Shown here: one piece after another, positions 1-64,000 of the stretch
Layout: the number at the start of each line of letters is the position of its first letter
Position numbering within the stretch: the first letter of the stretch is position 1
Assembly (NCBI RefSeq): GCF_003268655.1
Contig: NZ_CP029642.1
Coordinates: forward strand, 1,860,001 to 1,924,000
DNA length: 64,000 nt
DNA from: Arthrobacter dokdonellae
Lineage (GTDB): Bacteria; Actinomycetota; Actinomycetes; Actinomycetales; Micrococcaceae
Direction: 5' to 3'
The notes under the pieces: generated by a model
The model's input: the letters and a program-made list of their open reading frames with translations, nothing else
What the model was told of the DNA's origin: nothing
Databases searched by the model: none
Program-made: the position numbers and the translations under genes

Positions 1-1
1 C

Positions 2-802
2 GGCGAGGTGGGCGTGGAGGCGGCCAACGAGGCGGACTTGAAGAAGCACCCCGGACTTGTCAAGGGCTACATCGGCCCGGGCCTCACACTCGACGGCGCC
101 GTGCTGGGCGCGGAGGCCTCCACCAAGCTGCTGTACCTGGTGGATCCGCGCGTCGTCCCCGGCACGGCGTGGGTTACCGGGGCCAACGAGCCCGGCAGGC
201 ACGTCTTCGGCCTGGTCGCCGGGCGCGACTTCGGCTGGGACGGCACCATCGAAGCCGTCGAAGTGCGGGCGGGCGATCCCGCCCCGGACGGCTCCGGCCC
301 CCTGGAAGCCGCCCGCGGCATCGAAATGGGACACATCTTCGCCCTGGGCCGCAAGTACAGCGAGGCCCTGGACCTGAAGGTGTTGGATTCGAACGGGAAA
401 CTGGCAGTGGTCACGATGGGTTCCTACGGCATTGGCATCACCCGCGCGGTCGCGGCCCTGGCGGAGTCGAACCACGACGACAAGGGCCTGCTCTGGCCCG
501 TGAACGTGGCACCGGCACACGTCCACGTGGTCGCCGTGGGCCGTGGGGCCGAAATCTTTGAAGCGGCTGAGTCCCTGACCGCCGAGCTGGAAACAGCCGG
601 GCTGGAAGTCATCTACGATGACCGCCCCAAGGTTTCCCCCGGAGTGAAGTTCGGCGACGCCGAGCTTCTGGGCGTCCCCACCATCCTGGCTGTCGGCCGC
701 GGGCTCGTGGACGGCCTCGTCGAAATCAAGGACCGCGCCACCGGCAGCGCCGAAAACGTGCCCGTCGCCGACGCCGTCAAGTACATCCTCGACCACCAAT
801 AG
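2..802 (+). CDS. proS: Prolyl-tRNA synthetase, C-terminal part (5' end outside window)
   Basis: Charges tRNA-Pro with proline in the cytoplasm. The frame is open from base 2, so class II motifs 1 and 2 lie upstream of the window; about 266 residues remain. The first part resembles the inserted editing (YbaK-like) domain of the long bacterial ProRS. It is followed by [18 protein letters not shown] and motif 3 (GSYGIGITR, bases 419-445), and then the anticodon-binding domain ([15 protein letters not shown] onward), ending in a short tail. A perfect 10-bp hairpin follows five bases after the stop. ProS upstream of rimP-nusA is the usual actinobacterial order, here separated by four other genes. 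Identity is firm; only the missing N-terminus cannot be judged. Confidence 0.95.
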
Positions 803-806
803 TCCG

Positions 807-830
807 ACAGGCCCGGGTCGCCGGGCCTGT
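807..830 (+). terminator. Hairpin terminator after proS
   Basis: ACAGGCCCGG (807-816) pairs perfectly with CCGGGCCTGT (821-830) across a GTCG loop, five bases after the proS stop. No long T-run follows, as is common in high-GC actinobacteria. The same GGGCCTGTCG word recurs at 836-857 as part of a short dispersed motif, so a repeat may have supplied the terminator. Confidence 0.7.
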
Positions 831-880
831 TCGTCCGGTGGTCGGGCCTGTCGAGGCCCGGCGGGGCCGTGGTTGACTCC

Positions 881-983
881 GGCGCAGGCCCGGCATTTTT
901 CCGGCGACTATCCGACACCACGGCCGCGGGCGGCCTTTGGCGCCTCCTTGACGTCGCCTACAAAAAATGCCGGCTCCTGCCCC
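881..983 (+). repeat. Structured dispersed repeat, copy A
   Basis: Intergenic element with long inverted arms. GCAGG (884-888) pairs with CCTGC (976-980), and CCGGCATTTTT (890-900) pairs with AAAAATGCCGG (963-973). The interior holds CTATCCGAC (908-916) and a nested GGCCG/CGGCC hairpin (922-935). Copies B (1051-1153, opposite strand) and C (52476-52579) share the interior and the arm layout but differ in arm sequence with matching changes on both sides. It has no coding sense. The 803-1241 gap holds only the proS terminator, this copy, copy B and short motifs. Confidence 0.75.
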
Positions 984-1050
984 TGGTGCCCATGTCACCG
1001 CCGCCCCGGGCCGCGCAATGCGCGCGGCCCGGGGCGGTCCTGTGGCACGA

Positions 1051-1153
1051 GGCGGCGAAGCCGCTGTTTTTGAAAGTCCGGCGTAAAGGAGACCGTAAGG
1101 CCGCCCGCGGCCGGCGGTCGGATAGCCGGACGTAAAAACAGCGGTCCGCCGCC
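1051..1153 (-). repeat. Structured dispersed repeat, copy B (inverted)
   Basis: Same element as copy A on the opposite strand. Arms are GGCGGC (1051-1056) with GCCGCC (1148-1153), and CCGCTGTTTTT (1061-1071) with AAAAACAGCGG (1134-1144). The interior carries the reverse complement of the shared GGCCGCGGGCGGCC core and of GGCTATCCGAC. Compared with A, three consecutive arm pairs are changed on both sides, so pairing is kept although the sequence is not. Copies A and B face each other between proS and the TauE gene. The short words at 836-857 and 1176-1198, which are near reverse complements, bracket the pair. Confidence 0.75.
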
Positions 1154-1241
1154 GGACGCAACCACGGCCACGTACGGTCTCGACAGGCCCGGCCACCGGC
1201 CGCCGCCGGCTGGCAGCCCCGATGACAATTGAGAGGGACGC

Positions 1242-2066
1242 ATGATGTCCGGCTTTGAGGATGTGACCACGGCCACGATACTGCTGATCCTGGTGGCCGG
1301 GTTTGCCGCCGGCTGGATCGACGCGGTGGTGGGCGGGGGAGGGCTGATCCAATTGCCGGTCATGCTGATGGTCCCGGGCATTACGCCGATACAGGCGCTG
1401 GCCACGAACAAGATGGGCTCGATCTTTGGCACCGCCACGAGCTCCGTCACCTACTATCGGCGGGTGAAACCCGACCTGCGCACGGCGCTTCCCATGGCCG
1501 CGGTGGCCCTGGCGGGCAGCGTGGGCGGTGCCGTCGTGGCGGCGAGCCTGCCCGGTTCGGTGTTCAAGCCCATCATCGTGGCGGCGCTGGTCGCTGTCCT
1601 GCTGTTCACGGCGTTCAAGCCGGGCATGGGCGAGCTGACGGCCCTGCGGCACGCGGGCCGGAAGCACTACATCCTGGCCGGATGCATCGGCGGCGTGATC
1701 GGCTTTTATGACGGCCTGATCGGTCCGGGCACAGGATCGTTCCTGGTGATCGCCCTGGTGAGCCTCATGGGCTACGCATTCCTGGAAGCCAGCGCCAAGG
1801 CCAAGATCGTCAATCTGGCCACCAATGCCGGGGCGCTGATGTTTTTCCTGCCCCACGGCTCCCTGCTGTGGGGTGTGGGCCTGGTGCTTGGCGCGGCCAA
1901 CATGGCAGGCGGGTACCTCGGCGCACGCACGGCGGTGAAGCAGGGCAACAAGTTCATCCGGGTCGTGTTCCTGGGCGTGGTGACGGTGCTCATTGTGAAA
2001 CTGGGCATCGACGTCTGGAACGAAAACGGCGTCGCGGCCTGGGCAGCTGCCGTCCTCGGCAGCTAG
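1242..2066 (+). CDS. TauE/SafE-family membrane permease
   Basis: Integral membrane protein of 274 residues, probably eight helices in two similar halves, as in the TauE/SafE/TSUP family. That family moves sulfite, sulfoacetate or related organosulfur anions across the membrane. The N-terminal signature AGWIDAVVGGGGLIQLP is typical, and the second half repeats it as GFYDGLIGPGTGSFLVI. Two ATG codons stand in tandem (1242, 1245) behind GAGAGGGACG. The gene is alone in its orientation, after the repeat pair A/B, and its stop overlaps the stop of the convergent kinase gene. The substrate cannot be told from sequence. Confidence 0.88.
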   Translation: MMSGFEDVTTATILLILVAGFAAGWIDAVVGGGGLIQLPVMLMVPGITPIQALATNKMGSIFGTATSSVTYYRRVKPDLRTALPMAAVALAGSVGGAVVAASLPGSVFKPIIVAALVAVLLFTAFKPGMGELTALRHAGRKHYILAGCIGGVIGFYDGLIGPGTGSFLVIALVSLMGYAFLEASAKAKIVNLATNAGALMFFLPHGSLLWGVGLVLGAANMAGGYLGARTAVKQGNKFIRVVFLGVVTVLIVKLGIDVWNENGVAAWAAAVLGS

Positions 2067-3055
2067 TCCAGGGTCTTGAGGTCGTGCGCAGCAGGCAGTC
2101 CTGGCAGAGACCTGCCCGCCATCGTGGCCGCCACCCACAGTGAACGCTGGGCATCCCCGCCGTGGTTCCGTGCCTCCATGTACGACAAAGCGTTTTCCAC
2201 TTCCCGGACCACGGACCACGCTGCCGCCAGGTCCGCGTCCAGACCGGCACCGGCGGCAAGGTCTGAACAACGACGCCGGAGAGCGGCTTCGGCGTTCCGG
2301 GGCGGCAGGTCCTGAATACGGTTCCACAGGCACGGGGCCACGGCGAATTCCGCGTCCCCGACCTGCGGCTGCGGGTCGATGGCCAGGTAGCCGCTGCCGT
2401 CCAGTGACGCCAGGATGTTCAGATAGTGCAGGTCCGTGTGGACCAGCACGTCCCGCGACTCGCGGCGCGCGACGGCCCCGCGTGTCTGGCATACCTCCAA
2501 GGCGGCTTCCAGCAGCCACAGCGGGAACGGCCGGTTGAGGTCGTCCCAGCGGGCGGGAAGTTCGTCGCAGTACCGCTCCGCGGTTGCGGCAATCTGGGGT
2601 ATCCGGTCCCATCCGGGCCTGTCATCGGGCTCGATCGACAGCTGCCGGACCAGGCCGCCCCAGACGTCCACCGCCTCGGCCAGGGGAACGTCGAACAGTG
2701 ACGCCCCTGCATCCAGCCGGGCCGTGACCATGGAGCAGGTGGCCGGGTCGTGTTCCAGTATCCGCACCATCCCGTGCCCGTTCCACAGGGACAGGGCGAT
2801 GGGTTCGAGCACGGCCTCGGCAAAGGGAAACGCGATCTTCAGGGCGGCCGCGGTTCCGTCCCCGAGACGCACCGGCACCACGATCCCCGTGTGCCCGTGC
2901 CACGGCTGTGTTCCCGGAGGCAGGTCCACGGTGAGTTGCCACCGCCGCAGCGCCGAGGTGATGAGACCGGGAAGCCCGGCCAGCCAAGCCCGGCCGCCGG
3001 GGCTGCGGGCGTGCCGCCGCTTCAGGTCGTCGGGGATGTCAACGGTGGCGGCCAT
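2063..3055 (-). CDS. APH(6)/hydroxyurea-kinase-like aminoglycoside phosphotransferase
   Basis: Soluble kinase-fold protein of 330 residues. VHTDLHYLNIL (catalytic Asp208) is the Brenner-type loop, and IDPQPQVGDAEFAVAPCLWNR carries the metal-binding Asp227. A lysine in AALKIAFPF and the EPIALSLWNGHGMVRIL stretch fit the nucleotide lobe of the APH(6)/hydroxyurea resistance kinase group (streptomycin 6-phosphotransferase relatives). Chromosomal members in soil actinobacteria often have no proven resistance role, so phosphorylation of an aminoglycoside or other small molecule is inference. The ATG at 3055 fits the usual family N-terminus. Its stop overlaps that of the convergent TauE gene by a few bases. 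Confidence 0.82.
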   Translation of the reverse strand: MAATVDIPDDLKRRHARSPGGRAWLAGLPGLITSALRRWQLTVDLPPGTQPWHGHTGIVVPVRLGDGTAAALKIAFPFAEAVLEPIALSLWNGHGMVRILEHDPATCSMVTARLDAGASLFDVPLAEAVDVWGGLVRQLSIEPDDRPGWDRIPQIAATAERYCDELPARWDDLNRPFPLWLLEAALEVCQTRGAVARRESRDVLVHTDLHYLNILASLDGSGYLAIDPQPQVGDAEFAVAPCLWNRIQDLPPRNAEAALRRRCSDLAAGAGLDADLAAAWSVVREVENALSYMEARNHGGDAQRSLWVAATMAGRSLPGLPAAHDLKTLD

Positions 3056-3070
3056 GCAGCCAGCCTACCG

Positions 3071-3802
3071 TCAACCCACCAGGCCGCTGGCGCCCAGCAG
3101 GCTGCCGATTCCAAAGGTGGCGGCCAACGCCAGCGCGCCCCCGAGCACCACCCTGGAGGCGGCCCGCGGCTTGGAGCCGCCTCCGATCGTGGCGCCGATC
3201 CAGCCGGTAATGCCGAGCGCCGCCAGGACCACCACAAAGGTCACCGGGACGCGCGCGCCGGCCGGCGGGAGCAGGATGGCCAGCATGGGCAGCACGGCGC
3301 CCAGCGTGAACGCGATGGCGGAGGCGAAGGCGGCATGCCAAGGGCTGACGACGTCGTCTTCGGCGAGGTTGAGCTCGGCGGACAGGTGTGCACGCAGGGC
3401 ATCGTGGTCCGTGAGTTCGCGCGCCACCAGTGCCGCGGTGTCCCGGGAGAGTCCCTTTTCCTCGTAAAGGGTGGCCAGCCCGGCCAGGTTCAGGGAGGGC
3501 TGCTGCGCCAGATCCCGGCGCTTTTCCTCAATCATGGAGTGTTGGCTGTCCCGCTGGCTGCTGACGGACACGTACTCGCCCAGGGCCATGGAGATCGCGC
3601 CGCCTACCAATGCGGCCATGCCGGCGGTGAGGATGGGGCCGGTGAACGCCGTCGCCCCGGCGACGCCGACCACCACGGCGGCGACGGAGACGATGCCGTC
3701 GTTGGCGCCGAGCACGCCGGCACGCAGCCAGTTCAGCCGCTGGGCAATCTCGGCTGTGCGCGGCAGGCGCGGCCGGGTCCCCAAATCATCTGCTCGCTTC
3801 AT
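3071..3802 (-). CDS. VIT1/CCC1-family iron or manganese transporter-like membrane protein
   Basis: 243-residue protein of the VIT1/CCC1 family, which moves Fe2+ or Mn2+ out of the cytoplasm. GVLGANDGIVSVAAVVVGVAG is the conserved first helix. GGAISMALGEYVSVSSQRD is the second signature. The charged cytoplasmic segment (EEKRRDLAQQP to AEDDVVSP) corresponds to the metal-binding loop of plant and yeast relatives. Three hydrophobic helices close the protein. I chose the ATG at 3802 because the open frame upstream has no hydrophobic or family-like sequence; the ribosome site before it is weak. It lies 15 bases upstream of the APH-like gene on the same strand and could share a transcript with it. 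Confidence 0.85.
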   Translation of the reverse strand: MKRADDLGTRPRLPRTAEIAQRLNWLRAGVLGANDGIVSVAAVVVGVAGATAFTGPILTAGMAALVGGAISMALGEYVSVSSQRDSQHSMIEEKRRDLAQQPSLNLAGLATLYEEKGLSRDTAALVARELTDHDALRAHLSAELNLAEDDVVSPWHAAFASAIAFTLGAVLPMLAILLPPAGARVPVTFVVVLAALGITGWIGATIGGGSKPRAASRVVLGGALALAATFGIGSLLGASGLVG

Positions 3803-3876
3803 GATTTCAAGCAAACCACCGGCGGAAAGTTGCCGCCAGCAAGGTGAGGATGTCCTCGGTGAGGCATGCCTAGCCT

Positions 3877-5550
3877 TCAGCCGGCCGATGCGGAGGACGG
3901 CACGGTCGGGGCGGCGGTCTGCGAGGTAGTTGCAAGGCCCGGCAGGGCGTCCAGGCCACCGCCCCATTCGCGCTGCAGGCTGGCGGATTCCACCAGTCCG
4001 GCCACGGCCAATTCCCGCAGTCCGGTCACACGGGCGGCGGCAGCCGCCGGTTTCGGGGCCGCGTTCGTGGCGGGGGCGGCTGTCGGGGGGCCGGCTGCTG
4101 GCGCACTGAGCGCGGCCAGGTCTCCGTAGACCAGGGCAAGCTCGCCTTCCAGCTGCGCCAGTGCTGCCGCCGGCGCTTGCGTGAAGTCCCGGGATAGGGC
4201 GAATCCCGGCACCGCCGCCACGGTCGGCAGGCAGCGCCGGGCCAGCCCGTCATTGAGGAGTTCCAGGCTGTTTTCGTGGACGGCGGCCAGTTCCACGGCC
4301 CGGCTCAAACCTGGCTCGGCCAGGCGGGAACCGGCCACCTGGTATGCGTAGACGGCCTTTTGCTCGGCCCGGGATGCGGCGGAGAGGGCCGTGTCCACGT
4401 TGGCCCCGTCCTGTGGTTCCCGCGTGTTCTTGCAGGTGGCGGGGGCGGCCGGAACCGGCTGCACGGCTGCGGGCAGGTACGTCGACGCGGGGGCTGCCCT
4501 GCCCAGGCGGTTGTCCAGGGCGGAGGCGAGCAGCAGCCTGTTCGTGCCGGCGGCGGCAAACGTCCTGCCCAGGGCGGCGTCGGCGGTCAAGGCGTCGGCC
4601 AGGAGGGTGCCGGCGCTGCCGCCGAGTGCCTGCGCGAATCCCGCCGTAGTGATGCCCTTGGCGACAGGCGACGTGGCGGCTTCCGGCGCCGCGGCTTCGG
4701 GCCCGGCGCCGCCGAGTGCGGCAAGTTGGACCGCCAGGTCGCCGGCGCCTTGGGCCAGCAGTGCCCTGGCTGCGGGGTCCTTTTCGGTGTCGCGGGCCGT
4801 GCGGGCCTGCGTCAGCAGCACCGCCGTCTGGGCCCGGGCTGCTTCCCGGTTGACTTCGGTCGCGGACGCACCGGCGTCGGCATCGGTGGCGGGGACCACC
4901 GTTCCCAGGCCCAGAACAATGGCGCCAATGAGGAGCAGAAACAACAATCCGCGCAGCCGCGCCCGCACGCGGCCGCGCCGCCTTGAAACCGGGGGAGAAG
5001 CTGATGGTGCGAGGGCAGGGGCATTGCTTTCCGCGGCAATCCCGGGAACGACGGCGGCTGCCGGGCTGTCGTCGTCGGCCAGCCGCCTGGCACGCCGGGT
5101 CAATGGCCCGGACCCGACTTCGGGCCCGGGGGCCGGCACGCGCTGTGGCGCGGTCCCGGCGTCCGCATCCGGTTCCGCACCGGTCTCGTTGCTTGACTGA
5201 CTCACAGCGGCAGGCGCGGAAGGTGCGGGTGGCGCCGAAGGCGCGGAAGGTGCGGGTGGCGCCGAAAGGGGGGTGCCGGCGTCGTCCGGGATGCTGGTGG
5301 CCGTGTCTTCCGGGGCCGGCCAGCCAGCCGAATCAATGGCGGCCGGGGAACGGACAAGCAGGCCGTCGCCGCCAAACACCAGGAGCGCCGGGGCGCCGGA
5401 CGCCGTGGCGGGGGCGCCGGCAGGCAGGGACGCGCGCCGGGGGCCTGTCCGCAGCGGCCGGCCCGACTTTCTGGGCGCAGGATTCCCGGAGGGGCCCTTC
5501 GCGGGTTCGGCGGGGCAGGCGGAATTGGTCACAACTGACCATGTTCTCAT
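3877..5550 (-). CDS. DUF4439 ferritin-like protein with long Ala/Pro-rich N-terminus
   Basis: Large Ala/Pro-rich protein with one membrane helix near the middle (LRGLLFLLLIGAIVLGLG), preceded by an Arg-rich stretch. This suggests a cytoplasmic N-terminal half and an exported C-terminal half. The C-terminal ALSAASRAEQKAVYAYQVAG to HENSLELLNDGLARR and the following helices match the actinobacterial DUF4439 ferritin-like domain, of unknown function. The N-terminal third is low complexity, with repeated APSAPSAPPAP words. The start is uncertain: ATG 5550 is used here, GTG 5565 is possible, and a much shorter form beginning near the helix cannot be excluded. It is divergent from rimP, a common actinobacterial position. 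Confidence 0.7.
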   Translation of the reverse strand: MRTWSVVTNSACPAEPAKGPSGNPAPRKSGRPLRTGPRRASLPAGAPATASGAPALLVFGGDGLLVRSPAAIDSAGWPAPEDTATSIPDDAGTPLSAPPAPSAPSAPPAPSAPAAVSQSSNETGAEPDADAGTAPQRVPAPGPEVGSGPLTRRARRLADDDSPAAAVVPGIAAESNAPALAPSASPPVSRRRGRVRARLRGLLFLLLIGAIVLGLGTVVPATDADAGASATEVNREAARAQTAVLLTQARTARDTEKDPAARALLAQGAGDLAVQLAALGGAGPEAAAPEAATSPVAKGITTAGFAQALGGSAGTLLADALTADAALGRTFAAAGTNRLLLASALDNRLGRAAPASTYLPAAVQPVPAAPATCKNTREPQDGANVDTALSAASRAEQKAVYAYQVAGSRLAEPGLSRAVELAAVHENSLELLNDGLARRCLPTVAAVPGFALSRDFTQAPAAALAQLEGELALVYGDLAALSAPAAGPPTAAPATNAAPKPAAAAARVTGLRELAVAGLVESASLQREWGGGLDALPGLATTSQTAAPTVPSSASAG

Positions 5551-5631
5551 GATGCGGGTGCCCAACGCACGCCGGGGCTGGCCTACACCCCCGCAGGCGC
5601 CCGTCCTGCGTTCATACTCACAGTGGAAACG

Positions 5632-5662
5632 TTCTGCGGCACACCCGGAAACTCGGTAGTCT
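5632..5662 (+). promoter_or_regulatory. Possible rimP operon promoter
   Basis: TAGTCT (5657-5662) fits the actinobacterial TANNNT -10 consensus and lies 38 bases before the rimP ATG. A weak -35-like TTCTGC sits 19 bases upstream. It lies in the 150-bp divergent gap shared with the DUF4439 gene. GGGAGG (5694-5699 area) supplies the rimP ribosome site. Confidence 0.35.
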
Positions 5663-5700
5663 AGATATCCACAACATCATTTAAGGGAGGCGGTCGTTCT

Positions 5701-6330
5701 ATGGCCAAGCCGGAGAGGTCGAAATCGGCCCGACGCTCGGGGAACGTTCACTCGATCGTCGACCCCGTCGCCGAAGCGCAGAGGCTGACCGCCCTGCTGG
5801 CGCCCGTTGTTTCCGCGGCCGGCCTGTACTTGGAGGACGTTTCGGTACAAATGGCCGGTGCCCACCGCACCGTTTCCGTGGTGGTCGACCTGCCCGAAAC
5901 CGAAACCGGCGGTGTTGGCCTGGACGCCATCGCCGCGGTTTCGAAGTCGCTGTCCGACGCCATGGACGCCGACCCCGACGACGACGCCCCGCCCTACACC
6001 CTGGAAATCTCCTCCCCGGGTGCCACTCGTCCCCTGACGGAACCACGGCACTGGCGTCGTGCCCTGGGCCGCATGGTCAAGGTCAACGCCGTCGGCCGGG
6101 AAAACCTGGTGGGACGCATCCTGGCCGTGGACGACGACGGCGTCCAGCTGCTGCCGGAACTTCCCGTGAAAAAGGGGATGAAGGCCAAGCAGGGGGAACC
6201 TGAAAAAGTGTTGTTTTCAGCGATCCGACGTGGCGTTGTGGAAATAGAGTTTGCTCGCCTGGAAGAGGCCGAGCTTGATTTGGAATTTGAACCGACCGGC
6301 GGCGACGCTGTCGACGGAGAGGAAAGCTGA
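5701..6330 (+). CDS. rimP: Ribosome maturation factor RimP
   Basis: Cytoplasmic factor needed for 30S subunit maturation; 209 residues. The RimP N-terminal domain spans roughly residues 20-115 ([21 protein letters not shown], then [20 protein letters not shown]). An SH3-like C-terminal domain ([24 protein letters not shown]) is followed by an acidic tail. The Lys-rich first 15 residues are an extension seen in related actinobacteria. A strong GGGAGG ribosome site precedes ATG 5701. NusA starts two bases after the stop, the conserved rimP-nusA pair. Confidence 0.95.
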
Positions 6331-6332
6331 CC

Positions 6333-7304
6333 ATGGACATTGATATGAGCGCGTTGCGAATACTGGAGCGCGAACGTGAAATCCCTCTCGATCTGCTGAT
6401 CCCCACCATCGAGCAGGCACTGCTCATGGCCTACCACAAGACCCCCGGAGCCATCGAGCAGGCCCGCGCCGAGCTGGACCGCAAGAGCGGCCACGTCACC
6501 ATCTGGGCTGCCGAGCTGGACGAGGACGGGGAGCGGATCGGCGAATTTGACGACACCCCCGCAGGGTTCGGCCGCATCGCCGCCAGCACCGCGCGCCAAA
6601 TCATCCTCCAGCGCCTGCGCGACGTCGAGGATGACAACGTCTTGGGCGAATTCCGCGGCAAGGAGGGCGAGCTGGTCGCCGGCCAGATCCAGCAGGGCAA
6701 CAACCCAAACATGATCCAGGTCAACCTGGGCACCGTCGAAGGTGTGTTGCCGCCCAACGAGCAGGTCCCCGGGGAAAGCTACCGGCACGGCAACCGCCTG
6801 CGCGCATTCGTTGTGGACGTGCACCGTGGCCTTAAGGGCCCGTCCATCACGCTGTCCCGCTCGCACCCGGGGCTGGTCCGCAAGCTCTTCGAAATGGAAG
6901 TCCCGGAGATCGCGGACAACACCGTGGAAATCGTGGCACTGGCCCGCGAGGCAGGGCACCGCACCAAGATGGCCGTCAAGGCCAACAAGGCCGGTGTCAA
7001 CGCCAAGGGCGCCTGCATCGGCGAAATGGGTTCACGCGTCCGCGCCGTCATGACGGAACTGAACGATGAAAAGATCGACATTGTCGACTTCAACGACGAT
7101 CCAGCCACTTTCATCGCCAGTTCCCTGTCCCCTTCGAAGGTGATTTCGGTCACCATCGTCGATGCGGCCGCCCGCTCGGCACGTGTGGTGGTCCCTGATT
7201 ATCAGCTGTCCCTGGCCATCGGCAAGGAGGGGCAGAACGCCCGCCTGGCCGCCAAGCTCACCGGCTGGCGCATCGACATCAGCTCCGACGCCGCCGCTGA
7301 ATAG
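6333..7304 (+). CDS. nusA: Transcription termination/antitermination factor NusA
   Basis: Binds RNA polymerase and nascent RNA, affecting pausing, termination and rRNA antitermination. 323 residues, the short actinobacterial form without the C-terminal acidic repeats of proteobacterial NusA. Order: polymerase-binding N-domain (to about residue 105, with [19 protein letters not shown]), S1 domain ([20 protein letters not shown], about 110-175), then two KH domains ([13 protein letters not shown] to [18 protein letters not shown], and [20 protein letters not shown] near the end). Only two bases separate it from rimP, so the two are probably translationally coupled. Confidence 0.96.
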
Positions 7305-7369
7305 GTCGCGGCCCGTCCGCGCGCTAGACTGGTAGGGACCGGGCCCAAGGGCCGTCTGCGACCAAAAAA

Positions 7370-7735
7370 GTGTTAGGCATCGCGCAGTTGGTAAAGAACG
7401 CTGTCAGAGCAGGGGGCCCCGCCCCCGACTTTACCGGAGCTGTACGGACCTGCATTGGCTGCAGGCAGACCGCCGCCCGGGATCAACTGGTACGGCTTGT
7501 AAGGACAGCCAGCGGATCCGGTGAACCGGAAGCGCTGGTTGATTTACGACGTCGTATGCCTGGCCGGGGAGCGTGGCTGCACCCCAGCCCGGACTGTTTG
7601 CGGTTGGCTGTCAAACGCCATGCCATTGGGCGGGCCCTTCCGGGCATCACCAATGCAGGCGAACTTGTTGACCAGCTTGCAGGCCTGTCAGGAGACGGCA
7701 TCCAGCCACTACGAACCGACATTGTCCCTTTGTGA
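7370..7735 (+). CDS. YlxR (DUF448) family RNA-binding protein
   Basis: Small basic protein with the YlxR core [20 protein letters not shown], then [19 protein letters not shown] and a C-terminal helix. YlxR lies between nusA and infB in most Gram-positive bacteria. It has been described as nucleic-acid binding and, in Bacillus subtilis, linked to nucleoid-associated regulation and RNase P. The family core begins only at about residue 26, so the start is uncertain: GTG 7370 gives 121 residues, but the first 20 have no family counterpart and no good ribosome site is visible. TAGACT (7325-7330) upstream could be a -10 box. Confidence 0.85.
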
Positions 7736-7865
7736 AAGCGGGTCAGAAAACCGATGGAAACCCGATGAGTACCCAGCGATGAGTGCCCAAAAATGAGCAT
7801 CTTTGTGCTCTCTCACGCCGCCCATTCCGACATGGAATGTTGCAGTAAGAATTAAGTGGTTCGTA

Positions 7866-7890
7866 CCTGTCCGGTGCGGACCCGGACAGG
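7866..7890 (+). promoter_or_regulatory. Hairpin overlapping the infB ribosome-binding site
   Basis: CCTGTCCGG (7866-7874) pairs perfectly with CCGGACAGG (7882-7890) across a 7-nt loop. The last three bases of the right arm belong to the AGGAGA ribosome site (7888-7893) of infB. A GC-rich 9-bp stem at this place would hold part of the Shine-Dalgarno and is a candidate translational switch. The rest of the 7736-7896 gap has only a weak GAGCA/TGCTC hairpin near 7793-7808. Confidence 0.55.
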
Positions 7891-7896
7891 AGAAAT

Positions 7897-10794
7897 GTGG
7901 CCAAGGCCCGCGTACACGAGCTTGCAAAAGAGCTCGGCATCACCTCAAAAGAAGCAGTGAGCAAACTGCAGGAACTGGGCGAATTCGTTCGCTCGGCATC
8001 CTCCACCATTGAGGCCCCCGTCGTGAAGAAGCTTCGCGACGCATTCCCCGTCGCCCCGAAGACGGCGGAGTCCAAACCAGCCCCTGCGGCGCCCGCCCAG
8101 ACCAAGCCGTCGGGAGCCCCTGCCGCAGCAACCTCGGCGGCACCGGCGGCAGCGCCCGGCCAGAAGGCTGCCGCACCGTCCAAGCCGGCCGGACCCGCCG
8201 CCGCTGCCCCCGCGGCGCCTGCCGCACCCGCCGCCCCGGCACCTTCCGCCCCGGCACCTTCCGCCCCGGCACCTTCCGCTCCGGCACCTTCCGCTCCGGC
8301 ACCTTCCGCTCCGGCACCTGCTGCTTCGGCAGGCCACGCCGCCGCCGGACCGCGCCCGGGCAACAATCCATTCGCCTCCTCGCAGGGCATGCCGCGGTCC
8401 GGGCGCCCCGAGCGTGGCGAGAACCGTGACGGCAACCGCGCCCCGCGACCGGCTGGCTCCGGCGGAGGCGCCGGCGGCCCGCGTCCAGGAAACAACCCGT
8501 TTGCCACCTCGCAGGGCATGCCCCGTCCGGGTGCCCCGCGCAGCGCCGAGGCAGGCACCGGTGGACCCCGTCCGGGTGGCCCGCGCCCCGGTGCGCCCCG
8601 TCCGGGCGCTCCCCGTCCCGCTGGAGCCCCCGGTTCCGGTGGACCCCGTCCGGGTGCACCGCGCCCCGGCGGTGCACGGCCCACCCCGGGCATGATGCCC
8701 AACCGCACCGAGCGCCCCGCGGCTCCCGGCCGCGGCAACGACCGTCCCGGCGGCGCCGGGCGCGGCCGTCCCGGCGCGCCCGGCTCCACGCCGGGCGGCG
8801 CACCGGGCGGCGCTCCCGCCGGTGGTGGCTTTGGCAAGGGCGGCCGCGGCCGCGGCGGCACCCAGGGCGCCTTCGGCAAGGGCGGCGCGGGCCGTGGCAA
8901 GCAGCGCAAGTCGAAGCGTGCCAAGCGCCAGGAACTGGAGCAGATGAGCGCTCCGTCCCTGGGCGGCGTCAGCGTACCCCGTGGCGACGGCAACACCGTG
9001 GTGCGCCTGCGTCGCGGTTCCTCCATCACGGACTTTGCCGACAAGATTGAGGCGAACCCGGCGGCACTGGTGACAGTGCTCTTCCACCTGGGTGAAATGG
9101 CCACGGCCACCCAGTCCCTGGACGAGGACACCTTCGCCCTGCTGGGCGAGGAGCTGGGCTACAAGGTCCAGGTCGTTTCCCCCGAGGACGAAGAGCGCGA
9201 GCTGCTCAGCAGCTTCGACATCGACTTCGAGGCCGAGCTGGAAGCCGAAGGCGACGAGGACCTTGAGGTCCGCCCGCCGGTTGTCACGGTCATGGGCCAC
9301 GTGGACCACGGTAAGACCCGCCTGCTCGATGCCATCCGCAAGTCGGACGTTGTTGCCGACGAACACGGCGGCATCACCCAGCACATCGGTGCCTACCAGA
9401 TCGTGCACGATCATGAAGGCATCCCGCGTGAGATCACCTTCATTGACACCCCCGGCCACGAGGCGTTCACCGCCATGCGTGCCCGTGGTGCCAAGGTCAC
9501 CGACATCGCCATCCTGGTGGTTGCCGCGGACGACGGCGTCATGCCCCAGACCGTTGAGGCCCTCAACCACGCCCAGGCCGCCAATGTGCCGATCGTGGTT
9601 GCGGTCAACAAGATCGACAAGGACACGGCGAACCCGGAGAAGATCCGCGGCCAGCTGACCGAGTACGGCCTGGTGCCCGAGGAATACGGTGGCGACACCA
9701 TGTTCGTGGACGTCTCCGCCCGCAACAACATCAACATCGAGGAACTCCTCGAAGCGGTGTTGCTGACGGCCGACGCAGCCCTGGACATGCGCGCCAACCC
9801 GAACAAGGACGCCCGAGGCATCGCCATTGAAGCGAACCTGGACAAGGGCCGCGGTTCCGTGGCCACCGTCCTGGTGCAGTCCGGCACCCTGCATGTCGGG
9901 GACACGATCGTCGCGGGCACCGCCCACGGCCGCGTCCGTGCCATGTTCGACGAGAACGGCGACGGCATCACCGAGGCCGGGCCGTCGCGTCCGGTCCAGG
10001 TCCTGGGCCTGTCCAACGTGCCACGGGCAGGTGACACGTTCTTCGTCACCGGCGACGAGCGGACAGCCCGCCAGATCGCTGAAAAGCGTGAAGCTGCCGA
10101 CCGCAACGCCGCACTGGCCAAGCGGCGCAAGCGCATCAGCCTGGAAGACTTCGACCAGGCCGTCGCGGAGGGCAAGGTGGACACGCTCAACCTCATCCTC
10201 AAGGGCGACGTCTCCGGTGCCGTGGAGGCCCTGGAAGACTCGCTGCTCAAGATCGACGTCGGCGAAGGCGTGCAGCTGCGCGTCATCCACCGCGGCGTGG
10301 GTGCCATCACGCAGAACGACGTCAACCTGGCCACGGTGGACAACGCCATCATCATCGGCTTCAACGTCAAGCCGGCCGAGCGCGTTGCCGAACTGGCCGA
10401 CCGCGAGGGCGTCGACATGCGCTTCTACTCGGTCATCTACGGCGCCATCGATGACATTGAGCTGGCCCTGAAGGGCATGCTCAAGCCTGAATACGAGGAA
10501 GTCCAGCTGGGCACCGCGGAAATCCGCGAAGTGTTCCGTTCCTCCAAGTTCGGCAACATCGCCGGCTCGATCGTCCGCTCCGGCATCATCCGCCGCAACG
10601 CGAAGGCACGTGTGCTTCGTGGCGGGAAGGTCGTGGGCGACAAGCTCACCGTTGACTCGCTCAAGCGCTTCAAGGATGACGCCACCGAAGTCCGCACCGA
10701 CTTCGAATGCGGCATCGGCCTGGGTTCGTTCAACGACCTGCAGGTCGAGGACATCATCGAGACGTTCGAGATGCGCGAGAAGCCGCGCGCCTGA
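7897..10794 (+). CDS. infB: Translation initiation factor IF-2
   Basis: GTPase that places initiator tRNA on the 30S subunit and promotes subunit joining. 965 residues. The N-terminal IF2N module ([19 protein letters not shown]) is followed by about 270 residues of Ala/Pro- then Gly/Arg/Pro-rich linker with a 15-bp DNA repeat (APAPS units, about 8235-8325) and repeated NNPFA(S/T)SQGMPR motifs. A second IF2N module lies near residue 395. The G domain has G1 GHVDHGKT (467-474), G3 DTPGH (517-521) and G4 NKID (571-574). Domains II-IV follow to the end. GTG start 7897 follows AGGAGA. The long linker is typical of actinobacteria. Confidence 0.97.
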
Positions 10795-10810
10795 CGGCCA
10801 AACGCCTCAG

Positions 10811-10853
10811 CAAAGCCGGCCGGGCGCCCCTCCCGGGCGTCCGGCCGGCTTTG
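10811..10853 (+). terminator. Hairpin between infB and rbfA
   Basis: CAAAGCCGGCCGG (10811-10823) pairs with CCGGCCGGCTTTG (10841-10853), with GGGCG-type pairing also possible inside the loop. Placed 16 bases after infB and 37 before rbfA, it would end or attenuate transcription. No T-run follows, so partial read-through into rbfA is likely. Confidence 0.7.
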
Positions 10854-10890
10854 CCTTCCCCCACAAGAATTCGCCGACAAGGAGAACACC

Positions 10891-11325
10891 ATGGCTGATT
10901 CAGCCCGCGCTGCCAAACTGGCCCAGCGCATCAAGGTCGTCGTGGCCGAAGGCCTCCGCAGCCGGGTCAAGGACCCGCGCGTCGAAGGCATCACCGTCAC
11001 CGACGCCCGCGTCACCAACGACCTCCAGCACGCCACCGTCTACTACACGGTCCTTGGCGACGAGACGGCCCAGTCCGACGCCAAGACGGGTCTGGAGCGC
11101 GCCAAGGGCGTGCTCCGCGCCGAGGTGGGGAGGAACATCACCGTCCGCCTGACGCCCACCCTTGAGTTCGTGGCGGATGAAATCCCCGTCAACGCCTCCA
11201 ACCTGGAAGCCCTGCTCCGCGTGGCCAAGGAACGCGACGCCAAGCTGGCCGAACTCTCCGCCAACGCCGAGTTCGCCGGGGACGCGGACCCGTACAAGAA
11301 GGACGAAGAGGACCAGGACGCATAG
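10891..11325 (+). CDS. rbfA: 30S ribosome-binding factor RbfA
   Basis: Cold-shock 30S maturation factor that binds 16S rRNA helix 1; 144 residues. The single KH-like domain spans about residues 5-115: AKLAQRIKVVVAEGLRSRVK, GITVTDARVTNDLQHATVYY, LRAEVGRNITVRLTPTLEF, then DEIPVNASNLEALLRVA. An acidic tail (KKDEEDQDA) follows. AAGGAGAACACC is a strong ribosome site before ATG 10891. A large two-sided terminator follows directly. Position after infB is conserved across bacteria. Confidence 0.95.
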   Translation: MADSARAAKLAQRIKVVVAEGLRSRVKDPRVEGITVTDARVTNDLQHATVYYTVLGDETAQSDAKTGLERAKGVLRAEVGRNITVRLTPTLEFVADEIPVNASNLEALLRVAKERDAKLAELSANAEFAGDADPYKKDEEDQDA

Positions 11326-11326
11326 T

Positions 11327-11390
11327 CCCAAGCACGACGGCGGCCGGTCACCCTTCGCGAAAAGGGCGGCCGGCCGCCGTCGTACTTGGG
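11327..11390. terminator. Bidirectional terminator between rbfA and the ScyD/ScyE-like gene
   Basis: CCCAAG.ACGACGGCGGCCGG (from 11327) and its near-perfect complement ending CGTACTTGGG (11381-11390) form a stem of about 20 bp around an inner CCCTT/AAGGG hairpin. It sits one base after the rbfA stop and before the convergent minus-strand stop at 11427, so it can serve both genes. Confidence 0.8.
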
Positions 11391-11426
11391 GGTTGTCTCT
11401 CGAGGACGGAGACACTGCTGCCGCCG

Positions 11427-12605
11427 CTAGCGCAACCGCAGGGTCACCAGGTTTCCGCCGGTCTCAGCCAGCGCCGCAGTGGCTGCCAGGAGTGTGTTGC
11501 CGCTGATGGCGACGTCGGACGCCATCATGGCCGGCAGCACCACGGTGGCCTTGCCGTTCTTGATGACGCTGACGCCCGGGCCGAACAGCTCGGCCACGTA
11601 CACGCGGTTTTGCCCGTCAACGGCGATCCCGGTGGGCCCGGACAGTCCGGAGGCCAGCAGCTGGGTCTTTCCGCTGTGCAAGTTCATCCGGTAGGCCTTG
11701 CCGGCCGCGAGATCCATCCCGGGCACGCCCGGCAGAACAGTGTAGTAGAGCCAGCCGCCGCTGAGGGAGACGGCGGTGGGTACCGGTTCGGCAAAGTAGG
11801 TGTGCCCCATCATGCAGGCGGGAATGTCGATGCCCATTTCTGCCACGGAGGCCGCAACCGCCGCGTCGATCTTGACCGGCTCGGGTGGAAGCTGCTTGAC
11901 GAGCCGCACCTTTCCGCTGGTGGAGACGAACGTGATGTTGTTGGCACCTGCGTCACCGACATACACGCCGCCATTGCCCGGAGCCGAAGAGTACGGGTGT
12001 GAGAACACCTCGCCGGTGTGCCGGAGCGCGGGAGCCTGGGCCAGGCACGCCGCCGAAACGTCACGGACGCCGTAGACGGTCCTGCCGTCGGGGTTGTGTG
12101 CTCCCTCGAACTCGGACAGATCGGCCATTTGCCGCATCTTCCCGCGGCTGTCCATGCTCATGAGGCGGGACGGGAGCAGCACCGAGCCTTCCTCAGCCTC
12201 GGGGTCCGTGTCGTTGTTAAAGTAGTAGGTGGTGCCATGGGCGTACGACACCCCGCCGATTTCCTGCCCGGCCTCGCTGACCAGTACGGTCTTGGCTCCC
12301 TTGGCCGAAACGGCCGTAAGCTGGGCGCTGAACCCCTCTGCCACCAGATATCCGCCCTTGGCCCCAAAGGCGGCCTTCATCGGCCCGGCAAGTCCGGAGG
12401 CCACGGTGACGGCTTCCTTGGGCAGCTGGTGCTTGCCGGGCTTGGCCGGATGGGTGTGCCAGAAAGGCTGGAAGTGCTTGAACGACTGGGTGTGGTGGGT
12501 GGTCCCGGTGGACGGCGGATTGCCCGGATGGGCTTGTGCCGGCGCGGCCGTCAGGGCCAGTGCAACGGTGCAGGCGGCCGCAATGGCCGCGAAACTTTTC
12601 CTCAT
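11427..12605 (-). CDS. Secreted ScyD/ScyE-family beta-propeller-like protein
   Basis: 392-residue exported protein. MRKSFAAIAAACTVALAL followed by TAAPAQA is a classic Sec signal peptide with a likely cut after AQA (about residue 26). The mature part repeats short beta-propeller-like segments (SGLAGPMKAAFGAKGGYLV, LLASGLSGPTGIAVDGQNRVYV) like those of the ScyD/ScyE family and NHL/SMP-type propellers. In cyanobacteria ScyD/ScyE accompany scytonemin synthesis; in actinobacteria the role is unknown. The start at ATG 12605 is set by the signal peptide and AAGGGAAC upstream. The gene is alone on the minus strand inside the rbfA-truB block, so it probably inserted between them. Confidence 0.72.
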   Translation of the reverse strand: MRKSFAAIAAACTVALALTAAPAQAHPGNPPSTGTTHHTQSFKHFQPFWHTHPAKPGKHQLPKEAVTVASGLAGPMKAAFGAKGGYLVAEGFSAQLTAVSAKGAKTVLVSEAGQEIGGVSYAHGTTYYFNNDTDPEAEEGSVLLPSRLMSMDSRGKMRQMADLSEFEGAHNPDGRTVYGVRDVSAACLAQAPALRHTGEVFSHPYSSAPGNGGVYVGDAGANNITFVSTSGKVRLVKQLPPEPVKIDAAVAASVAEMGIDIPACMMGHTYFAEPVPTAVSLSGGWLYYTVLPGVPGMDLAAGKAYRMNLHSGKTQLLASGLSGPTGIAVDGQNRVYVAELFGPGVSVIKNGKATVVLPAMMASDVAISGNTLLAATAALAETGGNLVTLRLR

Positions 12606-12841
12606 GATGTTCCCTTGTGGGAAGGCCCGGTGATGACGGGCGGAGCGATGAAGGGGGACCCGTCCTCCGCAGTCGGTGGCCGTGCGGCAACGGGCCAGAC
12701 ACGCGTGGCCGTTGCCGGCCCGGTGAACTGGATGTTGCCCCAGCATCAACTCTCCACAAGACGCCGTCCGGGCGGGGCCGGACGCGTCGACCCAGCTTAT
12801 GTGATGAACGTCACAGCGTCAAGCATTTGTTTTCCGGCCGA

Positions 12842-12847
12842 TATACT
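12842..12847 (+). promoter_or_regulatory. -10 box of truB, leaderless arrangement
   Basis: TATACT ends seven bases before the truB GTG (12855). No ribosome site lies between, so the mRNA probably begins at or beside the start codon. No clear -35 is seen. Confidence 0.55.
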
Positions 12848-12854
12848 TCAAAGC

Positions 12855-13799
12855 GTGCTTTCTGGACTGGTAATCGTTGACAAACCGCAGGGATGGACCA
12901 GCCATGACGTGGTTGGCCGGATGCGAAGGCTTGCGGGGACCCGGAAAGTGGGCCACGCCGGCACGCTGGACCCCATGGCCACGGGCGTCCTGGTGGTGGG
13001 CGTCAACAAGGCCACCCGGCTGCTGACCTACATCGTCGGCACCACCAAGACGTACGACGCCACGATCCGGCTCGGCGTCTCCACCGTCACGGACGACGCC
13101 GAGGGCGAGCCCACCCACACGGCGACGACGGCGGCGGTCACCGACGCCGCCATCCGCGCCGGCATCGCGACGCTGACCGGGCCCATCAGCCAGGTGCCCA
13201 GCAGCGTCAGCGCCATCAAGGTCAACGGTGAACGGGCCTACGCCCGCGTGCGGTCAGGGGAGGACGTGCAGCTGGCGGCGCGCCCCGTGACCATCCATTC
13301 CTTCGACATACATGCCATCCGCCGCGGAGAGCATGAAAACGGCCCCCAGGCCGGATACATCGACGTGGACGCCACGGTCGAGTGCTCCTCCGGCACCTAT
13401 ATCCGCGCCCTGGCCCGCGACCTCGGCGCCGGGCTGGCCGTGGGCGGCCACCTGACGGCGCTGCGGCGCACCAGCGTGGGCCCGTACTCCATCGCCCAGG
13501 CCCGCACGCTGGAACAGCTGGCCGAAAAGCTGGACATCCTCGACATCGCCGACGCCGCCCGCGCGCTCATGCCCGTGCGCGAACTGACGGCGGAAGAGGC
13601 CGCGGAGCTCTCCTTCGGCCGCCGCATCCCCGCCAGCCCGGACGGCCTGCACACGGCCGCCAATCCTGCCGCCGCGTTCGCCCCCGACGGCACGCTCACG
13701 GCACTGCTGGCCGACGTTGGCAGGCACGCCAAACCCGTCCTGGTCTTCCCCCCGGACCCCGGACCCGGGCTGTCCGGGCCGAAGGAGGCCGCGCAGTGA
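12855..13799 (+). CDS. truB: tRNA pseudouridine(55) synthase TruB
   Basis: Makes pseudouridine 55 in the T-loop of tRNAs; 314 residues. KVGHAGTLDPMATGVLVVG carries catalytic Asp39. Further TruB signatures are KTYDATIRLGVSTVTDDAEG, QVPSSVSAIKVNGERAYARVR and CSSGTYIRALARDLG. A PUA-like C-terminal domain follows (RRIPASPDGLH, LTALLADVGRHAKPVLVF). GTG 12855 is chosen because MLSGLVIVDKPQGWTSHDV is the canonical TruB N-terminus. The upstream in-frame stretch runs antisense to the secreted-protein gene and is not family-like. The stop overlaps the next gene start by four bases (GTGA). Confidence 0.95.
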   Translation: MLSGLVIVDKPQGWTSHDVVGRMRRLAGTRKVGHAGTLDPMATGVLVVGVNKATRLLTYIVGTTKTYDATIRLGVSTVTDDAEGEPTHTATTAAVTDAAIRAGIATLTGPISQVPSSVSAIKVNGERAYARVRSGEDVQLAARPVTIHSFDIHAIRRGEHENGPQAGYIDVDATVECSSGTYIRALARDLGAGLAVGGHLTALRRTSVGPYSIAQARTLEQLAEKLDILDIADAARALMPVRELTAEEAAELSFGRRIPASPDGLHTAANPAAAFAPDGTLTALLADVGRHAKPVLVFPPDPGPGLSGPKEAAQ

Positions 13800-14200
13800 C
13801 AGTGGACGGCTGGTTTTACGCAGGCCTGGTGGTGGGCCTGGCCTCAACCATCATGTGCGTCACCGCGGCGGTGATGAAGAAAAAACCCAACGACATCACC
13901 CTGCTCTCGCTGGCCGCCGTCGAACTTTTCATCATTGTCTACGCGGCGGCCTCCCTGGTCCGCCTGACCACCGGCGAACACCTGACGGGCGCCGGCTGGG
14001 AGTTCTGGGGCTACATGTTCACCGCGGCGGCCCTGCCCGTGGCCGGCTTTTACTGGGCCATGATGGAACGGACGTTTTGGTCGAACTACGTCATGGGGGC
14101 GGTGGGCGTGACGGTGGTGGTCATGATGGCCCGCATGGCACAGATTTGGTACGGCCTGGGGCCTGCCGCACAGCACCTGCAACCTGGAATTGGACAATGA
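13796..14200 (+). CDS. Small membrane protein of unknown function (four helices)
   Basis: 134 residues with hydrophobic stretches near residues 6-25, 37-58, 70-90 and 98-118 (for example WFYAGLVVGLASTIMCVTAA and YVMGAVGVTVVVMMARMA). No motif I recognise. GTG 13796 overlaps the truB stop (GTGA), and its own TGA overlaps the ATG of the next gene (ATGA). It is therefore translated as part of a tightly coupled string truB, this gene, a second membrane protein and a double GNAT. The pair of consecutive small membrane proteins hints at a joint complex; that is inference only. Confidence 0.75.
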   Translation: MTVDGWFYAGLVVGLASTIMCVTAAVMKKKPNDITLLSLAAVELFIIVYAAASLVRLTTGEHLTGAGWEFWGYMFTAAALPVAGFYWAMMERTFWSNYVMGAVGVTVVVMMARMAQIWYGLGPAAQHLQPGIGQ

Positions 14201-14640
14201 AGAACAAAACAAGCAATGCCGGCAACGTCCCGGAAGCACCCGCACCGGGACGGACCACGGGCGCCGGGCGCCTCCTGATCACCGTGTACGGCATTTTCGC
14301 CATCTCCGCCAGCGCCCGGGCCGGCTTTCAGATTGCCACCAGCTTCAACGACGCCCCGGTGGCCTACCTCCTCTCAGCCTTCGCGGCCGCAGTGTACATC
14401 GTGGCCACCGTCTCCCTGGCCCGCGCAGGCCACAGGTGGGCCGTGACCGCCGCGGTGGCGATCTGCATTGAGCTGGCCGGCGTGCTGGTGGTGGGCCTGC
14501 TGAGCGTCTTTGATGCCCGCGCGTTCCCGCATGCCACCGTGTGGAGCCTGTTCGGCCAGGGCTACGGCTACGTGCCGCTGGTGCTGCCGCTGGTGGGCCT
14601 CTGGTGGCTCTACCGGCACCGCGCGGCGGCAGCCGCGTGA
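14197..14640 (+). CDS. Small membrane protein of unknown function, partner of the preceding gene
   Basis: 147 residues. A polar Pro/Gly-rich N-terminus (about 25 residues) precedes four probable helices (LLITVYGIFAISASARAGFQ, AYLLSAFAAAVYIVATVSLA, WAVTAAVAICIELAGVLVVG, VPLVLPLVGLWWLYRHR) and a short Arg/Ala tail. The arrangement resembles actinobacterial membrane proteins of unknown role found beside truB, but I name no family. ATG 14197 overlaps the upstream TGA, and the downstream GTG overlaps its own TGA. It must be cotranslated with both neighbours. Confidence 0.75.
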   Translation: MKNKTSNAGNVPEAPAPGRTTGAGRLLITVYGIFAISASARAGFQIATSFNDAPVAYLLSAFAAAVYIVATVSLARAGHRWAVTAAVAICIELAGVLVVGLLSVFDARAFPHATVWSLFGQGYGYVPLVLPLVGLWWLYRHRAAAAA

Positions 14641-15803
14641 GCGCACCCGCCATGGAACGTACGACGCCGGCACTGCCGTTGGGCAGCGGCCCGACCTCCC
14701 TGCGGCGCTTCACGGCGGCCGACGCTGCCGTCTTTGCCGCCATCCACCACGACGCCCTCAACGTGAAGTGGGCCGGGTCCGACGCCGGGATGACCGTGGA
14801 ACGCGCGCGCCAGTTGATCGAGGGACCCGTTGCCGAGGGCTGGGACAACGGCTCGCTGCTGCGATTTGCCATTGTTGAACAGCTCGACGCCGGCGCATGC
14901 GTCGTCGGCACGCTGAGCCTGCAAAACGTGAACCGCACGCCCGGCGGCGGCGCCGCCTCCGTCGGCATCAAGCTGCTGGCCGCCGGCCGCGGCCGGGGGA
15001 GTGGCCGCCGCGCCGTGGAACTGGCCTGTGACCACGCCTTTGGCACGCTGGGGCTCACCGTGCTGCACTGGCACACCACGGCGGGCAACCACGCCAGCCG
15101 GGCCTTGGCGGAACGGTGCGGCTTCCGGTTCGTTGCGGAGATCCCTGGCGGCGGGCACGTCGACGGCGCCATCGCCGACGGCTGGGTGCTGGTGCGGGAA
15201 GCGGCGAAGGAACTCCAGCTGCAACCCGTGGTGCCCCGCCTGACCGACGGATCCGTGCTGTTGCGGGAACTGCAGGATTCGGATGCCGAACAGCTGGTGG
15301 CCAACTGCTCCAACGCCGAGGCCGTCCGCTGGACCACCGTCCCGCTCGGCTACACACCCGCGCACGCCGCGCACTTCATCAACACCATCACCCCCGAGGG
15401 CTGGCGCAGTGGGAAGACGCTGACGTTTGCGGTGGCGGATCCCGGCACGGACCGCCTCCTGGGCACCGTCGACCTGCAGTGCAAGCACCCCGGTGCGGCC
15501 GCCGTCGGCATCAACTTCGGCGAGCACGCCCGGGGCACCGGCGCGGCGGAGAGCGCTGTGCGGCTGCTGGCGGACTATGCGTTCAACCAGCTCAACCTCA
15601 GCTTTCTGCACTGGTCGGCCATGGTGCCGAACTGGGGCAGCCGCAAGCTGGCCTGGAAGCTGGGCTTCACCCTCGAGGGCCAGGTCCGCGGCCAGTTCAA
15701 CGACCGCGGCACGCCGGCGGACCGGTGGATTCTGACCCTGGCCGCGACCGATCCGGGCAGGCCGCAGTCCCCGTGGGACGGACCGCCCGCCGCCAGGCGG
15801 TAA
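14637..15803 (+). CDS. Double GNAT N-acetyltransferase
   Basis: 388 residues made of two RimJ/RimL-like GNAT domains. The first (about 20-190) has SVGIKLLAAGRGRGSGRRAV as the acetyl-CoA loop, then LTVLHWHTTAGNHASRALAE and CGFRFVAEIP. The second (about 205-375) repeats the plan: VGINFGEHARGTGAAESAV, LSFLHWSAMVPNWGSRKLAW, LGFTLEGQVRGQFNDRG. Such proteins acetylate N-terminal amines of proteins or small amines; the substrate is unknown. The second acetyl-CoA loop (GEHARGTGAAE) is less canonical than the first (R-G-R-G-S-G), so one domain may be weaker. GTG 14637 overlaps the previous stop by GTGA. Confidence 0.82.
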   Translation: MSAPAMERTTPALPLGSGPTSLRRFTAADAAVFAAIHHDALNVKWAGSDAGMTVERARQLIEGPVAEGWDNGSLLRFAIVEQLDAGACVVGTLSLQNVNRTPGGGAASVGIKLLAAGRGRGSGRRAVELACDHAFGTLGLTVLHWHTTAGNHASRALAERCGFRFVAEIPGGGHVDGAIADGWVLVREAAKELQLQPVVPRLTDGSVLLRELQDSDAEQLVANCSNAEAVRWTTVPLGYTPAHAAHFINTITPEGWRSGKTLTFAVADPGTDRLLGTVDLQCKHPGAAAVGINFGEHARGTGAAESAVRLLADYAFNQLNLSFLHWSAMVPNWGSRKLAWKLGFTLEGQVRGQFNDRGTPADRWILTLAATDPGRPQSPWDGPPAARR

Positions 15804-15861
15804 CCTTGAAAAGTCTGCCCGCGGGCAGCTTGCCGGCACGCCACAAGCAAGAGGATACGTA

Positions 15862-16806
15862 GTGCACATTTGGAACTCACTGGAGCAGGTTCCGCAGGGA
15901 TTGGGTCCCAGCGTGGTTGCGCTGGGGAACTTTGACGGGCTGCACCGCGGACACCAGCAGGTGCTGGGCCAGGTGAAGGCGGAGGCCGTGCGCCGCGGCG
16001 GGCTGGCCGTGGCCTTGACCTTCCACCCGCACCCGGCGCTGGTGCACCGCCCGCAGTCCGCTCCGCCGCAGATCATGGGACTGGCGGACAAGCTGGCCGC
16101 CATGGAGCAGCAGGGCATGGACGGCGTGCTGGTGGCACCCTACACACTGGAGTTCGCCCGGCAGACTCCGGAGGAATTCGTCCGCAACGTCTTCGTCGAC
16201 ACCCTCGGGGCCTGCGCCGTGGTGGTGGGCCACGACGTCCGCTTCGGCCGGGACAACGCCGGCGACCTGGCAACCATGGTGGCGCTCGGACGCGAACTAG
16301 GGTTCGACGTCGTGCCTGTCGATGACGAAGGGCACGACCGCCGATGGTCCTCCACCTGGGTGCGGGAGGCGCTGGCCAAGGGGGACGTGGACACGGCCGC
16401 GGAGGTTCTGGGCCGCCCGCACAGCATGAGCGGGGAGGTGGTGCACGGGGCGGCGCGCGGGCGCGCCCTGGGCTTCCCGACGGCGAACCTCTCCCCGGAC
16501 GCGTGCGGCATCATCCCGGCCGACGGCGTCTACGCCGGCTGGCTCAGGGACGAGCACGGCCACCGCTGGCGGGCCGCGATTTCGGTGGGCTCAAACCCCA
16601 CTTTCGTGGGCGTCAGCCGGCAGGTGGAGGCCTTTGTCATTGGCCGTCCGGAAGAGCCCGTCGAGGCGTTTGACCTGTACGGCCAACGGGTGGTGGTGGA
16701 GTTTGTCCGGCGGCTGCGCGGCATGGTGGCCTACACCGGCCCCGAGGCGCTGATCGAGCAGATGCACCACGACGTGGAGCAGAGCCTGGAAATTCTGCAG
16801 GCCTGA
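15862..16806 (+). CDS. ribF: Bifunctional riboflavin kinase/FAD synthetase RibF
   Basis: Makes FMN from riboflavin and FAD from FMN; 314 residues, the usual prokaryotic length. The N-terminal nucleotidyltransferase domain has ALGNFDGLHRGHQQVL (residues 21-36), LTFHPHP and RRWSSTWVREAL. The C-terminal flavokinase domain has HGAARGRALGFPTANL, DGVYAGWL and ISVGSNPTF. GTG 15862 follows GAGGATACGTA. It stands between the double GNAT gene and rpsO; the truB-ribF-rpsO order is widespread. Confidence 0.95.
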   Translation: MHIWNSLEQVPQGLGPSVVALGNFDGLHRGHQQVLGQVKAEAVRRGGLAVALTFHPHPALVHRPQSAPPQIMGLADKLAAMEQQGMDGVLVAPYTLEFARQTPEEFVRNVFVDTLGACAVVVGHDVRFGRDNAGDLATMVALGRELGFDVVPVDDEGHDRRWSSTWVREALAKGDVDTAAEVLGRPHSMSGEVVHGAARGRALGFPTANLSPDACGIIPADGVYAGWLRDEHGHRWRAAISVGSNPTFVGVSRQVEAFVIGRPEEPVEAFDLYGQRVVVEFVRRLRGMVAYTGPEALIEQMHHDVEQSLEILQA

Positions 16807-16830
16807 CGGGCCTTCCGCCGCACGGCCACT

Positions 16831-16860
16831 TCGACTTAACGCCTGCTTCTGCCGTAAACT
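16831..16860 (+). promoter_or_regulatory. Probable rpsO promoter
   Basis: TCGACT (16831-16836) and TAAACT (16855-16860) are spaced by 18 bases, close to the actinobacterial housekeeping consensus. Transcription would begin near 16867, giving rpsO a leader of about 100 nt in which regulation by S15 could occur. No clear pseudoknot was identified by eye. Confidence 0.5.
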
Positions 16861-16968
16861 AGGGGATTGGGTCCGGCTGCAGTCCGTGGTGGCTGGATTC
16901 TGCTGTGTTTGACGGGACTCCCGGCGCACGGTGACACCACGTTCACGGCACATCTCAAGGAGTTATTT

Positions 16969-17238
16969 GTGGCACTTGAAGCCGCTTTGAAGCAAGAAAT
17001 CATGCAGGCATTTGCAACCAGCGAAGGTGACACTGGTTCGCCTGAGGTCCAGATCGCGATGCTCTCACGACGCATTTCCGACCTGACCGAACACCTGAAG
17101 ATGCACAAGCACGACCACCACACCCGCCGTGGCCTCATGGGCCTGGTCGGCCGCCGTCGTCGCCTGCTCGGCTACCTGAAGGACACCGACATCACGCGCT
17201 ACCGTACGCTCATCGAGCGCCTCGGCCTGCGCCGCTAG
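16969..17238 (+). CDS. rpsO: 30S ribosomal protein S15
   Basis: 89 residues, standard S15 length. The typical features are [21 protein letters not shown], the [20 protein letters not shown] rRNA-binding region and [20 protein letters not shown]. It binds the central domain of 16S rRNA early in assembly. GTG 16969 lies seven bases after AAGGAG. A strong hairpin terminator follows the stop, separating it from pnp, although the rpsO-pnp order itself is universal. Confidence 0.97.
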
Positions 17239-17243
17239 CATGG

Positions 17244-17289
17244 TGTGAAAGGCGGCCTTCCCCGTGCTGCGGGGAAGGCCGCCTTCACA
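17244..17289 (+). terminator. rpsO terminator
   Basis: Long stem in which AGGCGGCCTTCCCC pairs with GGGGAAGGCCGCCT (right arm from 17271), flanked by TGTGAA/TTCACA, around a 7-base loop. It starts six bases after the rpsO stop. The rest of the 309-bp rpsO-pnp gap is pnp leader. Confidence 0.85.
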
Positions 17290-17469
17290 GTATTGACGCG
17301 AGCCGGCACACATCCGCGTGCCGGAGCGCAGCTTGACCCACGGAACCTCACCGTCCGCCGCGCATTCGCGGTCCTCGGTAGTGGTCTCCGGGAACGGCCC
17401 CGCGGGGCGCCCGTGGACCTCGATCGAAGACCGGGTGTTGTACAGGTACCCACAGCATGATCCGGTGGG

Positions 17470-17549
17470 CCGCCTCGGCAGGCGGAGCGAGACTTTCTGC
17501 GGTGCGAGTGTTTATGAACACCTACAAGGAAATGGAGGTGACTCTCCAT
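17470..17549 (+). promoter_or_regulatory. pnp leader hairpins, one enclosing the ribosome site and start codon
   Basis: CCGCCT (17470-17475) and AGGCGG (17480-17485) form a tight hairpin with a CGGC loop. ATGGAG (17532-17537) pairs with CTCCAT (17544-17549), where the last AT belongs to the pnp start codon and the stem contains most of the GGAGG ribosome site (17534-17538). Both are seen directly. In Escherichia coli pnp is autocontrolled through its leader hairpin; a similar role here is inference. I saw no convincing promoter between 17290 and 17470. Confidence 0.5.
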
Positions 17550-19785
17550 GGAGGGTCCCGAGATTCAGTACGCAGAGGCCGTCATTGACAACGGCCGTTA
17601 TGGCAAGCGCGTGGTCCGCTTTGAGACCGGCCGCCTTGCCCAGCAGGCAGCGGGCTCCGCGATGGTCTACATCGACGAAGACACCGTCATGCTTTCAGCC
17701 ACCACGGCCGGCAAGCACCCGCGTGAAGGCTTTGACTTTTTCCCGCTGACCGTCGATGTGGAAGAGCGCATGTACGCCGCCGGCCGCATCCCGGGCAGCT
17801 TCTTCCGCCGTGAAGGCCGCCCGTCCACGGACGCCATCCTGGCCTGCCGCCTCATGGACCGCCCGCTGCGCCCCGCCTTCAAGAAGGGCCTGCGCAACGA
17901 GGTCCAGATCGTCGTCACCATCCTGGCGATCAACCCGGACGTGCTCTACGACGTCGTGGCCATCAACGCCTCGTCGATGTCCACCCAGCTGTCGGGCCTG
18001 CCGTTCTCCGGCCCCATCGGCGGCGTCCGCGTGGCCCTGGTCGACGACGGCAACGGCGCCCAGTGGGTCGCCTTCCCCAAGCACTCCGAGCTGGAAAACG
18101 CCGTGTTCAACATGGTGGTGGCCGGCCGCGTCGCCGGTGACGATGTAGCCATCATGATGGTGGAAGCCGAAGCCACTGACAACTCCTGGAACCTCATCAA
18201 GGAACAGGGCCACCAGGCCCCCACCGAAGAGGTTGTGGCCGAGGGCCTCGAGGCCGCCAAGCCGTTCATCAAGGCCCTCTGCGACGCCCAGGCCGACCTG
18301 GCGGCACGCGCCGCCAAGCCCACCGTCGAGTTCCCGGTTTTCCTGGACTACGAAGAGGACGCCTACGCCGCCGTCGAGGGCGCAGCCTCCGACAAGCTGG
18401 CCAAGGTGTTCTCCATTGCCGACAAGCAGGAGCGCGACGCCGCTTCCGACGCCTTGAAGGACGAGACCGTTGCGGCCCTGGCCGGCGACTTCGAAGGCCG
18501 CGAAAAGGAGCTGTCCGCGGCTTTCCGTTCCGTGACCAAGCAGGTCATCCGCCAGCGCATCCTGACCGAGCAGGTCCGCATCGACGGGCGCGGCCTGACG
18601 GACATTCGCCAGCTCACCGCCGAGGTCGAGGTCCTGCCGCGCGTGCACGGCTCCGCCATCTTCGAACGCGGCGAGACCCAGATCATGGGTGTCACCACGC
18701 TGAACATGCTCAAGATGGAACAGCAGATCGACTCCCTGTCGCCGGTGACGCGCAAGCGCTACATGCACAACTACAACTTCCCGCCGTACTCCACCGGTGA
18801 AACCGGCCGCGTGGGCTCGCCCAAGCGCCGCGAAATCGGGCACGGCGCCCTGGCCGAGCGGGCGCTCGTGCCCGTACTGCCCTCGCGTGAGGAATTCCCC
18901 TACGCGATCCGCCAGGTCTCCGAGGCCCTTGGCTCCAACGGCTCCACCTCCATGGGTTCCGTGTGTGCATCGACGCTGTCGCTGCTCAACGCCGGTGTGC
19001 CCCTGAAGGCACCGGTTGCCGGCATCGCCATGGGCCTGGTCTCCGACCAGGTGGACGGTCAGACCCGCTACGCGGCCCTGACCGACATCCTTGGCGCGGA
19101 AGATGCCTTCGGCGACATGGACTTCAAGGTTGCGGGCACGTCGGAGTTCGTCACGGCCATCCAGCTGGACACGAAGCTCGACGGCATCCCGGCCTCCGTT
19201 TTGGCAGCGGCACTGAAGCAGGCCCGCGAGGCGCGCCTGCACATCCTGAGCGTCTTGAACGCCGCCATCGACGTCCCGGACGAGCTCTCCGAGTTCGCGC
19301 CCCGCGTCATCGCGGTCAAGATCCCCGTTGACAAGATCGGCGAGGTCATCGGGCCGAAGGGCAAGATGATCAACCAGATCCAGGAAGACACCGGCGCCGA
19401 CATCTCCATTGAAGATGACGGCACGGTTTACATCGGTGCAACGAACGGCCCCTCAGCGGACGCCGCCCGTTCAGCGATCAACGCCATCGCGAACCCGCAG
19501 GTTCCGGAAATCGGTGAGCGTTACCTGGGAACCGTTGTCAAGACCACCACGTTCGGCGCGTTCATTTCGCTCACGCCGGGCAAGGATGGCCTGCTGCACA
19601 TCTCCGAGCTGCGCAAGCTCTCAGGTGGCAAGCGCGTTGACAACGTTGACGACGTTGTGTCCGTCGGTCAGAAGATCCAGGTGGAGATCACCAAGATCGA
19701 CGACCGCGGCAAGCTGTCCCTTTCCCCGGTTGTCGCCGAGGAAGAGCACGCCGAAGAAGCAGTTTCCGAAGGCGTTGCTGAATAA
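17548..19785 (+). CDS. pnp: Polyribonucleotide nucleotidyltransferase (PNPase)
   Basis: 3'-5' phosphorolytic exoribonuclease of mRNA decay, trimeric; 745 residues, normal for actinobacteria. First RNase PH domain (about 10-145, with [20 protein letters not shown] and FFRREGRPS), alpha-helical linker, second RNase PH domain (about 340-560, with [42 protein letters not shown] and the catalytic region [18 protein letters not shown]), KH ([20 protein letters not shown]), and S1 ([20 protein letters not shown]). ATG 17548 follows GGAGG. The M16 peptidase gene begins three bases after the stop without its own ribosome site. Confidence 0.97.
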
Positions 19786-19788
19786 TTC

Positions 19789-21147
19789 ATGGCAATCACC
19801 CTTTTGCCGCTGACCTCCGCCGCCGACGGGCTGGCAGATTCAGGTTCCTCGCTCATCTCGGGCACGGCGGGCGGCGCAGCAGTGCGCCGTTCCGTCCTGC
19901 CCGGGGGAGTGCGGGTCCTGACCGAGTCCATGCCGGGGCAGCGAAGCGCGACAATTGGTTTTTGGGTCGGTGTTGGCTCCCGGGATGAAACCGAGGGCCA
20001 ACACGGCGCGACCCACTTCCTTGAACACCTGCTGTTCAAGGGCACCCTGCGCCGGACCGCGTTGGAAATCGCTTCCGCCTTTGACGAGGTGGGCGGGGAG
20101 TCCAACGCGGCCACGGCCAAGGAAAGCACCTGCTACTACGCACGCGTGCTGGACACCGACCTCCCCATGGCCATCGACGTCATCGCCGACATGGTCACCT
20201 CCGCCGTGCTGGACCCGGCCGAGCTGGAGCAGGAACGCGACGTCATCCTGGAAGAAATCGCCATGGACAGCGACGACCCCACCGACGTCGCCCACGAAAA
20301 GTTTGTTGAGGCCGTCATGGGCCGCCACGCCCTGGGACGCCCCATCGGCGGCACGCCGGAGGCCATTAAAGCTGTGCCCCGCGATTCCGTCTGGGCCCAC
20401 TACCGCAAGCACTACCGGCCCGAGACCCTCGTCATCACCGCTGCCGGCGGCCTGGACCACGACGCCGTCTGCGATCACGTCCTCTCGGCCCTGCGCACCG
20501 CAGGCTGGTCCTTGGACGACGGCGTTGCCCCGGCCCCGCGCCGCGACTCCGCACCGGTTGCCATTGCCGGCACCGCCGGACTGCACGTGATCAAGCGCCA
20601 GGTGGAGCAGGCCAACATCATCCTGGGCTGTCCGTCGCTGACAGCCACCGACCCCCGCCGCTACGTCATGAGCGTGTTGAACTCCGTCCTTGGCGGCGGG
20701 ATGTCCTCGCGCCTGTTCCAGGAGATCCGCGAAAAGCGGGGCCTGGTCTACTCGACGTATTCCTTCGCCTCCTCCTATGCCGACGCCGGCTACTTTGGCA
20801 TGTACGCCGGCTGCTCGCCACAGAAAGTGGGCCAAGTCATCGGGCTGTTGACCGCCGAACTGGAGAAGCTCGCGGTGGACGGCATCACGGAGGCCGAGCT
20901 TGCCAAGGCACTGGGCCAGATGTCCGGCGGCATTGTCTTGGCACTCGAAGACACCGGCTCGCGCATGTCGCGGCTGGGCCGGGCCGAACTGGTCACCGGT
21001 GAATTCCTGGACATTGACGCGACTCTCGACCGCATCCGCGCAGTCACGACCCAACAAGTGCGGGAACTGGCAGGCGAACTCGTCGCGGCCCCGCGCACCG
21101 TGACAGTGGTTGGGCCGTTTGAGGAATCCGAGACCTTCGGCCTGTAG
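19789..21147 (+). CDS. M16-family zinc metallopeptidase (processing-peptidase-like)
   Basis: 452-residue protease of the insulinase/mitochondrial processing peptidase family. The inverted zinc motif is HFLEH (His76, Glu79, His80); the third ligand is in ELEQERDVILEEI. GGESNAATAKESTCYY and the C-terminal half (SRLFQEIREKRGLVYSTYSF, GMYAGCSP) are standard for M16B members encoded next to pnp in Gram-positive bacteria. The substrate is unknown. The first 30 residues are a poorly conserved extension. ATG 19789 is three bases after the pnp stop and lacks a ribosome site, so translation is probably coupled to pnp. Confidence 0.92.
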   Translation: MAITLLPLTSAADGLADSGSSLISGTAGGAAVRRSVLPGGVRVLTESMPGQRSATIGFWVGVGSRDETEGQHGATHFLEHLLFKGTLRRTALEIASAFDEVGGESNAATAKESTCYYARVLDTDLPMAIDVIADMVTSAVLDPAELEQERDVILEEIAMDSDDPTDVAHEKFVEAVMGRHALGRPIGGTPEAIKAVPRDSVWAHYRKHYRPETLVITAAGGLDHDAVCDHVLSALRTAGWSLDDGVAPAPRRDSAPVAIAGTAGLHVIKRQVEQANIILGCPSLTATDPRRYVMSVLNSVLGGGMSSRLFQEIREKRGLVYSTYSFASSYADAGYFGMYAGCSPQKVGQVIGLLTAELEKLAVDGITEAELAKALGQMSGGIVLALEDTGSRMSRLGRAELVTGEFLDIDATLDRIRAVTTQQVRELAGELVAAPRTVTVVGPFEESETFGL

Positions 21148-21176
21148 CCGGTGGCCGAGCCCCGAAGGAATCCGGT

Positions 21177-21887
21177 TTGGACAGCACCGCCGCGCCGCTG
21201 GAATGTGCCGACGGCGTGTTTTTCATTGAGGGTCCGGCGTCCAACTGGATCATCCTTCGCGACGGGAGGGAATTTTCCGTCATCGATTCCGGCTATCCTG
21301 GCGATGTCGGTGACTTTGTGAAGTCCATCCGGCAGCTGGGGCTTGAACCGCGGAACATGGCGGCGCTGCTCGTCACCCACGGCCACGTGGACCACACGGG
21401 TGCCGCCCGCATGCTGACGGAAGAATTCCACATTCCCGTCCTCAGTGGAGCAGCGGAACACGGCCAGATGATCGGGCGCGAGAAGAACCAGGTCTCCCCG
21501 CGGCAAGTCCTGGGGAAGGCCTGGCGGCCCCGCGTCTTCCGGTGGGCCCGCCACATCCTCGCAGCCGGCGGCGCGCGACCGACCTGCGTACCTGCGTCCG
21601 GCGTCTTTACCAACGATGTCCTCGCCGGGCTGCCCGGGGCACCCCAGGCCATTGACACCGCCGGACACACGCCTGGCCACACCTCCTTCCTGCTACCGTC
21701 CGGCTGCCTGGCCACGGGAGACGCCCTCGTCACCGGGCATCCGCTGTCCACTGTCACCGGGCCGCAGCGGCTGCATCCCATGTTTGACCATGACGGTGCC
21801 ATGGCCGGCCGCGCCTTGGACCGGCTGTTGGCCTGCGCCGCCACAAACATCCTGCCAGGGCACGGAAAGGCCTTGGCATGCCCATAA
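21177..21887 (+). CDS. MBL-fold metallo-hydrolase
   Basis: 236-residue metallo-beta-lactamase-fold protein. THGHVDHTG gives the zinc ligands His68, His70, Asp72 and His73; later ligands are in DTAGHTPGHTSFLLPS, ATGDALVTGHP and the C-terminal LPGHGKAL. This suggests a hydrolase for thioesters or similar small substrates; specificity cannot be told. The only plausible start is TTG 21177 behind GAAGGAATCC; the first residues (MDSTAAPLECADGVFFIEG) lead straight into the fold. It follows the M16 gene by 29 bases and may be cotranscribed. It precedes a 446-bp repeat-rich gap. Confidence 0.85.
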   Translation: MDSTAAPLECADGVFFIEGPASNWIILRDGREFSVIDSGYPGDVGDFVKSIRQLGLEPRNMAALLVTHGHVDHTGAARMLTEEFHIPVLSGAAEHGQMIGREKNQVSPRQVLGKAWRPRVFRWARHILAAGGARPTCVPASGVFTNDVLAGLPGAPQAIDTAGHTPGHTSFLLPSGCLATGDALVTGHPLSTVTGPQRLHPMFDHDGAMAGRALDRLLACAATNILPGHGKALACP

Positions 21888-21925
21888 CCGAGGCAGTTTT
21901 CCTCGCCCGGCAAGTCGCCCGCCGG

Positions 21926-22130
21926 TGATCGCGCCTGTCGGTGATTGAGCCTGACATCGATACCTGGTGACTGAGCTTGTCGGTGGTCGGGCCTGTCGTC
22001 GATACCTGGTGGTCGAGCACCGGGCCCTGTGAGGACGTCGAGACCCTGGTCCCGGCGATGGTGCCCGTCGAAATCTAGGGTAGGGCGCCGCTGATTGAGC
22101 CCGTCGCCGCTGATTGAGCCTGTCACGGGT
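21926..22130. repeat. Cluster of degenerate short repeats (GGTGATTGAGCCTGTCGA-like)
   Basis: About eight imperfect copies of a word near GGTGATTGAGCCTGTC are strung together, e.g. GGTGATTGAGCCTGAC, GGTGACTGAGCTTGTC, GGTGGTCGGGCCTGTC, GGTGGTCGAGC and GCTGATTGAGCCTGTC; several are followed by CGATACCT. Similar single copies lie at 836-857 and, inverted, at 1176-1198. The block makes up most of the 21888-22333 gap between the MBL gene and the DUF222/HNH gene; it shows no gene. Confidence 0.6.
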
Positions 22131-22289
22131 TGTCGGGGGTTTTAGGGGTTTTGGGCCTTGGTCGACGATGATGTTGCGCCGAAAATAGTTGTCCACAGAT
22201 GTGCCGTTCGCGGCTTGTTTCCCGCCTGGATGCCGGTACCTGACCATAGAATGAAGGTAGTAAAGGATCAGGGAATTTCAGACTCTTGA

Positions 22290-22303
22290 CGAATATATAT
22301 TCG
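22290..22303. promoter_or_regulatory. AT-rich palindrome before the DUF222/HNH gene (LexA-box-like)
   Basis: CGAATATATATTCG is a perfect 14-base palindrome in an otherwise GC-rich region and overlaps a TTGACG (22286-22291). It keeps the CGAA-N6-TTCG frame of Gram-positive LexA boxes, and the recA box in this window (TCGAATACCTGTTCGA) also has T after CGAA. Binding by LexA is inference. Confidence 0.45.
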
Positions 22304-22333
22304 CCATGATTCCTCCAGGGACTGGAAGGGCGG

Positions 22334-24406
22334 GTGGGCAGGGTGGCGGCACCGGAGTGGGTGGAGCAGGGGACGGACACCGGGGCGCCTGCCGCCGCGT
22401 CCCCCGCTGCCGTTCCGCCGGCTCCGGTGCCCCTGGCGGGTGCCGGGGCCTTGGCTGGTCATGGATCCGTGGCGCCTGTCACGGCGTCGGTGTCCTCGGG
22501 TGCGGGGTGTGCGGTGCTGTTGTCCACGGCCGGGCTCCTGCTCGAGCAGTGTGCGGGGGTGTTTGATGCGGTGGTGCTGGCGCAGTTGGATGCGGCCCTG
22601 GCCCATGAACTCGCCGGTGATGCCCGCCGCCGCGCGGTGGAGGGCGCCGAGCGGCTGGAGCAGCAGGTCCGGGCCGGGGCCGCGGCGGGGAACCTGGCGG
22701 ACCTGGCCCAGTTCGTCTCCACCGCCCGGGGAACCGCCACGAAGGCCCAGGCCCAGGCCGCCGCGGCCACCGAGGTCGTCCTGGCCCTGGGCGGCACCCT
22801 CGGCGGCAACACTGGAAACCCTGCCGGGACCACGGACACCCCGGGGGCCGTCGCGGCGGGTTTTGATGCTGGCGTGGTGGACAGGGTGGATCCTGCCGCG
22901 TTGGTGGAGGTGATGGCCCGTTTGGAGGAAGTGAAGAACGCGGCGGCCGCGGCGCAGGCCCAGGCCCAGGCCGTTTTTGTTGCCCAGCAGCGCCTGCTCC
23001 AGGCCAGGTCCGGGGTGCCCCGGGAGAAACTGGGCAAGGGCGTCGCGGAACAGGTGGGCCTTGCCCGGCACGAGTCCGCGTCCCGGGGACGGATGCTGTG
23101 CGGGCTCGCGCACGTGGTGGTGCGCGAAATGCCGCACACCATGAACGCGTTCTCCGCCGGGATCCTCAGCGAGTACCGGGCCCGGATCCTGGCCCGGGAG
23201 ACCGCCTGCCTCTCCGCCGGGGACCGGGCCCGCGTCGACGCGCTCGTGTGCGCGGACCAGGAAAAACTCGCCACAATGGGCAGCCGGGAACTGGCCGCCG
23301 CGGCGAAAAACGCCGCCCTGGCCCTGGACCCGGCCGCCGTCGCCAAACGCTTCGCCCGGGCCGAATCCGAACGCAACGTCTCCCTGCGCCCGGCCGCCGA
23401 CGGGATGACCCTGCTCAGCGCCCTGGTCCCGCTGCGCCAGGGCGTGCGGGCCTACAACCTCCTGACCAAGATCGCCGACAGCGCCAAGGCCGCCGGAGAC
23501 GAACGCGGCAAGGGCCAACTCATGGCCGACACCCTCCTCCACCGCCTCACCCGCCACACCCCCTGCACCCACAACACAGACGACCCCGGCACCGGCGGCA
23601 ACCAAGACACCGCCAGCACCGCCAGTTCCGACAACCCCGCGGGCACCTCCGGCTGGCCCGCGGACTGGACGGCGGACTGGACGGCGGACTGGGCGGGCGA
23701 AGGCAGCCGCCCGGGCCGGGCGTGGCTGTGCACCACCGTGACCGAGCCCGACATCGCCCTGGAACTCATCATGACCGACCGCGCCCTCTTCGACGGCGCC
23801 AGCGACCCCGCCCTGCTCGTGGGCCACGAACCCATCCCCGCACCGGCAGCCCGCGCCATGATCTACGGCACGCCCACCAACACCGACTCCGGCAGCATGA
23901 ACAGCGGCAGCGACGCCGACACCGGCGACGGTGCCGTCGCCGGCGGGGAAAGCGACCGGGTGGAAAGCGGCGGGGCGGACGGCCGGCCCCCGGGCCGCGC
24001 GGCGGCGTTTTCGCCCACGGTGTGGATCAAGCGCCTCTTCACCCACCCGGAAACCAACGCGTTGCTGGCCATGGACTCCAGGGGCAGGCTGTTCCCGGAA
24101 GGCATGAAGGAATTCCTGCGCCTGCGCGACCAAACCTGCGCCACCCCGTACTGCGACGCACCGATCCGCGACTACGACCACATCAAGTCCTGGGCCGCAG
24201 GCGGGCACACCAGCATCACCAACGGCCAGGGCATGTGCCGCGCCTGCAACCAGGCCAAGGAAGCACCCGGCTGGACCAGCACCACCAGTTCCAACGGCAC
24301 AGCCGCGCCGGAAACCACCGTCACCACACCCACCGGACACTGCTACATCTCCACCGCCCCGCCACTGCCCGGACCCACACGCAGGCAACGCCCCCAACGC
24401 TGCTGA
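22334..24406 (+). CDS. DUF222 protein with C-terminal HNH endonuclease domain (13E12-repeat type)
   Basis: 690 residues. An Ala/Pro-rich start precedes the helical DUF222 region (about 55-380, with LLLEQCAGVFDAVVLAQLDA and LSAGILSEYRARILARETA). A variable Gly/Ser/Asp-rich insert carries a triple ADWT repeat (15-bp units, about 23660-23697). The C-terminal zinc HNH domain has QTCATPYCDAPIRDYDHIKS, then TSITNGQGMCRACNQAKEAP, with four cysteines and the Asp-His pair intact. The family is multicopy in actinobacteria and includes the REP13E12 proteins of Mycobacterium tuberculosis. A DNA-cutting role is likely but unproven. GTG 22334 is the assumed start; the site before it is weak. Confidence 0.85.
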   Translation: MGRVAAPEWVEQGTDTGAPAAASPAAVPPAPVPLAGAGALAGHGSVAPVTASVSSGAGCAVLLSTAGLLLEQCAGVFDAVVLAQLDAALAHELAGDARRRAVEGAERLEQQVRAGAAAGNLADLAQFVSTARGTATKAQAQAAAATEVVLALGGTLGGNTGNPAGTTDTPGAVAAGFDAGVVDRVDPAALVEVMARLEEVKNAAAAAQAQAQAVFVAQQRLLQARSGVPREKLGKGVAEQVGLARHESASRGRMLCGLAHVVVREMPHTMNAFSAGILSEYRARILARETACLSAGDRARVDALVCADQEKLATMGSRELAAAAKNAALALDPAAVAKRFARAESERNVSLRPAADGMTLLSALVPLRQGVRAYNLLTKIADSAKAAGDERGKGQLMADTLLHRLTRHTPCTHNTDDPGTGGNQDTASTASSDNPAGTSGWPADWTADWTADWAGEGSRPGRAWLCTTVTEPDIALELIMTDRALFDGASDPALLVGHEPIPAPAARAMIYGTPTNTDSGSMNSGSDADTGDGAVAGGESDRVESGGADGRPPGRAAAFSPTVWIKRLFTHPETNALLAMDSRGRLFPEGMKEFLRLRDQTCATPYCDAPIRDYDHIKSWAAGGHTSITNGQGMCRACNQAKEAPGWTSTTSSNGTAAPETTVTTPTGHCYISTAPPLPGPTRRQRPQRC

Positions 24407-24483
24407 CCACAGAAACCGACCACCAGCGGCAGGTCCCGTCCAACGTCGGGCCCGACCAACTTCCCGCCAACAGCGAAAGTCGG

Positions 24484-24765
24484 TTATCCTCCGGCGAACG
24501 GCGGCAGGACGTCGATCACGTCGTCCGGTGCCAGGACGGCCGCCAGGTTCCGCTGGGAGACCTCATTGACCAGGAAGCTGCAGCGCGTCAGCAGCTCAGG
24601 AAGCGGAGGCGTGCTCGACGAGGCGGACACTGGAAAGGACTCCATCAGGAGCTTGGCTAGGTCGCCCAGCGTGAACGGGGCCGAGCCGGCCACGGAGGCA
24701 AGTTCCACTACCTGCCACTCAACGCCCGTGGCCGCCGCTGCGGCGGCAAAAAACCGTACGTCCAT
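24484..24765 (-). CDS. moaD: MoaD/ThiS-family sulfur carrier, small subunit of molybdopterin synthase
   Basis: 93-residue beta-grasp protein ending in the diagnostic Gly-Gly (VLPPFAGG) that is thiocarboxylated to give sulfur to precursor Z with MoaE. MDVRFFAAAAAATG and NEVSQRNLAAVLAPDDVIDV fit MoaD. ATG 24765 is set by GGAGG nine bases before. That GGAGG is itself the pair of codons for the C-terminal Gly-Gly of MoaA, so the two genes (two bases apart) are tightly coupled. The insert around SASSSTPPLPEL makes it slightly longer than a typical 80-residue MoaD. Confidence 0.88.
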   Translation of the reverse strand: MDVRFFAAAAAATGVEWQVVELASVAGSAPFTLGDLAKLLMESFPVSASSSTPPLPELLTRCSFLVNEVSQRNLAAVLAPDDVIDVLPPFAGG

Positions 24766-24767
24766 TC

Positions 24768-25883
24768 TCAGCCTCCTATGGCGCTCATGCTGCGATCCGG
24801 CTGCACAAAGTCCGCGTCGCCCAGGCCGGGGTGGCCCATGCCGTGGGCTTTCGGCTTGGCCCACATGGCGTCCTGCCAGCGGGCGGCGACGGCATCGTCG
24901 TCGTCCGGGGAAGTGCCGGCACGCAAGAGCGCCAGCAGGTCCACTTCGGTGCGGGAGAACAGGCAGCTCATCACTTTGCCTTCGGCCGTGATTCGCGTGC
25001 GGCGGCAGTCGGTGCAAAACGGCTCGGTGACGGAGGCAATGACGCCCACGGTGCCCAGCAGTTCGTCGGAGCCGCGGTCCCTGACCTCAAAGCGTTCGGC
25101 GGGGGCGCCATCACGCAAGCGGGGATCGGGGGAGAGCACAAAGTCGCGGCCCAGCAGCTCGCGGATCTCGGCGGCTGTGATCATGCCGCTGCGCGTCCAG
25201 CCGTGGTCGGCGTCGAGCGGCATCTGTTCGATGAACCGGAGCTCGTAGCCGCGCGCCAGGCACCAGCCCAGCAGCTCCGCGGCGTGGTCGTCGTTGACGC
25301 CCCGCATGAGCACGGCGTTGACCTTGAGGGGGCGCAGGCCCGCGGCGTCGGCGGCCTCGATCCCGGCCAGCACCTGGTCGAGGAACGGGCGGCGTGTCAG
25401 CTGCAGGAAGGCGTCGTGGTGCAGCGTGTCCATGGAGACGTTCAGCCGCGTCAGCCCGGCATCGGCCAGGGCCTGCGCCTTGCCGGCCAGCCCCACGGCG
25501 TTCGTGGTGAGCGAGATGGGCAGTGCGGGGTGGTTCCGGCGCAGGGCGGCAACGATGTCCACGAGGTCGGCCCGCACCAAGGGCTCGCCGCCGGTCAGCC
25601 GCAGCTCGCGGACCCCCAGGCGGTCTACGCCCAGGCCCACCAGCCGCACAATTTCGCCAGCTGTGAGCAGCTTGGATTTCTTTAGCCATTCCAGCCCTGC
25701 TTCCGGCATGCAGTACCGGCAGCGAAGGTTGCACTTGTCCGTCAGCGACAGGCGCATGTCCGTGGCAACCCGGCCGAACTGGTCCAGGAGACCCTCCAAT
25801 GCCGGCCGCGCAGACACGGCCGCCGGCCCGGTGGCGCCCGCAGGTACCGCCGGCATGCCCAGTGTTACGCGTCCAGTGTCCAT
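24768..25883 (-). CDS. moaA: GTP 3',8-cyclase MoaA
   Basis: Radical SAM enzyme for the first step of molybdenum cofactor synthesis (GTP to 3',8-cyclo-GTP). 371 residues. The N-terminal cluster motif is CNLRCRYC (Cys51, Cys55, Cys58). The C-terminal cluster lies in PFCTDCRRTRITAEGKVMSC. The protein ends in the Gly-Gly tail needed for MoaA activity. RLTGGEPLVRADLVDI is the SAM-binding GGEP motif. The ATG at 25883 gives about 25 residues of extra N-terminus beyond the core; a later start is possible. It is divergent from the sulfite-oxidase-like gene with about 110 bp between. Confidence 0.95.
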   Translation of the reverse strand: MDTGRVTLGMPAVPAGATGPAAVSARPALEGLLDQFGRVATDMRLSLTDKCNLRCRYCMPEAGLEWLKKSKLLTAGEIVRLVGLGVDRLGVRELRLTGGEPLVRADLVDIVAALRRNHPALPISLTTNAVGLAGKAQALADAGLTRLNVSMDTLHHDAFLQLTRRPFLDQVLAGIEAADAAGLRPLKVNAVLMRGVNDDHAAELLGWCLARGYELRFIEQMPLDADHGWTRSGMITAAEIRELLGRDFVLSPDPRLRDGAPAERFEVRDRGSDELLGTVGVIASVTEPFCTDCRRTRITAEGKVMSCLFSRTEVDLLALLRAGTSPDDDDAVAARWQDAMWAKPKAHGMGHPGLGDADFVQPDRSMSAIGG

Positions 25884-25996
25884 GCCTCCACGCTACGCCA
25901 TCGGCGCCGTCTGGGACCCGGCGGCGCTTTGTCCCGACCGCGAATCTAGAATTGTGACATGGGGTCGCCGTGGTTTCGGCGAACGGAAAGGATGCC

Positions 25997-27652
25997 ATGC
26001 AGGCACGTGGGTACTGGGGTTTGGCCGGGGTGGTGTGCACCGGCGTGGGCGTGGCGGTCGGCGAACTTGTTGCCGCCGTCGTCAGCCCGTCGGCGTCGCC
26101 GGTGAGCGCAGTGGGTCAGGGCGTCATCGGAGCCCTCCCCGGAGGCATGAAGGAGTGGGCCATCCACCTTTTCGGCACCTCCGACAAGACCGTCTTTTTG
26201 GTCACCATGGTGGTGGTCATGGCCGTGCTGGCTGCGGCCGCGGGGCTGCTTGAGCAAGCCCGGCGCGGCGTTGGCCTTGCCCTCATCGCGCTGTTCGGCC
26301 TGGCCGGCATCGTGGCGGTCGCCTCCCGCCCGGACGCTTCCGGCGTAGCGTTCGTGGCCCCCGTGCTCGCTGGCGGGCTGTCAATGGCGCTGCTCGCGTG
26401 GGTGCGCGGCAGGTTCCTCCAGCCCGGCCTGGCTGCGGAGTTGAAGGCGGAGTACGACGCCGGCCGCCGCCTACGTGCCCCATCCACGGCTTCCGTGTCT
26501 TCCCCGGCAATGCTCTCAGCAATGCCCCCGGCAATGCCCCCGGCAGCGTCCGCGGCACCCTCCGCGGCCCTCGCAGCACGGAACGCCACCCGCCGCACCT
26601 TCCTGGGCTACATGGGGGCCGGGGCAGCCGTGGCGCTGCTTGCGGGGGGTGCGGCGGTCATGCTGCGCCGGGCCTCGGTGGTGGTGGCGGACCTGCGGGC
26701 CAAGGTCACCCTTCCCCGTGCCCTCAAGCCCGCACCGCAGGTCCCGGCGGCGGCCGTTCTGGACATTGCCGGCATCACCCCGCTCGTCACGGACCCGACC
26801 AACTTTTACCGCATCGACACGGCGCTGGTGGTCCCGGCCGTGAACTCGGACACCTGGAAGCTCACAGTCAACGGCATGGTGGAGCGTGAGGTCTCGCTGA
26901 CCTTTGCCCAACTCTTGGCCAAGCCGCTCGTGGAGCGCTATGTGACCATTGGCTGCGTGTCCAACGACGTCGGCGGGGACCTGGTGGGCAACGCGCGCTG
27001 GCTGGGCTGGCCGGTGCGTGAGCTTCTGGCGGAGGCCGGCGTCAAGCCCGGGGCGGACATGGTGCTCTCCCGCAGCACGGACGGCTTCACGGCCGGGACA
27101 CCCCTCGAGGCGCTCACGGACGGCCGGAACGCCATGATCGCGGTGGGCATGGACGGCGCGCCGCTTCCCCTGGTGCACGGCTATCCGGCCAGGCTCATTG
27201 TGCCAGGCCTCTACGGCTATGTGTCGGCCACGAAATGGCTGTCTGAACTGAAGGTCACCACCTTCGCCGCCGACCAGGGGTACTGGACGCCGCTGGGGTG
27301 GAGCGCGCGCGGGCCCATCAAGACGGCGTCGCGCATCGACGTCCCGCGCTCCGGCGCGAATCCTGCGGCCGGACGGTTCACGGCGGCCGGGGTGGCGTGG
27401 GCGCCCCAGCGCGGCATTGCGGGCGTGCAGGTCCAGCTCGACGGCGGCCCCTGGCAAAGTGCCTCGCTGGCGGCCGCGCTGAACAAGGACACCTGGGTCC
27501 AATGGCAGGCGCCCCTCACCCTCACGCCCGGCAAGCACCAGCTTAAAGTGCGCGCCGTGGACGGGACCGGCGCCGTGCAGACCGGGGACGTGGCACCGCC
27601 GGCGCCGGACGGCGCCACCGGCTGGCATACGGTCGAGTTCAACGCCGCATAG
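25997..27652 (+). CDS. Membrane-bound sulfite-oxidase-like molybdopterin oxidoreductase
   Basis: 551 residues. The N-terminus has three or four helices (RGYWGLAGVVCTGVGVAVGE, VFLVTMVVVMAVLAAAAG, VGLALIALFGLAGIVAVAS) and a charged loop. A further helix is preceded by TRRTFLGYMG, which resembles a twin-arginine motif. The sulfite-oxidase fold follows outside: the molybdenum-ligand cysteine is Cys320 in TIGCVSNDVGGDLVGN, with GYPARLIVPGLYGYVSATKW and a C-terminal Mo-co dimerisation domain (GVAWAPQRGIAGVQVQLDGG). It probably oxidises sulfite or a similar oxoanion at the cell surface; substrate is inference. ATG 25997 behind GGAAAGG is preferred to GTG 25970. It lies amid Moco genes. Confidence 0.88.
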   Translation: MQARGYWGLAGVVCTGVGVAVGELVAAVVSPSASPVSAVGQGVIGALPGGMKEWAIHLFGTSDKTVFLVTMVVVMAVLAAAAGLLEQARRGVGLALIALFGLAGIVAVASRPDASGVAFVAPVLAGGLSMALLAWVRGRFLQPGLAAELKAEYDAGRRLRAPSTASVSSPAMLSAMPPAMPPAASAAPSAALAARNATRRTFLGYMGAGAAVALLAGGAAVMLRRASVVVADLRAKVTLPRALKPAPQVPAAAVLDIAGITPLVTDPTNFYRIDTALVVPAVNSDTWKLTVNGMVEREVSLTFAQLLAKPLVERYVTIGCVSNDVGGDLVGNARWLGWPVRELLAEAGVKPGADMVLSRSTDGFTAGTPLEALTDGRNAMIAVGMDGAPLPLVHGYPARLIVPGLYGYVSATKWLSELKVTTFAADQGYWTPLGWSARGPIKTASRIDVPRSGANPAAGRFTAAGVAWAPQRGIAGVQVQLDGGPWQSASLAAALNKDTWVQWQAPLTLTPGKHQLKVRAVDGTGAVQTGDVAPPAPDGATGWHTVEFNAA

Positions 27653-27762
27653 ACGTGGGCCGCGGCACCGGCCAACAGGCACGCGCCGGTCGCCGCCGTC
27701 GCGGGGTGCCTCGCCTAGGATGGGCTTAAAGTCCGCAGTGCGTTGCTCCTGGAGGAAAACCG

Positions 27763-29040
27763 ATGCGAAGAACAGTCACCGAGCATCAAAAGGCCGTGCT
27801 CGAGGTCCTGGCCCATGCCTGGAAAGGCGGGAAAGGGACCGCCGTGCTGCACGACGCCGGAACCCGGGTCCCGTTGGCCGACGCGCCGGGGCGCGTGCTG
27901 GCCGCGGCGCTGTCGGCGCCCCTCGACCTGCCACCGTTCGCCAACTCCCAAATGGACGGCTTTGCCGTCCGGGTGAACGACGCCGAAAAACAATCCAAAG
28001 ACGTTGATTCCATAAAATCAACCGTTTACCGCGTCGCCGCGGCAATCCCCGCCGGCAGCGTGCCGCCGCCATTGCAGGAGGGCATGGCCGCGCCCATCAT
28101 GACGGGGGCCATGCTGCCGCCGGGCGCCAACGCAGTGGTTCCGGTGGAGAAGGCAAACCCCGCACACTTCCCCGAGGAGGGCGGCACGGTGGAACTTCCC
28201 GCCACCGCCCCGGGCACCTTTGTCCGCGCCAGGGGAAGCGACCTGGCCGCCGGAGCCCTGGCCATTCCCGGCGGTGCGCTGCTGAACGCCGCACACATCG
28301 GGCTCGCCTCCGCCCTGGGCTGCAGCTCACTGACGGTCAACCCGCGGGTCCGGGTGCTCCTGGTCACGACGGGGGACGAGGTCCTGCTGCCCGGAGACCC
28401 CCGGGCGGCTGACGGGCTGCCGGAAGGCATGATTTTCGACGCCAACATGGCTCTGCTGCGCGCCAACCTGCAGCAGGCCGGAGTTGAGGTGGTGCTGGCC
28501 CCCGTGGTGAGGGACGAGCCGCACGCACTCCTGATGGTGCTGGACGAGTACGTGGACACCGTGGATCTGGTCGTGTCCACGGGAGGCATCAGCGCCGGTG
28601 CCTTTGAAGTGGTGAAGCAGGCGTTGTCCGGCTTCGAGGTGGACTTTTTCTCCGTGGCGCTGCAGCCCGGCGGTCCGCAGGCGCTGGGCACCTACCGTGG
28701 CGTGCCGTTCATCGGCTTCCCCGGCAATCCCGTCAGCGGCGTGGTCTCCTTTGAACTGTTCCTTCGCCCCGCGCTGACTGAACTGCTGGGCGTCCCCACG
28801 CCACGCCCGCGGGTGCTGGCGGCCTTGGGCCACCCGCTCAGCTCGCCGGAGGGAAAGCACCAGGTCCGCAGGGGCATCTACGAAGGGCCCGGATACGAAT
28901 CGGCAGCCTCCGTGCGCGAGGTTGGCGGCCCGGCGTCGCACCTTTTAGGGCCGCTGGCCCAGGCCAACGCCCTCATCCACGTCCCCGCGGGCGTGACGGA
29001 ATTGCACGCCGGGTCAAAAGTGGAAGTATGGCTGTTGTGA
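27763..29040 (+). CDS. moeA: Molybdopterin molybdenumtransferase MoeA (Glp)
   Basis: Inserts molybdate into adenylylated molybdopterin; 425 residues. Domain order fits Moe[16 protein letters not shown] (substrate loop), [40 protein letters not shown] (the MogA-like domain), [39 protein letters not shown] and a C-terminal beta domain. Strong GGAGG lies eight bases before ATG 27763. The moaC start overlaps its end by 13 bases. Together with moaC, the MogA/MoaB gene and moaE it forms an overlapping operon. Confidence 0.95.
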
Positions 29041-29555
29041 ACAACACGCAGCCCCCTGAATTAACCCATCTGCGCCGGGACGGCACTGCCCAAATGGTGG
29101 ACGTCTCCGCCAAGGCGGTCACCGTGCGCGAGGCCACGGCCGCCGGTACGGTCCACACCACGGCCGAGGTCATGACCCTGCTGGGCGCCGGCGAGCTGCC
29201 CAAGGGCGACGCCCTGGCCGTGGCGCGCGTGGCCGGGATCATGGGCGCCAAAAGGACGCCGGATCTCATTCCCCTGTGCCACCCGCTGCCACTATCCAAG
29301 GTCACGGTTGACTTTGGCCTGGGTGCCACCGCCGTTACCATCACGGCCACGGTCAAGACACGCGGCGTCACGGGCGTGGAGATGGAAGCCCTGACGGCCG
29401 TGTCCATCGCGGCATTGAGCGTCTACGACATGGTCAAGGCCGTGGACAAGCACGCCGTCATCTCCGGCATTCAGGTGCTGGCCAAGTCCGGCGGCAAGAG
29501 CGGGGACTGGACAATGGACCCCGCGTCCGGCGCCCCGGCGGGAGCCGGCGCATGA
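29028..29555 (+). CDS. moaC: Cyclic pyranopterin monophosphate synthase MoaC
   Basis: Turns 3',8-cyclo-GTP into cyclic pyranopterin monophosphate after MoaA; 175 residues, usual about 160. [33 protein letters not shown] and [20 protein letters not shown] are the MoaC signatures, and [20 protein letters not shown] closes the fold. ATG 29028 overlaps the moeA end by 13 bases; the overlap and the absence of an independent leader point to coupled translation. Its TGA overlaps the ATG of the next gene (ATGA). Confidence 0.95.
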
Positions 29556-30052
29556 ACGGCTGCGAATCCGGTGCCGGCCCGGGCGCGGCCGGGGTGGTCA
29601 TCGCCTCCACCCGCGCGGCCCTGGGCGTCTACCCCGACAAGACCGGGCCCATCATCACCGGCTGGCTCCGGGAGCACGGCTTCGAGACCGGCGAACCGGT
29701 GGTGGTCCCCGACGGCGCGCCTGTCGGCGCCGCCCTCAGCGCCCTGCTGGGGCGGCATCCCGCCGTCGTGATCACCAGCGGCGGCACCGGGCTGAGCCCC
29801 ACCGACGAAACCCCGGAAATGACCCTGCCCGTGCTGGACCGCGAGGTTCCCGGCATCATGGAGGCCATCCGCGCCGCCGGCCTCGCCAAGACGCCCATGG
29901 CCGTGCTCAGCCGCGGGCACGCGGGTTTGGCCGGGCGGACATTCGTGGTCAACCTGCCCGGCTCGCCCTCCGGCGTCATGGACGGACTGGCCGTGCTGGA
30001 CCCCCTTATCAGGCACATCTGCGAGCAGGTCGCCGGCGGCCATGGACACTAA
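29552..30052 (+). CDS. MogA/MoaB-family molybdopterin adenylyltransferase
   Basis: 166 residues of the MoCF-binding fold. [39 protein letters not shown] and [20 protein letters not shown] are typical of MogA/MoaB, which adenylylate molybdopterin ahead of MoeA. Whether it is MogA or MoaB by origin cannot be settled by eye. ATG 29552 overlaps the moaC stop by four bases, and the moaE start overlaps its end by 11 bases. Confidence 0.9.
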
Positions 30053-30557
30053 CGTCGAGGTGGTGGCCGCGCTGCTGAGTGCCGGGCCGATCTCCGTGGA
30101 CGCCGCGATCGCCGCCGTGGAATCGGAGACCGCCGGGGCCGTGGTGAGCTTTAGCGGCGTCGTCCGCAACCACGACGGCGGAAAAGAGGTTGCGCGGCTG
30201 TCCTACAGTGCCCATCCGCTCGCCCGGGGCGTGTTGGATTCCGTGGTGGCCTCCGTGGTGGAGGGTGCCGCGGATCCGGACGGGCACCCCGTGCGTGTCT
30301 GGGTGGCACATCGCGTGGGGCCCCTGGGGATAGGCGAGCCCGCCCTGGTCGCAGCCGTCGCGTCCTCACACCGGGCCGAGGCCTTCGCCGTATGTTCGGA
30401 GCTGGTGGAGCGCATCAAGGCCGAGGTGCCCATTTGGAAGGAGCAGTTCTTCACCGACGGAACCGCCGAATGGGTGGGCGCCGGCGCGCTTCCCGGCGGC
30501 GCGGCTCCGGACCCGTCCATGAATGCCGCGGACAATCCGGGGCGTGAAAGCCAGTAG
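30042..30557 (+). CDS. moaE: Molybdopterin synthase catalytic subunit MoaE
   Basis: Large subunit of molybdopterin synthase, which adds the dithiolene sulfurs with thiocarboxylated MoaD; 171 residues. AGAVVSFSGVVRNHDGGKEV, VWVAHRVGPLGIGEPALVAA, HRAEAFAVCSELVERIKAEV and PIWKEQFFTDGTAEW are the conserved blocks; the Lys in the WKEQ motif is an active-site residue in the family. The C-terminal 20 residues are a variable tail. It overlaps the MogA/MoaB gene. DapB starts 10 bases later but has its own -10 box. Confidence 0.95.
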   Translation: MDTNVEVVAALLSAGPISVDAAIAAVESETAGAVVSFSGVVRNHDGGKEVARLSYSAHPLARGVLDSVVASVVEGAADPDGHPVRVWVAHRVGPLGIGEPALVAAVASSHRAEAFAVCSELVERIKAEVPIWKEQFFTDGTAEWVGAGALPGGAAPDPSMNAADNPGRESQ

Positions 30558-30560
30558 TCT
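30555..30560 (+). promoter_or_regulatory. -10 box of dapB, leaderless arrangement
   Basis: TAGTCT ends seven bases before the dapB ATG (30568) with no ribosome site between. It overlaps the last codon and stop of moaE. This lets dapB be transcribed apart from the Moco operon. Confidence 0.5.
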
Positions 30561-30567
30561 TAAAAGC

Positions 30568-31326
30568 ATGAGTGAAATGCTGAAGGTGGCCGTGCTCGGT
30601 GCCAAGGGACGAATGGGAACCGCCGCCGTTGCGGCCGTCGAAGGGGCCGCCGGGATGGAGCTGGTGGCGGCCCTGGGCCGCACCGATCCGCTCGACCTTC
30701 TGGTGGAAAAGGGCGCGCAGGTGGTTGTTGACCTGACCGTTCCCAGTTCCACCGAGGCCAACGTCCGCTTCGCCGTCGAACACGGAATCCACGCCGTGGT
30801 GGGCACCACCGGCTGGGACGCCGGCCGCCTTGCCGCCCTGCGGGACCTGCTGGCGGAACACCCCGAAACGGGCGTGCTGATAGCCCCCAACTTCGCCCTG
30901 GGCTCGGTGCTGGCGACCCACTTTGCCGCCAAGGCCGCCAAATACTTCGAGTCGGTGGAAATCATCGAACTGCATCACCCGCGCAAGGTGGACGCGCCCT
31001 CCGGCACCGCGCTGCGCACGGCCCAGCTCGTCGCCAAGGCCCGCTCCGACGCCGGCGTCCCGGCAGCGCCCGACGCCACCGAAACGGAGCTCGACGGCGC
31101 CCGCGGCACGTCTGTGGACGGCGTCCCCGTCCACAGCGTCCGCCTCGCCGGACTCGTGGCGCACCAGGAGGTGCTGCTGGGCAGCCCGGGGGAGGCGCTG
31201 ACCATCCGCCACGACTCCTTCAACCATGCTTCCTTCATGCCCGGCGTGCTGCTGGGCGTGCGCACCGTGGGCACCCGCCCGGGCCTGACCGTGGGCCTCG
31301 ACGGCTACCTTGACCTTGAAGGCTGA
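30568..31326 (+). CDS. dapB: 4-hydroxy-tetrahydrodipicolinate reductase DapB
   Basis: Second committed step of the diaminopimelate/lysine pathway (NAD(P)H-dependent). 252 residues. VAVLGAKGRMGTAAV is the nucleotide-binding Rossmann loop. VVGTTGWDA, IAPNFALGSVLATHF and ELHHPRKVDAPSGTA (His136, His137, Lys140) form the catalytic part. The ATG at 30568 is chosen by the position of the Rossmann motif and the -10 box. The next gene, a small membrane protein, begins just after the stop. Confidence 0.96.
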   Translation: MSEMLKVAVLGAKGRMGTAAVAAVEGAAGMELVAALGRTDPLDLLVEKGAQVVVDLTVPSSTEANVRFAVEHGIHAVVGTTGWDAGRLAALRDLLAEHPETGVLIAPNFALGSVLATHFAAKAAKYFESVEIIELHHPRKVDAPSGTALRTAQLVAKARSDAGVPAAPDATETELDGARGTSVDGVPVHSVRLAGLVAHQEVLLGSPGEALTIRHDSFNHASFMPGVLLGVRTVGTRPGLTVGLDGYLDLEG

Positions 31327-31330
31327 ATCC

Positions 31331-31807
31331 GTGGCGAAGACAGAGGGATCCGGGCTGCGCATGTCCAAGACCAAGATCTGGGTTGCGCTGATCTGCCTGC
31401 TGCTGGTGTTCTACCTGGTGGTCATGGTCCAGCGCTCGTTCACGTTGATGTTTGTTTCCCCGGAATGGCAGGCCAAGGTCATGGGCGCCGCCTATTTCCT
31501 CGTCCCGCTCGTGGCCGCCTGGGCGCTCATCAGTGAGGTGCTTTTCGGAGCCCGCACGGAGAAGCTGGCCAACATTCTCGAGTCCGAGGGCGGCCTGCCG
31601 GTGGACAACCTTCCGCGCACCCCCGGCGGCCGCATCATCAGGGAGGCCGCCGACGCGGAATTTGAAAAGTACAGGCTGGAGGCCGAGTCGGCCCCGGACG
31701 ACTGGCGTTCCTGGTTCCGGCTCTCTTGCGCGTACGACGCCGCCGGAGACCGCAAGCGTGCCCGCAAGGCCATGCGCGACGCCGTGGGCATGTACCGCGC
31801 CGGCTGA
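31331..31807 (+). CDS. Membrane protein with C-terminal TPR-like tail, function unknown
   Basis: 158 residues from GTG 31331; a shorter form from ATG 31361 is equally possible. Two helices (IWVALICLLLVFYLVVMV and AAYFLVPLVAAWALISEVLF) are followed by a cytoplasmic tail with DDWRSWFRLSCAYDAAGDRK, which resembles one tetratricopeptide hairpin. No family name is offered beyond the resemblance to actinobacterial conserved membrane proteins beside dapB. It starts a few bases after dapB, so it is probably cotranscribed with it. Confidence 0.7.
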   Translation: MAKTEGSGLRMSKTKIWVALICLLLVFYLVVMVQRSFTLMFVSPEWQAKVMGAAYFLVPLVAAWALISEVLFGARTEKLANILESEGGLPVDNLPRTPGGRIIREAADAEFEKYRLEAESAPDDWRSWFRLSCAYDAAGDRKRARKAMRDAVGMYRAG

Positions 31808-31913
31808 ACCACATTCTGTGTTGGACAAGTTGCACTCGGAAAGCGGTTTCTCGGCAAATTTAGGCAAATTTAGGGCAACAACTGCAACATAGATTGATAG
31901 GAGCGGGAAGACG

Positions 31914-32723
31914 ATGGTGAGCAGCACACACAACCCGGATGACGGCGTCGAACTTTCCTATGACGTGGTGGGGGAGGGGGATCCCATCCTCCTGATCCAC
32001 GGCAGCGCCCTCAGCCGCGCCATCTGGCGCGGTTTCGGCTACACCAAGGCGCTGCGCGGGAACCACCGGGTCATCACCATGGATCTGCGCGGGCACGGCC
32101 GCTCCGGCAAGCCGCACACGCAGCCGGCCTACGCGATGGACGTTCTGGTGGCAGACGCCCTGGCCGTGCTGGATGCCGCGGATGCACCGCAGGCCCACTT
32201 TGGCGGCTATTCGGTGGGCTCCCGCGTCGGCTTCTCGCTCGCCGTGGCCGCTCCGGAACGCCTGCTGTCCCTCACCACGCTCGGCGGCACCTTCCGGATC
32301 CAGCCCGGCAGTGTGGGGAAGCTGTTCTTCCCGGAGTACGACGCCGCACTCGGCTCCGGCGGGATGCCCGCCTTCGTCGCGGGCTGGGAGGCGAGGATCG
32401 GCGCACCGCTGGATCCGCAGACCAGGGCGGCGTTCCTCGCCAATGATGCGCACGCATTGCAGGCCTACTTCCGCCAGACCGAGGCCGAGCCCGCCATCGC
32501 CGAATCCGCCGTCGCCGCGCTGGAGCTGCCCGGACTGCTGCTGGCCGGCACGGCCGACCGGGACCGGCTGGCCGACTCCCGGCGCGCGGCTGAACTCATG
32601 CCCAACGCCCGGGTGGTGGAACTCCCCGGGCGGAACCACGGCAGCACGCTCTTCCCGGCGCAGCCAATCCTCGACGCATGGCTGCCGTTCCTGCAGGAGG
32701 CGCGCGCCGCGGCCAACCGCTGA
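31914..32723 (+). CDS. Alpha/beta-hydrolase
   Basis: 269-residue alpha/beta-hydrolase. ILLIHGSALSRAIWRGF gives the HG oxyanion motif; GYSVGSRVGFSLAVA is the nucleophile elbow (Ser); NHGS near the C-terminus supplies the His, and GTADRDRLADSRRAAE the acid region. The substrate is unknown; esterase or lactonase-like. TAGATT (31890-31895) and GATAGGAGCGGG before ATG 31914 give a probable promoter and ribosome site. It is likely independent of dapB and dapA, between which it lies. Confidence 0.85.
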   Translation: MVSSTHNPDDGVELSYDVVGEGDPILLIHGSALSRAIWRGFGYTKALRGNHRVITMDLRGHGRSGKPHTQPAYAMDVLVADALAVLDAADAPQAHFGGYSVGSRVGFSLAVAAPERLLSLTTLGGTFRIQPGSVGKLFFPEYDAALGSGGMPAFVAGWEARIGAPLDPQTRAAFLANDAHALQAYFRQTEAEPAIAESAVAALELPGLLLAGTADRDRLADSRRAAELMPNARVVELPGRNHGSTLFPAQPILDAWLPFLQEARAAANR

Positions 32724-32764
32724 CGCGGAAAGGCGCAGGGCGGCCGTCCACGAAGTGGCGCACG

Positions 32765-32795
32765 TTGAACGAAACGGCCGCCGAGCAGGTAACGT
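32765..32795 (+). promoter_or_regulatory. dapA promoter, leaderless arrangement
   Basis: TTGAAC (32765-32770) and TAACGT (32790-32795) are 19 bases apart. The -10 ends seven bases before the dapA ATG (32803) with no ribosome site in between. Confidence 0.55.
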
Positions 32796-32802
32796 TTTAT
32801 CC

Positions 32803-33708
32803 ATGTCTGAGTCTGATATTGCCACCCGCCCCTTCGGAACGCTGGTGCCAGCCATGGTCACCCCCTTCACCGCCGACGGGGCCGTGGACTACAAGCAGGC
32901 AGCGGGCCTGGCCACCAAGCTGGTCGACGGCGGCTGCGACGGCATCCTGGTCACCGGCACCACGGGCGAGACCTCCACCCTGACGGACGAGGAAAACCTT
33001 GGCATGTTCCAGGCCGTCCTGGACGCCGTGGGGGACCGGGCCCGCGTCATCGCCGGCACCGGCACCAATGACACCCGCCACTCCATCAACCTGTCCCGGC
33101 GCGCCGCAGCCCTGGGCGTCCACGGCCTGCTGATCGTGACCCCGTACTACAACAAGCCCAGCCAGGCCGGCATCCAGGCCCACTTTGAGGCGATTGCCGA
33201 CTCCACTGAACTCCCCGTCATGCTCTATGACATCCCGGGCCGGGCGGGCGTTCCCATCGCCACCGAGACCATCATCAAGCTGGCCGACCACCCTCGCATC
33301 ACCGCCCTCAAGGACGCCAAGGCGGACTTCAGCGCCACCACCCGCGTGCTGGCCAACACCGACCTTGACGTCTACTCGGGCGACGACGGACTGACGCTGC
33401 CGCTCATGGCCGCCGGCGCCGTCGGACTGGTCAGTGTGAGCGCCCACGTGGCGCCGCAAAAGTTCCGCGCCCTCATCGACGCCGCGGCCGCAGGCGACTT
33501 CACCACGGCCCGCCGCCTGCACTTTGAGCTGGACCCGGTGGTGCGGGCCACCATGGGCCATGTGCAGGGCGCGGTTGCCGTCAAGCAGATTCTCAAGTGG
33601 CAGGGCATCCTGTCCAACTCGGTGGTCCGGCTTCCCCTCGTGGAGCCCGGCGAGGCCGACATCGCCCTGATCAAGGCTGACCTCGCGGAAGCTGGAATGG
33701 AATTGTAG
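32803..33708 (+). CDS. dapA: 4-hydroxy-tetrahydrodipicolinate synthase DapA
   Basis: Condenses pyruvate with aspartate semialdehyde in lysine/diaminopimelate synthesis. 301 residues, standard. GTLVPAMVTPFTADGAVDY, TGTTGETSTLTDEE, IVTPYYNKPSQAG, LYDIPGRAG (Tyr142) and ITALKDAKADF with the Schiff-base Lys170 are all present. ATG 32803 is used; the in-frame stretch upstream overlaps the hydrolase gene and is not DapA-like. RNase J starts two bases after the stop, a conserved dapA-rnj pairing. Confidence 0.96.
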   Translation: MSESDIATRPFGTLVPAMVTPFTADGAVDYKQAAGLATKLVDGGCDGILVTGTTGETSTLTDEENLGMFQAVLDAVGDRARVIAGTGTNDTRHSINLSRRAAALGVHGLLIVTPYYNKPSQAGIQAHFEAIADSTELPVMLYDIPGRAGVPIATETIIKLADHPRITALKDAKADFSATTRVLANTDLDVYSGDDGLTLPLMAAGAVGLVSVSAHVAPQKFRALIDAAAAGDFTTARRLHFELDPVVRATMGHVQGAVAVKQILKWQGILSNSVVRLPLVEPGEADIALIKADLAEAGMEL

Positions 33709-33710
33709 CC

Positions 33711-35402
33711 ATGACCCAAATGACCGAGCCGGGGCTGCGCACTCCGCCACCATTGCCGGCCGACACGCTGCGGATTGTTCCGCTCGGCGGCATTGGCGAG
33801 ATCGGTCGGAACATGACCGTCTTTGAAATAGGCGGCAAGCTGCTCATCGTGGACTGCGGGGTGCTCTTCCCCGAAGAGGACCAGCCCGGCGTCGACCTGA
33901 TCCTGCCGGACTTTTCCTACCTTGAGCACCGGCTTGCGGACGTGGTGGGCCTGGTCCTCACGCACGGCCACGAGGACCACATCGGCGCGGTTCCCTACCT
34001 CCTGCGCCTGCGCAGCGACATCCCGCTGATCGGTTCGCAGCTGACGCTGGCGCTCGTCGAGGCCAAGCTCGCCGAACACCGCATCAAGCCGTGGACGCTG
34101 ACCGTCACCGAGGGCCAGGTGGAGGACCTGGGCCCGTTCCAGTGTGAATTTGTGGCCGTCAACCATTCCATCCCGGACGCCTTGGCCGTGTTCATCCGCA
34201 CCGCGGGCGGCAACGTCCTGCACACCGGCGACTTCAAGATGGACCAGCTGCCGTTGGACGGGCGGCGCACCGACCTGCGCCACTTTGCCCGCCTGGGCGA
34301 GGAGGGCGTTGACCTGTTCCTGGTGGACTCGACCAACGCCGACGTCCCCGGCTTCACGACCAGCGAGGCCGAGATCGGACCCACCTTGGAGGCCATGTTC
34401 GGCAAGGCCGACAAGCGCATCATCGTCGCCAGCTTTTCCTCCCACGTCCACCGCGTCCAGCAGGTGCTCAACGCCGCCGTGCTGCATGGGCGCAAGGTGG
34501 CGTTCGTGGGCCGCTCCATGGTGCGCAACATGGGCATCGCCGCGAAGCTGGGCTACCTGAACGTGCCGGCCGACGTCCTCGTGGACCTGAAGAACGTGGG
34601 CGCCCTGCCGGACAACAAGGTGGTCCTGATGTCCACCGGATCCCAGGGAGAACCCATGGCCGCGCTGTCCCGCATGGCCAACGGCGACCACAAGATCGCC
34701 GTCGGCCAGGGCGACACCGTGATCCTCGCCTCCTCGCTGATTCCGGGCAACGAAAACGCCGTGTTCCGCATCATCAACGGCCTGCTCAAGCTTGGCGCGG
34801 ACGTCATCCACAAGGGCACCGCCAAGGTGCACGTCTCCGGCCATGCGGCCGCAGGCGAACTGCTCTACTGCTACAACATCCTGCAGCCCAGGAATGTCAT
34901 GCCCGTGCACGGGGAAACCCGCCACCTGATCGCCAACGGCAAGATCGCGCAGTCGTCAGGGGTCCCGGCGTCGAACGTGCTGCTGACCGGCGACGGCGCA
35001 GTGATCGACCTAGCCGAGGGGCGGGCGCGGATCACCGGCCAGGTGGAGTGTGGCTTCGTGTACGTGGACGGGCAGAGCGTGGGCGAAATCACGGATGAGG
35101 ACCTCAAGGACCGGCGCATCCTCGGCGACGAAGGCTTCATTTCGATCATCACCGTGGTCAACCGTTCCACCGGCAAGATTGTTTCCGGCCCGGACATCCA
35201 CGCCCGCGGCGTGGCCGAGGAAGACTCCGTCTTTGACGAGATCAAGCCCCAGATCGCCGCGGCCCTCGAGGAAGCGGTGACGGCCAGCACCGACCACACC
35301 ACTCACCAGCTCCAGCAGGTGGTGCGCCGGGTGATCGGCACCTGGGTCAACCGCAGGCTCCGCCGCCGCCCCATGATCATTCCCGTGGTCCTGGAGGCAT
35401 AG
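33711..35402 (+). CDS. rnj: Ribonuclease J
   Basis: 5'-3' exo- and endoribonuclease of the MBL/beta-CASP group, acting in rRNA maturation and mRNA decay. 563 residues. MBL motif THGHEDHIG (His85, His87, Asp89, His90), HTGDFKMDQLP, beta-CASP region around ATFSSHVHR-type ASFSSHVHRVQQVLNAA and STGSQGEPMAALSRM, then SGHAAAGELLYCYNILQPRN and VHGETRHLIANGKIA; the C-terminal domain begins near residue 460. ATG 33711 lies two bases after dapA. Confidence 0.95.
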   Translation: MTQMTEPGLRTPPPLPADTLRIVPLGGIGEIGRNMTVFEIGGKLLIVDCGVLFPEEDQPGVDLILPDFSYLEHRLADVVGLVLTHGHEDHIGAVPYLLRLRSDIPLIGSQLTLALVEAKLAEHRIKPWTLTVTEGQVEDLGPFQCEFVAVNHSIPDALAVFIRTAGGNVLHTGDFKMDQLPLDGRRTDLRHFARLGEEGVDLFLVDSTNADVPGFTTSEAEIGPTLEAMFGKADKRIIVASFSSHVHRVQQVLNAAVLHGRKVAFVGRSMVRNMGIAAKLGYLNVPADVLVDLKNVGALPDNKVVLMSTGSQGEPMAALSRMANGDHKIAVGQGDTVILASSLIPGNENAVFRIINGLLKLGADVIHKGTAKVHVSGHAAAGELLYCYNILQPRNVMPVHGETRHLIANGKIAQSSGVPASNVLLTGDGAVIDLAEGRARITGQVECGFVYVDGQSVGEITDEDLKDRRILGDEGFISIITVVNRSTGKIVSGPDIHARGVAEEDSVFDEIKPQIAAALEEAVTASTDHTTHQLQQVVRRVIGTWVNRRLRRRPMIIPVVLEA

Positions 35403-35457
35403 CCCGCCACCGCGGCCGTTGGAAGCCGAAATCCGCGGAAAGTTGCGCCAAACAAGG

Positions 35458-35463
35458 TAGCTT
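35458..35463 (+). promoter_or_regulatory. -10 box of ftsK, leaderless arrangement
   Basis: TAGCTT ends seven bases before ATG 35471. GGGAGGT lies between, directly abutting the ATG and so too close to act as a normal ribosome site. A leaderless transcript is the simpler reading. Confidence 0.45.
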
Positions 35464-35470
35464 GGGAGGT

Positions 35471-38362
35471 ATGGCGACTCGTTCTTCCCCCGCTCGCGCG
35501 TCCGCCGGCAAGCAAGGCGGCGCGTCCGCGCGCCCTGCGAAGACCGCCAAAATGCCGAGCACCCGCAGCAGGCAAACCGTTCCCGAACCGCAGCATGTCT
35601 GGCCGGTGCGCTTTGTCGCCGGCCTGTGGCAGGGGCTGGGGCACCTGATCGGCGGGGCCATCCGCCGCATGGGCGCCGACGTCAGCGGCATCGCCCACGA
35701 GGACCGCCGCGACGGCAGCGGCCTGTTCTTCATCCTCCTCGCCGCGCTCATCGCCACCTTTGAGTGGTGGGGCCTGACCGGCGGCGTGGCCGACGCCGTC
35801 CACGGCGTCTTTCAGGGCACGTTCGGCTGGTTCGCGGCCATGCTGCCGCCCATGCTGCTGATCTTCGCCATCCTGGTGTTCCGCCAGCCCACCAACGTCC
35901 GCGCCAACAACCGCGTCGCCATCGGCTTCTCCCTCATGGTCATCTCCGGCTGCGCGCTGGCACACGTGGCCGGCGGCATGCCTGACGCCGGCAGCGGCTT
36001 TGCCGGCGTCAGCCGCGCCGGCGGCATGGTCGGCATGATCGGCGGCGGCCTGGTCGGCGCGGCCAGCCCGGTGCTGGCCGTCGCCGTCTTCTCGATCCTG
36101 GCCTTCTTCAGCCTCCTGATCCTCACCGCCACACCCATCCGCCACATTCCCGACCGGCTGCGCAGCCTCTACGAACAGCTCGTCGGCACCGCTCCGCGGC
36201 ATGACGACGTTGCCGACGGCCACGACCAGAGCTACCTCTACGACCGCGAAGACCTTCCCAAGGAGAAGAAGCCCCGCGCCCTGCGCGGCCGCAAGAAGGC
36301 GGCCGCGGACACGCTCGAGCCGGGCTACGACACTGACGGTGCCTTTGACACGCCACTGGTTGACGTGGCCGACGACGACACCGGGGCAGCGCCTGCCGTG
36401 CCGTCCCTGCCGCCGGGCGTGCGGCGTCCCACGCGGGACGAGCTGGCCGCGGACAGGATCAAGGCCCGCCAGGGCCTGCCCACCTCCACCGGCCACGAGG
36501 CCGCGGACGGCCACCTGGCCGCGCCGGACGCGGTCACCGAGGCCATCGGGATCGTGACGGCCGGCGCCGCCACCCGGGCCATGCCAGCCCCGCCCAGCAG
36601 CGTGCCCGCGCCGATCCCTGCGCGGTCGGAGCAGCTGCAGCTCTCCGGGGACGTCACCTACACCCTGCCGGAATCGGACTTCCTGCCCGCCGGGCCGCCG
36701 GCGAAGGACGCCACGGATGCCAACGACGCAGTGGTGGCGGCGCTGACCGACACCCTGAACCAGTTCAATGTGGACGCGGCCGTGACCGGCTTCAGCCGCG
36801 GCCCCACCGTCACACGGTATGAGATTGAGCTGGCGTCCGGCACCAAGGTGGAGCGCGTCACGGCCCTGAGCAAGAACATCTCCTACGCCGTGGCGTCCTC
36901 GGACGTGCGCATCCTCAGCCCGATCCCGGGCAAGAGCGCCATCGGCATCGAAATCCCGAACGCGGACAAGGAGATCGTGGTCCTCGGCGACGTCCTGCGG
37001 TCGGCCAACGCCCGGCGCACCGACCATCCCATGGTCATGGGCGTCGGCAAGGACGTCGAGGGCGGCTTCGTCGTGGCCAACCTGGCCAAGATGCCGCACC
37101 TGCTGGTGGCCGGCGCCACCGGCGCCGGAAAGTCCTCCTTCGTCAACTCCATGATTGTTTCGATCCTGATGCGCTCCACGCCCGACGAGGTCCGCATGGT
37201 CATGGTCGACCCCAAACGTGTGGAACTGACCGCCTACGAGGGCGTCCCGCACCTGATCACCCCCATCATCACCAACCCCAAGAAGGCCGCCGAGGCGCTG
37301 CAGTGGGTGGTGCGCGAAATGGACCAGCGCTACGACGACCTGGCCAACTACGGCTTCAAGCACATTGACGAATTCAACAAGGCGGTCAAGGCCGGCAAGG
37401 TCCATCCGCCCGTCGACTCCAAGCGCATCATCCGCCCGTACCCGTACCTGCTGGTGATCGTGGACGAGCTCGCCGACCTGATGATGGTGGCCCCGCGCGA
37501 CGTCGAAGACTCCATTGTGCGCATCACCCAGCTCGCCCGGGCCGCCGGCATCCACCTGGTGCTGGCCACGCAGCGCCCGTCCGTGGACGTGGTGACCGGC
37601 CTGATCAAGGCCAACGTCCCGTCCCGGATGGCGTTCGCCACGTCCTCCGTCACGGACTCCCGCGTGGTCCTGGACCAGCCGGGCGCCGAAAAGCTGCTGG
37701 GCCAGGGCGACGCCCTGTTCCTGCCGATGGGCAAGTCCAAGCCGATCCGTGTCCAGGGAGCCTGGGTCACCGAGGCCGAGATCAAGCGCGTCGTGGACCA
37801 TGTCAAGGGCCAGCTGACAGTCCACTACCGCGACGACGTGGCCGTTGAGGCACCCAGGAAGCAGATCGAAGACGACATCGGCGACGACCTGGAGTTGCTG
37901 CTGCAGGCCACCGAGCTGGTGGTCACCACGCAGTTTGGCTCCACCTCGATGCTCCAGCGCAAGCTGCGGGTCGGCTTCGCCAAGGCCGGGCGCCTGATGG
38001 ACCTGCTGGAATCGCGCGGCGTGGTTGGACCTTCCGAGGGTTCCAAGGCGCGCGACGTCCTCGTCAAGCCCGACGACCTTGCCGCCACGCTGGCCGCCAT
38101 CCGGGGCGGCGGTGCGGGCGAGGGTCCTGCCGAAGGCGGAGCTGGCGTCGCGCCAACGGAAGGCGGACCGTCCGACGGCGGGCCGGGCCCGGCAGTCGGG
38201 GACGCCATGACGGCCGCCCTGACGGAGAACGCGAACGCCAACCACGGCTGGGGCACGGACCTGGTGGCCGAGGACCTGGCCAGCCGCACCGAGGCCGTGG
38301 ACTACTACGACGGTGACGACGAGGACGGCGGCGAGGACGCATGGTCGCTGACCGGACGGTGA
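35471..38362 (+). CDS. ftsK: DNA translocase FtsK/SpoIIIE
   Basis: Septal motor that pumps chromosome dimers through the division site; 963 residues. A basic N-terminus leads into four or five helices (about 70-220, e.g. GLFFILLAALIATFEWW, VAVFSILAFFSLLILTATPI). A variable linker (220-410), the alpha/beta motor with Walker A GATGAGKS (548-555), Walker B YLLVIVDELADLMMVAP, and the DNA-reading gamma domain (DLELLLQATELVVTTQ to SKARDVLVKPDD) follow, with an acidic tail. The gamma domain implies orienting sequences (KOPS) in the genome. The start is ATG 35471; TTG 35462 would add three residues. Confidence 0.95.
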   Translation: MATRSSPARASAGKQGGASARPAKTAKMPSTRSRQTVPEPQHVWPVRFVAGLWQGLGHLIGGAIRRMGADVSGIAHEDRRDGSGLFFILLAALIATFEWWGLTGGVADAVHGVFQGTFGWFAAMLPPMLLIFAILVFRQPTNVRANNRVAIGFSLMVISGCALAHVAGGMPDAGSGFAGVSRAGGMVGMIGGGLVGAASPVLAVAVFSILAFFSLLILTATPIRHIPDRLRSLYEQLVGTAPRHDDVADGHDQSYLYDREDLPKEKKPRALRGRKKAAADTLEPGYDTDGAFDTPLVDVADDDTGAAPAVPSLPPGVRRPTRDELAADRIKARQGLPTSTGHEAADGHLAAPDAVTEAIGIVTAGAATRAMPAPPSSVPAPIPARSEQLQLSGDVTYTLPESDFLPAGPPAKDATDANDAVVAALTDTLNQFNVDAAVTGFSRGPTVTRYEIELASGTKVERVTALSKNISYAVASSDVRILSPIPGKSAIGIEIPNADKEIVVLGDVLRSANARRTDHPMVMGVGKDVEGGFVVANLAKMPHLLVAGATGAGKSSFVNSMIVSILMRSTPDEVRMVMVDPKRVELTAYEGVPHLITPIITNPKKAAEALQWVVREMDQRYDDLANYGFKHIDEFNKAVKAGKVHPPVDSKRIIRPYPYLLVIVDELADLMMVAPRDVEDSIVRITQLARAAGIHLVLATQRPSVDVVTGLIKANVPSRMAFATSSVTDSRVVLDQPGAEKLLGQGDALFLPMGKSKPIRVQGAWVTEAEIKRVVDHVKGQLTVHYRDDVAVEAPRKQIEDDIGDDLELLLQATELVVTTQFGSTSMLQRKLRVGFAKAGRLMDLLESRGVVGPSEGSKARDVLVKPDDLAATLAAIRGGGAGEGPAEGGAGVAPTEGGPSDGGPGPAVGDAMTAALTENANANHGWGTDLVAEDLASRTEAVDYYDGDDEDGGEDAWSLTGR

Positions 38363-38405
38363 GGCCGGGCTGCCGGGCGCCTACCGGCCCCGGGCCGAAT
38401 GGCGA

Positions 38406-38411
38406 TAGCCT
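38406..38411 (+). promoter_or_regulatory. -10 box of pgsA-type gene, leaderless arrangement
   Basis: TAGCCT ends six bases before GTG 38418, and no ribosome site is seen. Confidence 0.5.
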
Positions 38412-38417
38412 TGCACA

Positions 38418-39017
38418 GTGACCGATAACGCCGCACCAGCCCCGCCCCGACCCTCAAACTGGAACCTGCCGAACGCCCTGACCATGCTGCGCATCGTGCT
38501 GGTGCCGTTCTTCATCTGGTTCTTCCTGGCCGACGCCACCGCGTACGGCTGGTGGCGCTGGGCGGCGGTGGTGCTGTTCCTGGTGGCCATTTACACAGAC
38601 AAGCTCGACGGCGACATCGCCCGGGCGCGCGGGCTCATCACGAGCTTTGGGAAGATCGCGGACCCGATCGCGGACAAGCTGCTGATCGGCTCGGCCTTGA
38701 TCATGCTGTCCGCCGTGGGCGAGCTGTGGTGGTGGGTGACGATCCTGATGCTGGTCCGGGAAGTGGGGATCACGGCCCTGCGTTTTGTGGTGATCCGCTA
38801 CGGCGTCATGGCCGCCTCGGGGGGCGGCAAGCTCAAGACCGTCCTGCAGACAGTGGCCATCTTCCTCTTCCTGCTCCCCGTCACACCTGCCGTACCGTGG
38901 CTTTCCGTCGCGGCGCTGGTGGTCATGCTGGCGGCGCTGGCCGTCACGGTGGTCACCGGCATCGACTACCTCATCAAGGCCGGGCAGCTGCGCAGCGCCG
39001 GCCGCGGGGCGGCGTAG
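38418..39017 (+). CDS. pgsA: CDP-alcohol phosphatidyltransferase, PgsA-type
   Basis: Membrane enzyme of 199 residues that most likely makes phosphatidylglycerophosphate from CDP-diacylglycerol and glycerol-3-phosphate. The family signature is DKLDGDIARARGLITSFG then KIADPIADK, keeping the two pairs of metal-binding Asp. The first Asp of the usual D(x)2DG is here in TDKLDGD. N-terminal NLPNALTMLRIVLVPFFIWF and four further helices fit PgsA. The position between ftsK and cinA is the classic actinobacterial one. CinA begins three bases after the stop. Confidence 0.9.
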   Translation: MTDNAAPAPPRPSNWNLPNALTMLRIVLVPFFIWFFLADATAYGWWRWAAVVLFLVAIYTDKLDGDIARARGLITSFGKIADPIADKLLIGSALIMLSAVGELWWWVTILMLVREVGITALRFVVIRYGVMAASGGGKLKTVLQTVAIFLFLLPVTPAVPWLSVAALVVMLAALAVTVVTGIDYLIKAGQLRSAGRGAA

Positions 39018-39019
39018 CC

Positions 39020-39517
39020 GTGGCGGTTCCGGGCATGGACCTGGACACGCTGGTGGCTGATGCAGCGGCCGCCGGGCTAAGCGTTGCCACGGCCGAATCG
39101 CTGACCGGCGGACTGCTTGCCGCCACCCTGGTGGAGGTTCCCGGCGCGTCGGGCATGCTCAACGGCGGCGTCATCGCCTACCAAAACGACGTCAAGGTCA
39201 GGGCGCTGGGCGTGCCGGCCGAAATGCTGGCCGAGCACGGAGCCGTCGACGCGCGGGTGGCCTGCGCCATGGCGCTGGGCGCCTGCCACCTGGCGGGAGC
39301 GCGGGTGGGGCTGTCCACCACCGGGGTGGCCGGACCTGAACCGCACCAGGGCAAGGCCGTGGGAGATGTCTTCATCGGTGTGGCCATCGACGGCGAGGTC
39401 CAGGCCTACGAATACCATTTCGGCGGGGACCGGGCCATGGTCCGCCAGCAGGCCGTGGACGAGGCGCTGGCGCTGCTGCAGCAGGTGGTCGCGGCGGCCC
39501 GGGAACAAAAGTTGTGA
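39020..39517 (+). CDS. CinA C-terminal-domain protein (nicotinamide-nucleotide amidase type)
   Basis: 165 residues comprising only the CinA C-terminal domain (PncC-like), which deamidates NMN to nicotinic acid mononucleotide. GLSVATAESLTGGLLAATLV, GGVIAYQNDVKVRALGV, LSTTGVAGPEPHQGKAVGDV and FIGVAIDGEVQAYEYHF are typical; Ser and Lys/Thr catalytic positions lie in AESLTGG and STTGVAGP. GTG 39020 is three bases after the pgsA stop, so the two are coupled. ClgR follows, as in Corynebacterium and Arthrobacter relatives. Confidence 0.9.
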   Translation: MAVPGMDLDTLVADAAAAGLSVATAESLTGGLLAATLVEVPGASGMLNGGVIAYQNDVKVRALGVPAEMLAEHGAVDARVACAMALGACHLAGARVGLSTTGVAGPEPHQGKAVGDVFIGVAIDGEVQAYEYHFGGDRAMVRQQAVDEALALLQQVVAAAREQKL

Positions 39518-39549
39518 CCGGATAGTTAGGGATAGTGAACGCATTGGGT

Positions 39550-39572
39550 GGTGATCACCCTTAGGATAAGAT
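39550..39572. promoter_or_regulatory. Palindrome and -10 candidates before clgR
   Basis: GGTGATCACC (39550-39559) is a perfect 10-base palindrome, followed by TAGGAT and TAAGAT (-10 candidates at 39562-39572) and a half copy GATCACC (39570-39576). The spacing suits a repressor or activator near a promoter. Which protein binds is unknown; autoregulation by ClgR is possible but the site does not clearly match a known ClgR box. Confidence 0.35.
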
Positions 39573-39741
39573 CACCAACGATAGGCGTTGCCCTTTTCGG
39601 ACCAGCCGAAGAGGACGTATGCAAATGGCAAGGAGTAAGGCGATACCGATGGTGAAACAACCCGTATCCGTAAACGGCGTGGTGCGCTGGCGGGATGTGG
39701 GTTTGGCGGATGAGGCAAAGCATCAGCAGAAGGAGCGCAAA

Positions 39742-40089
39742 ATGGTGGTTCTACGCCACGAAATTGGAGACGTTCTGCGGGATGTTCGCCAGCGTCAAGG
39801 CCGCACACTCCGCGAAGTCTCACACAACGCACGCGTCTCACTGGGCTATTTGAGTGAAGTGGAGCGTGGGCAGAAGGAAGCGTCTTCCGAGCTGCTTTCC
39901 TCCATCTGCTCCGCCCTTGACGTGCCCCTGTCACTCATGCTCCGCGAGGTGAGCGACCGTCTGGCCATAGCCGAAGGCGTGGCCGTCCCGGACACCGTTC
40001 CCCAGGAATTCGCAGCCCGCTATGGCCGCGACCTCAACGAGGAACTCTCCGAAGAACTGCGCAAGGGACTCATGTCTAACGCCTTCTAG
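39742..40089 (+). CDS. clgR: HTH transcription regulator ClgR
   Basis: 115-residue XRE-type regulator; in corynebacteria and streptomycetes ClgR activates clpP1P2 and other stress genes and is itself degraded by Clp. The helix-turn-helix is [20 protein letters not shown] then [19 protein letters not shown]. The C-terminal half ([20 protein letters not shown]) is characteristic. ATG 39742 follows AAGGAGCGCAAA, a good ribosome site; the longer in-frame extension has no family likeness. The C-terminal [11 protein letters not shown] ends in small residues, as do known ClgR degrons. It stands between cinA and the recA region as in relatives. Confidence 0.9.
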
Positions 40090-40203
40090 GTGTGCACAGC
40101 GCCTGGAACGGCCCTTACGCCTTCCGTCACTGCCGCGCCGGAGGAAACCGGCATGCGGCGCCAAGATCCTTGCAGGCAGGCACAGTGTGTGGCCGGCCCG
40201 GAC

Positions 40204-40243
40204 AGCAAAGCGGGCCCCGTCCTTGGAGGGGGCCCGCTTTGCT
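40204..40243. terminator. Terminator between clgR and marR
   Basis: AGCAAAGCGGGCCCC pairs with GGGGCCCGCTTTGCT (right arm ending at 40243) over an 11-base loop. It lies between convergent clgR and the MarR gene and can stop both transcripts. Confidence 0.8.
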
Positions 40244-40292
40244 GCATGTCCAGCGCCGGCAGCCGTGCCGCACGGCGGGCCGGCCGCGGTCC

Positions 40293-40778
40293 TCAGCGGC
40301 CGCCGTCGTCATTGAGCTTGGCAATTAAGGCGGCCAAGGTGGCCAGGTCCGCCGTGTCCCAATGGGCCAGCAGGCTGTGAAAGGCACGCTGGCGGCCGTC
40401 ATGGACTTCACGCATCTTGGCCAGGCCCCGGGGCGTGAGCTCAATCATCTGCGCGCGCCCGTCACGGGGATCGGCGTCCTTGCGGACCAGCCCCACGCTT
40501 TCCAGAAAACTGATCTGGCGGCTCACGGACGGCTTCCCGACACCGATGCTCCTGGCCAGCTCCGTCAGCCGCATGCCGCCCTGGTGCAGCAGCACCGAAA
40601 GCAGTCCATATGCGGCCGGCTCCAGATCCGGATGGACGCTGCGGGACAGCGAATGGCTGGTGGCCCGGGCCCGGCGCCACAACAGGCTGAGTTCAACCTC
40701 CAGCGCCTCCATGGCGGCCTCCTTTTCGGGTGCAAGGGGAGGAGTGGCATCACCCTGCGCTGAAGCTGCTGTACTCAT
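40293..40778 (-). CDS. MarR-family transcriptional regulator
   Basis: 161-residue winged-helix regulator. Helices EVELSLLWRRARATSHSLSR, DLEPAAYGLLSVLLHQGG, the recognition part RLTELARSIGVGKPSVSRQI, and the wing KDADPRDGRAQMIELTPRG are standard. It probably represses an efflux or stress gene; no obvious target is adjacent apart from the divergent DUF3046 gene 56 bases away. ATG 40778 is chosen because the upstream frame is not MarR-like. Confidence 0.88.
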   Translation of the reverse strand: MSTAASAQGDATPPLAPEKEAAMEALEVELSLLWRRARATSHSLSRSVHPDLEPAAYGLLSVLLHQGGMRLTELARSIGVGKPSVSRQISFLESVGLVRKDADPRDGRAQMIELTPRGLAKMREVHDGRQRAFHSLLAHWDTADLATLAALIAKLNDDGGR

Positions 40779-40834
40779 GGGAACCAGTCTATTCTGCGCA
40801 CGCCGGACGGCGCCCGGCGTGCAAGAATGGGACT

Positions 40835-41056
40835 GTGCGAGCAAGCGAGTTTTGGCGATTGATGGACGACGAGTTCACCCCCGGGTATTCCCGCGTCCTT
40901 GCCAGGGAACTGCATTTGGCCGGGGTAGGCGGGAAAACGGCCCTTGACGCCCTCGCTGCCGGATACGACCCGCGGGAGGTCTGGCTTGAGGTGTGCCAAA
41001 TGCAGGACGTGCCGGAGGCGCGGCGCCTGGGGCGCGACATCCCCGTGAAGAAATGA
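40835..41056 (+). CDS. DUF3046 protein
   Basis: 73-residue protein beginning VRASEFWRLMDDEFTPGYSR. This is the DUF3046 family, short soluble actinobacterial proteins of unknown role typically encoded just before recA. The core AGVGGKTALDALAAGYDPRE and a basic end follow. GTG 40835 is chosen because the domain begins at that residue. It has the same direction as recA but is separated from it by a 320-base gap with its own LexA-type box. Confidence 0.82.
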   Translation: MRASEFWRLMDDEFTPGYSRVLARELHLAGVGGKTALDALAAGYDPREVWLEVCQMQDVPEARRLGRDIPVKK

Positions 41057-41376
41057 CCGTGGACATGACAGCGACGATCTAACAACTTTGGCTGGCGACA
41101 CGCCGTGCGAAGAATCGAATACCTGTTCGAAGCGCCCTAGAATTGAACGGACCGGTGCGGCAGGGGAAGAAAGTTCTCCACAAATTTGCCCGCAGCGGCG
41201 GACTTCGGCGGACATTGTCAGAGCCTTGAACTAGCGTTTTAACCAACGTAACGCCACGGAGTTGCCCCCACGGGGAAGTCCGCAGGAAGAAACCAAACCA
41301 CCACCCGGACCCGGTGCAGGAAGTGCCGGAAGGACGGGGCCGAAGATTCGGCACAGATGAAAGACCGAGGTGAACC
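41057..41376 (+). promoter_or_regulatory. recA control region
   Basis: 320-base gene-free gap. It contains TCGAATACCTGTTCGA (41115-41130), a near-perfect LexA box of the CGAAY-N4-GTTCG type. TAGAAT (41138-41143) lies eight bases downstream as a plausible -10, and TCGAAT in the box could serve as a poor -35. The remaining leader of about 225 bases holds no gene; AGACCGAGGTGAACC precedes the recA ATG. SOS induction of recA-recX is therefore expected. Confidence 0.75.
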
Positions 41377-42429
41377 ATGGCCGCTCCCGCAGACCGTGAA
41401 AAGGCGCTGGCCGCAGCGCTGGCCCAGATTGACAAGCAGTATGGCAAGGGCTCGGTAATGCGCCTGGGTGACGATGTCAGGGCGCCCATTGAAGTCATTC
41501 CCACCGGATCCATCGCCCTGGATGTTGCGCTGGGCATCGGAGGACTGCCGCGTGGCCGTGTCGTGGAGATCTACGGCCCGGAATCCTCGGGTAAGACCAC
41601 CGTAGCGCTGCATGCCGTCGCGAACGCGCAAAAGAACGGCGGCATTGCGGCGTTCATCGACGCCGAGCACGCCCTGGACCCCGACTACGCCGCCAAGCTC
41701 GGTGTGGACACGGACGCACTTTTGGTCTCCCAGCCGGACACCGGCGAGCAGGCGCTGGAGATCATGGACATGCTGATCGGCTCCGGCTCGCTGGACGTCA
41801 TTGTCATCGACTCCGTGGCCGCGCTGGTGCCGCGCGCCGAAATCGAGGGCGACATGGGCGACAGCCACGTGGGCCTGCAGGCGCGCCTGATGAGCCAGGC
41901 CCTGCGCAAGATCACCGGGCGCCTGAGCCAGACCAAGACCACCGCCATCTTCATCAACCAGCTGCGTGAGAAGATCGGCGTGTTCTTCGGCAGCCCGGAG
42001 ACCACCACCGGTGGAAAGGCGCTGAAGTTCTACGCCTCCATCCGCATCGACGTCCGCCGCATCCAGACATTGAAGGAGGGGTCGGACGCCGTCGGAAACC
42101 GGACCAAGGCCAAGGTCGTCAAGAACAAGATGGCACCGCCGTTCAAGGTTGCCGAGTTCGACATCATCTATGGCCAGGGCATTTCGCGTGAAGGCGGAAT
42201 CATCGACATGGGCGTGGAGCACGGCATCATCCGCAAGTCAGGTTCCTGGTTCACCTACGACGGCGACCAGCTCGGCCAGGGCATGGAGAACTCCCGCCGC
42301 TTCCTGCGGGACAACCCCGAGCTGGCGGAGGAACTCGAGCGCCTGATCAAGGTCAAGCTGGGTGTGGGCGTCGCCGCGGAACCTCCGGCGGAGGCAGCCC
42401 CGAAGCTGAAGGCCGTCGACGGCTTCTAA
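41377..42429 (+). CDS. recA: Recombinase RecA
   Basis: Strand-exchange protein and coprotease that triggers LexA cleavage. 350 residues. Walker A GPESSGKT (67-74), [20 protein letters not shown] (Walker B region), [11 protein letters not shown] with L2 [20 protein letters not shown], and the C-terminal domain KRF-free [15 protein letters not shown] region are all present. No intein. ATG 41377 with the leader described above. RecX follows after nine bases, the normal actinobacterial pair, so it is probably one SOS-induced transcript. Confidence 0.97.
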
Positions 42430-42438
42430 GGGGCTGCC

Positions 42439-42975
42439 GTGAACACGAAGCGGCCGGCCCCGGAACTGGACCCCGACGCGAATCCGGCGTCGGTGGCCCG
42501 GGCCATCATCCTGCGGCAGCTGACCAACTCGCCCAAGAGCCGCCATCAGCTGGCCCAAAAGCTGGCGGAACGTCACGTTCCGGATGACGTCGCCGAGTCC
42601 GTGCTGGACCGCTTCGAGGAAGTCAAGCTCATTGACGACGCCGAATTCGCCCGGCTGTGGGTACGCAGCAGGGCCCAAAACCGGTCGCTCGCCAGGGGCG
42701 CGCTCCAGCGCGAGCTCGCGGAGAAGGGGATATCCGCTCACCTGGCCGAGGAGGCGCTGGCCCAGGTCAGCGACGACGACGAGGCGGCCAGTGCCGAGGC
42801 CCTGGTGCGGCGCAAGCTGCGCGGGTCCATGAATCTGGCGGATACGGCGGAGCGGGACAAGTACACCCGGCGCTGGGTGGCCATGCTGGCGCGCAAGGGC
42901 TTCGGGCCCTCGAATGCCTTCGCCGTGGTGGAGCGGCTCATCGATGAGCAGCTCGACGGCGAATCACCGGAGTAA
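42439..42975 (+). CDS. recX: Regulatory protein RecX
   Basis: 178-residue helical modulator that inhibits RecA filaments. Three-helix repeats: ARAIILRQLTNSPKSRHQLA, RHVPDDVAESVLDRFEEV with DDAEFARLWVRSRA, and NRSLARGALQRELAEKGIS. A C-terminal repeat (RRWVAMLARKGFGPSNAFAV) follows. GTG 42439 is nine bases after recA, so it is cotranscribed and coupled. Length and position are typical. Confidence 0.93.
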   Translation: MNTKRPAPELDPDANPASVARAIILRQLTNSPKSRHQLAQKLAERHVPDDVAESVLDRFEEVKLIDDAEFARLWVRSRAQNRSLARGALQRELAEKGISAHLAEEALAQVSDDDEAASAEALVRRKLRGSMNLADTAERDKYTRRWVAMLARKGFGPSNAFAVVERLIDEQLDGESPE

Positions 42976-43003
42976 ATCCCGCGGAATGCGCCCCTGCCGC
43001 GGT

Positions 43004-43009
43004 TATGCT
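43004..43009 (+). promoter_or_regulatory. -10 box of the secreted coiled-coil gene, leaderless-like
   Basis: TATGCT ends eight bases before ATG 43018. No ribosome site is seen between. No clear -35. Confidence 0.4.
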
Positions 43010-43017
43010 TGCCACCT

Positions 43018-44295
43018 ATGATCAGTCTTCCACGTCGTCTGGTGAGCACCCTGGCCGCAGCAGTTGCGGCCGGGTTCATCGTCGTTTCGGGCGTTTCGGC
43101 AAGTCCTGTCTCCGCCGATGACGGGCCGCCCACCGGCTACCCCACGTGGTCCGACGTCCAAAAGGCCAAGGGGAACGCCGCTGCCACCCAGGCCGAAGTC
43201 GCCAAGATCAACGCCCTGTTGGACACGTTGTCCGCCGAATCCGACACCCTCGGCACCGCGGCAGTCCAGGCCGGGGCAGCGTACGCCGCGACAAAGGCGC
43301 AGCTGGATGTGGTCACCGGCCAGGTCAACGTCCTGCAGGCACAGACCAGCCGCGCCGAAAAGCAGGCGTCCGGCTACCAAAAGGACGTTGCCGCGGCGGC
43401 AGTCCAAAGCTACAAGTCGGGCGGGGCCAACCTCGGCATCTTCACCACCCTGACGAGCCTGGGCTCCACCAATGCGCTGCAGGGCCTGGACATGCTGGCC
43501 CAGGTGGGCGAACAGGCCGCCGGCAGGGCCGTGCGGGCCAAGGCCGCCGAGTCCGTGGCGGCGTCACTGGCCCAGTCCCGGCAGGCCGCGGAGGCCCAGC
43601 AGGCCGCCCTGACGGCGGCCTCCCAATCGGCCCTGGACAAGGCCGTCGCCGCGCAGCGGGCGGTGGCCGACCAGCTCGCGGCCAGAAAGAAGGACAGCGC
43701 GACCCTGACGGCGCAGCTGGCCATGCTCAACAACACCACCAACGCCGTTGAGCAAAAGTACCGGCAGGGCCAGGAAGCCCAGGCCGCCTACGAAGCGGCC
43801 CAGGAAGCCAAGCGACGGGCCGCCGCATTGGAAGCGGCGCGGCAGGCAGCCGCGGCGGCCGCCGCGGCGGCGGCTTCAGCGGCCCAGCAGCAGGCCCAAC
43901 CGGTCCAGCCGGCGGTGCCCGCCCAGGCCAGCAGCGGCTTCATTCCCGTGGAGGTCCTCCTGCCCAACATCCCCGGCGGCGCCGTCAACGACCCTTCGGG
44001 AGCGCAGGCCTACGCCTCGTCCCGGCTGAGTGTGTACGGATGGCCGCAGAGCCAGTTCCAGTGCCTGCTGCAGCTGTGGACGCAGGAGTCCGGATGGCTG
44101 ACCAACGCCACCAACCCGAGCAGCGGCGCCTATGGCATCGCCCAGGCCCTGCCGCCGGGAAAGTATTCGGATACGGGATCCGACTGGCTCACCAACTATC
44201 ACACGCAGATCGACTGGGGCCTAGGTTACATCAACGACCGCTATGGTTCCCCGTGCGGCGCCTGGGGCCACGAAGTCGCCAACAACTGGTACTGA
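43018..44295 (+). CDS. Secreted coiled-coil protein with lysozyme-like (aggregation-promoting-factor type) C-terminal domain
   Basis: 425 residues. Signal peptide: MISLPRRLVSTLAAAVAAGF then IVVSGVSASPVSA, cut near residue 35. A long Ala/Gln-rich coiled coil (about 45-285, with ESDTLGTAAVQAGAAYAAT and Ala-rich EALEAARQ-type repeats) is followed by a short linker. The C-terminal domain (about 310-425) contains LQLWTQESGWLTNATNPSSG, AYGIAQALPPGKY and WGLGYINDRYGSPCGAWGHE, matching the transglycosylase-like fold of aggregation-promoting-factor and Rpf-like proteins; Glu in TQESGW is the likely catalytic acid. It probably trims or remodels peptidoglycan at the surface. It is the first gene after recX. 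Confidence 0.8.
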   Translation: MISLPRRLVSTLAAAVAAGFIVVSGVSASPVSADDGPPTGYPTWSDVQKAKGNAAATQAEVAKINALLDTLSAESDTLGTAAVQAGAAYAATKAQLDVVTGQVNVLQAQTSRAEKQASGYQKDVAAAAVQSYKSGGANLGIFTTLTSLGSTNALQGLDMLAQVGEQAAGRAVRAKAAESVAASLAQSRQAAEAQQAALTAASQSALDKAVAAQRAVADQLAARKKDSATLTAQLAMLNNTTNAVEQKYRQGQEAQAAYEAAQEAKRRAAALEAARQAAAAAAAAAASAAQQQAQPVQPAVPAQASSGFIPVEVLLPNIPGGAVNDPSGAQAYASSRLSVYGWPQSQFQCLLQLWTQESGWLTNATNPSSGAYGIAQALPPGKYSDTGSDWLTNYHTQIDWGLGYINDRYGSPCGAWGHEVANNWY

Positions 44296-44385
44296 CCCCC
44301 GATATCCAGGTGCGCTGCGCGGCTGTGCGCACAGCTCGCGGTGACCGTTGCTCAGAACAGCCCGGCCGGTGCCCGCCGGGGCCCA

Positions 44386-44416
44386 TTTACCGACTATCCG
44401 CCCCAGGACTTAAGCT
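44386..44416 (+). promoter_or_regulatory. miaB promoter, leaderless arrangement
   Basis: TTTACC (44386-44391) and TAAGCT (44411-44416) are 19 bases apart. The -10 ends six bases before GTG 44423, with no ribosome site between. Confidence 0.5.
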
Positions 44417-44422
44417 TGATGG

Positions 44423-46018
44423 GTGAGCCTGACCCTAGACGGCGTTGATTCTTCCGCCACCACCACTTCCCGCCGGCCGCGCACCTACGAGGTGCGCACC
44501 TACGGGTGCCAGATGAACGTCCACGACTCCGAGCGCATGGCGGGACTGCTGGAAGCGGCCGGCATGGTGGCCGTGGCCGACGCCAGTGACGCGCCGGCGC
44601 GCGACGCCGACGCCGGCGGCGGGCCCGTCCCCGACCGTCCAATTCCCGATGTGATCGTCTTCAACACCTGCGCCGTGCGGGAAAACGCGGACAACAAGCT
44701 CTACGGCAACCTTGGGATGCTGGCCCACGTGAAGGAATCCAACCCGGGCATGCAGATCGCCGTGGGCGGCTGCCTGGCGCAGAAGGACCGCGACACCATC
44801 CAAAAGCGCGCCCCCTGGGTTGATGTAGTCTTTGGCACCCACAACGTCGGGGCGCTCCCGGTGCTGCTGGAACGCGCCCGCCACAACGCCGACGCCCAGA
44901 TGGAAATCCTGGAGTCCCTGGACGTCTTCCCGTCCACGCTGCCCACCAGGCGCGAAGCCGTGTACTCCGGCTGGGTCAGCATCTCCGTGGGCTGCAACAA
45001 CACCTGCACCTTCTGCATCGTACCCTCGCTGCGCGGGAAGGAACGCGACCGCCGGCCCGGGGAGATCCTGGCCGAGATCCAGGCGCTCGTGGACGACGGC
45101 GCCATCGAGGTCACGCTGCTGGGCCAAAACGTCAACTCCTACGGCGTCGAGTTCGGCGACCGCCTGGCCTTCGGCAAGCTGCTGCGCGCCTGCGGCGGCA
45201 TCAAGGGACTGGAACGCGTACGCTTCACCAGCCCCCACCCTGCCGCGTTCACCGACGACGTCATCGCCGCCATGGCCGAGACACCCAACGTCATGCCCCA
45301 GCTGCACATGCCTTTGCAGTCCGGCTCGGACAAGGTCCTCAAGGACATGCGCCGCTCCTACCGGAGCGCGAAGTTCCTGGCCATCCTGGACAAGGTGCGC
45401 GAACGGATGCCGCACGCCGCCATCTCCACCGACATCATTGTGGGCTTCCCCGGGGAGACGGAAGAAGACTTCCAGGCCACGCTCGACGTCGTGGAGAAGT
45501 CGCGCTTTGCCACCGCCTTCACCTTCCAATACTCCAAACGCCCCGGCACCCCGGCCGCGGAGCTGCCGGACCAGCTGCCCAAGGAAGTGGTGCAGGAACG
45601 GTTCCTGCGCCTGACCGCCCTGCAGGACAGGATCGCGGCCGAGGAAAACGCGAAGCAGGTGGGCCGCACCGTGGAGGTCATGGTCACGGCCCAGTCCGGC
45701 CGCAAGGCCGCCGAAACGCACCGCCTCTCCGGCAGGGCCCGGGACCAGAGGCTGGTCCACTTCAGCGTCCCCGAAGGAGCCGGGACCCCTCGCCCCGGCG
45801 ACCTCGTCACCGTGCCCGTCACCGGGGCCGCCGCCTTCCACCTGGTGGCAGATCCTTCCCCCGCCGACTATCTGCTGCGCCGCTCGGCGGCCGGCGACGC
45901 CTGGGACAGGTCACAGGCGGAGTCCTGCGGCGTGCCGGCCCCCGGTTCCGGCACGGCGTCCGGTGCGAAGAACGCCGTGAGCCTGGGCATGCCCGCGCTG
46001 CCCGTCCGCACCGCGTGA
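44423..46018 (+). CDS. miaB: tRNA-2-methylthio-N6-dimethylallyladenosine synthase MiaB
   Basis: Radical SAM methylthiotransferase that adds the 2-methylthio group to i6A37 of tRNA. 531 residues, somewhat long because of a C-terminal extension. UPF0004 domain with cysteines in TYGCQMN (Cys29), [10 protein letters not shown] and VGGCLAQ. Radical SAM motif CNNTCTFC (Cys191, Cys195, Cys198). TRAM domain near 405-470 ([20 protein letters not shown]). The last 50 residues (after ADYLLRRS) are low complexity. GTG 44423. MiaA overlaps its end by four bases (GTGA). Confidence 0.96.
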
Positions 46019-46977
46019 GCGCGGCCGACGCCGGCCTGCCCGCCGCGAGGCAGGCTCCGTGCGCGCTGCCCGTTGTCGCCGTCGTCGGCCCCACCGGCTC
46101 GGGAAAGTCGGAACTGGCCCTGGAGCTCGCCGAACGGTTTGACGGCGAGGCAGTCAACGCCGACTCCATGCAGTTCTACCGCGGCATGGACATTGGCACG
46201 GCCAAGCTGCCGGCGGCCGCACGCCGCGGCATCCCGCACCACCTGATGGACTTTCTGGCCGTCAGCGAGGACACCACCGTGGCGGAATACCAGTCGATGG
46301 CGCGGGCCGCCGTTGCCGACATCCAGTCCCGTGGGAAGCTGCCCATCCTGGTGGGCGGCTCCGGACTGTACGTGCGCGCCGCCTTGGACGTGTTGGAGTT
46401 CCCCGGCACCGACGCGCAGGTGCGCGCCCGCCTGGAAGCCGAGCTCGACGCAGGCGGGCTGGCGCCGCTCGCGGCCCGCCTGGCGGTGGTGGATCCGGTC
46501 TCCGCCGCGCGCATCGGCGACGGCAAGCGCGTGGTCCGGGCCCTGGAAGTGCACGAGCTGACGGGGCGCCCGTTCAGCTCCTTCATGCCGCGCCGGCAAC
46601 ATGTCCAGCCCACGCTGCAGATCGGGCTGAACGGGGACCGCTCCGAGCTCCACCTGCGGCTGGCCGCCCGGGTGCACGCCATGGTGGACGCCGGGCTGCA
46701 GGCCGAGGTCGAGGCGCTCATTCCGCAGGGCCTGCGCGAAGGACGGACGGCGCGGAAGGCCCTCGGCTACCAGCAATTCCTGCGCGTCATCGACGGCGCA
46801 TCCACCGCGGCGGCCGCCGCGGAGGACACGATCACGGCCACCCGCCAGTTTGCCCGCCGCCAGCTGACCTGGTTCCGTGCCGACCCGCGCGTGCAGTGGC
46901 TCGATTGGTCCGGGCCCGGTCTCGTGGACGCCGCGGCCGCCCTGGTGAGCCACGCCCAAGGTGGGCGGGGCGCTTGA
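46015..46977 (+). CDS. miaA: tRNA dimethylallyltransferase MiaA
   Basis: Adds the dimethylallyl group to A37 of tRNAs reading U-initial codons, the substrate for MiaB; 320 residues. P-loop GPTGSGKS (25-32), [52 protein letters not shown] and [16 protein letters not shown] are standard, as is the C-terminal [23 protein letters not shown] 46015 overlaps the miaB stop, so the two are translated together. Confidence 0.96.
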
Positions 46978-47007
46978 GCGGCCGCCCGGCGTCGTACGCC
47001 TGTGCCA

Positions 47008-47013
47008 TAAGCT
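47008..47013 (+). promoter_or_regulatory. -10 box before dapF and its short upstream reading frame
   Basis: TAAGCT ends six bases before an ATG at 47020 and 22 bases before the dapF ATG. The spacing to 47020 is the same as for the leaderless genes in this window. The mRNA would then start at 47020 and carry the dapF ribosome site AAAGGG (47023-47028). Confidence 0.45.
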
Positions 47014-47019
47014 TGTTCC

Positions 47020-47043
47020 ATGAAAGGGTTCCCCGATGACTGA
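47020..47043 (+). CDS. Possible seven-codon leader peptide overlapping the dapF start
   Basis: ATG at 47020, seven codons (MKGFPDD) and a TGA whose frame overlaps the dapF ATG (47036). It is placed right behind a -10 box, so a ribosome loading on a leaderless mRNA would read it and stop inside dapF. Whether it is translated is unknown; it may only be the 5' end carrying the dapF ribosome site. Confidence 0.3.
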
Positions 47044-47956
47044 AGCAGCTGTGCCATTGACCGGGCTCCGTTTTGCCAAGGGCCACGGCACCGGCAACGA
47101 CTTCGTCCTCGTCGCCGACCCCGACGGGGAACGCGACATCGCCCCGGAGCAGGTGGCGCTGTTGTGCGACCGCCACCGCGGGATTGGTGGCGACGGGCTC
47201 ATACGCGCCGTGCGCTCCATGCACCTGCCGGAAGGCGCGGCGCTGCTCGCGGACAACCCCGACGCCGAATGGTTCATGGACTACCGCAACGGCGACGGCT
47301 CGCTGTCCGAGATGTGCGGCAACGGCGTGCGGGTCTTTGTGCATTTCCTGATCGACCAGGGCCTGGCCTCCCTCGCCGAGGGGGAGGCGTTGACCATCGG
47401 CACCCGCGGCGGCGTCAAGGTCGTGGCCCGGACGGGGACCGGCTACCGCGTCGACATGGGACCCTGGGAGTTCATCTTCCCCGAGCAGGCCGGGGAACGC
47501 GGCACGGATTCGCTCGTGGAGGCCGCCGGCCTGGACGTGGCCCGCCCGGCCCTGTCGGTGAGCATGGGCAACCCGCACACGGTGGTGGCCCTGGCGGACC
47601 TCGCCGAACTTGAGGGCACACGGCTCGGCGCGGCGCCGGCCGTGACCCCCGTCCCGCCCTACGGGACCAACGTTGAATTTGCCGTGCCTGCCGATCCCCT
47701 GGTGACGGACGACGTCGGCCACATCACCATGCGCGTGCACGAGCGTGGCGTCGGGGAGACCCTCTCCTGCGGCACGGGGGCCTGCGCGGCGGCGGTCGCG
47801 ACCCGCTTCTGGGCCGGCGCCACCGCCCCGGACGACTGGGCCGTGGCCGTGCCGGGCGGGACGGTGGGCGTGCGCTTCTTTCCCGGTGCGGACGGCCGCG
47901 AACACGTCGAGCTGAGCGGGCCGGCCGTGATCGTGGCCGACGGAGTGCTTGCCTAG
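47036..47956 (+). CDS. dapF: Diaminopimelate epimerase DapF
   Basis: Converts LL- to meso-diaminopimelate for peptidoglycan and lysine. 306 residues. [16 protein letters not shown], the catalytic pair Cys94 (EMCGNGVRV) and Cys245 ([13 protein letters not shown]), and [22 protein letters not shown] mark the family. AAAGGG (47023-47028) lies seven bases before ATG 47036. Its stop is immediately followed by the convergent stop of the methyltransferase gene. Confidence 0.96.
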
Positions 47957-48589
47957 CTACCGCCGGACAACCTTCAGGATCCGGAACGCCTTGTGCGTTG
48001 AGTCGCGGGAGACCTTGAAGCTCGCCTCAGGGAAGCGTTCGTCCAGTTCCGCGGCCAGCCAGCGCTGCAAGGAATCCGCGCCGAGGTTCTTTTGCACCAC
48101 CAGGTAGGCGGTGCCGCCGTCGGCCAGCCGGGGCAGCCACATCAGCAGGATGGAGTGCAGCTCGGCCTTGCCGACGCGGATGGGCGGATTGGACCAGATG
48201 GTGTTGAAGCGCAGCTCCGGGTCGACGGCGTCGGGCGTGGACGCGTGGACGTTGGACAGGCCCAGGGCCTTCGCGTTGTCGGTGGTGAGTTCGATGGAGC
48301 GCTCGTTGACATCCACCGCATGAACGGCGGCGCCGGGGGAGCGCAGGGCCAGGGTCAGCGCCACCGGCCCCCAGCCGCAGCCAATGTCCAGAAGGTTTCC
48401 CTCGGCGGCCGGCGGCGGGGCACCGTTCAGCAGGACGGTGGTGCCCTTGTCCACACCGTCCGGGCTGAAAATGCCGCCCGCGGTCTGCAGTGTGCGTTCG
48501 GCGCCAGCCAACCACACCGTCAGCGGACGCCGTTTCAGCGGCGTTGACGGCTGTGAAGTGAAATAATGATCTGCGCCCTGAGTACCCAT
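47957..48589 (-). CDS. RsmC-like class I methyltransferase
   Basis: 210-residue SAM-dependent methyltransferase. NLLDIGCGWGPVALTLALRS is the SAM-binding motif I; VDVNERSIELTTDNAKALG is the acidic loop, and FNTIWSNPPIRVG gives the amino-group methylation motif NPPI (NPPY/F in most RsmC proteins). The N-terminus HYFTSQPSTPLKRRPLTVWL fits the single-domain RsmC-like proteins of Gram-positive bacteria, which lack the duplicated half of E. coli RsmC. It may methylate guanine in 16S rRNA. Stop at 47957 abuts the dapF stop; start ATG 48589. Confidence 0.85.
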   Translation of the reverse strand: MGTQGADHYFTSQPSTPLKRRPLTVWLAGAERTLQTAGGIFSPDGVDKGTTVLLNGAPPPAAEGNLLDIGCGWGPVALTLALRSPGAAVHAVDVNERSIELTTDNAKALGLSNVHASTPDAVDPELRFNTIWSNPPIRVGKAELHSILLMWLPRLADGGTAYLVVQKNLGADSLQRWLAAELDERFPEASFKVSRDSTHKAFRILKVVRR

Positions 48590-48746
48590 AGTCCTGCCAG
48601 ATTAGTGGCAATTGCGGCCAAGGGGTATTTGGGCGCTCCGCGGGAGGTGCTGCCGCCGGGCCGTCGCCCTTATCCACAGGACAGCAGGCAAAGGTGTGCC
48701 TGTCGGTGCCCGGGACTACGATTGGTATAACCCCACTAAGGAGAAC

Positions 48747-50399
48747 ATGACCAACCCATCCGCACCCCACGGTCCCTCCGACGACCACGATCCCCGCGGC
48801 ACGTCCGCCGCAGGTTCCGCCGGGGATGCCGGCTCGGATCTATCCGTCGCCGAGATCGAGGCCGTCATTGACCGCATCCTGGCCAAGGACGCCGCCGCCG
48901 GCCGGGCCGTCCGCGAGGAGGCACGGCTCGACGCCGACGACCCCCAGTCCGGGGCAGGCGTGTCCCACCCGATCATCGGCCGGGCCCAGGCACTCTCGCC
49001 GCTGGACTCCGGACACAACAGCTTTGACGGCGACCAGACGGAGCTGTCCGATCGCAACGCCCTGCGGCGCACGGCCAGCCTTTCGACCGAACTCGAAGAC
49101 GTCACCGAAGTCGAATACCGCCAGCTTCGTTTGGAACGGGTGGTCCTGGCTGGGCTGTGGAGCGAAGGCACCATGGCCGACGCCGAAAATTCGTTGCGCG
49201 AACTGGCTGCCCTGGCCGAAACCGCCGGATCTGAAGTCCTGGACGGCCTGGTCCAGCGCCGCGCCAAGCCGGACCCCGCCACTTACCTGGGACAGGGCAA
49301 GGCCCAGGAACTGAAGGACATTGTGCAGGCCACCGGCGCGGACACCGTCATCATCGACGGCGACCTTGCCCCCTCACAGCGGCGCACGCTCGAGGAAGTT
49401 GTCAAGGTCAAGGTCATCGACCGGACGGCCCTGATCCTGGACATCTTCGCCCAACACGCCCAGTCCCGCGAGGGCCGGGCGCAGGTCGAGCTGGCCCAGA
49501 TGGAATACCTCCTCCCGCGCCTGCGCGGCTGGGGCGAATCCATGTCCCGGCAGGCCGGCGGCCGCGTCGGCACGGCCGGCGGCGGCATCGGATCCCGCGG
49601 TCCCGGTGAAACCAAGATGGAACTGGACCGGCGCAAGATTCGCACGCGCATGGCCAAGCTGCGCCGGGAAATCGCCGCCATGAAGCCGGCGCGGGAAACC
49701 AAGCGGGCCAACCGCAAGCGCAACGCCGTACCGTCCGTGGCCATCGCCGGCTACACGAACGCCGGAAAGTCCTCGCTGCTCAACCGGCTCACCGACGCCG
49801 GCGTGCTGGTGGAAAACGCCCTGTTCGCCACCCTCGATCCCACGGTGAGAAAGACCGAAACGGCCGACGGCCTCGGCTACACCCTCGTGGACACGGTGGG
49901 TTTTGTCCGCTCACTGCCCACGCAGCTGGTGGAAGCATTCCGGTCCACCCTGGAAGAGGTGGCCGATTCCGACCTCATCCTGCACATCGTGGACGCCTCC
50001 CACCCGGACCCGGAAGGCCAGATTGCGGCCGTCCGCTCCGTGTTTGCCGAGGTCGGCGCCCTGAAGATCGCGGAAATCATCGTCCTGAACAAGGCGGACA
50101 TCGCCGATCCCTTCGTGGTGGAACGCCTGCGCCAGCGCGAGCCGCGCACGGTAGTGGTCTCGGCACGCACCGGGCAGGGGATCGATGACCTCCTGGCTGC
50201 CATCAGTGAGGCCATACCGCGGCCGGGCGTGGCCCTGACGCTGCTCATTCCCTACGACCGCGGCGATGTACTGAACCGCCTCCACCGCAGTGACGCCGAG
50301 ATCATCAGCGTCGAACACGGCGAGGAAGGGACGGTTGCCAAGGTCATGGTCCGCGAGGACCTGGCCAGCGAGGTGGAGCCGTTTGTCCAGCATGAGTGA
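48747..50399 (+). CDS. hflX: Ribosome-associated GTPase HflX
   Basis: GTPase that splits or rescues stalled 70S ribosomes; 550 residues. An acidic, Ala-rich N-terminal extension of about 110 residues precedes the HflX domain (RRAKPDPATYLGQGKAQELK, DGDLAPSQRRTLEEVVKVKV, ILDIFAQHAQSREGRAQVEL, GPGETKMELDRRKIRTRM). The G domain has GYTNAGKS (335-342), DTVGFVRSLP and NKAD. ATG 48747 is backed by TAAGGAGAAC; the longer open frame upstream reaches into antisense sequence. TATAAC (48726-48731) could be the -10. DinG overlaps its end by eight bases. Confidence 0.95.
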   Translation: MTNPSAPHGPSDDHDPRGTSAAGSAGDAGSDLSVAEIEAVIDRILAKDAAAGRAVREEARLDADDPQSGAGVSHPIIGRAQALSPLDSGHNSFDGDQTELSDRNALRRTASLSTELEDVTEVEYRQLRLERVVLAGLWSEGTMADAENSLRELAALAETAGSEVLDGLVQRRAKPDPATYLGQGKAQELKDIVQATGADTVIIDGDLAPSQRRTLEEVVKVKVIDRTALILDIFAQHAQSREGRAQVELAQMEYLLPRLRGWGESMSRQAGGRVGTAGGGIGSRGPGETKMELDRRKIRTRMAKLRREIAAMKPARETKRANRKRNAVPSVAIAGYTNAGKSSLLNRLTDAGVLVENALFATLDPTVRKTETADGLGYTLVDTVGFVRSLPTQLVEAFRSTLEEVADSDLILHIVDASHPDPEGQIAAVRSVFAEVGALKIAEIIVLNKADIADPFVVERLRQREPRTVVVSARTGQGIDDLLAAISEAIPRPGVALTLLIPYDRGDVLNRLHRSDAEIISVEHGEEGTVAKVMVREDLASEVEPFVQHE

Positions 50400-52461
50400 G
50401 GCCGCCACCACGGCTGACGCGGACATCGACGCTGAAAGCCCGGAGGCGCTGACCGCCCAGGCGCTGGAACTGCTGGACAGCGCCGTGGCAGCCATGGGCG
50501 GCCAGCGCCGCGACGGCCAGCACGAGATGGTCCGACGCGTGGTGGAAGCCATTGAAAGCGGTGACCACCTGCTGGTGCAGGCAGGCACCGGAACGGGCAA
50601 GTCGCTGGCCTACCTGATCCCGTTGATCGTGCATTCCCTGACCAGCGACAAACCGTCCGTGGTGGCCACGGCCACATTGGCCCTGCAGGCCCAGATCGTG
50701 GGCCGTGACGTGCCACGGCTGCTGGCAGCGCTCGAGCCGCTGCTGCCGCGGCCCATCGACGTCGCCTTGGTCAAGGGGCGCAGCAACTACGTGTGCAAGC
50801 ATAAGCTTGGCGGCGGTTTCCCCTCCGAGGACTCCTCTGAGGGCGCCCTGTTCAGCCTGGGCGAAGACGCCACCGTGGTGCACCTGCCCGGCGCCAAGTC
50901 GGGCCCGTCCTCACCGTTGGGCCGGGAAGTGGTCCGGCTGCGCGAATGGGCCGAGGACACCCCAACGGGTGACCGCGACGAACTCATGCCCGGCGTCACC
51001 GACAAGGCCTGGCGCCAGGTCTCGGTCACCTCGATGGAGTGCCTGGGTGCACAGAAATGCCCCCTTGCGGAAGTCTGCTTCTCCGAACTGGCCCGGGCCA
51101 AGGGCGCCGAGGCGGACATCGTGGTGACCAATCACGCCATGTTGGCCATCAGCGCCTTTGAAGGCATTGCGGTGCTGCCCGACTACGATGTCGTGGTGGT
51201 GGACGAGGCCCACGAGCTCCAGGACCGCGTCACCGGGGCCGTCACCGGCCAGCTGTCCGTGCAGATGGTCCAGGCCGCGGCATCAAGCACACGCAAGCAC
51301 ACCGGCGTCTCGGTGGAGGCGCTCCACGCCGCCGCGACGGCCCTGGACATGGCCTTTTCCGGCACGCCCAGCGGGCTGCTGCCCAACGGGCTCAATGAGG
51401 AACACACCGCCGCCATCGAACAGTTGCGCGACGCCGCACGCGTGGCACTCTCCGACTCCAAGCCGGACGGCAATGCAGCGGCGGACGGTGGCCGGTCCAT
51501 TGCCAGGTCGCGGTTGAACCTGATCTTTGACCTGTGCGAACGGCTGCTCACCGCCCGGGATGCCCGCGAAGTGGTGTGGACCGCCCGGACCGGAACATTT
51601 GCCCCGGGCAAGGGCTACCAAAAGGCCGACGACAGCGAACCTCCCGTCATCAACATTGCCCCGCTCAGCGTGGCAGGCAAACTCCGTGAGGGCCTCTTTT
51701 CCGACCATACAGTGGTGCTCACCTCCGCCACCCTGGCCATCGGCGAGTCGTTCCAGGCCACGGCCGGCGGCCTTGGCCTGCTGGGTGCGAACGCACCGGC
51801 CTGGACGGGAGCCGACGTCGGCTCACCGTTTGACTACCCCAAACAGGGCATGTTGTACGTGGCGGCTCACCTGGCCAAGCCGGGCTTCGGCAATTCTCCC
51901 GAACAGCTGGCCGAGTTGGAGGCGCTCATCACTGCCGCCGGCGGCGGTACCTTGGCGCTCTTCTCCTCCCGGAGGGCGGCGGAGGACGCCGCGGAAAAGC
52001 TGCGCAAAAAGCTCAAGGTCAGGATCCTGTGCCAAGGGGATTCGTCCATGGCCGGGCTCATCAAGGAGTTTTCCGACGAGCCGGACACGTGCCTGTTTGG
52101 CACCATGTCCTTGTGGCAGGGAGTGGACGTCCAAGGCGCTTCCTGCCGGCTGGTGGTCATCGACCGGATCCCGTTCCCGCGTCCGGACGACCCCCTCGTG
52201 ACAGCACGTGCGCGGGCCGTGGCCCAAAGCGGCGGGGACGGGTTCATCGCCATTTCCGCAACGCATGCCGCCATCCGGCTGGCACAGGGCGTGGGCCGGC
52301 TGATCCGTTCCAGCAGCGACCGCGGCGTGGTGGCGGTCCTCGATTCCCGTCTGGCAAACGCCGGCTACGGCGGCTTTCTGCGTGCCGCCCTGCCGCCGTT
52401 CTGGTCCACCAAGGACCGCTCCGTGGCCCTCGCGGCGCTCCAAAGGCTGTCCGGGAAGTAG
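50392..52461 (+). CDS. DinG/XPD-type ATP-dependent DNA helicase
   Basis: 689-residue superfamily 2 helicase related to DinG and XPD. Walker A AGTGTGKS (64-71). The Fe-S cysteines are Cys in SNYVCKHKLGG and in SMECLGAQKCPLAEVCFSEL. DEAH box DEAH (271-274). C-terminal motifs TLALFSSRRAAEDAAEKL, MSLWQGVDVQGASCRLVVID and LAQGVGRLIRSSSDRGVVAV. It unwinds 5'-tailed DNA, D-loops or R-loops during repair in the family. ATG 50392 overlaps hflX; cotranslation is likely. Repeat copy C begins 15 bases after the stop. Confidence 0.93.
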   Translation: MSEAATTADADIDAESPEALTAQALELLDSAVAAMGGQRRDGQHEMVRRVVEAIESGDHLLVQAGTGTGKSLAYLIPLIVHSLTSDKPSVVATATLALQAQIVGRDVPRLLAALEPLLPRPIDVALVKGRSNYVCKHKLGGGFPSEDSSEGALFSLGEDATVVHLPGAKSGPSSPLGREVVRLREWAEDTPTGDRDELMPGVTDKAWRQVSVTSMECLGAQKCPLAEVCFSELARAKGAEADIVVTNHAMLAISAFEGIAVLPDYDVVVVDEAHELQDRVTGAVTGQLSVQMVQAAASSTRKHTGVSVEALHAAATALDMAFSGTPSGLLPNGLNEEHTAAIEQLRDAARVALSDSKPDGNAAADGGRSIARSRLNLIFDLCERLLTARDAREVVWTARTGTFAPGKGYQKADDSEPPVINIAPLSVAGKLREGLFSDHTVVLTSATLAIGESFQATAGGLGLLGANAPAWTGADVGSPFDYPKQGMLYVAAHLAKPGFGNSPEQLAELEALITAAGGGTLALFSSRRAAEDAAEKLRKKLKVRILCQGDSSMAGLIKEFSDEPDTCLFGTMSLWQGVDVQGASCRLVVIDRIPFPRPDDPLVTARARAVAQSGGDGFIAISATHAAIRLAQGVGRLIRSSSDRGVVAVLDSRLANAGYGGFLRAALPPFWSTKDRSVALAALQRLSGK

Positions 52462-52475
52462 CCGCTTCGCCGTTT

Positions 52476-52579
52476 GCGGCGCCGGCCCGACATTTTTCCG
52501 TCGGCTATCCGACGCGTCGGCCGCGGGCGGCCTTTGGCGTCTCCATTACGCCTCCTACAAAAAATGCCGGCTCCGCCGC
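52476..52579 (+). repeat. Structured dispersed repeat, copy C
   Basis: Same element as copies A and B, in the convergent gap between dinG and lexA. Arms: GCGGC (52476-52480) pairs with GCCGC (52575-52579); CCGACATTTTT (52487-52497) pairs with AAAAATGCCGG (52560-52570) with one A/C mismatch. The interior carries GGCTATCCGAC and the core GGCCGCGGGCGGCC, then TTTGGCGTCTCC. It may terminate both converging genes. Confidence 0.75.
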
Positions 52580-52658
52580 TTCGGTTCGCGCACGTCAACA
52601 ACACGGAAGCGCCCCCGGCCTGGTTGCCGGGGGCGCTGCTGGGTCCCGCGGGGAACGT

Positions 52659-53402
52659 CTACAGGCTGCGGAGGACGGAGACGACCTTGCCCATGACCGT
52701 GGCCTCGTCACCGAGGATGGGCTCGTATCGCGTGTTCTGTGGCAGCAGCCACGTGTGTCCGTCGCGCTGGCGGAAGGTCTTGACCGTTGCTTCGTCCTCC
52801 AGCAGGGCGGCGACAATGTCACCGTTGTTGGCCGAGTTCTGCCGGCGGACAACCACCCAGTCTCCGTCGCAGATTGCGGCGTCAATCATGGAATCGCCGG
52901 CCACCTTGAGCATGAACAGCTCACCGCTGCCCACAATCTGGCGCGGGAGGGGCATGATGTCGTCAACCACCTGGTCCGCGAGGATGGGCCCGCCCGCTGC
53001 GATCCGGCCCACAAGCGGGACAAAGGCAGTGTCCGAGGAACTGCTCAGCTGGGCAAAGTTCAGGCCATTGGAACTGCGGACCTGTTCCGGCTCGTTGACG
53101 CCTTCGATGGCCACGACGCCGTTGTCGATGACCAGGGGGATGAGCACTTCCATGGCGCGCGGGCGCTTGGGGTCGCGGCGCAGGTAGCCGTGGCGTTCGA
53201 GCTGTGTGAGCTGGTGGGTGACGCTGGAGAGACTTGCCAGTCCCACGTCGTCGCCAATCTCCCTCATGGACGGCGGATATCCCTTGTCGGCGATGGAGCG
53301 TTGGATGCATTCCAGAATCTTCTTCTGCCGCACCGTCAGCCCTTTCATGCCGGCCCGGCTGGGAGCCTGCGGGATTCGATGCGGAGGTTCGGGTAGTGCC
53401 AT
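52659..53402 (-). CDS. lexA: SOS repressor LexA
   Basis: Repressor of the SOS response, self-cleaving with RecA. 247 residues. The winged helix (about 20-85) includes [20 protein letters not shown] and [17 protein letters not shown]. The cleavage site is Ala136-Gly137 in RIAAGGP. The catalytic Ser171 is in VAGDSMIDA and Lys208 in EATVKTF. ATG 53402 is set by AAGGAAC seven bases upstream; the longer open frame has no LexA likeness. Two LexA boxes lie 184 and about 250 bases upstream in the gap shared with the divergent LysM gene. Conserved next to dinG/hflX in actinobacteria. Confidence 0.96.
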
Positions 53403-53585
53403 GTTCCTTCGATCCTTTCTGCGGATGCAGCCAATAATGTCGGTGCCTGCTCTGGGTCGGTGCCGCCCGGTGCCGCTCGGTGCAACTCCGGGCCCGCTCA
53501 ATGTCAGTGCCTGCTGGTGGACTGCTCCTGTTGGCTCCTGTTGGCGCATCCTGTACCTCAAGATTAAGCCCGCGATGGACGAATT

Positions 53586-53601
53586 TCAAACATTTGTTCT
53601 A
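53586..53601. promoter_or_regulatory. LexA box 2 (lexA side)
   Basis: TCAAACATTTGTTCTA is an imperfect LexA-type palindrome overlapping the predicted lexA -10 on the minus strand, where it reads TAGAACAAATGTTTGA. Confidence 0.65.
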
Positions 53602-53625
53602 TCGAGTCTTGGCAGGAGTCGTTAA
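53596..53625 (-). promoter_or_regulatory. lexA promoter
   Basis: On the minus strand TTAACG (53620-53625) and TAGAAC (53596-53601) are 18 bases apart. The -10 is inside LexA box 2, which would autorepress lexA. Confidence 0.55.
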
Positions 53626-53638
53626 TAGATGCTAAAAC
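53609..53638 (+). promoter_or_regulatory. LysM-gene promoter
   Basis: TTGGCA (53609-53614) and TAAAAC (53633-53638) are 18 bases apart. LexA box 1 lies at and just beyond the expected transcription start. Confidence 0.5.
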
Positions 53639-53650
53639 TGATACTACGAA

Positions 53651-53670
53651 GATAGAACATATGTTCTATC
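53651..53670. promoter_or_regulatory. LexA box 1 (LysM-gene side)
   Basis: GATAGAACATATGTTCTATC is a perfect 20-base palindrome with the GAACATATGTTC core of Gram-positive LexA boxes. It sits downstream of the LysM-gene -10, a blocking position. With box 2 it makes the 363-base lexA/LysM gap a double SOS control region; the gap holds no gene. Confidence 0.8.
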
Positions 53671-53765
53671 GAACGAACAGCGTATGGAAGTCCGGTCGCC
53701 AGAAGCTTTTGCGGTTCCCCCTGGGACCACAGGTGACAGGCCCCTGGCGCGAAAGGAACAAAGTC

Positions 53766-54164
53766 ATGAGTGCATTGGTGATTTCCCATGCAAGCCCCGT
53801 CGGAGCGGCGGCCTTCCAGGCGCCCGCAACCATGCCGCTGCGGCTGACGCGCCGCGGCCGCATGCTGCTGCTGGGGCTTCCTGCCCTGGCGGTCACAGCC
53901 GTCCTGGCGTTTGCTCTGTTGGCGTTCGTGCTGGGCTCCCTGGCCAGCCCCGCGAATGCGGCCACCAAGGACAGTGCCGCGGGCCTGGCCGCGTCCACCG
54001 TACCCGTCACTGTGCTCCAGGGCGACAGCCTGTGGTCCATCGCGGCGGCCGCTGACTCCACCCGTGACGTCCGTGACGTCGTGGCCGACATTGTGACCCT
54101 GAACGAACTAGGCAGCGGCGTCCTCCAGGCCGGACAGCGCCTGTACGTGCCGCTGGGCAAATAG
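53766..54164 (+). CDS. SOS-controlled single-span LysM protein, probable cell-division suppressor (DivS/ChiZ/YneA type)
   Basis: 132 residues. A basic segment (LRLTRRGRM) precedes one strong helix (LLLGLPALAVTAVLAFALLA), then an outer LysM domain at residues about 85-131 (VLQGDSLWSIAAAADSTRDV with LNELGSGVLQAGQRLYVPLG). Genes of this build are divergent from lexA in other Gram-positive bacteria (YneA in Bacillus, DivS in Corynebacterium glutamicum, Rv2719c/ChiZ in Mycobacterium tuberculosis) and block division or act on the wall during SOS. The role here is inferred from build, place and the LexA box. AAAGGAAC precedes ATG 53766. The tandem array starts seven bases after the stop. Confidence 0.82.
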   Translation: MSALVISHASPVGAAAFQAPATMPLRLTRRGRMLLLGLPALAVTAVLAFALLAFVLGSLASPANAATKDSAAGLAASTVPVTVLQGDSLWSIAAAADSTRDVRDVVADIVTLNELGSGVLQAGQRLYVPLGK

Positions 54165-54171
54165 TCCCCAG

Positions 54172-54459
54172 CCGCTCCCACTGCTCGCAGGCTCCCAGCG
54201 GGTCCCTCGCGGCTGTGGGCCCACCACCCGCTCCCACTGCTCGCAGGCTCCCAGCGGGTCCCTCGCGGCTGTGGGCCCACCACCCGCTCCCACTGCTCGC
54301 AGGCTCCCAGCGGGTCCCTCGCGGCTGTGGGCCCACCACCCGCTCCCACTGCTCGCAGGCTCCCAGCGGGTCCCTCGCGGCTGTGGGCCCACCACCCGCT
54401 CCCACTGCTCGCAGGCTCCCAGCGGGTCCCTCGCGGCTGTGGGCCCACCACCCGCTCCC
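54172..54459. repeat. 56-bp tandem repeat, five full copies plus 8 bases
   Basis: Units begin at 54172, 54228, 54284, 54340 and 54396, with a last 8-base remnant at 54452-54459. The copies appear identical base for base. Each unit holds GTGGGCCCAC (10-base palindrome) and AGCGGGT/ACCCGCT arms that pair across the unit. Because 56 is not a multiple of 3, frames rotate, and open frames on both strands are mere consequences. It fills most of the 378-base gap between the LysM gene and hisC. The remaining 75 bases carry the hisC -10 box. Confidence 0.9.
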
Positions 54460-54530
54460 TGCGGGGCGTGATGGGTACAGGTCGGGGGGGCATGGGACGT
54501 CACAAGTTCTCTTCCCACGGCCCTGCCACT

Positions 54531-54536
54531 TAAACT
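54531..54536 (+). promoter_or_regulatory. -10 box of hisC, leaderless arrangement
   Basis: TAAACT ends six bases before ATG 54543; GGAAGC between is not a usable ribosome site at that distance. Confidence 0.5.
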
Positions 54537-54542
54537 GGAAGC

Positions 54543-55640
54543 ATGGACCAGTTTGAACGCCTCAGCCAGTTGCCGCTTCGCGACGATTTGCGCGGCCAGC
54601 ATCCCTATGGCGCCCCGCAGCTGGACGTTCCCATCCTCCTCAACGTCAATGAGAACACCTTCGGCGTTCCGCTGGATGCCAAGGAAGCCATCCTCAAGGC
54701 CGTTGCGGATGAACTGGACGGGCTGAACCGCTACCCGGACCGGGAGTTCACCGAACTGCGCAGGGCCCTCGCCGCATATCTGGGCCACGGCCTGACGGCA
54801 GACAACATTTGGGCCGCCAACGGCTCGAACGAGGTCCTCCAGCAGCTCCTCCAGGCGTTCGGGGGCCCCGGACGCAGCGCCATGGGATTTCCCCCCACTT
54901 ATTCGATGTACCCGTTGCTGGCCAGCGGTACCGGCACCGCCTACGTCGCAGGCACCCGGGGGAACGGCTTCAGCCTTTCCGCGGCGTCCGCCGCCGAGCA
55001 GGTGCGGTCCCTCGCCCCCAACGTGGTGTTCCTTTGCTCACCCAACAACCCGACGGGCACGGCCCTGGGACTGGACGTCGTCGAGGCTGTTTATGAGGCC
55101 GGGGAGGCCTCCGAGGCGATCGTGATCGTCGATGAGGCCTACGCTGAGTTCGCCCACGCAGGCACGCGGAGCGCCCTGGCCCTGCTCGAGGGGCGTCCTC
55201 GCCTGGTGGTGTCGCGCACCATGAGCAAGGCCTTCGCCCTGGCTGGTGCCCGGGTGGGCTACCTCGCGGCAGCGCCCGAGATTTCCGACGCCGTCCGGCT
55301 TGTGCGCCTGCCCTACCACCTCTCCGCGATCACCCAGGCAACCGCTGTCGCGGCCCTCCGAAACTCGGACGCGCTGCTCGCCAACGTGGAGGCCATCAAG
55401 GTCCAGCGCGACCGCATCGTGGACGAACTGGTGCGGATGGGCCTCGCGCCGGCCCCGTCCGATTCGAACTTCGTCTTTTTCGGCGGCCTCGCGGACCCGG
55501 CCTCCGTCTGGGAACAGCTGCTTGCCGCCGGCGTGCTGATCCGTGACGTCGGGATCGCCGGCCACCTGCGGGTCACCGCCGGCACGGAGGCCGAGACCAG
55601 CGCCTTCCTTGACGGACTGCGCGCCATCCTGGCGAAATAG
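54543..55640 (+). CDS. hisC: Histidinol-phosphate aminotransferase HisC
   Basis: PLP-dependent transamination in histidine synthesis; 365 residues. LDVPILLNVNENTFGVPLD, ANGSNEVLQQLLQAFGGPGR, FPPTYSMYP, SPNNPTGTALG, VIVDEAYAEFA and PLP lysine Lys229 in SRTMSKAFALAGARVGY all fit HisC. The aspartate of VIVDEAY pairs with the pyridine nitrogen. ATG 54543. HisD is not in the window. HisB follows after a 167-base gap with its own -10 box. Confidence 0.93.
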   Translation: MDQFERLSQLPLRDDLRGQHPYGAPQLDVPILLNVNENTFGVPLDAKEAILKAVADELDGLNRYPDREFTELRRALAAYLGHGLTADNIWAANGSNEVLQQLLQAFGGPGRSAMGFPPTYSMYPLLASGTGTAYVAGTRGNGFSLSAASAAEQVRSLAPNVVFLCSPNNPTGTALGLDVVEAVYEAGEASEAIVIVDEAYAEFAHAGTRSALALLEGRPRLVVSRTMSKAFALAGARVGYLAAAPEISDAVRLVRLPYHLSAITQATAVAALRNSDALLANVEAIKVQRDRIVDELVRMGLAPAPSDSNFVFFGGLADPASVWEQLLAAGVLIRDVGIAGHLRVTAGTEAETSAFLDGLRAILAK

Positions 55641-55720
55641 CCCTGGGACCGGCCCGGCGTCGTGCCCCGCTGACGCCCGTGGCCGCCGCTGGGCCGGGCA
55701 GGGCACACCGCCAGTGCGTC

Positions 55721-55726
55721 TAAACT
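55721..55726 (+). promoter_or_regulatory. Possible hisB promoter -10 box
   Basis: TAAACT lies 81 bases before the hisB ATG (55808), so hisB would have a leader. No good -35 was seen. It could also be read from the hisC transcript. Confidence 0.35.
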
Positions 55727-55807
55727 GGTGGTACACCAACACCAAAGTTGCCGGTGCCATGCCATGCCCGGCAGCAGGCGCCCGACGAAGCAAAGGACCG
55801 TTGAACC

Positions 55808-56434
55808 ATGACCGAGAACCGCCCGCAGCCCGGCCGGGGACGCACGGCACGCCTGGAACGCGCCACGAGTGAATCCAGCGTGCTGGTCGAAATCAACCTG
55901 GACGGCACTGGGGTTTCGGAGATCGACACGTCCGTGCCGTTCTACGACCACATGCTCACGGCGCTCTCCAAGCACTCGCTGATCGACATGAAGGTCAAGG
56001 CCACCGGGGACACTGACATCGACGCCCACCACACGGTGGAAGACGTGGCGATCTCGCTGGGCGAGGTGCTGCGCGAGGCCCTCGGCGACAAGGCCGGAAT
56101 CCGGCGCTTCGGCGAGGCCACGATCCCGCTGGACGAGGCGCTGGCCAACGCGGTGGTCGATGTATCCGGCCGTCCGTACCTGGTCCACAGCGGCGAGCCG
56201 GCGGGCCAGGAATACCATCTCATCGGCGGCCACTTCACCGGGTCACTGACCCGGCACGTCTTTGAGGCCATCACCCTGCACGCACGGATCTGCCTCCACA
56301 TGACAGTCATCGCAGGCAGGGATCCGCACCACATTGTCGAATCCCAGTTCAAGGCCTTTGCCCGCGCCCTGCGGTCCGCCGTGGAAAAGGACCCTCGCGT
56401 CACCGGCATCCCGTCCACCAAGGGGCTCTTGTGA
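55808..56434 (+). CDS. hisB: Imidazoleglycerol-phosphate dehydratase HisB
   Basis: Monofunctional IGPD, the sixth histidine step; 208 residues. Metal-binding histidine motifs: [65 protein letters not shown] second copy of the fold is built from these repeats. ATG 55808. HisH overlaps its end by four bases (GTGA), so the two are coupled. Confidence 0.95.
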
Positions 56435-57162
56435 GCGGGACAGCGGCGCAACCCGCCCCGCGGCCGGCCGTCACGGTCCTGGACTACGGGTCCGGGAACG
56501 TCCGCTCGGCCGTGCGCGCGCTCGAACGTGCCGGGGCCGCGGTGACCTTGAGCGCGCGCCCCGACGACGTCCTGGGCGCCGACGGCCTTGTGGTGCCCGG
56601 AGTGGGCGCGTTCGGTTCAGTCATGGCGGAGCTGAAGTCGGTCGACGCCATCCGCATGATCGGACGCCGTGTCGCCGGCGGCCGGCCCGTCCTGGGCATC
56701 TGTGTGGGACTGCAGGTCTTGTTTGAGGCCGGTGTGGAACACGGCGTGCGCGAAGAAGGGATGGGGGAGTGGCCGGGAACCGTGGAACTGCTCCCGGCGG
56801 AAGTGGTCCCGCACATGGGCTGGAACACGGTCAAGGTCCCGGAAGGCTCCCTGCTGTTCAACGGCGTGGAGAACGAGCGCTTTTACTTTGTGCACTCCTA
56901 CGCCGTGCAGACCTGGGATTTTGACGTCATTCAGCCGAAGATGAAACCGCCGGCGGTCACCTGGTCAGAGCACGGCGCGCCGTTCATCGCCGCCGTGGAG
57001 AACGGCCCGCTGTGCGCCACGCAGTTCCACCCGGAAAAATCCGGCGATGCCGGGGCGCGCCTCTTGCGCAACTGGGTGCAGTCACTGAAGGCGGCTGGGC
57101 CCACGCCCCCGACGGACCCCGGGCGGCGCGCCAGCGTCAGCCGGGCAGGGCGTGGGGACTAG
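56431..57162 (+). CDS. hisH: Imidazole glycerol phosphate synthase glutaminase subunit HisH
   Basis: Supplies ammonia to HisF; 243 residues. [36 protein letters not shown], the nucleophile elbow [10 protein letters not shown] with Cys91, FVHSYAV and the TQFHPEKSG His-Glu pair are standard. HisH more often has GICLGMQ; the substitution is conservative. The last 20 residues are a short Pro/Arg tail. GTG 56431 overlaps hisB. HisF is not found in the window, so it must lie elsewhere. Confidence 0.95.
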
Positions 57163-57318
57163 ATGTACTCGCTGCTGCTCATGGCCCTCGGCGGACTCCT
57201 CATTGGGGGCGCCTACACCTTCTACCAGCAAAAGACGCCCCGCTGGATCCCCATCAGCTTTGCCGCGCTCGCCGCCATGTCCCTGGTGGCGGCCTACCTG
57301 TTCACCTTGAAGGGCTAG
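57163..57318 (+). CDS. 51-residue membrane protein inside the his operon
   Basis: ATG at 57163 follows the hisH stop directly, and the frame ends at TAG 57316-57318. The protein is almost all hydrophobic: helix LLLMALGGLLIGGAYTFYQQ, a short loop KTPRWIPIS, and a second helix FAALAAMSLVAAYLFTLKG. Two spans and a Lys-Gly end. No family recognised. It is placed exactly between hisH and priA with no leader, so it is surely cotranscribed with them. Short length is why it can be overlooked. Confidence 0.65.
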   Translation: MYSLLLMALGGLLIGGAYTFYQQKTPRWIPISFAALAAMSLVAAYLFTLKG

Positions 57319-57375
57319 GCAGCCGCACTGCCCGTACAGCCCCGCCCATCCCGCCACCAACCTGTTGAGGACCCG

Positions 57376-58113
57376 ATGACCACCACCCCCATCCTGGAAC
57401 TGTTGCCCGCCGTCGACGTCGCCGACGGCCAGGCCGTCCGGCTCGTCCAGGGCGAGGCCGGCTCGGAAACCAGCTACGGCTCGCCCCTGGACGCTGCCCT
57501 GAACTGGCAGAACGACGGCGCCGAGTGGGTCCACCTGGTGGACCTGGACGCCGCGTTCGGCCGAGGCTCGAACCAACAGTTGCTCCGGGAAGTGGTCCAG
57601 GCCCTCGAAGTGAAGGTGGAGCTGTCCGGCGGCATCCGGGACGACGCCTCACTGGAAGGCGCCCTGGAACTGGGCGCCGCGCGCGTCAACCTGGGCACCG
57701 CGGCACTGGAAAACCCTGAATGGACCGCCCGGGCCATCGAACGCTTTGGCGAGCGGATCGCCGTCGGCCTTGACGTGCGCGGCACCACCCTGGCCGGCCG
57801 CGGCTGGACCAAGGAAGGCGGGGACCTGTGGGAGGTCCTGGCCCGGCTGGAGGACGCCGGCTGCGCGCGCTACGTGGTCACCGACGTCACCAAGGACGGC
57901 ACGCTGCGCGGCCCCAACGTGGAACTGCTGCGTGAAATGTGCTCGCGGACCGCCAAGCCCGTGGTTGCGTCCGGCGGAATTTCCAGCCTCGAGGACCTGC
58001 GCGTGCTGCGCGGGCTGGTCGGCGACGGCGTTGAGGGCGCCATTGTCGGCAAGGCCCTGTACGCGGGCAAGTTCACGCTGCCCCAGGCGCTGGACGTGGC
58101 CGGACGCCGCTGA
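57376..58113 (+). CDS. priA: Bifunctional HisA/TrpF isomerase PriA
   Basis: (beta/alpha)8 isomerase of 245 residues. In actinobacteria PriA does both the ProFAR (HisA) and PRA (TrpF) reactions. [20 protein letters not shown] (Asp14), [56 protein letters not shown] (Asp170 region) and [13 protein letters not shown] are the PriA/HisA landmarks. Whether TrpF activity is kept cannot be seen; the actinobacterial context makes it likely. ATG 57376. SseB gene starts five bases after its stop. Confidence 0.9.
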
Positions 58114-58118
58114 ACGCC

Positions 58119-59009
58119 ATGACTGACTTGCCCCACAAGCAGCTTCCCGGACACATCGCCGCGGCCCTCGCCGGCGCCGGCGGCCCCGCGGACTCGGCCG
58201 GCCAGCCGTGGTCCGGCCGGGAGCTGCCGGAGGGCGGGAAGTACCACAACTTTGACGCCGACGACGGCGCTGCCGACTCCCGCTACACCGATGCGGTTGC
58301 GGGGCTGCTGGCGGGGGACGGTTCGGAGGCGGAGGTGGTCGCCTCGCTGGCACAGGCACGGCTCTTCGTACCGATCGTGGCGCAACTCGCCGAACAAACG
58401 GTGGGGGAGAACGGGCTGGTGTCCGACAAGGAGTCCGATATGGCCCTTGTCACGCTCCGGGCGCCGGACGGCCGGCGTGCCCTCCCCGCTTTTACGAGCG
58501 CGGGGGCCCTCGCGGAGTGGCATCCCCAGGCGCGGCCGGTCGCCGTCTACGCCGCGCGGGCCGCGCTGTCCGCGGTGGCGGAGGAAGCGCAGCTGCTGGT
58601 GCTGGACCCCGGAAGTGACAGGCGGTTTGTGGTCCGCCGGCCCGCAGTGTGGGCCCTGGCGCAGCAGCAGGACTGGCATCCCAGCTATGCGGACCCAGCC
58701 GTTGCGCAAGTGCTGGAGGAGTCCGTGGCTGCCGCCGGAAACCCCGCCATTCTGGGCATTTCCGCAAGCGCCGCCAAGGGCATAGAATCCCTGTGGGACA
58801 TCAGGACCGGACAGTCTGGGCGGCTGGTTCCCGGCGGCGGCGCCGGACCGGAACTTGCGGTCTCCATCACCCTCCAACCCGGGCTTGACCAAGCCGCGGT
58901 GGACACCATTCTGCATGCCCTGCAAAGTTTCTGGGCGGGGAATGAAGTGTTCGCGCAGGCAGTCGACTCCGCTCAGGTGCGATTGCTCCATCCCGGCCCG
59001 CCCCCCTAA
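58119..59009 (+). CDS. SseB-family protein
   Basis: 296 residues with two SseB-like domains: AQARLFVPIVAQLAEQTV with MALVTLRAPDGRRALPAFTS, and DPGSDRRFVVRRPAVWAL toward the middle, then a C-terminal beta-alpha module (ELAVSITLQPGLDQAAVDTI). SseB proteins are broadly conserved and of unclear function in actinobacteria. ATG 58119 is five bases after priA, so it is probably in the his transcript; SseB next to priA/hisF is common in this group. Confidence 0.8.
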   Translation: MTDLPHKQLPGHIAAALAGAGGPADSAGQPWSGRELPEGGKYHNFDADDGAADSRYTDAVAGLLAGDGSEAEVVASLAQARLFVPIVAQLAEQTVGENGLVSDKESDMALVTLRAPDGRRALPAFTSAGALAEWHPQARPVAVYAARAALSAVAEEAQLLVLDPGSDRRFVVRRPAVWALAQQQDWHPSYADPAVAQVLEESVAAAGNPAILGISASAAKGIESLWDIRTGQSGRLVPGGGAGPELAVSITLQPGLDQAAVDTILHALQSFWAGNEVFAQAVDSAQVRLLHPGPPP

Positions 59010-59069
59010 TTCCACAGCAAGGCTGCCTGCGCTCTCTTGTGACGGACCACCAGAGAAAAGAAGAGCCAC

Positions 59070-60464
59070 GTGAACTTTGCCAGCTACCGGCAGCTCCTGT
59101 CGCTTGGTCCGGTGCGGCGGCTGCTGGTCATCGCCATGATCGCGAGGATTCCCCACGCGGCAGCCGGTGTGCTGTTGACGCTGCATGTCGTTCAGACCCT
59201 CCACCTCAGCTATGCAGCGGCGGGCACCGTAGCCGCCGCCATCACCATCGGCCTGGCCCTCGGTGCCCCATGGCGCGGACGCCAGGTGGACGTCCTTGGC
59301 CTGCGCCGCGCGCTCATTCCCTCCGTCTTCGCCGAGGTGGCCGTCTGGTCCGTGGCGCCCTTTCTGAACTACCAGCTGTTGGTCGTCGCCGCAGTCATTG
59401 GCGGGCTGTTTGCGGTGCCCATTTTCTCCGTGGTCCGTCAGGCACTCGGGGTCATGGTGCCGCCTGAACAGCGCCGCACGGCCTACGCGCTCGACTCGAT
59501 GGGCGCGGAGATCACGTTCATGGTCGGTCCGGCAGCCGGCGTCGTCCTCGCCACCACCATCCACACCGTCGTGGGCCTGGTCATCATTGGCGTTGCCTCC
59601 GCGCTGGCCGGCCTGCTCCTGATGTGGACCAACCCGCCCACGCGTTCCGGACAACGGGGTGCCTGGACCGGTCCCGCCGCCGCCGTGGGGCCGGCGCCTT
59701 CGGAAAGCGGACTCGAGGTGGCCGTCGGAACGCTGCAGGCGTCGCGAAGCCGGCCGGGAAGCTTTTGGGGCAGGACACGCAGCAACCTGGCTTGGGTAAA
59801 CCTGGCGGTGCTGGCCGTCCTCGGCGCGTCGCTGGGGGCCGGACTGGTGCTCTCCGGCACGGACGTGGGCATGGTGGCCTTGCTGCGTGCCAATGACCAG
59901 GTGGGCGAACTGGGCGTGGTGTTCTTCTTCTGGTGCGGGGCCTCCCTGCTGGGCGGCCTGGTCTATGGCTCCCTGAAGCGGTCGATCAATCCGCTCTGGC
60001 TGCTGGGCGCCATGGCGCTGCTGACCATCCCCATGGGATTGGCCGACAATGCCTGGACGCTGGGGCTGCTCTCGATTCCGCCCGGGCTGCTGTGCGCCCC
60101 GGTGCTGACCTCGAGCGCCGAACACATTGCCGACCTGGTCGACGAGCGCCGCCGCGGCGAGGCCATGGGCTGGTACGGCTCGTCGATGACGATGGGCAGT
60201 GCCATGGGAGCGCCCTTTGCCGGCGCCATGATTGATCAGGTGGGCCCCTGGGCCGGGTTTGTCGTCATCGGCATCATTGCCGCGGTGCTGGCCATTGCGG
60301 GCCTGGGCATCCAGTACCGGCGTCGGCGGCAGTTGGCCCCGCGGCAGGTGGCCCCGCGGGAGGTGGCCGGAATCGTGGCGGAGCCGTCCGGCGTGCCGGC
60401 CGCGGCCGGTTGGGGACAGCTCCAGGGCGAGCCTGACGCCGCCCGGCAGCCGGACGCGCCCTAG
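59070..60464 (+). CDS. Major facilitator superfamily transporter
   Basis: 464 residues, about 12 helices in two halves separated by a Pro/Ser-rich loop (about residues 190-235). IARIPHAAAGVLLTLHVVQ, LGAPWRGRQVDVLGLRRALI (motif A-like loop), DSMGAEITFMVGPAAGVVLA and EAMGWYGSSMTMGSAMGAPF fit drug-efflux-like MFS proteins; the substrate is unknown. The C-terminal tail is Arg/Pro/Glu-rich. GTG 59070 follows AAAAGAAGAGCCAC. It ends before a strong nested hairpin, facing the DUF1844 gene. Confidence 0.85.
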   Translation: MNFASYRQLLSLGPVRRLLVIAMIARIPHAAAGVLLTLHVVQTLHLSYAAAGTVAAAITIGLALGAPWRGRQVDVLGLRRALIPSVFAEVAVWSVAPFLNYQLLVVAAVIGGLFAVPIFSVVRQALGVMVPPEQRRTAYALDSMGAEITFMVGPAAGVVLATTIHTVVGLVIIGVASALAGLLLMWTNPPTRSGQRGAWTGPAAAVGPAPSESGLEVAVGTLQASRSRPGSFWGRTRSNLAWVNLAVLAVLGASLGAGLVLSGTDVGMVALLRANDQVGELGVVFFFWCGASLLGGLVYGSLKRSINPLWLLGAMALLTIPMGLADNAWTLGLLSIPPGLLCAPVLTSSAEHIADLVDERRRGEAMGWYGSSMTMGSAMGAPFAGAMIDQVGPWAGFVVIGIIAAVLAIAGLGIQYRRRRQLAPRQVAPREVAGIVAEPSGVPAAAGWGQLQGEPDAARQPDAP

Positions 60465-60487
60465 GCAGACTTGGCGCTTAAACATGT

Positions 60488-60538
60488 CGGAAGCTGCACG
60501 AAAAACCCGAAAAATTCGGGGAATTCGTGCAGCTTCCG
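60488..60538. terminator. Nested bidirectional hairpin terminator
   Basis: CGGAAGCTGCACGAA (60488-60502) pairs with TTCGTGCAGCTTCCG (60524-60538), and inside it CCCGAA (60507-60512) pairs with TTCGGG (60515-60520). It sits between the convergent MFS and DUF1844 genes and can serve both. Confidence 0.8.
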
Positions 60539-60557
60539 GCACACAGTTCGGGGACGG

Positions 60558-60965
60558 CTAGTTGACTGCTCCGGTGAACTTTTCCCCCGGGCCCTTGCCC
60601 GGGGCGTCCGGGAATTCGGAGGCTTCACGGAACGCCAGCTGCAGGGACCGCAGGCCGTCGCGCAACGGGCCGGCGTGCTGGCTGCCAATCTCGGGCGCGG
60701 CAGCCGTGACGAAGCCGGCGAGAGCGGTGATCAGCTTCCGGGCCTCGTCCAGGTCCTTCAGGTCCTCCGCGTCGGGGCCCGCGGCCAGGCCGCACTTGAC
60801 GGCTGCGGCGCTCATGAGGTGGACGGCAGCCGTGGTGATGACCTCAACCGCCGGAACTTCGGCGATGTCGCGCACCACCGAGGCGGCTTCCGCGTCGCCA
60901 AGGGACTCCTCGGGGGCGAAGCTGTTGCGGTGGCCGGTGTCCGAATTATTATCTGGGGTGCTCAT
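60558..60965 (-). CDS. DUF1844 protein
   Basis: 135 residues. The core VRDIAEVPAVEVITTAAVHL and AAAVKCGLAAGPDAEDLKDL with DEARKLITALAGFVTAAAPE is the DUF1844 domain, found beside infC in actinobacteria with unknown role. N- and C-termini are polar tails. ATG 60965 lies about 280 bases from the divergent infC start, sharing the leader region. Confidence 0.8.
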   Translation of the reverse strand: MSTPDNNSDTGHRNSFAPEESLGDAEAASVVRDIAEVPAVEVITTAAVHLMSAAAVKCGLAAGPDAEDLKDLDEARKLITALAGFVTAAAPEIGSQHAGPLRDGLRSLQLAFREASEFPDAPGKGPGEKFTGAVN

Positions 60966-61007
60966 ACTGCTAAGCTTGTCACAGACCGACTGGGTGCTGT
61001 TACTTCA

Positions 61008-61207
61008 GCGGGGCCACAACCCCGCAAACGAAGCACGTGTCCAGTTTGCAAGTGGAGTCCTCTCCCACCTTTCGACCCAGCAATGGCGTTGTCTGGTTCC
61101 GGTTGGCGCCTTCGAACATGAAGGCTGGCCGCAGCCCCCGCAGGGGCATCACGGCGCCAATCCTTTGAGGCCTCCGATTGCATCAGCGATGGGAGGCCTT
61201 CTTCTTT
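61008..61207 (+). ncRNA. infC leader with attenuator-type hairpins
   Basis: The 282-base gap between DUF1844 and infC shows a CGGGG/CCCCG hairpin near 61008-61025, a long-range pair TTGGCGCC (61103-61110) with GGCGCCAA (61153-61160), and a terminator-like hairpin GAGGCCTCC (61167-61175) with GGAGGCCTT (61192-61200) followed by CTTCTTT. This is 41 bases before the infC start and looks like an attenuator. infC-rpmI-rplT leaders of Gram-positive bacteria (L20 leaders) work this way; identity with them is inference. Confidence 0.55.
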
Positions 61208-61247
61208 GCTGATGGCACACGTTTCTTATCGTCAACAGGAGTTACAC

Positions 61248-62363
61248 ATTAGCGAGCCACGAATCAATGATCGAATCCGCGTCCCAGAGGTGCGGTTGGT
61301 TGGGCCGGCAGGCGAACAAGTAGGGATCGTCCGCATTGAGGACGCCCTCCGTTTGGCTTCCGAGTCCGACTTGGATCTGGTTGAGGTAGCGCCGACGGCG
61401 AAGCCGCCGGTGTGCAAACTGATGGACTTCGGCAAGTTCAAGTACGAGGCGGCCGTCAAGGCGCGTGAAGCCCGGAAGAACCAGACGAACACCGTTCTGA
61501 AGGAAATCCGCTTCCGCCTCAAGATCGACAAGCACGACTACGAGACGAAGCGCGGGCACGCGCTCCGCTTCCTCGGCACCGGGGACAAGGTCAAGGCCAT
61601 GATCCAGTTCCGCGGCCGTGAGCAGCAGCGTCCGGAGATGGGCATCCGCCTGCTCCAGAAGTTTGCCGAAGACGTGGCCGAGGTTGGCGTCATCGAATCC
61701 AGCCCCCGCATCGACGGACGCAACATGGTCATGGTGATCGGGCCCTTGAAGAACAAGGCCGAAGCCAAGGCAGAGGCCCGCCGCCAGCAGCAGCGCGCCG
61801 ACGCCAAGGCCCACAACGAGGCCGTGGCCAATGGCACCGCCCGCGTTGACGTGGACCGGGACAACAAGGTACCGATGACGCAGTCCCTGGCGGACCTCCT
61901 GCCTGAAGGCCTGCACCTGAACGACGACGCCGCCGAGGCAGCAGCCCCGGCCGCCGCCGCGCAGGAAGCGCCCGCCGAGGCTGCCGCCCCGGCCGCCGCC
62001 GCACCGGAAGCAGCCGCCGAGGCTGCCGAGGCCAAGGCCCCGGAAACCAAGGCTCCGGAGGCAGCCGCCAAGGCCCCCGAGGCCAAGGCACCCGCCGCAC
62101 GCCCGGCAGCCAAGGCACCCGCGGCCCGCCCCGCGGCCAAGGCTCCCGCCGCGGCCCGGCCGGCGGCCGCGCCGGTTGCACCGAGGCCCGTCGCGGCACC
62201 GAAGCCTGTTGCTGCCAAGCCGATCCCGATGCCGAAGCCGATGGCCAAGCCGGCGGCAAAGCCTGCGGGCAAGCCGGCTGCGAAGGCAGCGACAAAGCCG
62301 GCGGCCAAGCCTGCCTCTTCCAAGAGTGCAGCCGCCGCCGACACCAAAGACTCAGCCGAATAG
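61248..62363 (+). CDS. infC: Translation initiation factor IF-3 with long Ala/Lys/Pro tail, ATT start
   Basis: Prevents premature subunit joining and checks the start codon. The IF3 core (about 1-175) has [40 protein letters not shown] and [35 protein letters not shown] tail of about 190 residues of Ala/Lys/Pro/Glu repeats follows. The start is read as ATT 61248 because AGGAG (61237-61241) sits six bases before it and IF3 begins at ISEPR. ATT/ATC starts on infC are known in E. coli and actinobacteria and serve autocontrol. A start at ATG 61212 would add 12 residues but lacks a ribosome site. Confidence 0.9.
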
Positions 62364-62470
62364 GGCCAACGCCCCTTTTGGCGGTGAATACACACCCCGA
62401 CAGTGACCCAACCGGTCGCTGCAAGAGAACCACAGGCAGCGCCGGTGGATACGTAAGGAGACAGGTCCTC

Positions 62471-62665
62471 ATGCCTAAAATGAAGACACACAGTGGTGCG
62501 AAGAAGCGATTCAAGCTGACCGGTACCGGCAAGCTGCGCCGCCAGCGCGCCAACCGCCGCCACTACCTGGAGCACAAGCCCTCCAGCCTGAAGCGCCGCC
62601 TCAAGGGTGACCTCACGGTTGCCAAGGCAGACGTCCGCAACATCAAGAAGATGCTCGGCATCTAA
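62471..62665 (+). CDS. rpmI: 50S ribosomal protein L35
   Basis: 64 residues, standard. [38 protein letters not shown] and [15 protein letters not shown] are conserved. ATG 62471 follows AAGGAGACAGGTCCTC. It lies 107 bases after infC and 106 before rplT, in the universal infC-rpmI-rplT operon. Confidence 0.97.
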
Positions 62666-62771
62666 TTTCGCAAGTCAATGGGTGTTGACCCCGTATTTGG
62701 GTCCGGACCCTTCCATAAACGCCTTCCCCGGCATGATTGGCTTGGGATACAAAACTTGAAGGAGTACGCAC

Positions 62772-63155
62772 GTGGCACGTGTGAAGCGGGCGGTAAACGC
62801 CCACAAAAAGCGTCGGGTTATTCTTGAGCGCGCAAAGGGCTACCGCGGACAGCGTTCGCGCCTGTACCGCAAGGCCAAGGAGCAGCTGCTGCACTCATTT
62901 GTGTACAGCTACGGCGACCGCCGCAAGCGCAAGGGCGACTTCCGCCGCCTCTGGATCCAGCGAATCAACGCTGCGGCCCGCGCCAACGGCCTGACCTACA
63001 ACCGTCTGATCCAGGGCCTGAAGGCCGCCGAGATCGAGGTCGACCGCCGCATGCTGGCCGATCTGGCCGTGAACGACGCCGGCGCATTCGCCGCACTGGT
63101 GAAGCTCGCCAAGGCGGCCCTGCCGGCCGACACCTCGGCCGCGGCGGCAAAGTAA
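62772..63155 (+). CDS. rplT: 50S ribosomal protein L20
   Basis: 127 residues. [60 protein letters not shown] and the C-terminal globular domain [20 protein letters not shown] are canonical. Binds 23S rRNA early in assembly and in other bacteria represses its own operon through the leader. GTG 62772 follows GAAGGAG. GGGTCCGGACCC, a 12-base palindrome, stands in the gap before it. Confidence 0.97.
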
Positions 63156-63206
63156 CACCGGTTCTGAGCCGGAACCACGCGTTCCGTATTCATGCAGGCG
63201 GACTGC

Positions 63207-63212
63207 TAAAGT
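63207..63212 (+). promoter_or_regulatory. -10 box of the methyltransferase gene, leaderless arrangement
   Basis: TAAAGT ends seven bases before ATG 63220, with no ribosome site between. Confidence 0.5.
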
Positions 63213-63219
63213 CCTAAAC

Positions 63220-64000
63220 ATGAGTGAACCCGGGCGCCCGCCAGCTGATGCAATGACCAATCCTCGAGCAGATCGAGTGAGGGAAGTTGCGAAGCTGGCA
63301 GGGCGCTCGGGGCGTTTAAAGCGTCGCCAGTTCTTCGTCGAAGGACCCCAGGGCGTCCGCGAGGCACTGCAGGCGCACCGCGACTGCCTCGACGCCGGCG
63401 GAAGCCCCGTCGTCGAGGCGGTCTACGCCACGGTGGAGTGCCTCAAGCGGCATGACGAGCTGCTCGACCTCGCCTCCAACCCGGGTTCGCACCTGCAGGT
63501 CCGCATCGCCAGCGACATGGTGCTGGCGGCCATGACAGACACCGTGACCCCGCAGGGCATCGTGGCGATATGCAACTTTGTGGACGTGCCGCTGGAGGAG
63601 GTGCTCGCCGCCAAGCCGAAGCTGATTGCCATGCTCTGCCGCGTGCAGGACCCCGGCAACGCCGGGACCGTGCTGCGTGCCGCCGATGCCGCGGGCGCCG
63701 ACGCCGTGATCTTCTCCAGCTCCAGCGTGGACATTTACAACCCCAAGGCGGTGCGCGCCACAGCCGGTTCGCTGTTCCACCTGCCCGTGGTGCGGGGCGT
63801 GGACCTGGCCGAGGCGGTGGCCGCTGCCAAGGAGGCGGGGGTCGGCATTCTGGCAGCGGACGGCTACGGTTCGCTCAACCTTGACCTGCTGCAGGATGAA
63901 AGCGCGGCCAGGGCATTTGAACAGCAGATTCCCGACTCCCAATACGCCCTCGAGGACCCCACCCTGTGGCTGTTCGGCAACGAGGCCCAGGGCCTGGCGG
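63220..64000 (+). CDS. TrmH/SpoU-family RNA 2'-O-methyltransferase (3' end outside window)
   Basis: The first 260 codons are seen; the frame is still open at the window edge. N-terminal substrate-binding domain KLAGRSGRLKRRQFFVEGPQ (residues about 25-44), then the SPOUT domain with motif 1 DPGNAGTVLRAADAAGADAV and motif 2 WLFGNEAQGLA near the end. Such enzymes methylate a ribose in 23S rRNA or tRNA; the target is not told by sequence, but adjacency to rplT suggests rRNA. Motif 3 (Ile-Pro/Ser-Leu-Asn-Val) should follow beyond the edge. ATG 63220 is preferred because of the -10 box. Confidence 0.93.
   Translation, partial: MSEPGRPPADAMTNPRADRVREVAKLAGRSGRLKRRQFFVEGPQGVREALQAHRDCLDAGGSPVVEAVYATVECLKRHDELLDLASNPGSHLQVRIASDMVLAAMTDTVTPQGIVAICNFVDVPLEEVLAAKPKLIAMLCRVQDPGNAGTVLRAADAAGADAVIFSSSSVDIYNPKAVRATAGSLFHLPVVRGVDLAEAVAAAKEAGVGILAADGYGSLNLDLLQDESAARAFEQQIPDSQYALEDPTLWLFGNEAQGLA

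Follow-up and report, generated by a model that had tools for sequence, protein, structure and literature searches.

REP-like repeats are known chiefly in Proteobacteria and are tied to RAYTs, and in BIMEs the Y and Z units alternate. In the passages of Di Nocera et al. (2013; PMC3733652) that describe them, GTAG-tagged REPs are intergenic, lie near 3' ends and have convergent or unidirectional genes as neighbors; the main text of that paper does not contain the words Arthrobacter, Actinobacteria, or Micrococc-. REPINs are presented, in the parts of PMC3116915 that concern them, as inverted doublets with compensatory changes, and REP hairpins are described in passages of PMC12306157 as a barrier to exoribonucleases. 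These passages also quote an E. coli REP consensus that ends in CCTACGA, and the RepRanger table of the same paper gives 5,512 entries for Arthrobacter livingstonensis, which by the order of its columns are read as REP candidates. A literature search of titles and abstract beginnings returned no description of the covarying ~103-bp Arthrobacter family considered here.

The window, which is the whole stretch of 64,000 nucleotides of Arthrobacter dokdonellae that was analyzed, contains three copies of this unit (A, B, and C). We think it probable that they belong to a family of extragenic palindromes, BIME-like and independent of a RAYT, that occurs in Arthrobacter and related Micrococcaceae and would act as a hairpin at the 3' ends of mRNAs.

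Anatomy of the unit and its copies in the window

The unit is ~103 bp long and forms one nested hairpin, consisting of P1 (8 pairs), P2 (10 pairs), and P3 (6 pairs and 2 weak loop-closing pairs), and, inside P3, an asymmetric internal loop, P4 (4 pairs), and a 5-pair tip with its loop of four bases. The internal loop (TATCC / CTCCTTTAC) and the tip (GGCCG-CNNG-CGGCC) are fixed, and 113 of 125 rows have the motif CTAC 3' of the tip, which corresponds to GTAG on the opposite strand, at the foot of P3. Complementarity ends at P1, beyond which the flanks pair at 0.2-0.4, equal to the background, and the ends of the element are sharp. Two subtypes are distinguished by P2, namely the T-type (TTTT) and the C-type (TTCC). 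An additional stem of ~57 bases is present in at least six copies (L005/L029, L086, L094, L099, L198, and L136/L165), of which L005/L029 is in the A. dokdonellae genome; its position is always the same, after the 5' arm of P3 and before the internal loop. This module, GGGCCCAC..GCGAGCTTGCGAGC..TTGGGG, forms a third arm in several fold predictions and also occurs within a second hairpin family (L138). A tandem of the GGGCCCAC..GCGAGCTTGCGAGC module, with no unit matched there, was observed near 227.9 kb of the A. dokdonellae genome (L324, about 9870-10090).

An initial sequence-only reading had proposed three copies of a structured repeat, and all three proved to be real. The covariance model R1 places copy A at 879-983 (+; 110.0 bits), copy B at 1051-1155 (-; 106.6 bits), and copy C at 52476-52580 (+; 108.9 bits), scores that are to be read with the fact that all three are among the six copies from which R1 was built, and the complementary arms that had been named for each copy are found in the sequence as written. 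Copy A, which is also recognized from its sequence and fold, is a T-type unit with P1 at 884-888/976-980 (GCAGG and CCTGC), P2 at 890-900/963-973 (CCGGCATTTTT and AAAAATGCCGG), P3 at 903-908/953-958, the internal loop TATCC at 909-913, the tip stem at 922-926/931-935 around the loop at 927-930, and CTAC (GTAG on the other strand) at 958-961. Copy B is a T-type variant that contains GTTTTT and lacks the GTAG tag, with GAAAG in its stead. Its inner arm, read on the minus strand, is CCGCTGTTTTT / AAAAACAGCGG, and three neighboring pairs are changed on both sides relative to A. Copy C is also T-type with imperfect P2 and P3, as its inner arm (CCGACATTTTT / AAAAATGCCGG) includes an A.C mismatch and pairing is disrupted in its third helix (TCGGC / GCCTC). 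The RNA fold z-scores of the modelled strand are -3.0 for A, -7.1 for B (DNA fold, -5.2), and -1.2 for C, which is the weakest of the three copies and hardly surpasses shuffled versions of itself.

Copies A and B face each other, as had been noticed, across a spacer (984-1050) that contains a perfect 16-bp terminator-like hairpin with arms at 1001-1016 and 1022-1037. The order A, hairpin, B also occurs in congener G004 (L136; by eye). A larger inverted repeat (832-1202; arms 832-903 and 1131-1202, 78% complementary) takes in the outer flanks of both copies. The genes on either side are in tandem, with the 3' part of a proline--tRNA ligase gene upstream (8-802, +, cut by the window edge; NCBIfam E 4.7e-85) and a permease-like gene downstream (1242-2066, +; NCBIfam PRK10621 ‘hypothetical protein’, E 4.6e-44), which we take to be of the TauE/SafE type. 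Copy C is located, as also reported in the initial reading, between convergent genes, namely a DinG/YoaA-type helicase gene (50290-52461, +; NCBIfam E 8.2e-129) and lexA (52659-53561, -). The curated NCBIfam cut-off was passed by lexA only, and the other neighbor names rest on E-values from 4.6e-44 to 8.2e-129. A separate terminator-like hairpin lies between copy C and lexA (52601-52644), and a G+C-rich hairpin is found at this place in element-free relatives as well (L109, L111, L112, and L119; by eye).

Distribution, shared slots, and possible mobility

The exact core occurs seven times in the A. dokdonellae genome (reversed control: 0), and R1 was built from six of these copies, the seventh (2415774) having unrelated outer arms. 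A genome search with a covariance model, as suggested by the initial reading, recovered 20 copies at E ≤ 5e-4 among 23 matches at E ≤ 10, and one of the three weaker matches is copy A read backwards. At E ≤ 0.01, R1 matched this genome and all 22 congeners with 1-35 matches each, counts that are approximate and may be too low because scoring was limited to the best first-look candidates, and it matched none of 15 genomes from other genera. The copies analyzed are mostly the best-scoring entries of a list of limited length, with 100 loci per model search. The sole R1 match in congener G017 (L056) is a related hairpin of the second family with the tip in common, and congener G016 has a tandem array of six nearly identical copies at a 111-bp period. 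Named records with the exact core belong to Arthrobacter, including A. silviterrae, A. wenxiniae, and A. cryoconiti. A Geodermatophilus record with a core match scored only 14 bits under R1 and was dismissed as chance. The element was also seen in record NZ_JADHDY010000005.1 (L103), which is labelled Sporosarcina beigongshangi; the label is probably wrong, and the record is likely from the Arthrobacter congener G013.

A second model, R2, found matches in 107 of 395 genomes of the family, representing 6 of 32 genera, and outside Arthrobacter there was mostly one match per genome and at most four. At the level of the order, 6 of 297 genomes match, five of which are in the family; the one outside is weak (G560, 29.7 bits) and was rejected as a probable chance match. 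In genus g45, one unit of a related subtype is located just after the rpoB stop codon in all 12 genomes examined, which, like those of g46, were picked for having R2 matches (stop motif in 12 of 12, rpoC start by a strict motif in 10 of 12, and gene families checked in one genome). Nine of these units are in one orientation and three in the other. One locus (L282) has the apparent remains of an opposite unit beside its unit, as would be expected if a face-to-face pair had been ancestral and had lost different members. In genus g46, the same subtype follows pyrH in nine of nine genomes examined, and frr was recognized downstream in seven of them. Genomes of g46 without any match exist (at least G067 and G092), and retention is therefore incomplete or not always detectable.

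Most copies are single and not part of doublets. Among 18 neighboring pairs within 400 bp, 17 are face to face, none is back to back, and one is in tandem; when each slot is counted once (by hand), 12 of 12 are face to face. These doublets combine a T-type with a C-type unit in 14 of 17 typed pairs (expected fraction 0.40, P 4e-4) and in 9 of 11 slots (P 0.006, the mixed proS slot being left out). The 135 copies that were assigned to slots occupy 59 of them, and 27 slots, holding 103 copies, are common to at least two genomes. Pairs of copies from the same slot have the same orientation in 129 cases and opposite orientations in 113, partly because slots hold face-to-face pairs. Same-slot copies in the same orientation have a mean identity of 0.79, compared to 0.75 for random copies, and the 40 bases adjoining same-slot copies have identities of 0.53 and 0.51, which is near the random value of 0.47. 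Some same-slot pairs are much closer (e.g., L035/L038 at 0.96, with flanks at 0.48 and 0.51). The identities of copies and flanks suggest that slots are kept or reused while their content turns over, whether by fresh insertion, by gene conversion, or by losses from a pair that was present ancestrally.

The slot of copy C carries the element in A. dokdonellae (G000) and G010 and has lost it in G019, where an arm is left (by eye). This seemingly empty site (L109) was considered as a pre-insertion site and rejected, as it retains the right P1 arm and is read as a deletion scar. Inspection by eye showed other families of hairpins in the proS slot of several congeners. One of these, a second family around CAGTAAGATTT ... 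AAATCCATCC, occupies the A/B slot at L138, L142, L147, and L149-L152 and was also observed at L056; this family is absent from the window, and one exact form of its motif is present in 6 of 405 loci. A third, different nested hairpin of similar size occupies the proS slot of G018 (L141; by eye), and the proS and dinG slots of G011 (L143 and L115) contain arrays of GGTCGAGCCTGTCGAAACC-type palindromes (by eye).

The units may be mobile, and a RAYT was considered as the mobilizer. The transposase search covered Y1_Tnp (PF01797; RAYT/IS200 family) only. There were no matches in the A. dokdonellae genome, and at E ≤ 0.001 the domain occurs in 14 of the 395 family genomes and in 2 of 22 congeners. 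The Y1 genes of these two congeners are read as parts of IS605-type elements, and no R1 match lies within 1.5 kb of them. A RAYT was accordingly rejected as the mobilizer. Spread of the units would thus depend on an enzyme other than a Y1/RAYT transposase, presumably acting on a folded-strand substrate; without a RAYT, a doublet-forming family of this length and strong covariation calls for such an enzyme.

The initial reading had allowed that the copies could be decayed ends of a transposon, which the boundaries and the search for Y1 transposases argue against. If the units were MITEs, the decayed or internally deleted remnants of a classical inverted-repeat transposon, this would agree with their dispersal, with a number of matches that varies from 1 to 35, with their inverted-repeat ends, and with their loss at an orthologous site. 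There is, however, no clear excess of target duplications at the boundaries compared to shuffled flank pairs, with only weak excesses of 2-bp repeats (19 vs. 11 and 18 vs. 9), the ends are sharp but variable, and conservation of the outer arms is among the lowest in the unit. Moreover, with one copy as the query, no phage record was matched and the plasmid matches were two places on a single 754-kb Arthrobacter plasmid, and the Y1 genes of the two congeners are not accompanied by units. We therefore consider an origin as MITEs quite improbable.

Covariation and its possible causes

The sequence-only reading had inferred from A, B, and C that changes in the arms preserve pairing, and this holds across the family. 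The alignment comprises 118 distinct rows fitted to the structure of R1, and hence leans that way; in it, both sides have changed at 27 of 35 pairs. Double-change cells, which count sequences and not events, number 490, compared to 115 ± 12 in column shuffles, and the covariation score is 0.358, compared to 0.118 ± 0.004 when shuffled and at most 0.095 for slid structures, so that the compensatory excess is present under two controls. By helix, double changes affect 8 of 8 pairs in P1, 10 of 10 in P2, 6 of 8 in P3, 3 of 4 in P4, and 0 of 5 in the tip. Column identity is 0.79 in the arms, 0.963 in eight internal-loop columns (chosen after the alignment was seen), and 0.997 in the tip stem; when all columns are taken together, conservation is no higher at unpaired (0.80) than at paired positions (0.84). 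A joint alignment of the rpoB and pyrH loci (20 of 21, with L276 omitted as a near copy of L274) has double changes at 17 of 34 pairs, and mean identity is 0.957 over 11 inner unpaired columns. A protein would probably recognize the fixed loop and tip, and the arms would need only to pair.

Template switching corrects imperfect palindromes from arm to arm, and the covariation could therefore be a by-product of such repair, with pairing kept without selection. Consistent with this, whole P1 blocks are replaced in step, as copying of an arm would do (e.g., L176 and L190), and rare one-sided mismatches over the whole structure (two loop-closing columns left out) are roughly symmetric, with 51 AC and 35 GT. 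Template switching should also erase the internal loop and the bulge, however, yet the eight loop columns are among the most conserved, and P3 is 96% Watson-Crick. We regard this by-product explanation as unlikely. As template-switch repair can create paired changes too, selection on the fold, which had been put forward in the initial reading, is likely and not proven.

Placement, probable function, and comparison with known systems

The placement of 115 copies was determined with a simple gene caller that relies on third-position G+C. Both neighbors were classified for 83 copies, of which 34 lie between convergent genes, 49 between tandem genes, and none between divergent genes; the rest consists of 10 copies scored inside an ORF by this crude caller and 22 without a classified neighbor. 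By comparison, divergent genes flank 28 of the 92 core-free intergenic gaps that served as background (Fisher P 1.6e-9), which came from the window and from 41 of the 42 core-search loci. Copies lie a median of 24 bp from the nearest 3' gene end, and the units thus have a common position just 3' of genes, whose absence would have spoken against the initial reading. Orientation between tandem genes is not biased towards either strand (29 vs. 20, P 0.25). Replication-strand bias was likewise not seen among 53 tallied copies (28 vs. 25), for which origin and terminus were assumed at position 1 and half-way, because the GC skew gave a noisy signal and a search for a dnaA motif was negative; the tally covers 53 of 72 matches (G000 20/20, G015 16/24, and G006 17/28). 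The lack of a gene or replication strand preference weakens both oriented RNA and lagging-strand models. The initial suggestion of a folded RNA or a DNA cruciform is supported, and either RNA or DNA may be the molecule that folds.

The position 3' of genes and between convergent genes, together with the strength of the hairpins, would also suit transcription terminators usable in either orientation. The T/A runs, however, sit within P2, with none after the hairpin; separate terminator-like hairpins are present beside C and between A and B; and the rpoB-rpoC and pyrH-frr gaps hold related units. We consider a role as terminators very unlikely.

A regulatory RNA acting in cis, or a gene for a small RNA, with the sense strand fixed in either case, would agree with the strong covariation and with several strand asymmetries. 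The GTAG strand is the better RNA fold in 123 of 125 rows (-63.0 vs. -53.9 kcal/mol), perhaps owing to its purine-rich loops, and common one-sided mismatches in P2 on the modelled strand (97 AC vs. 11 GT, with two poorly aligned copies of 115 left out) indicate that GU is favored on the GTAG strand, a preference that comes mostly from one subfamily. On the other hand, both orientations occur between tandem genes and after rpoB, and Rfam gave no match at the gathering level to the elements in the window and none up to E 0.1 to nine related loci. Such an RNA with a fixed sense strand seems to us highly doubtful. Sub-threshold Rfam listings were judged to be chance. The only gathering-level match in the window was to a known family, the Actino-pnp RNA (RF01688), and lies elsewhere, at 17367-17435 (+; 62.8 bits).

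For the preferred reading, that of a RAYT-independent 3'-end hairpin, we envisage units that stand singly or as face-to-face pairs of two subtypes just after genes, where the transcript is predicted to fold into a strong hairpin. Most likely, this hairpin would serve as a REP-type mRNA 3' end in either orientation, where it may slow 3'-to-5' decay or mark a processing point. A more tentative extension, which we hold to be somewhat doubtful, is that these are mobile DNA hairpins of Actinobacteria without a RAYT that were recruited as operon punctuation, such that a hairpin of this superfamily is retained by selection in set slots (after rpoB, pyrH, and proS) while arms, subtype, and even orientation turn over; the g46 genomes without a match lower its probability. 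The rpoB-rpoC and pyrH-frr gaps are natural replicates for the effect of an extragenic hairpin on a core operon, because the arms (and after rpoB also the orientation) differ among species while the hairpin stays.

The family appears to be undescribed, although it may be among the Arthrobacter candidates of RepRanger, for which the passages of PMC12306157 give no motif, length, or structure. Its size, conservation pattern, and lack of a RAYT set it apart from the REP families described so far. Similar to MITEs, the units are short, dispersed, inverted-repeat DNA without coding capacity, but target duplication was not found at the Arthrobacter units, and they share covarying helices and fixed loops with the structured RNAs of Rfam. 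With the GTAG-tagged REPs, as described in passages of PMC3733652, they have in common a GTAG at the unpaired foot of the stem, a 3' placement, and inverted dimers; they differ from these 20-40-bp repeats by their length of ~103 bp, two additional outer helices, and an invariant internal loop, and also by a copy number of about 20 and the absence of a RAYT. REPINs, according to parts of PMC3116915, have conserved end 16-mers around a variable spacer and are tied to RAYTs, whereas here the outer arms vary, the loop and tip are conserved, and the A. dokdonellae genome has no Y1/RAYT. The units nevertheless resemble BIMEs and REPINs, as presented there, in their doublets of one fixed mutual orientation, tandem clusters, and compensatory stem changes, and the pairs of T- and C-type units resemble the BIME mosaic of two unit types.
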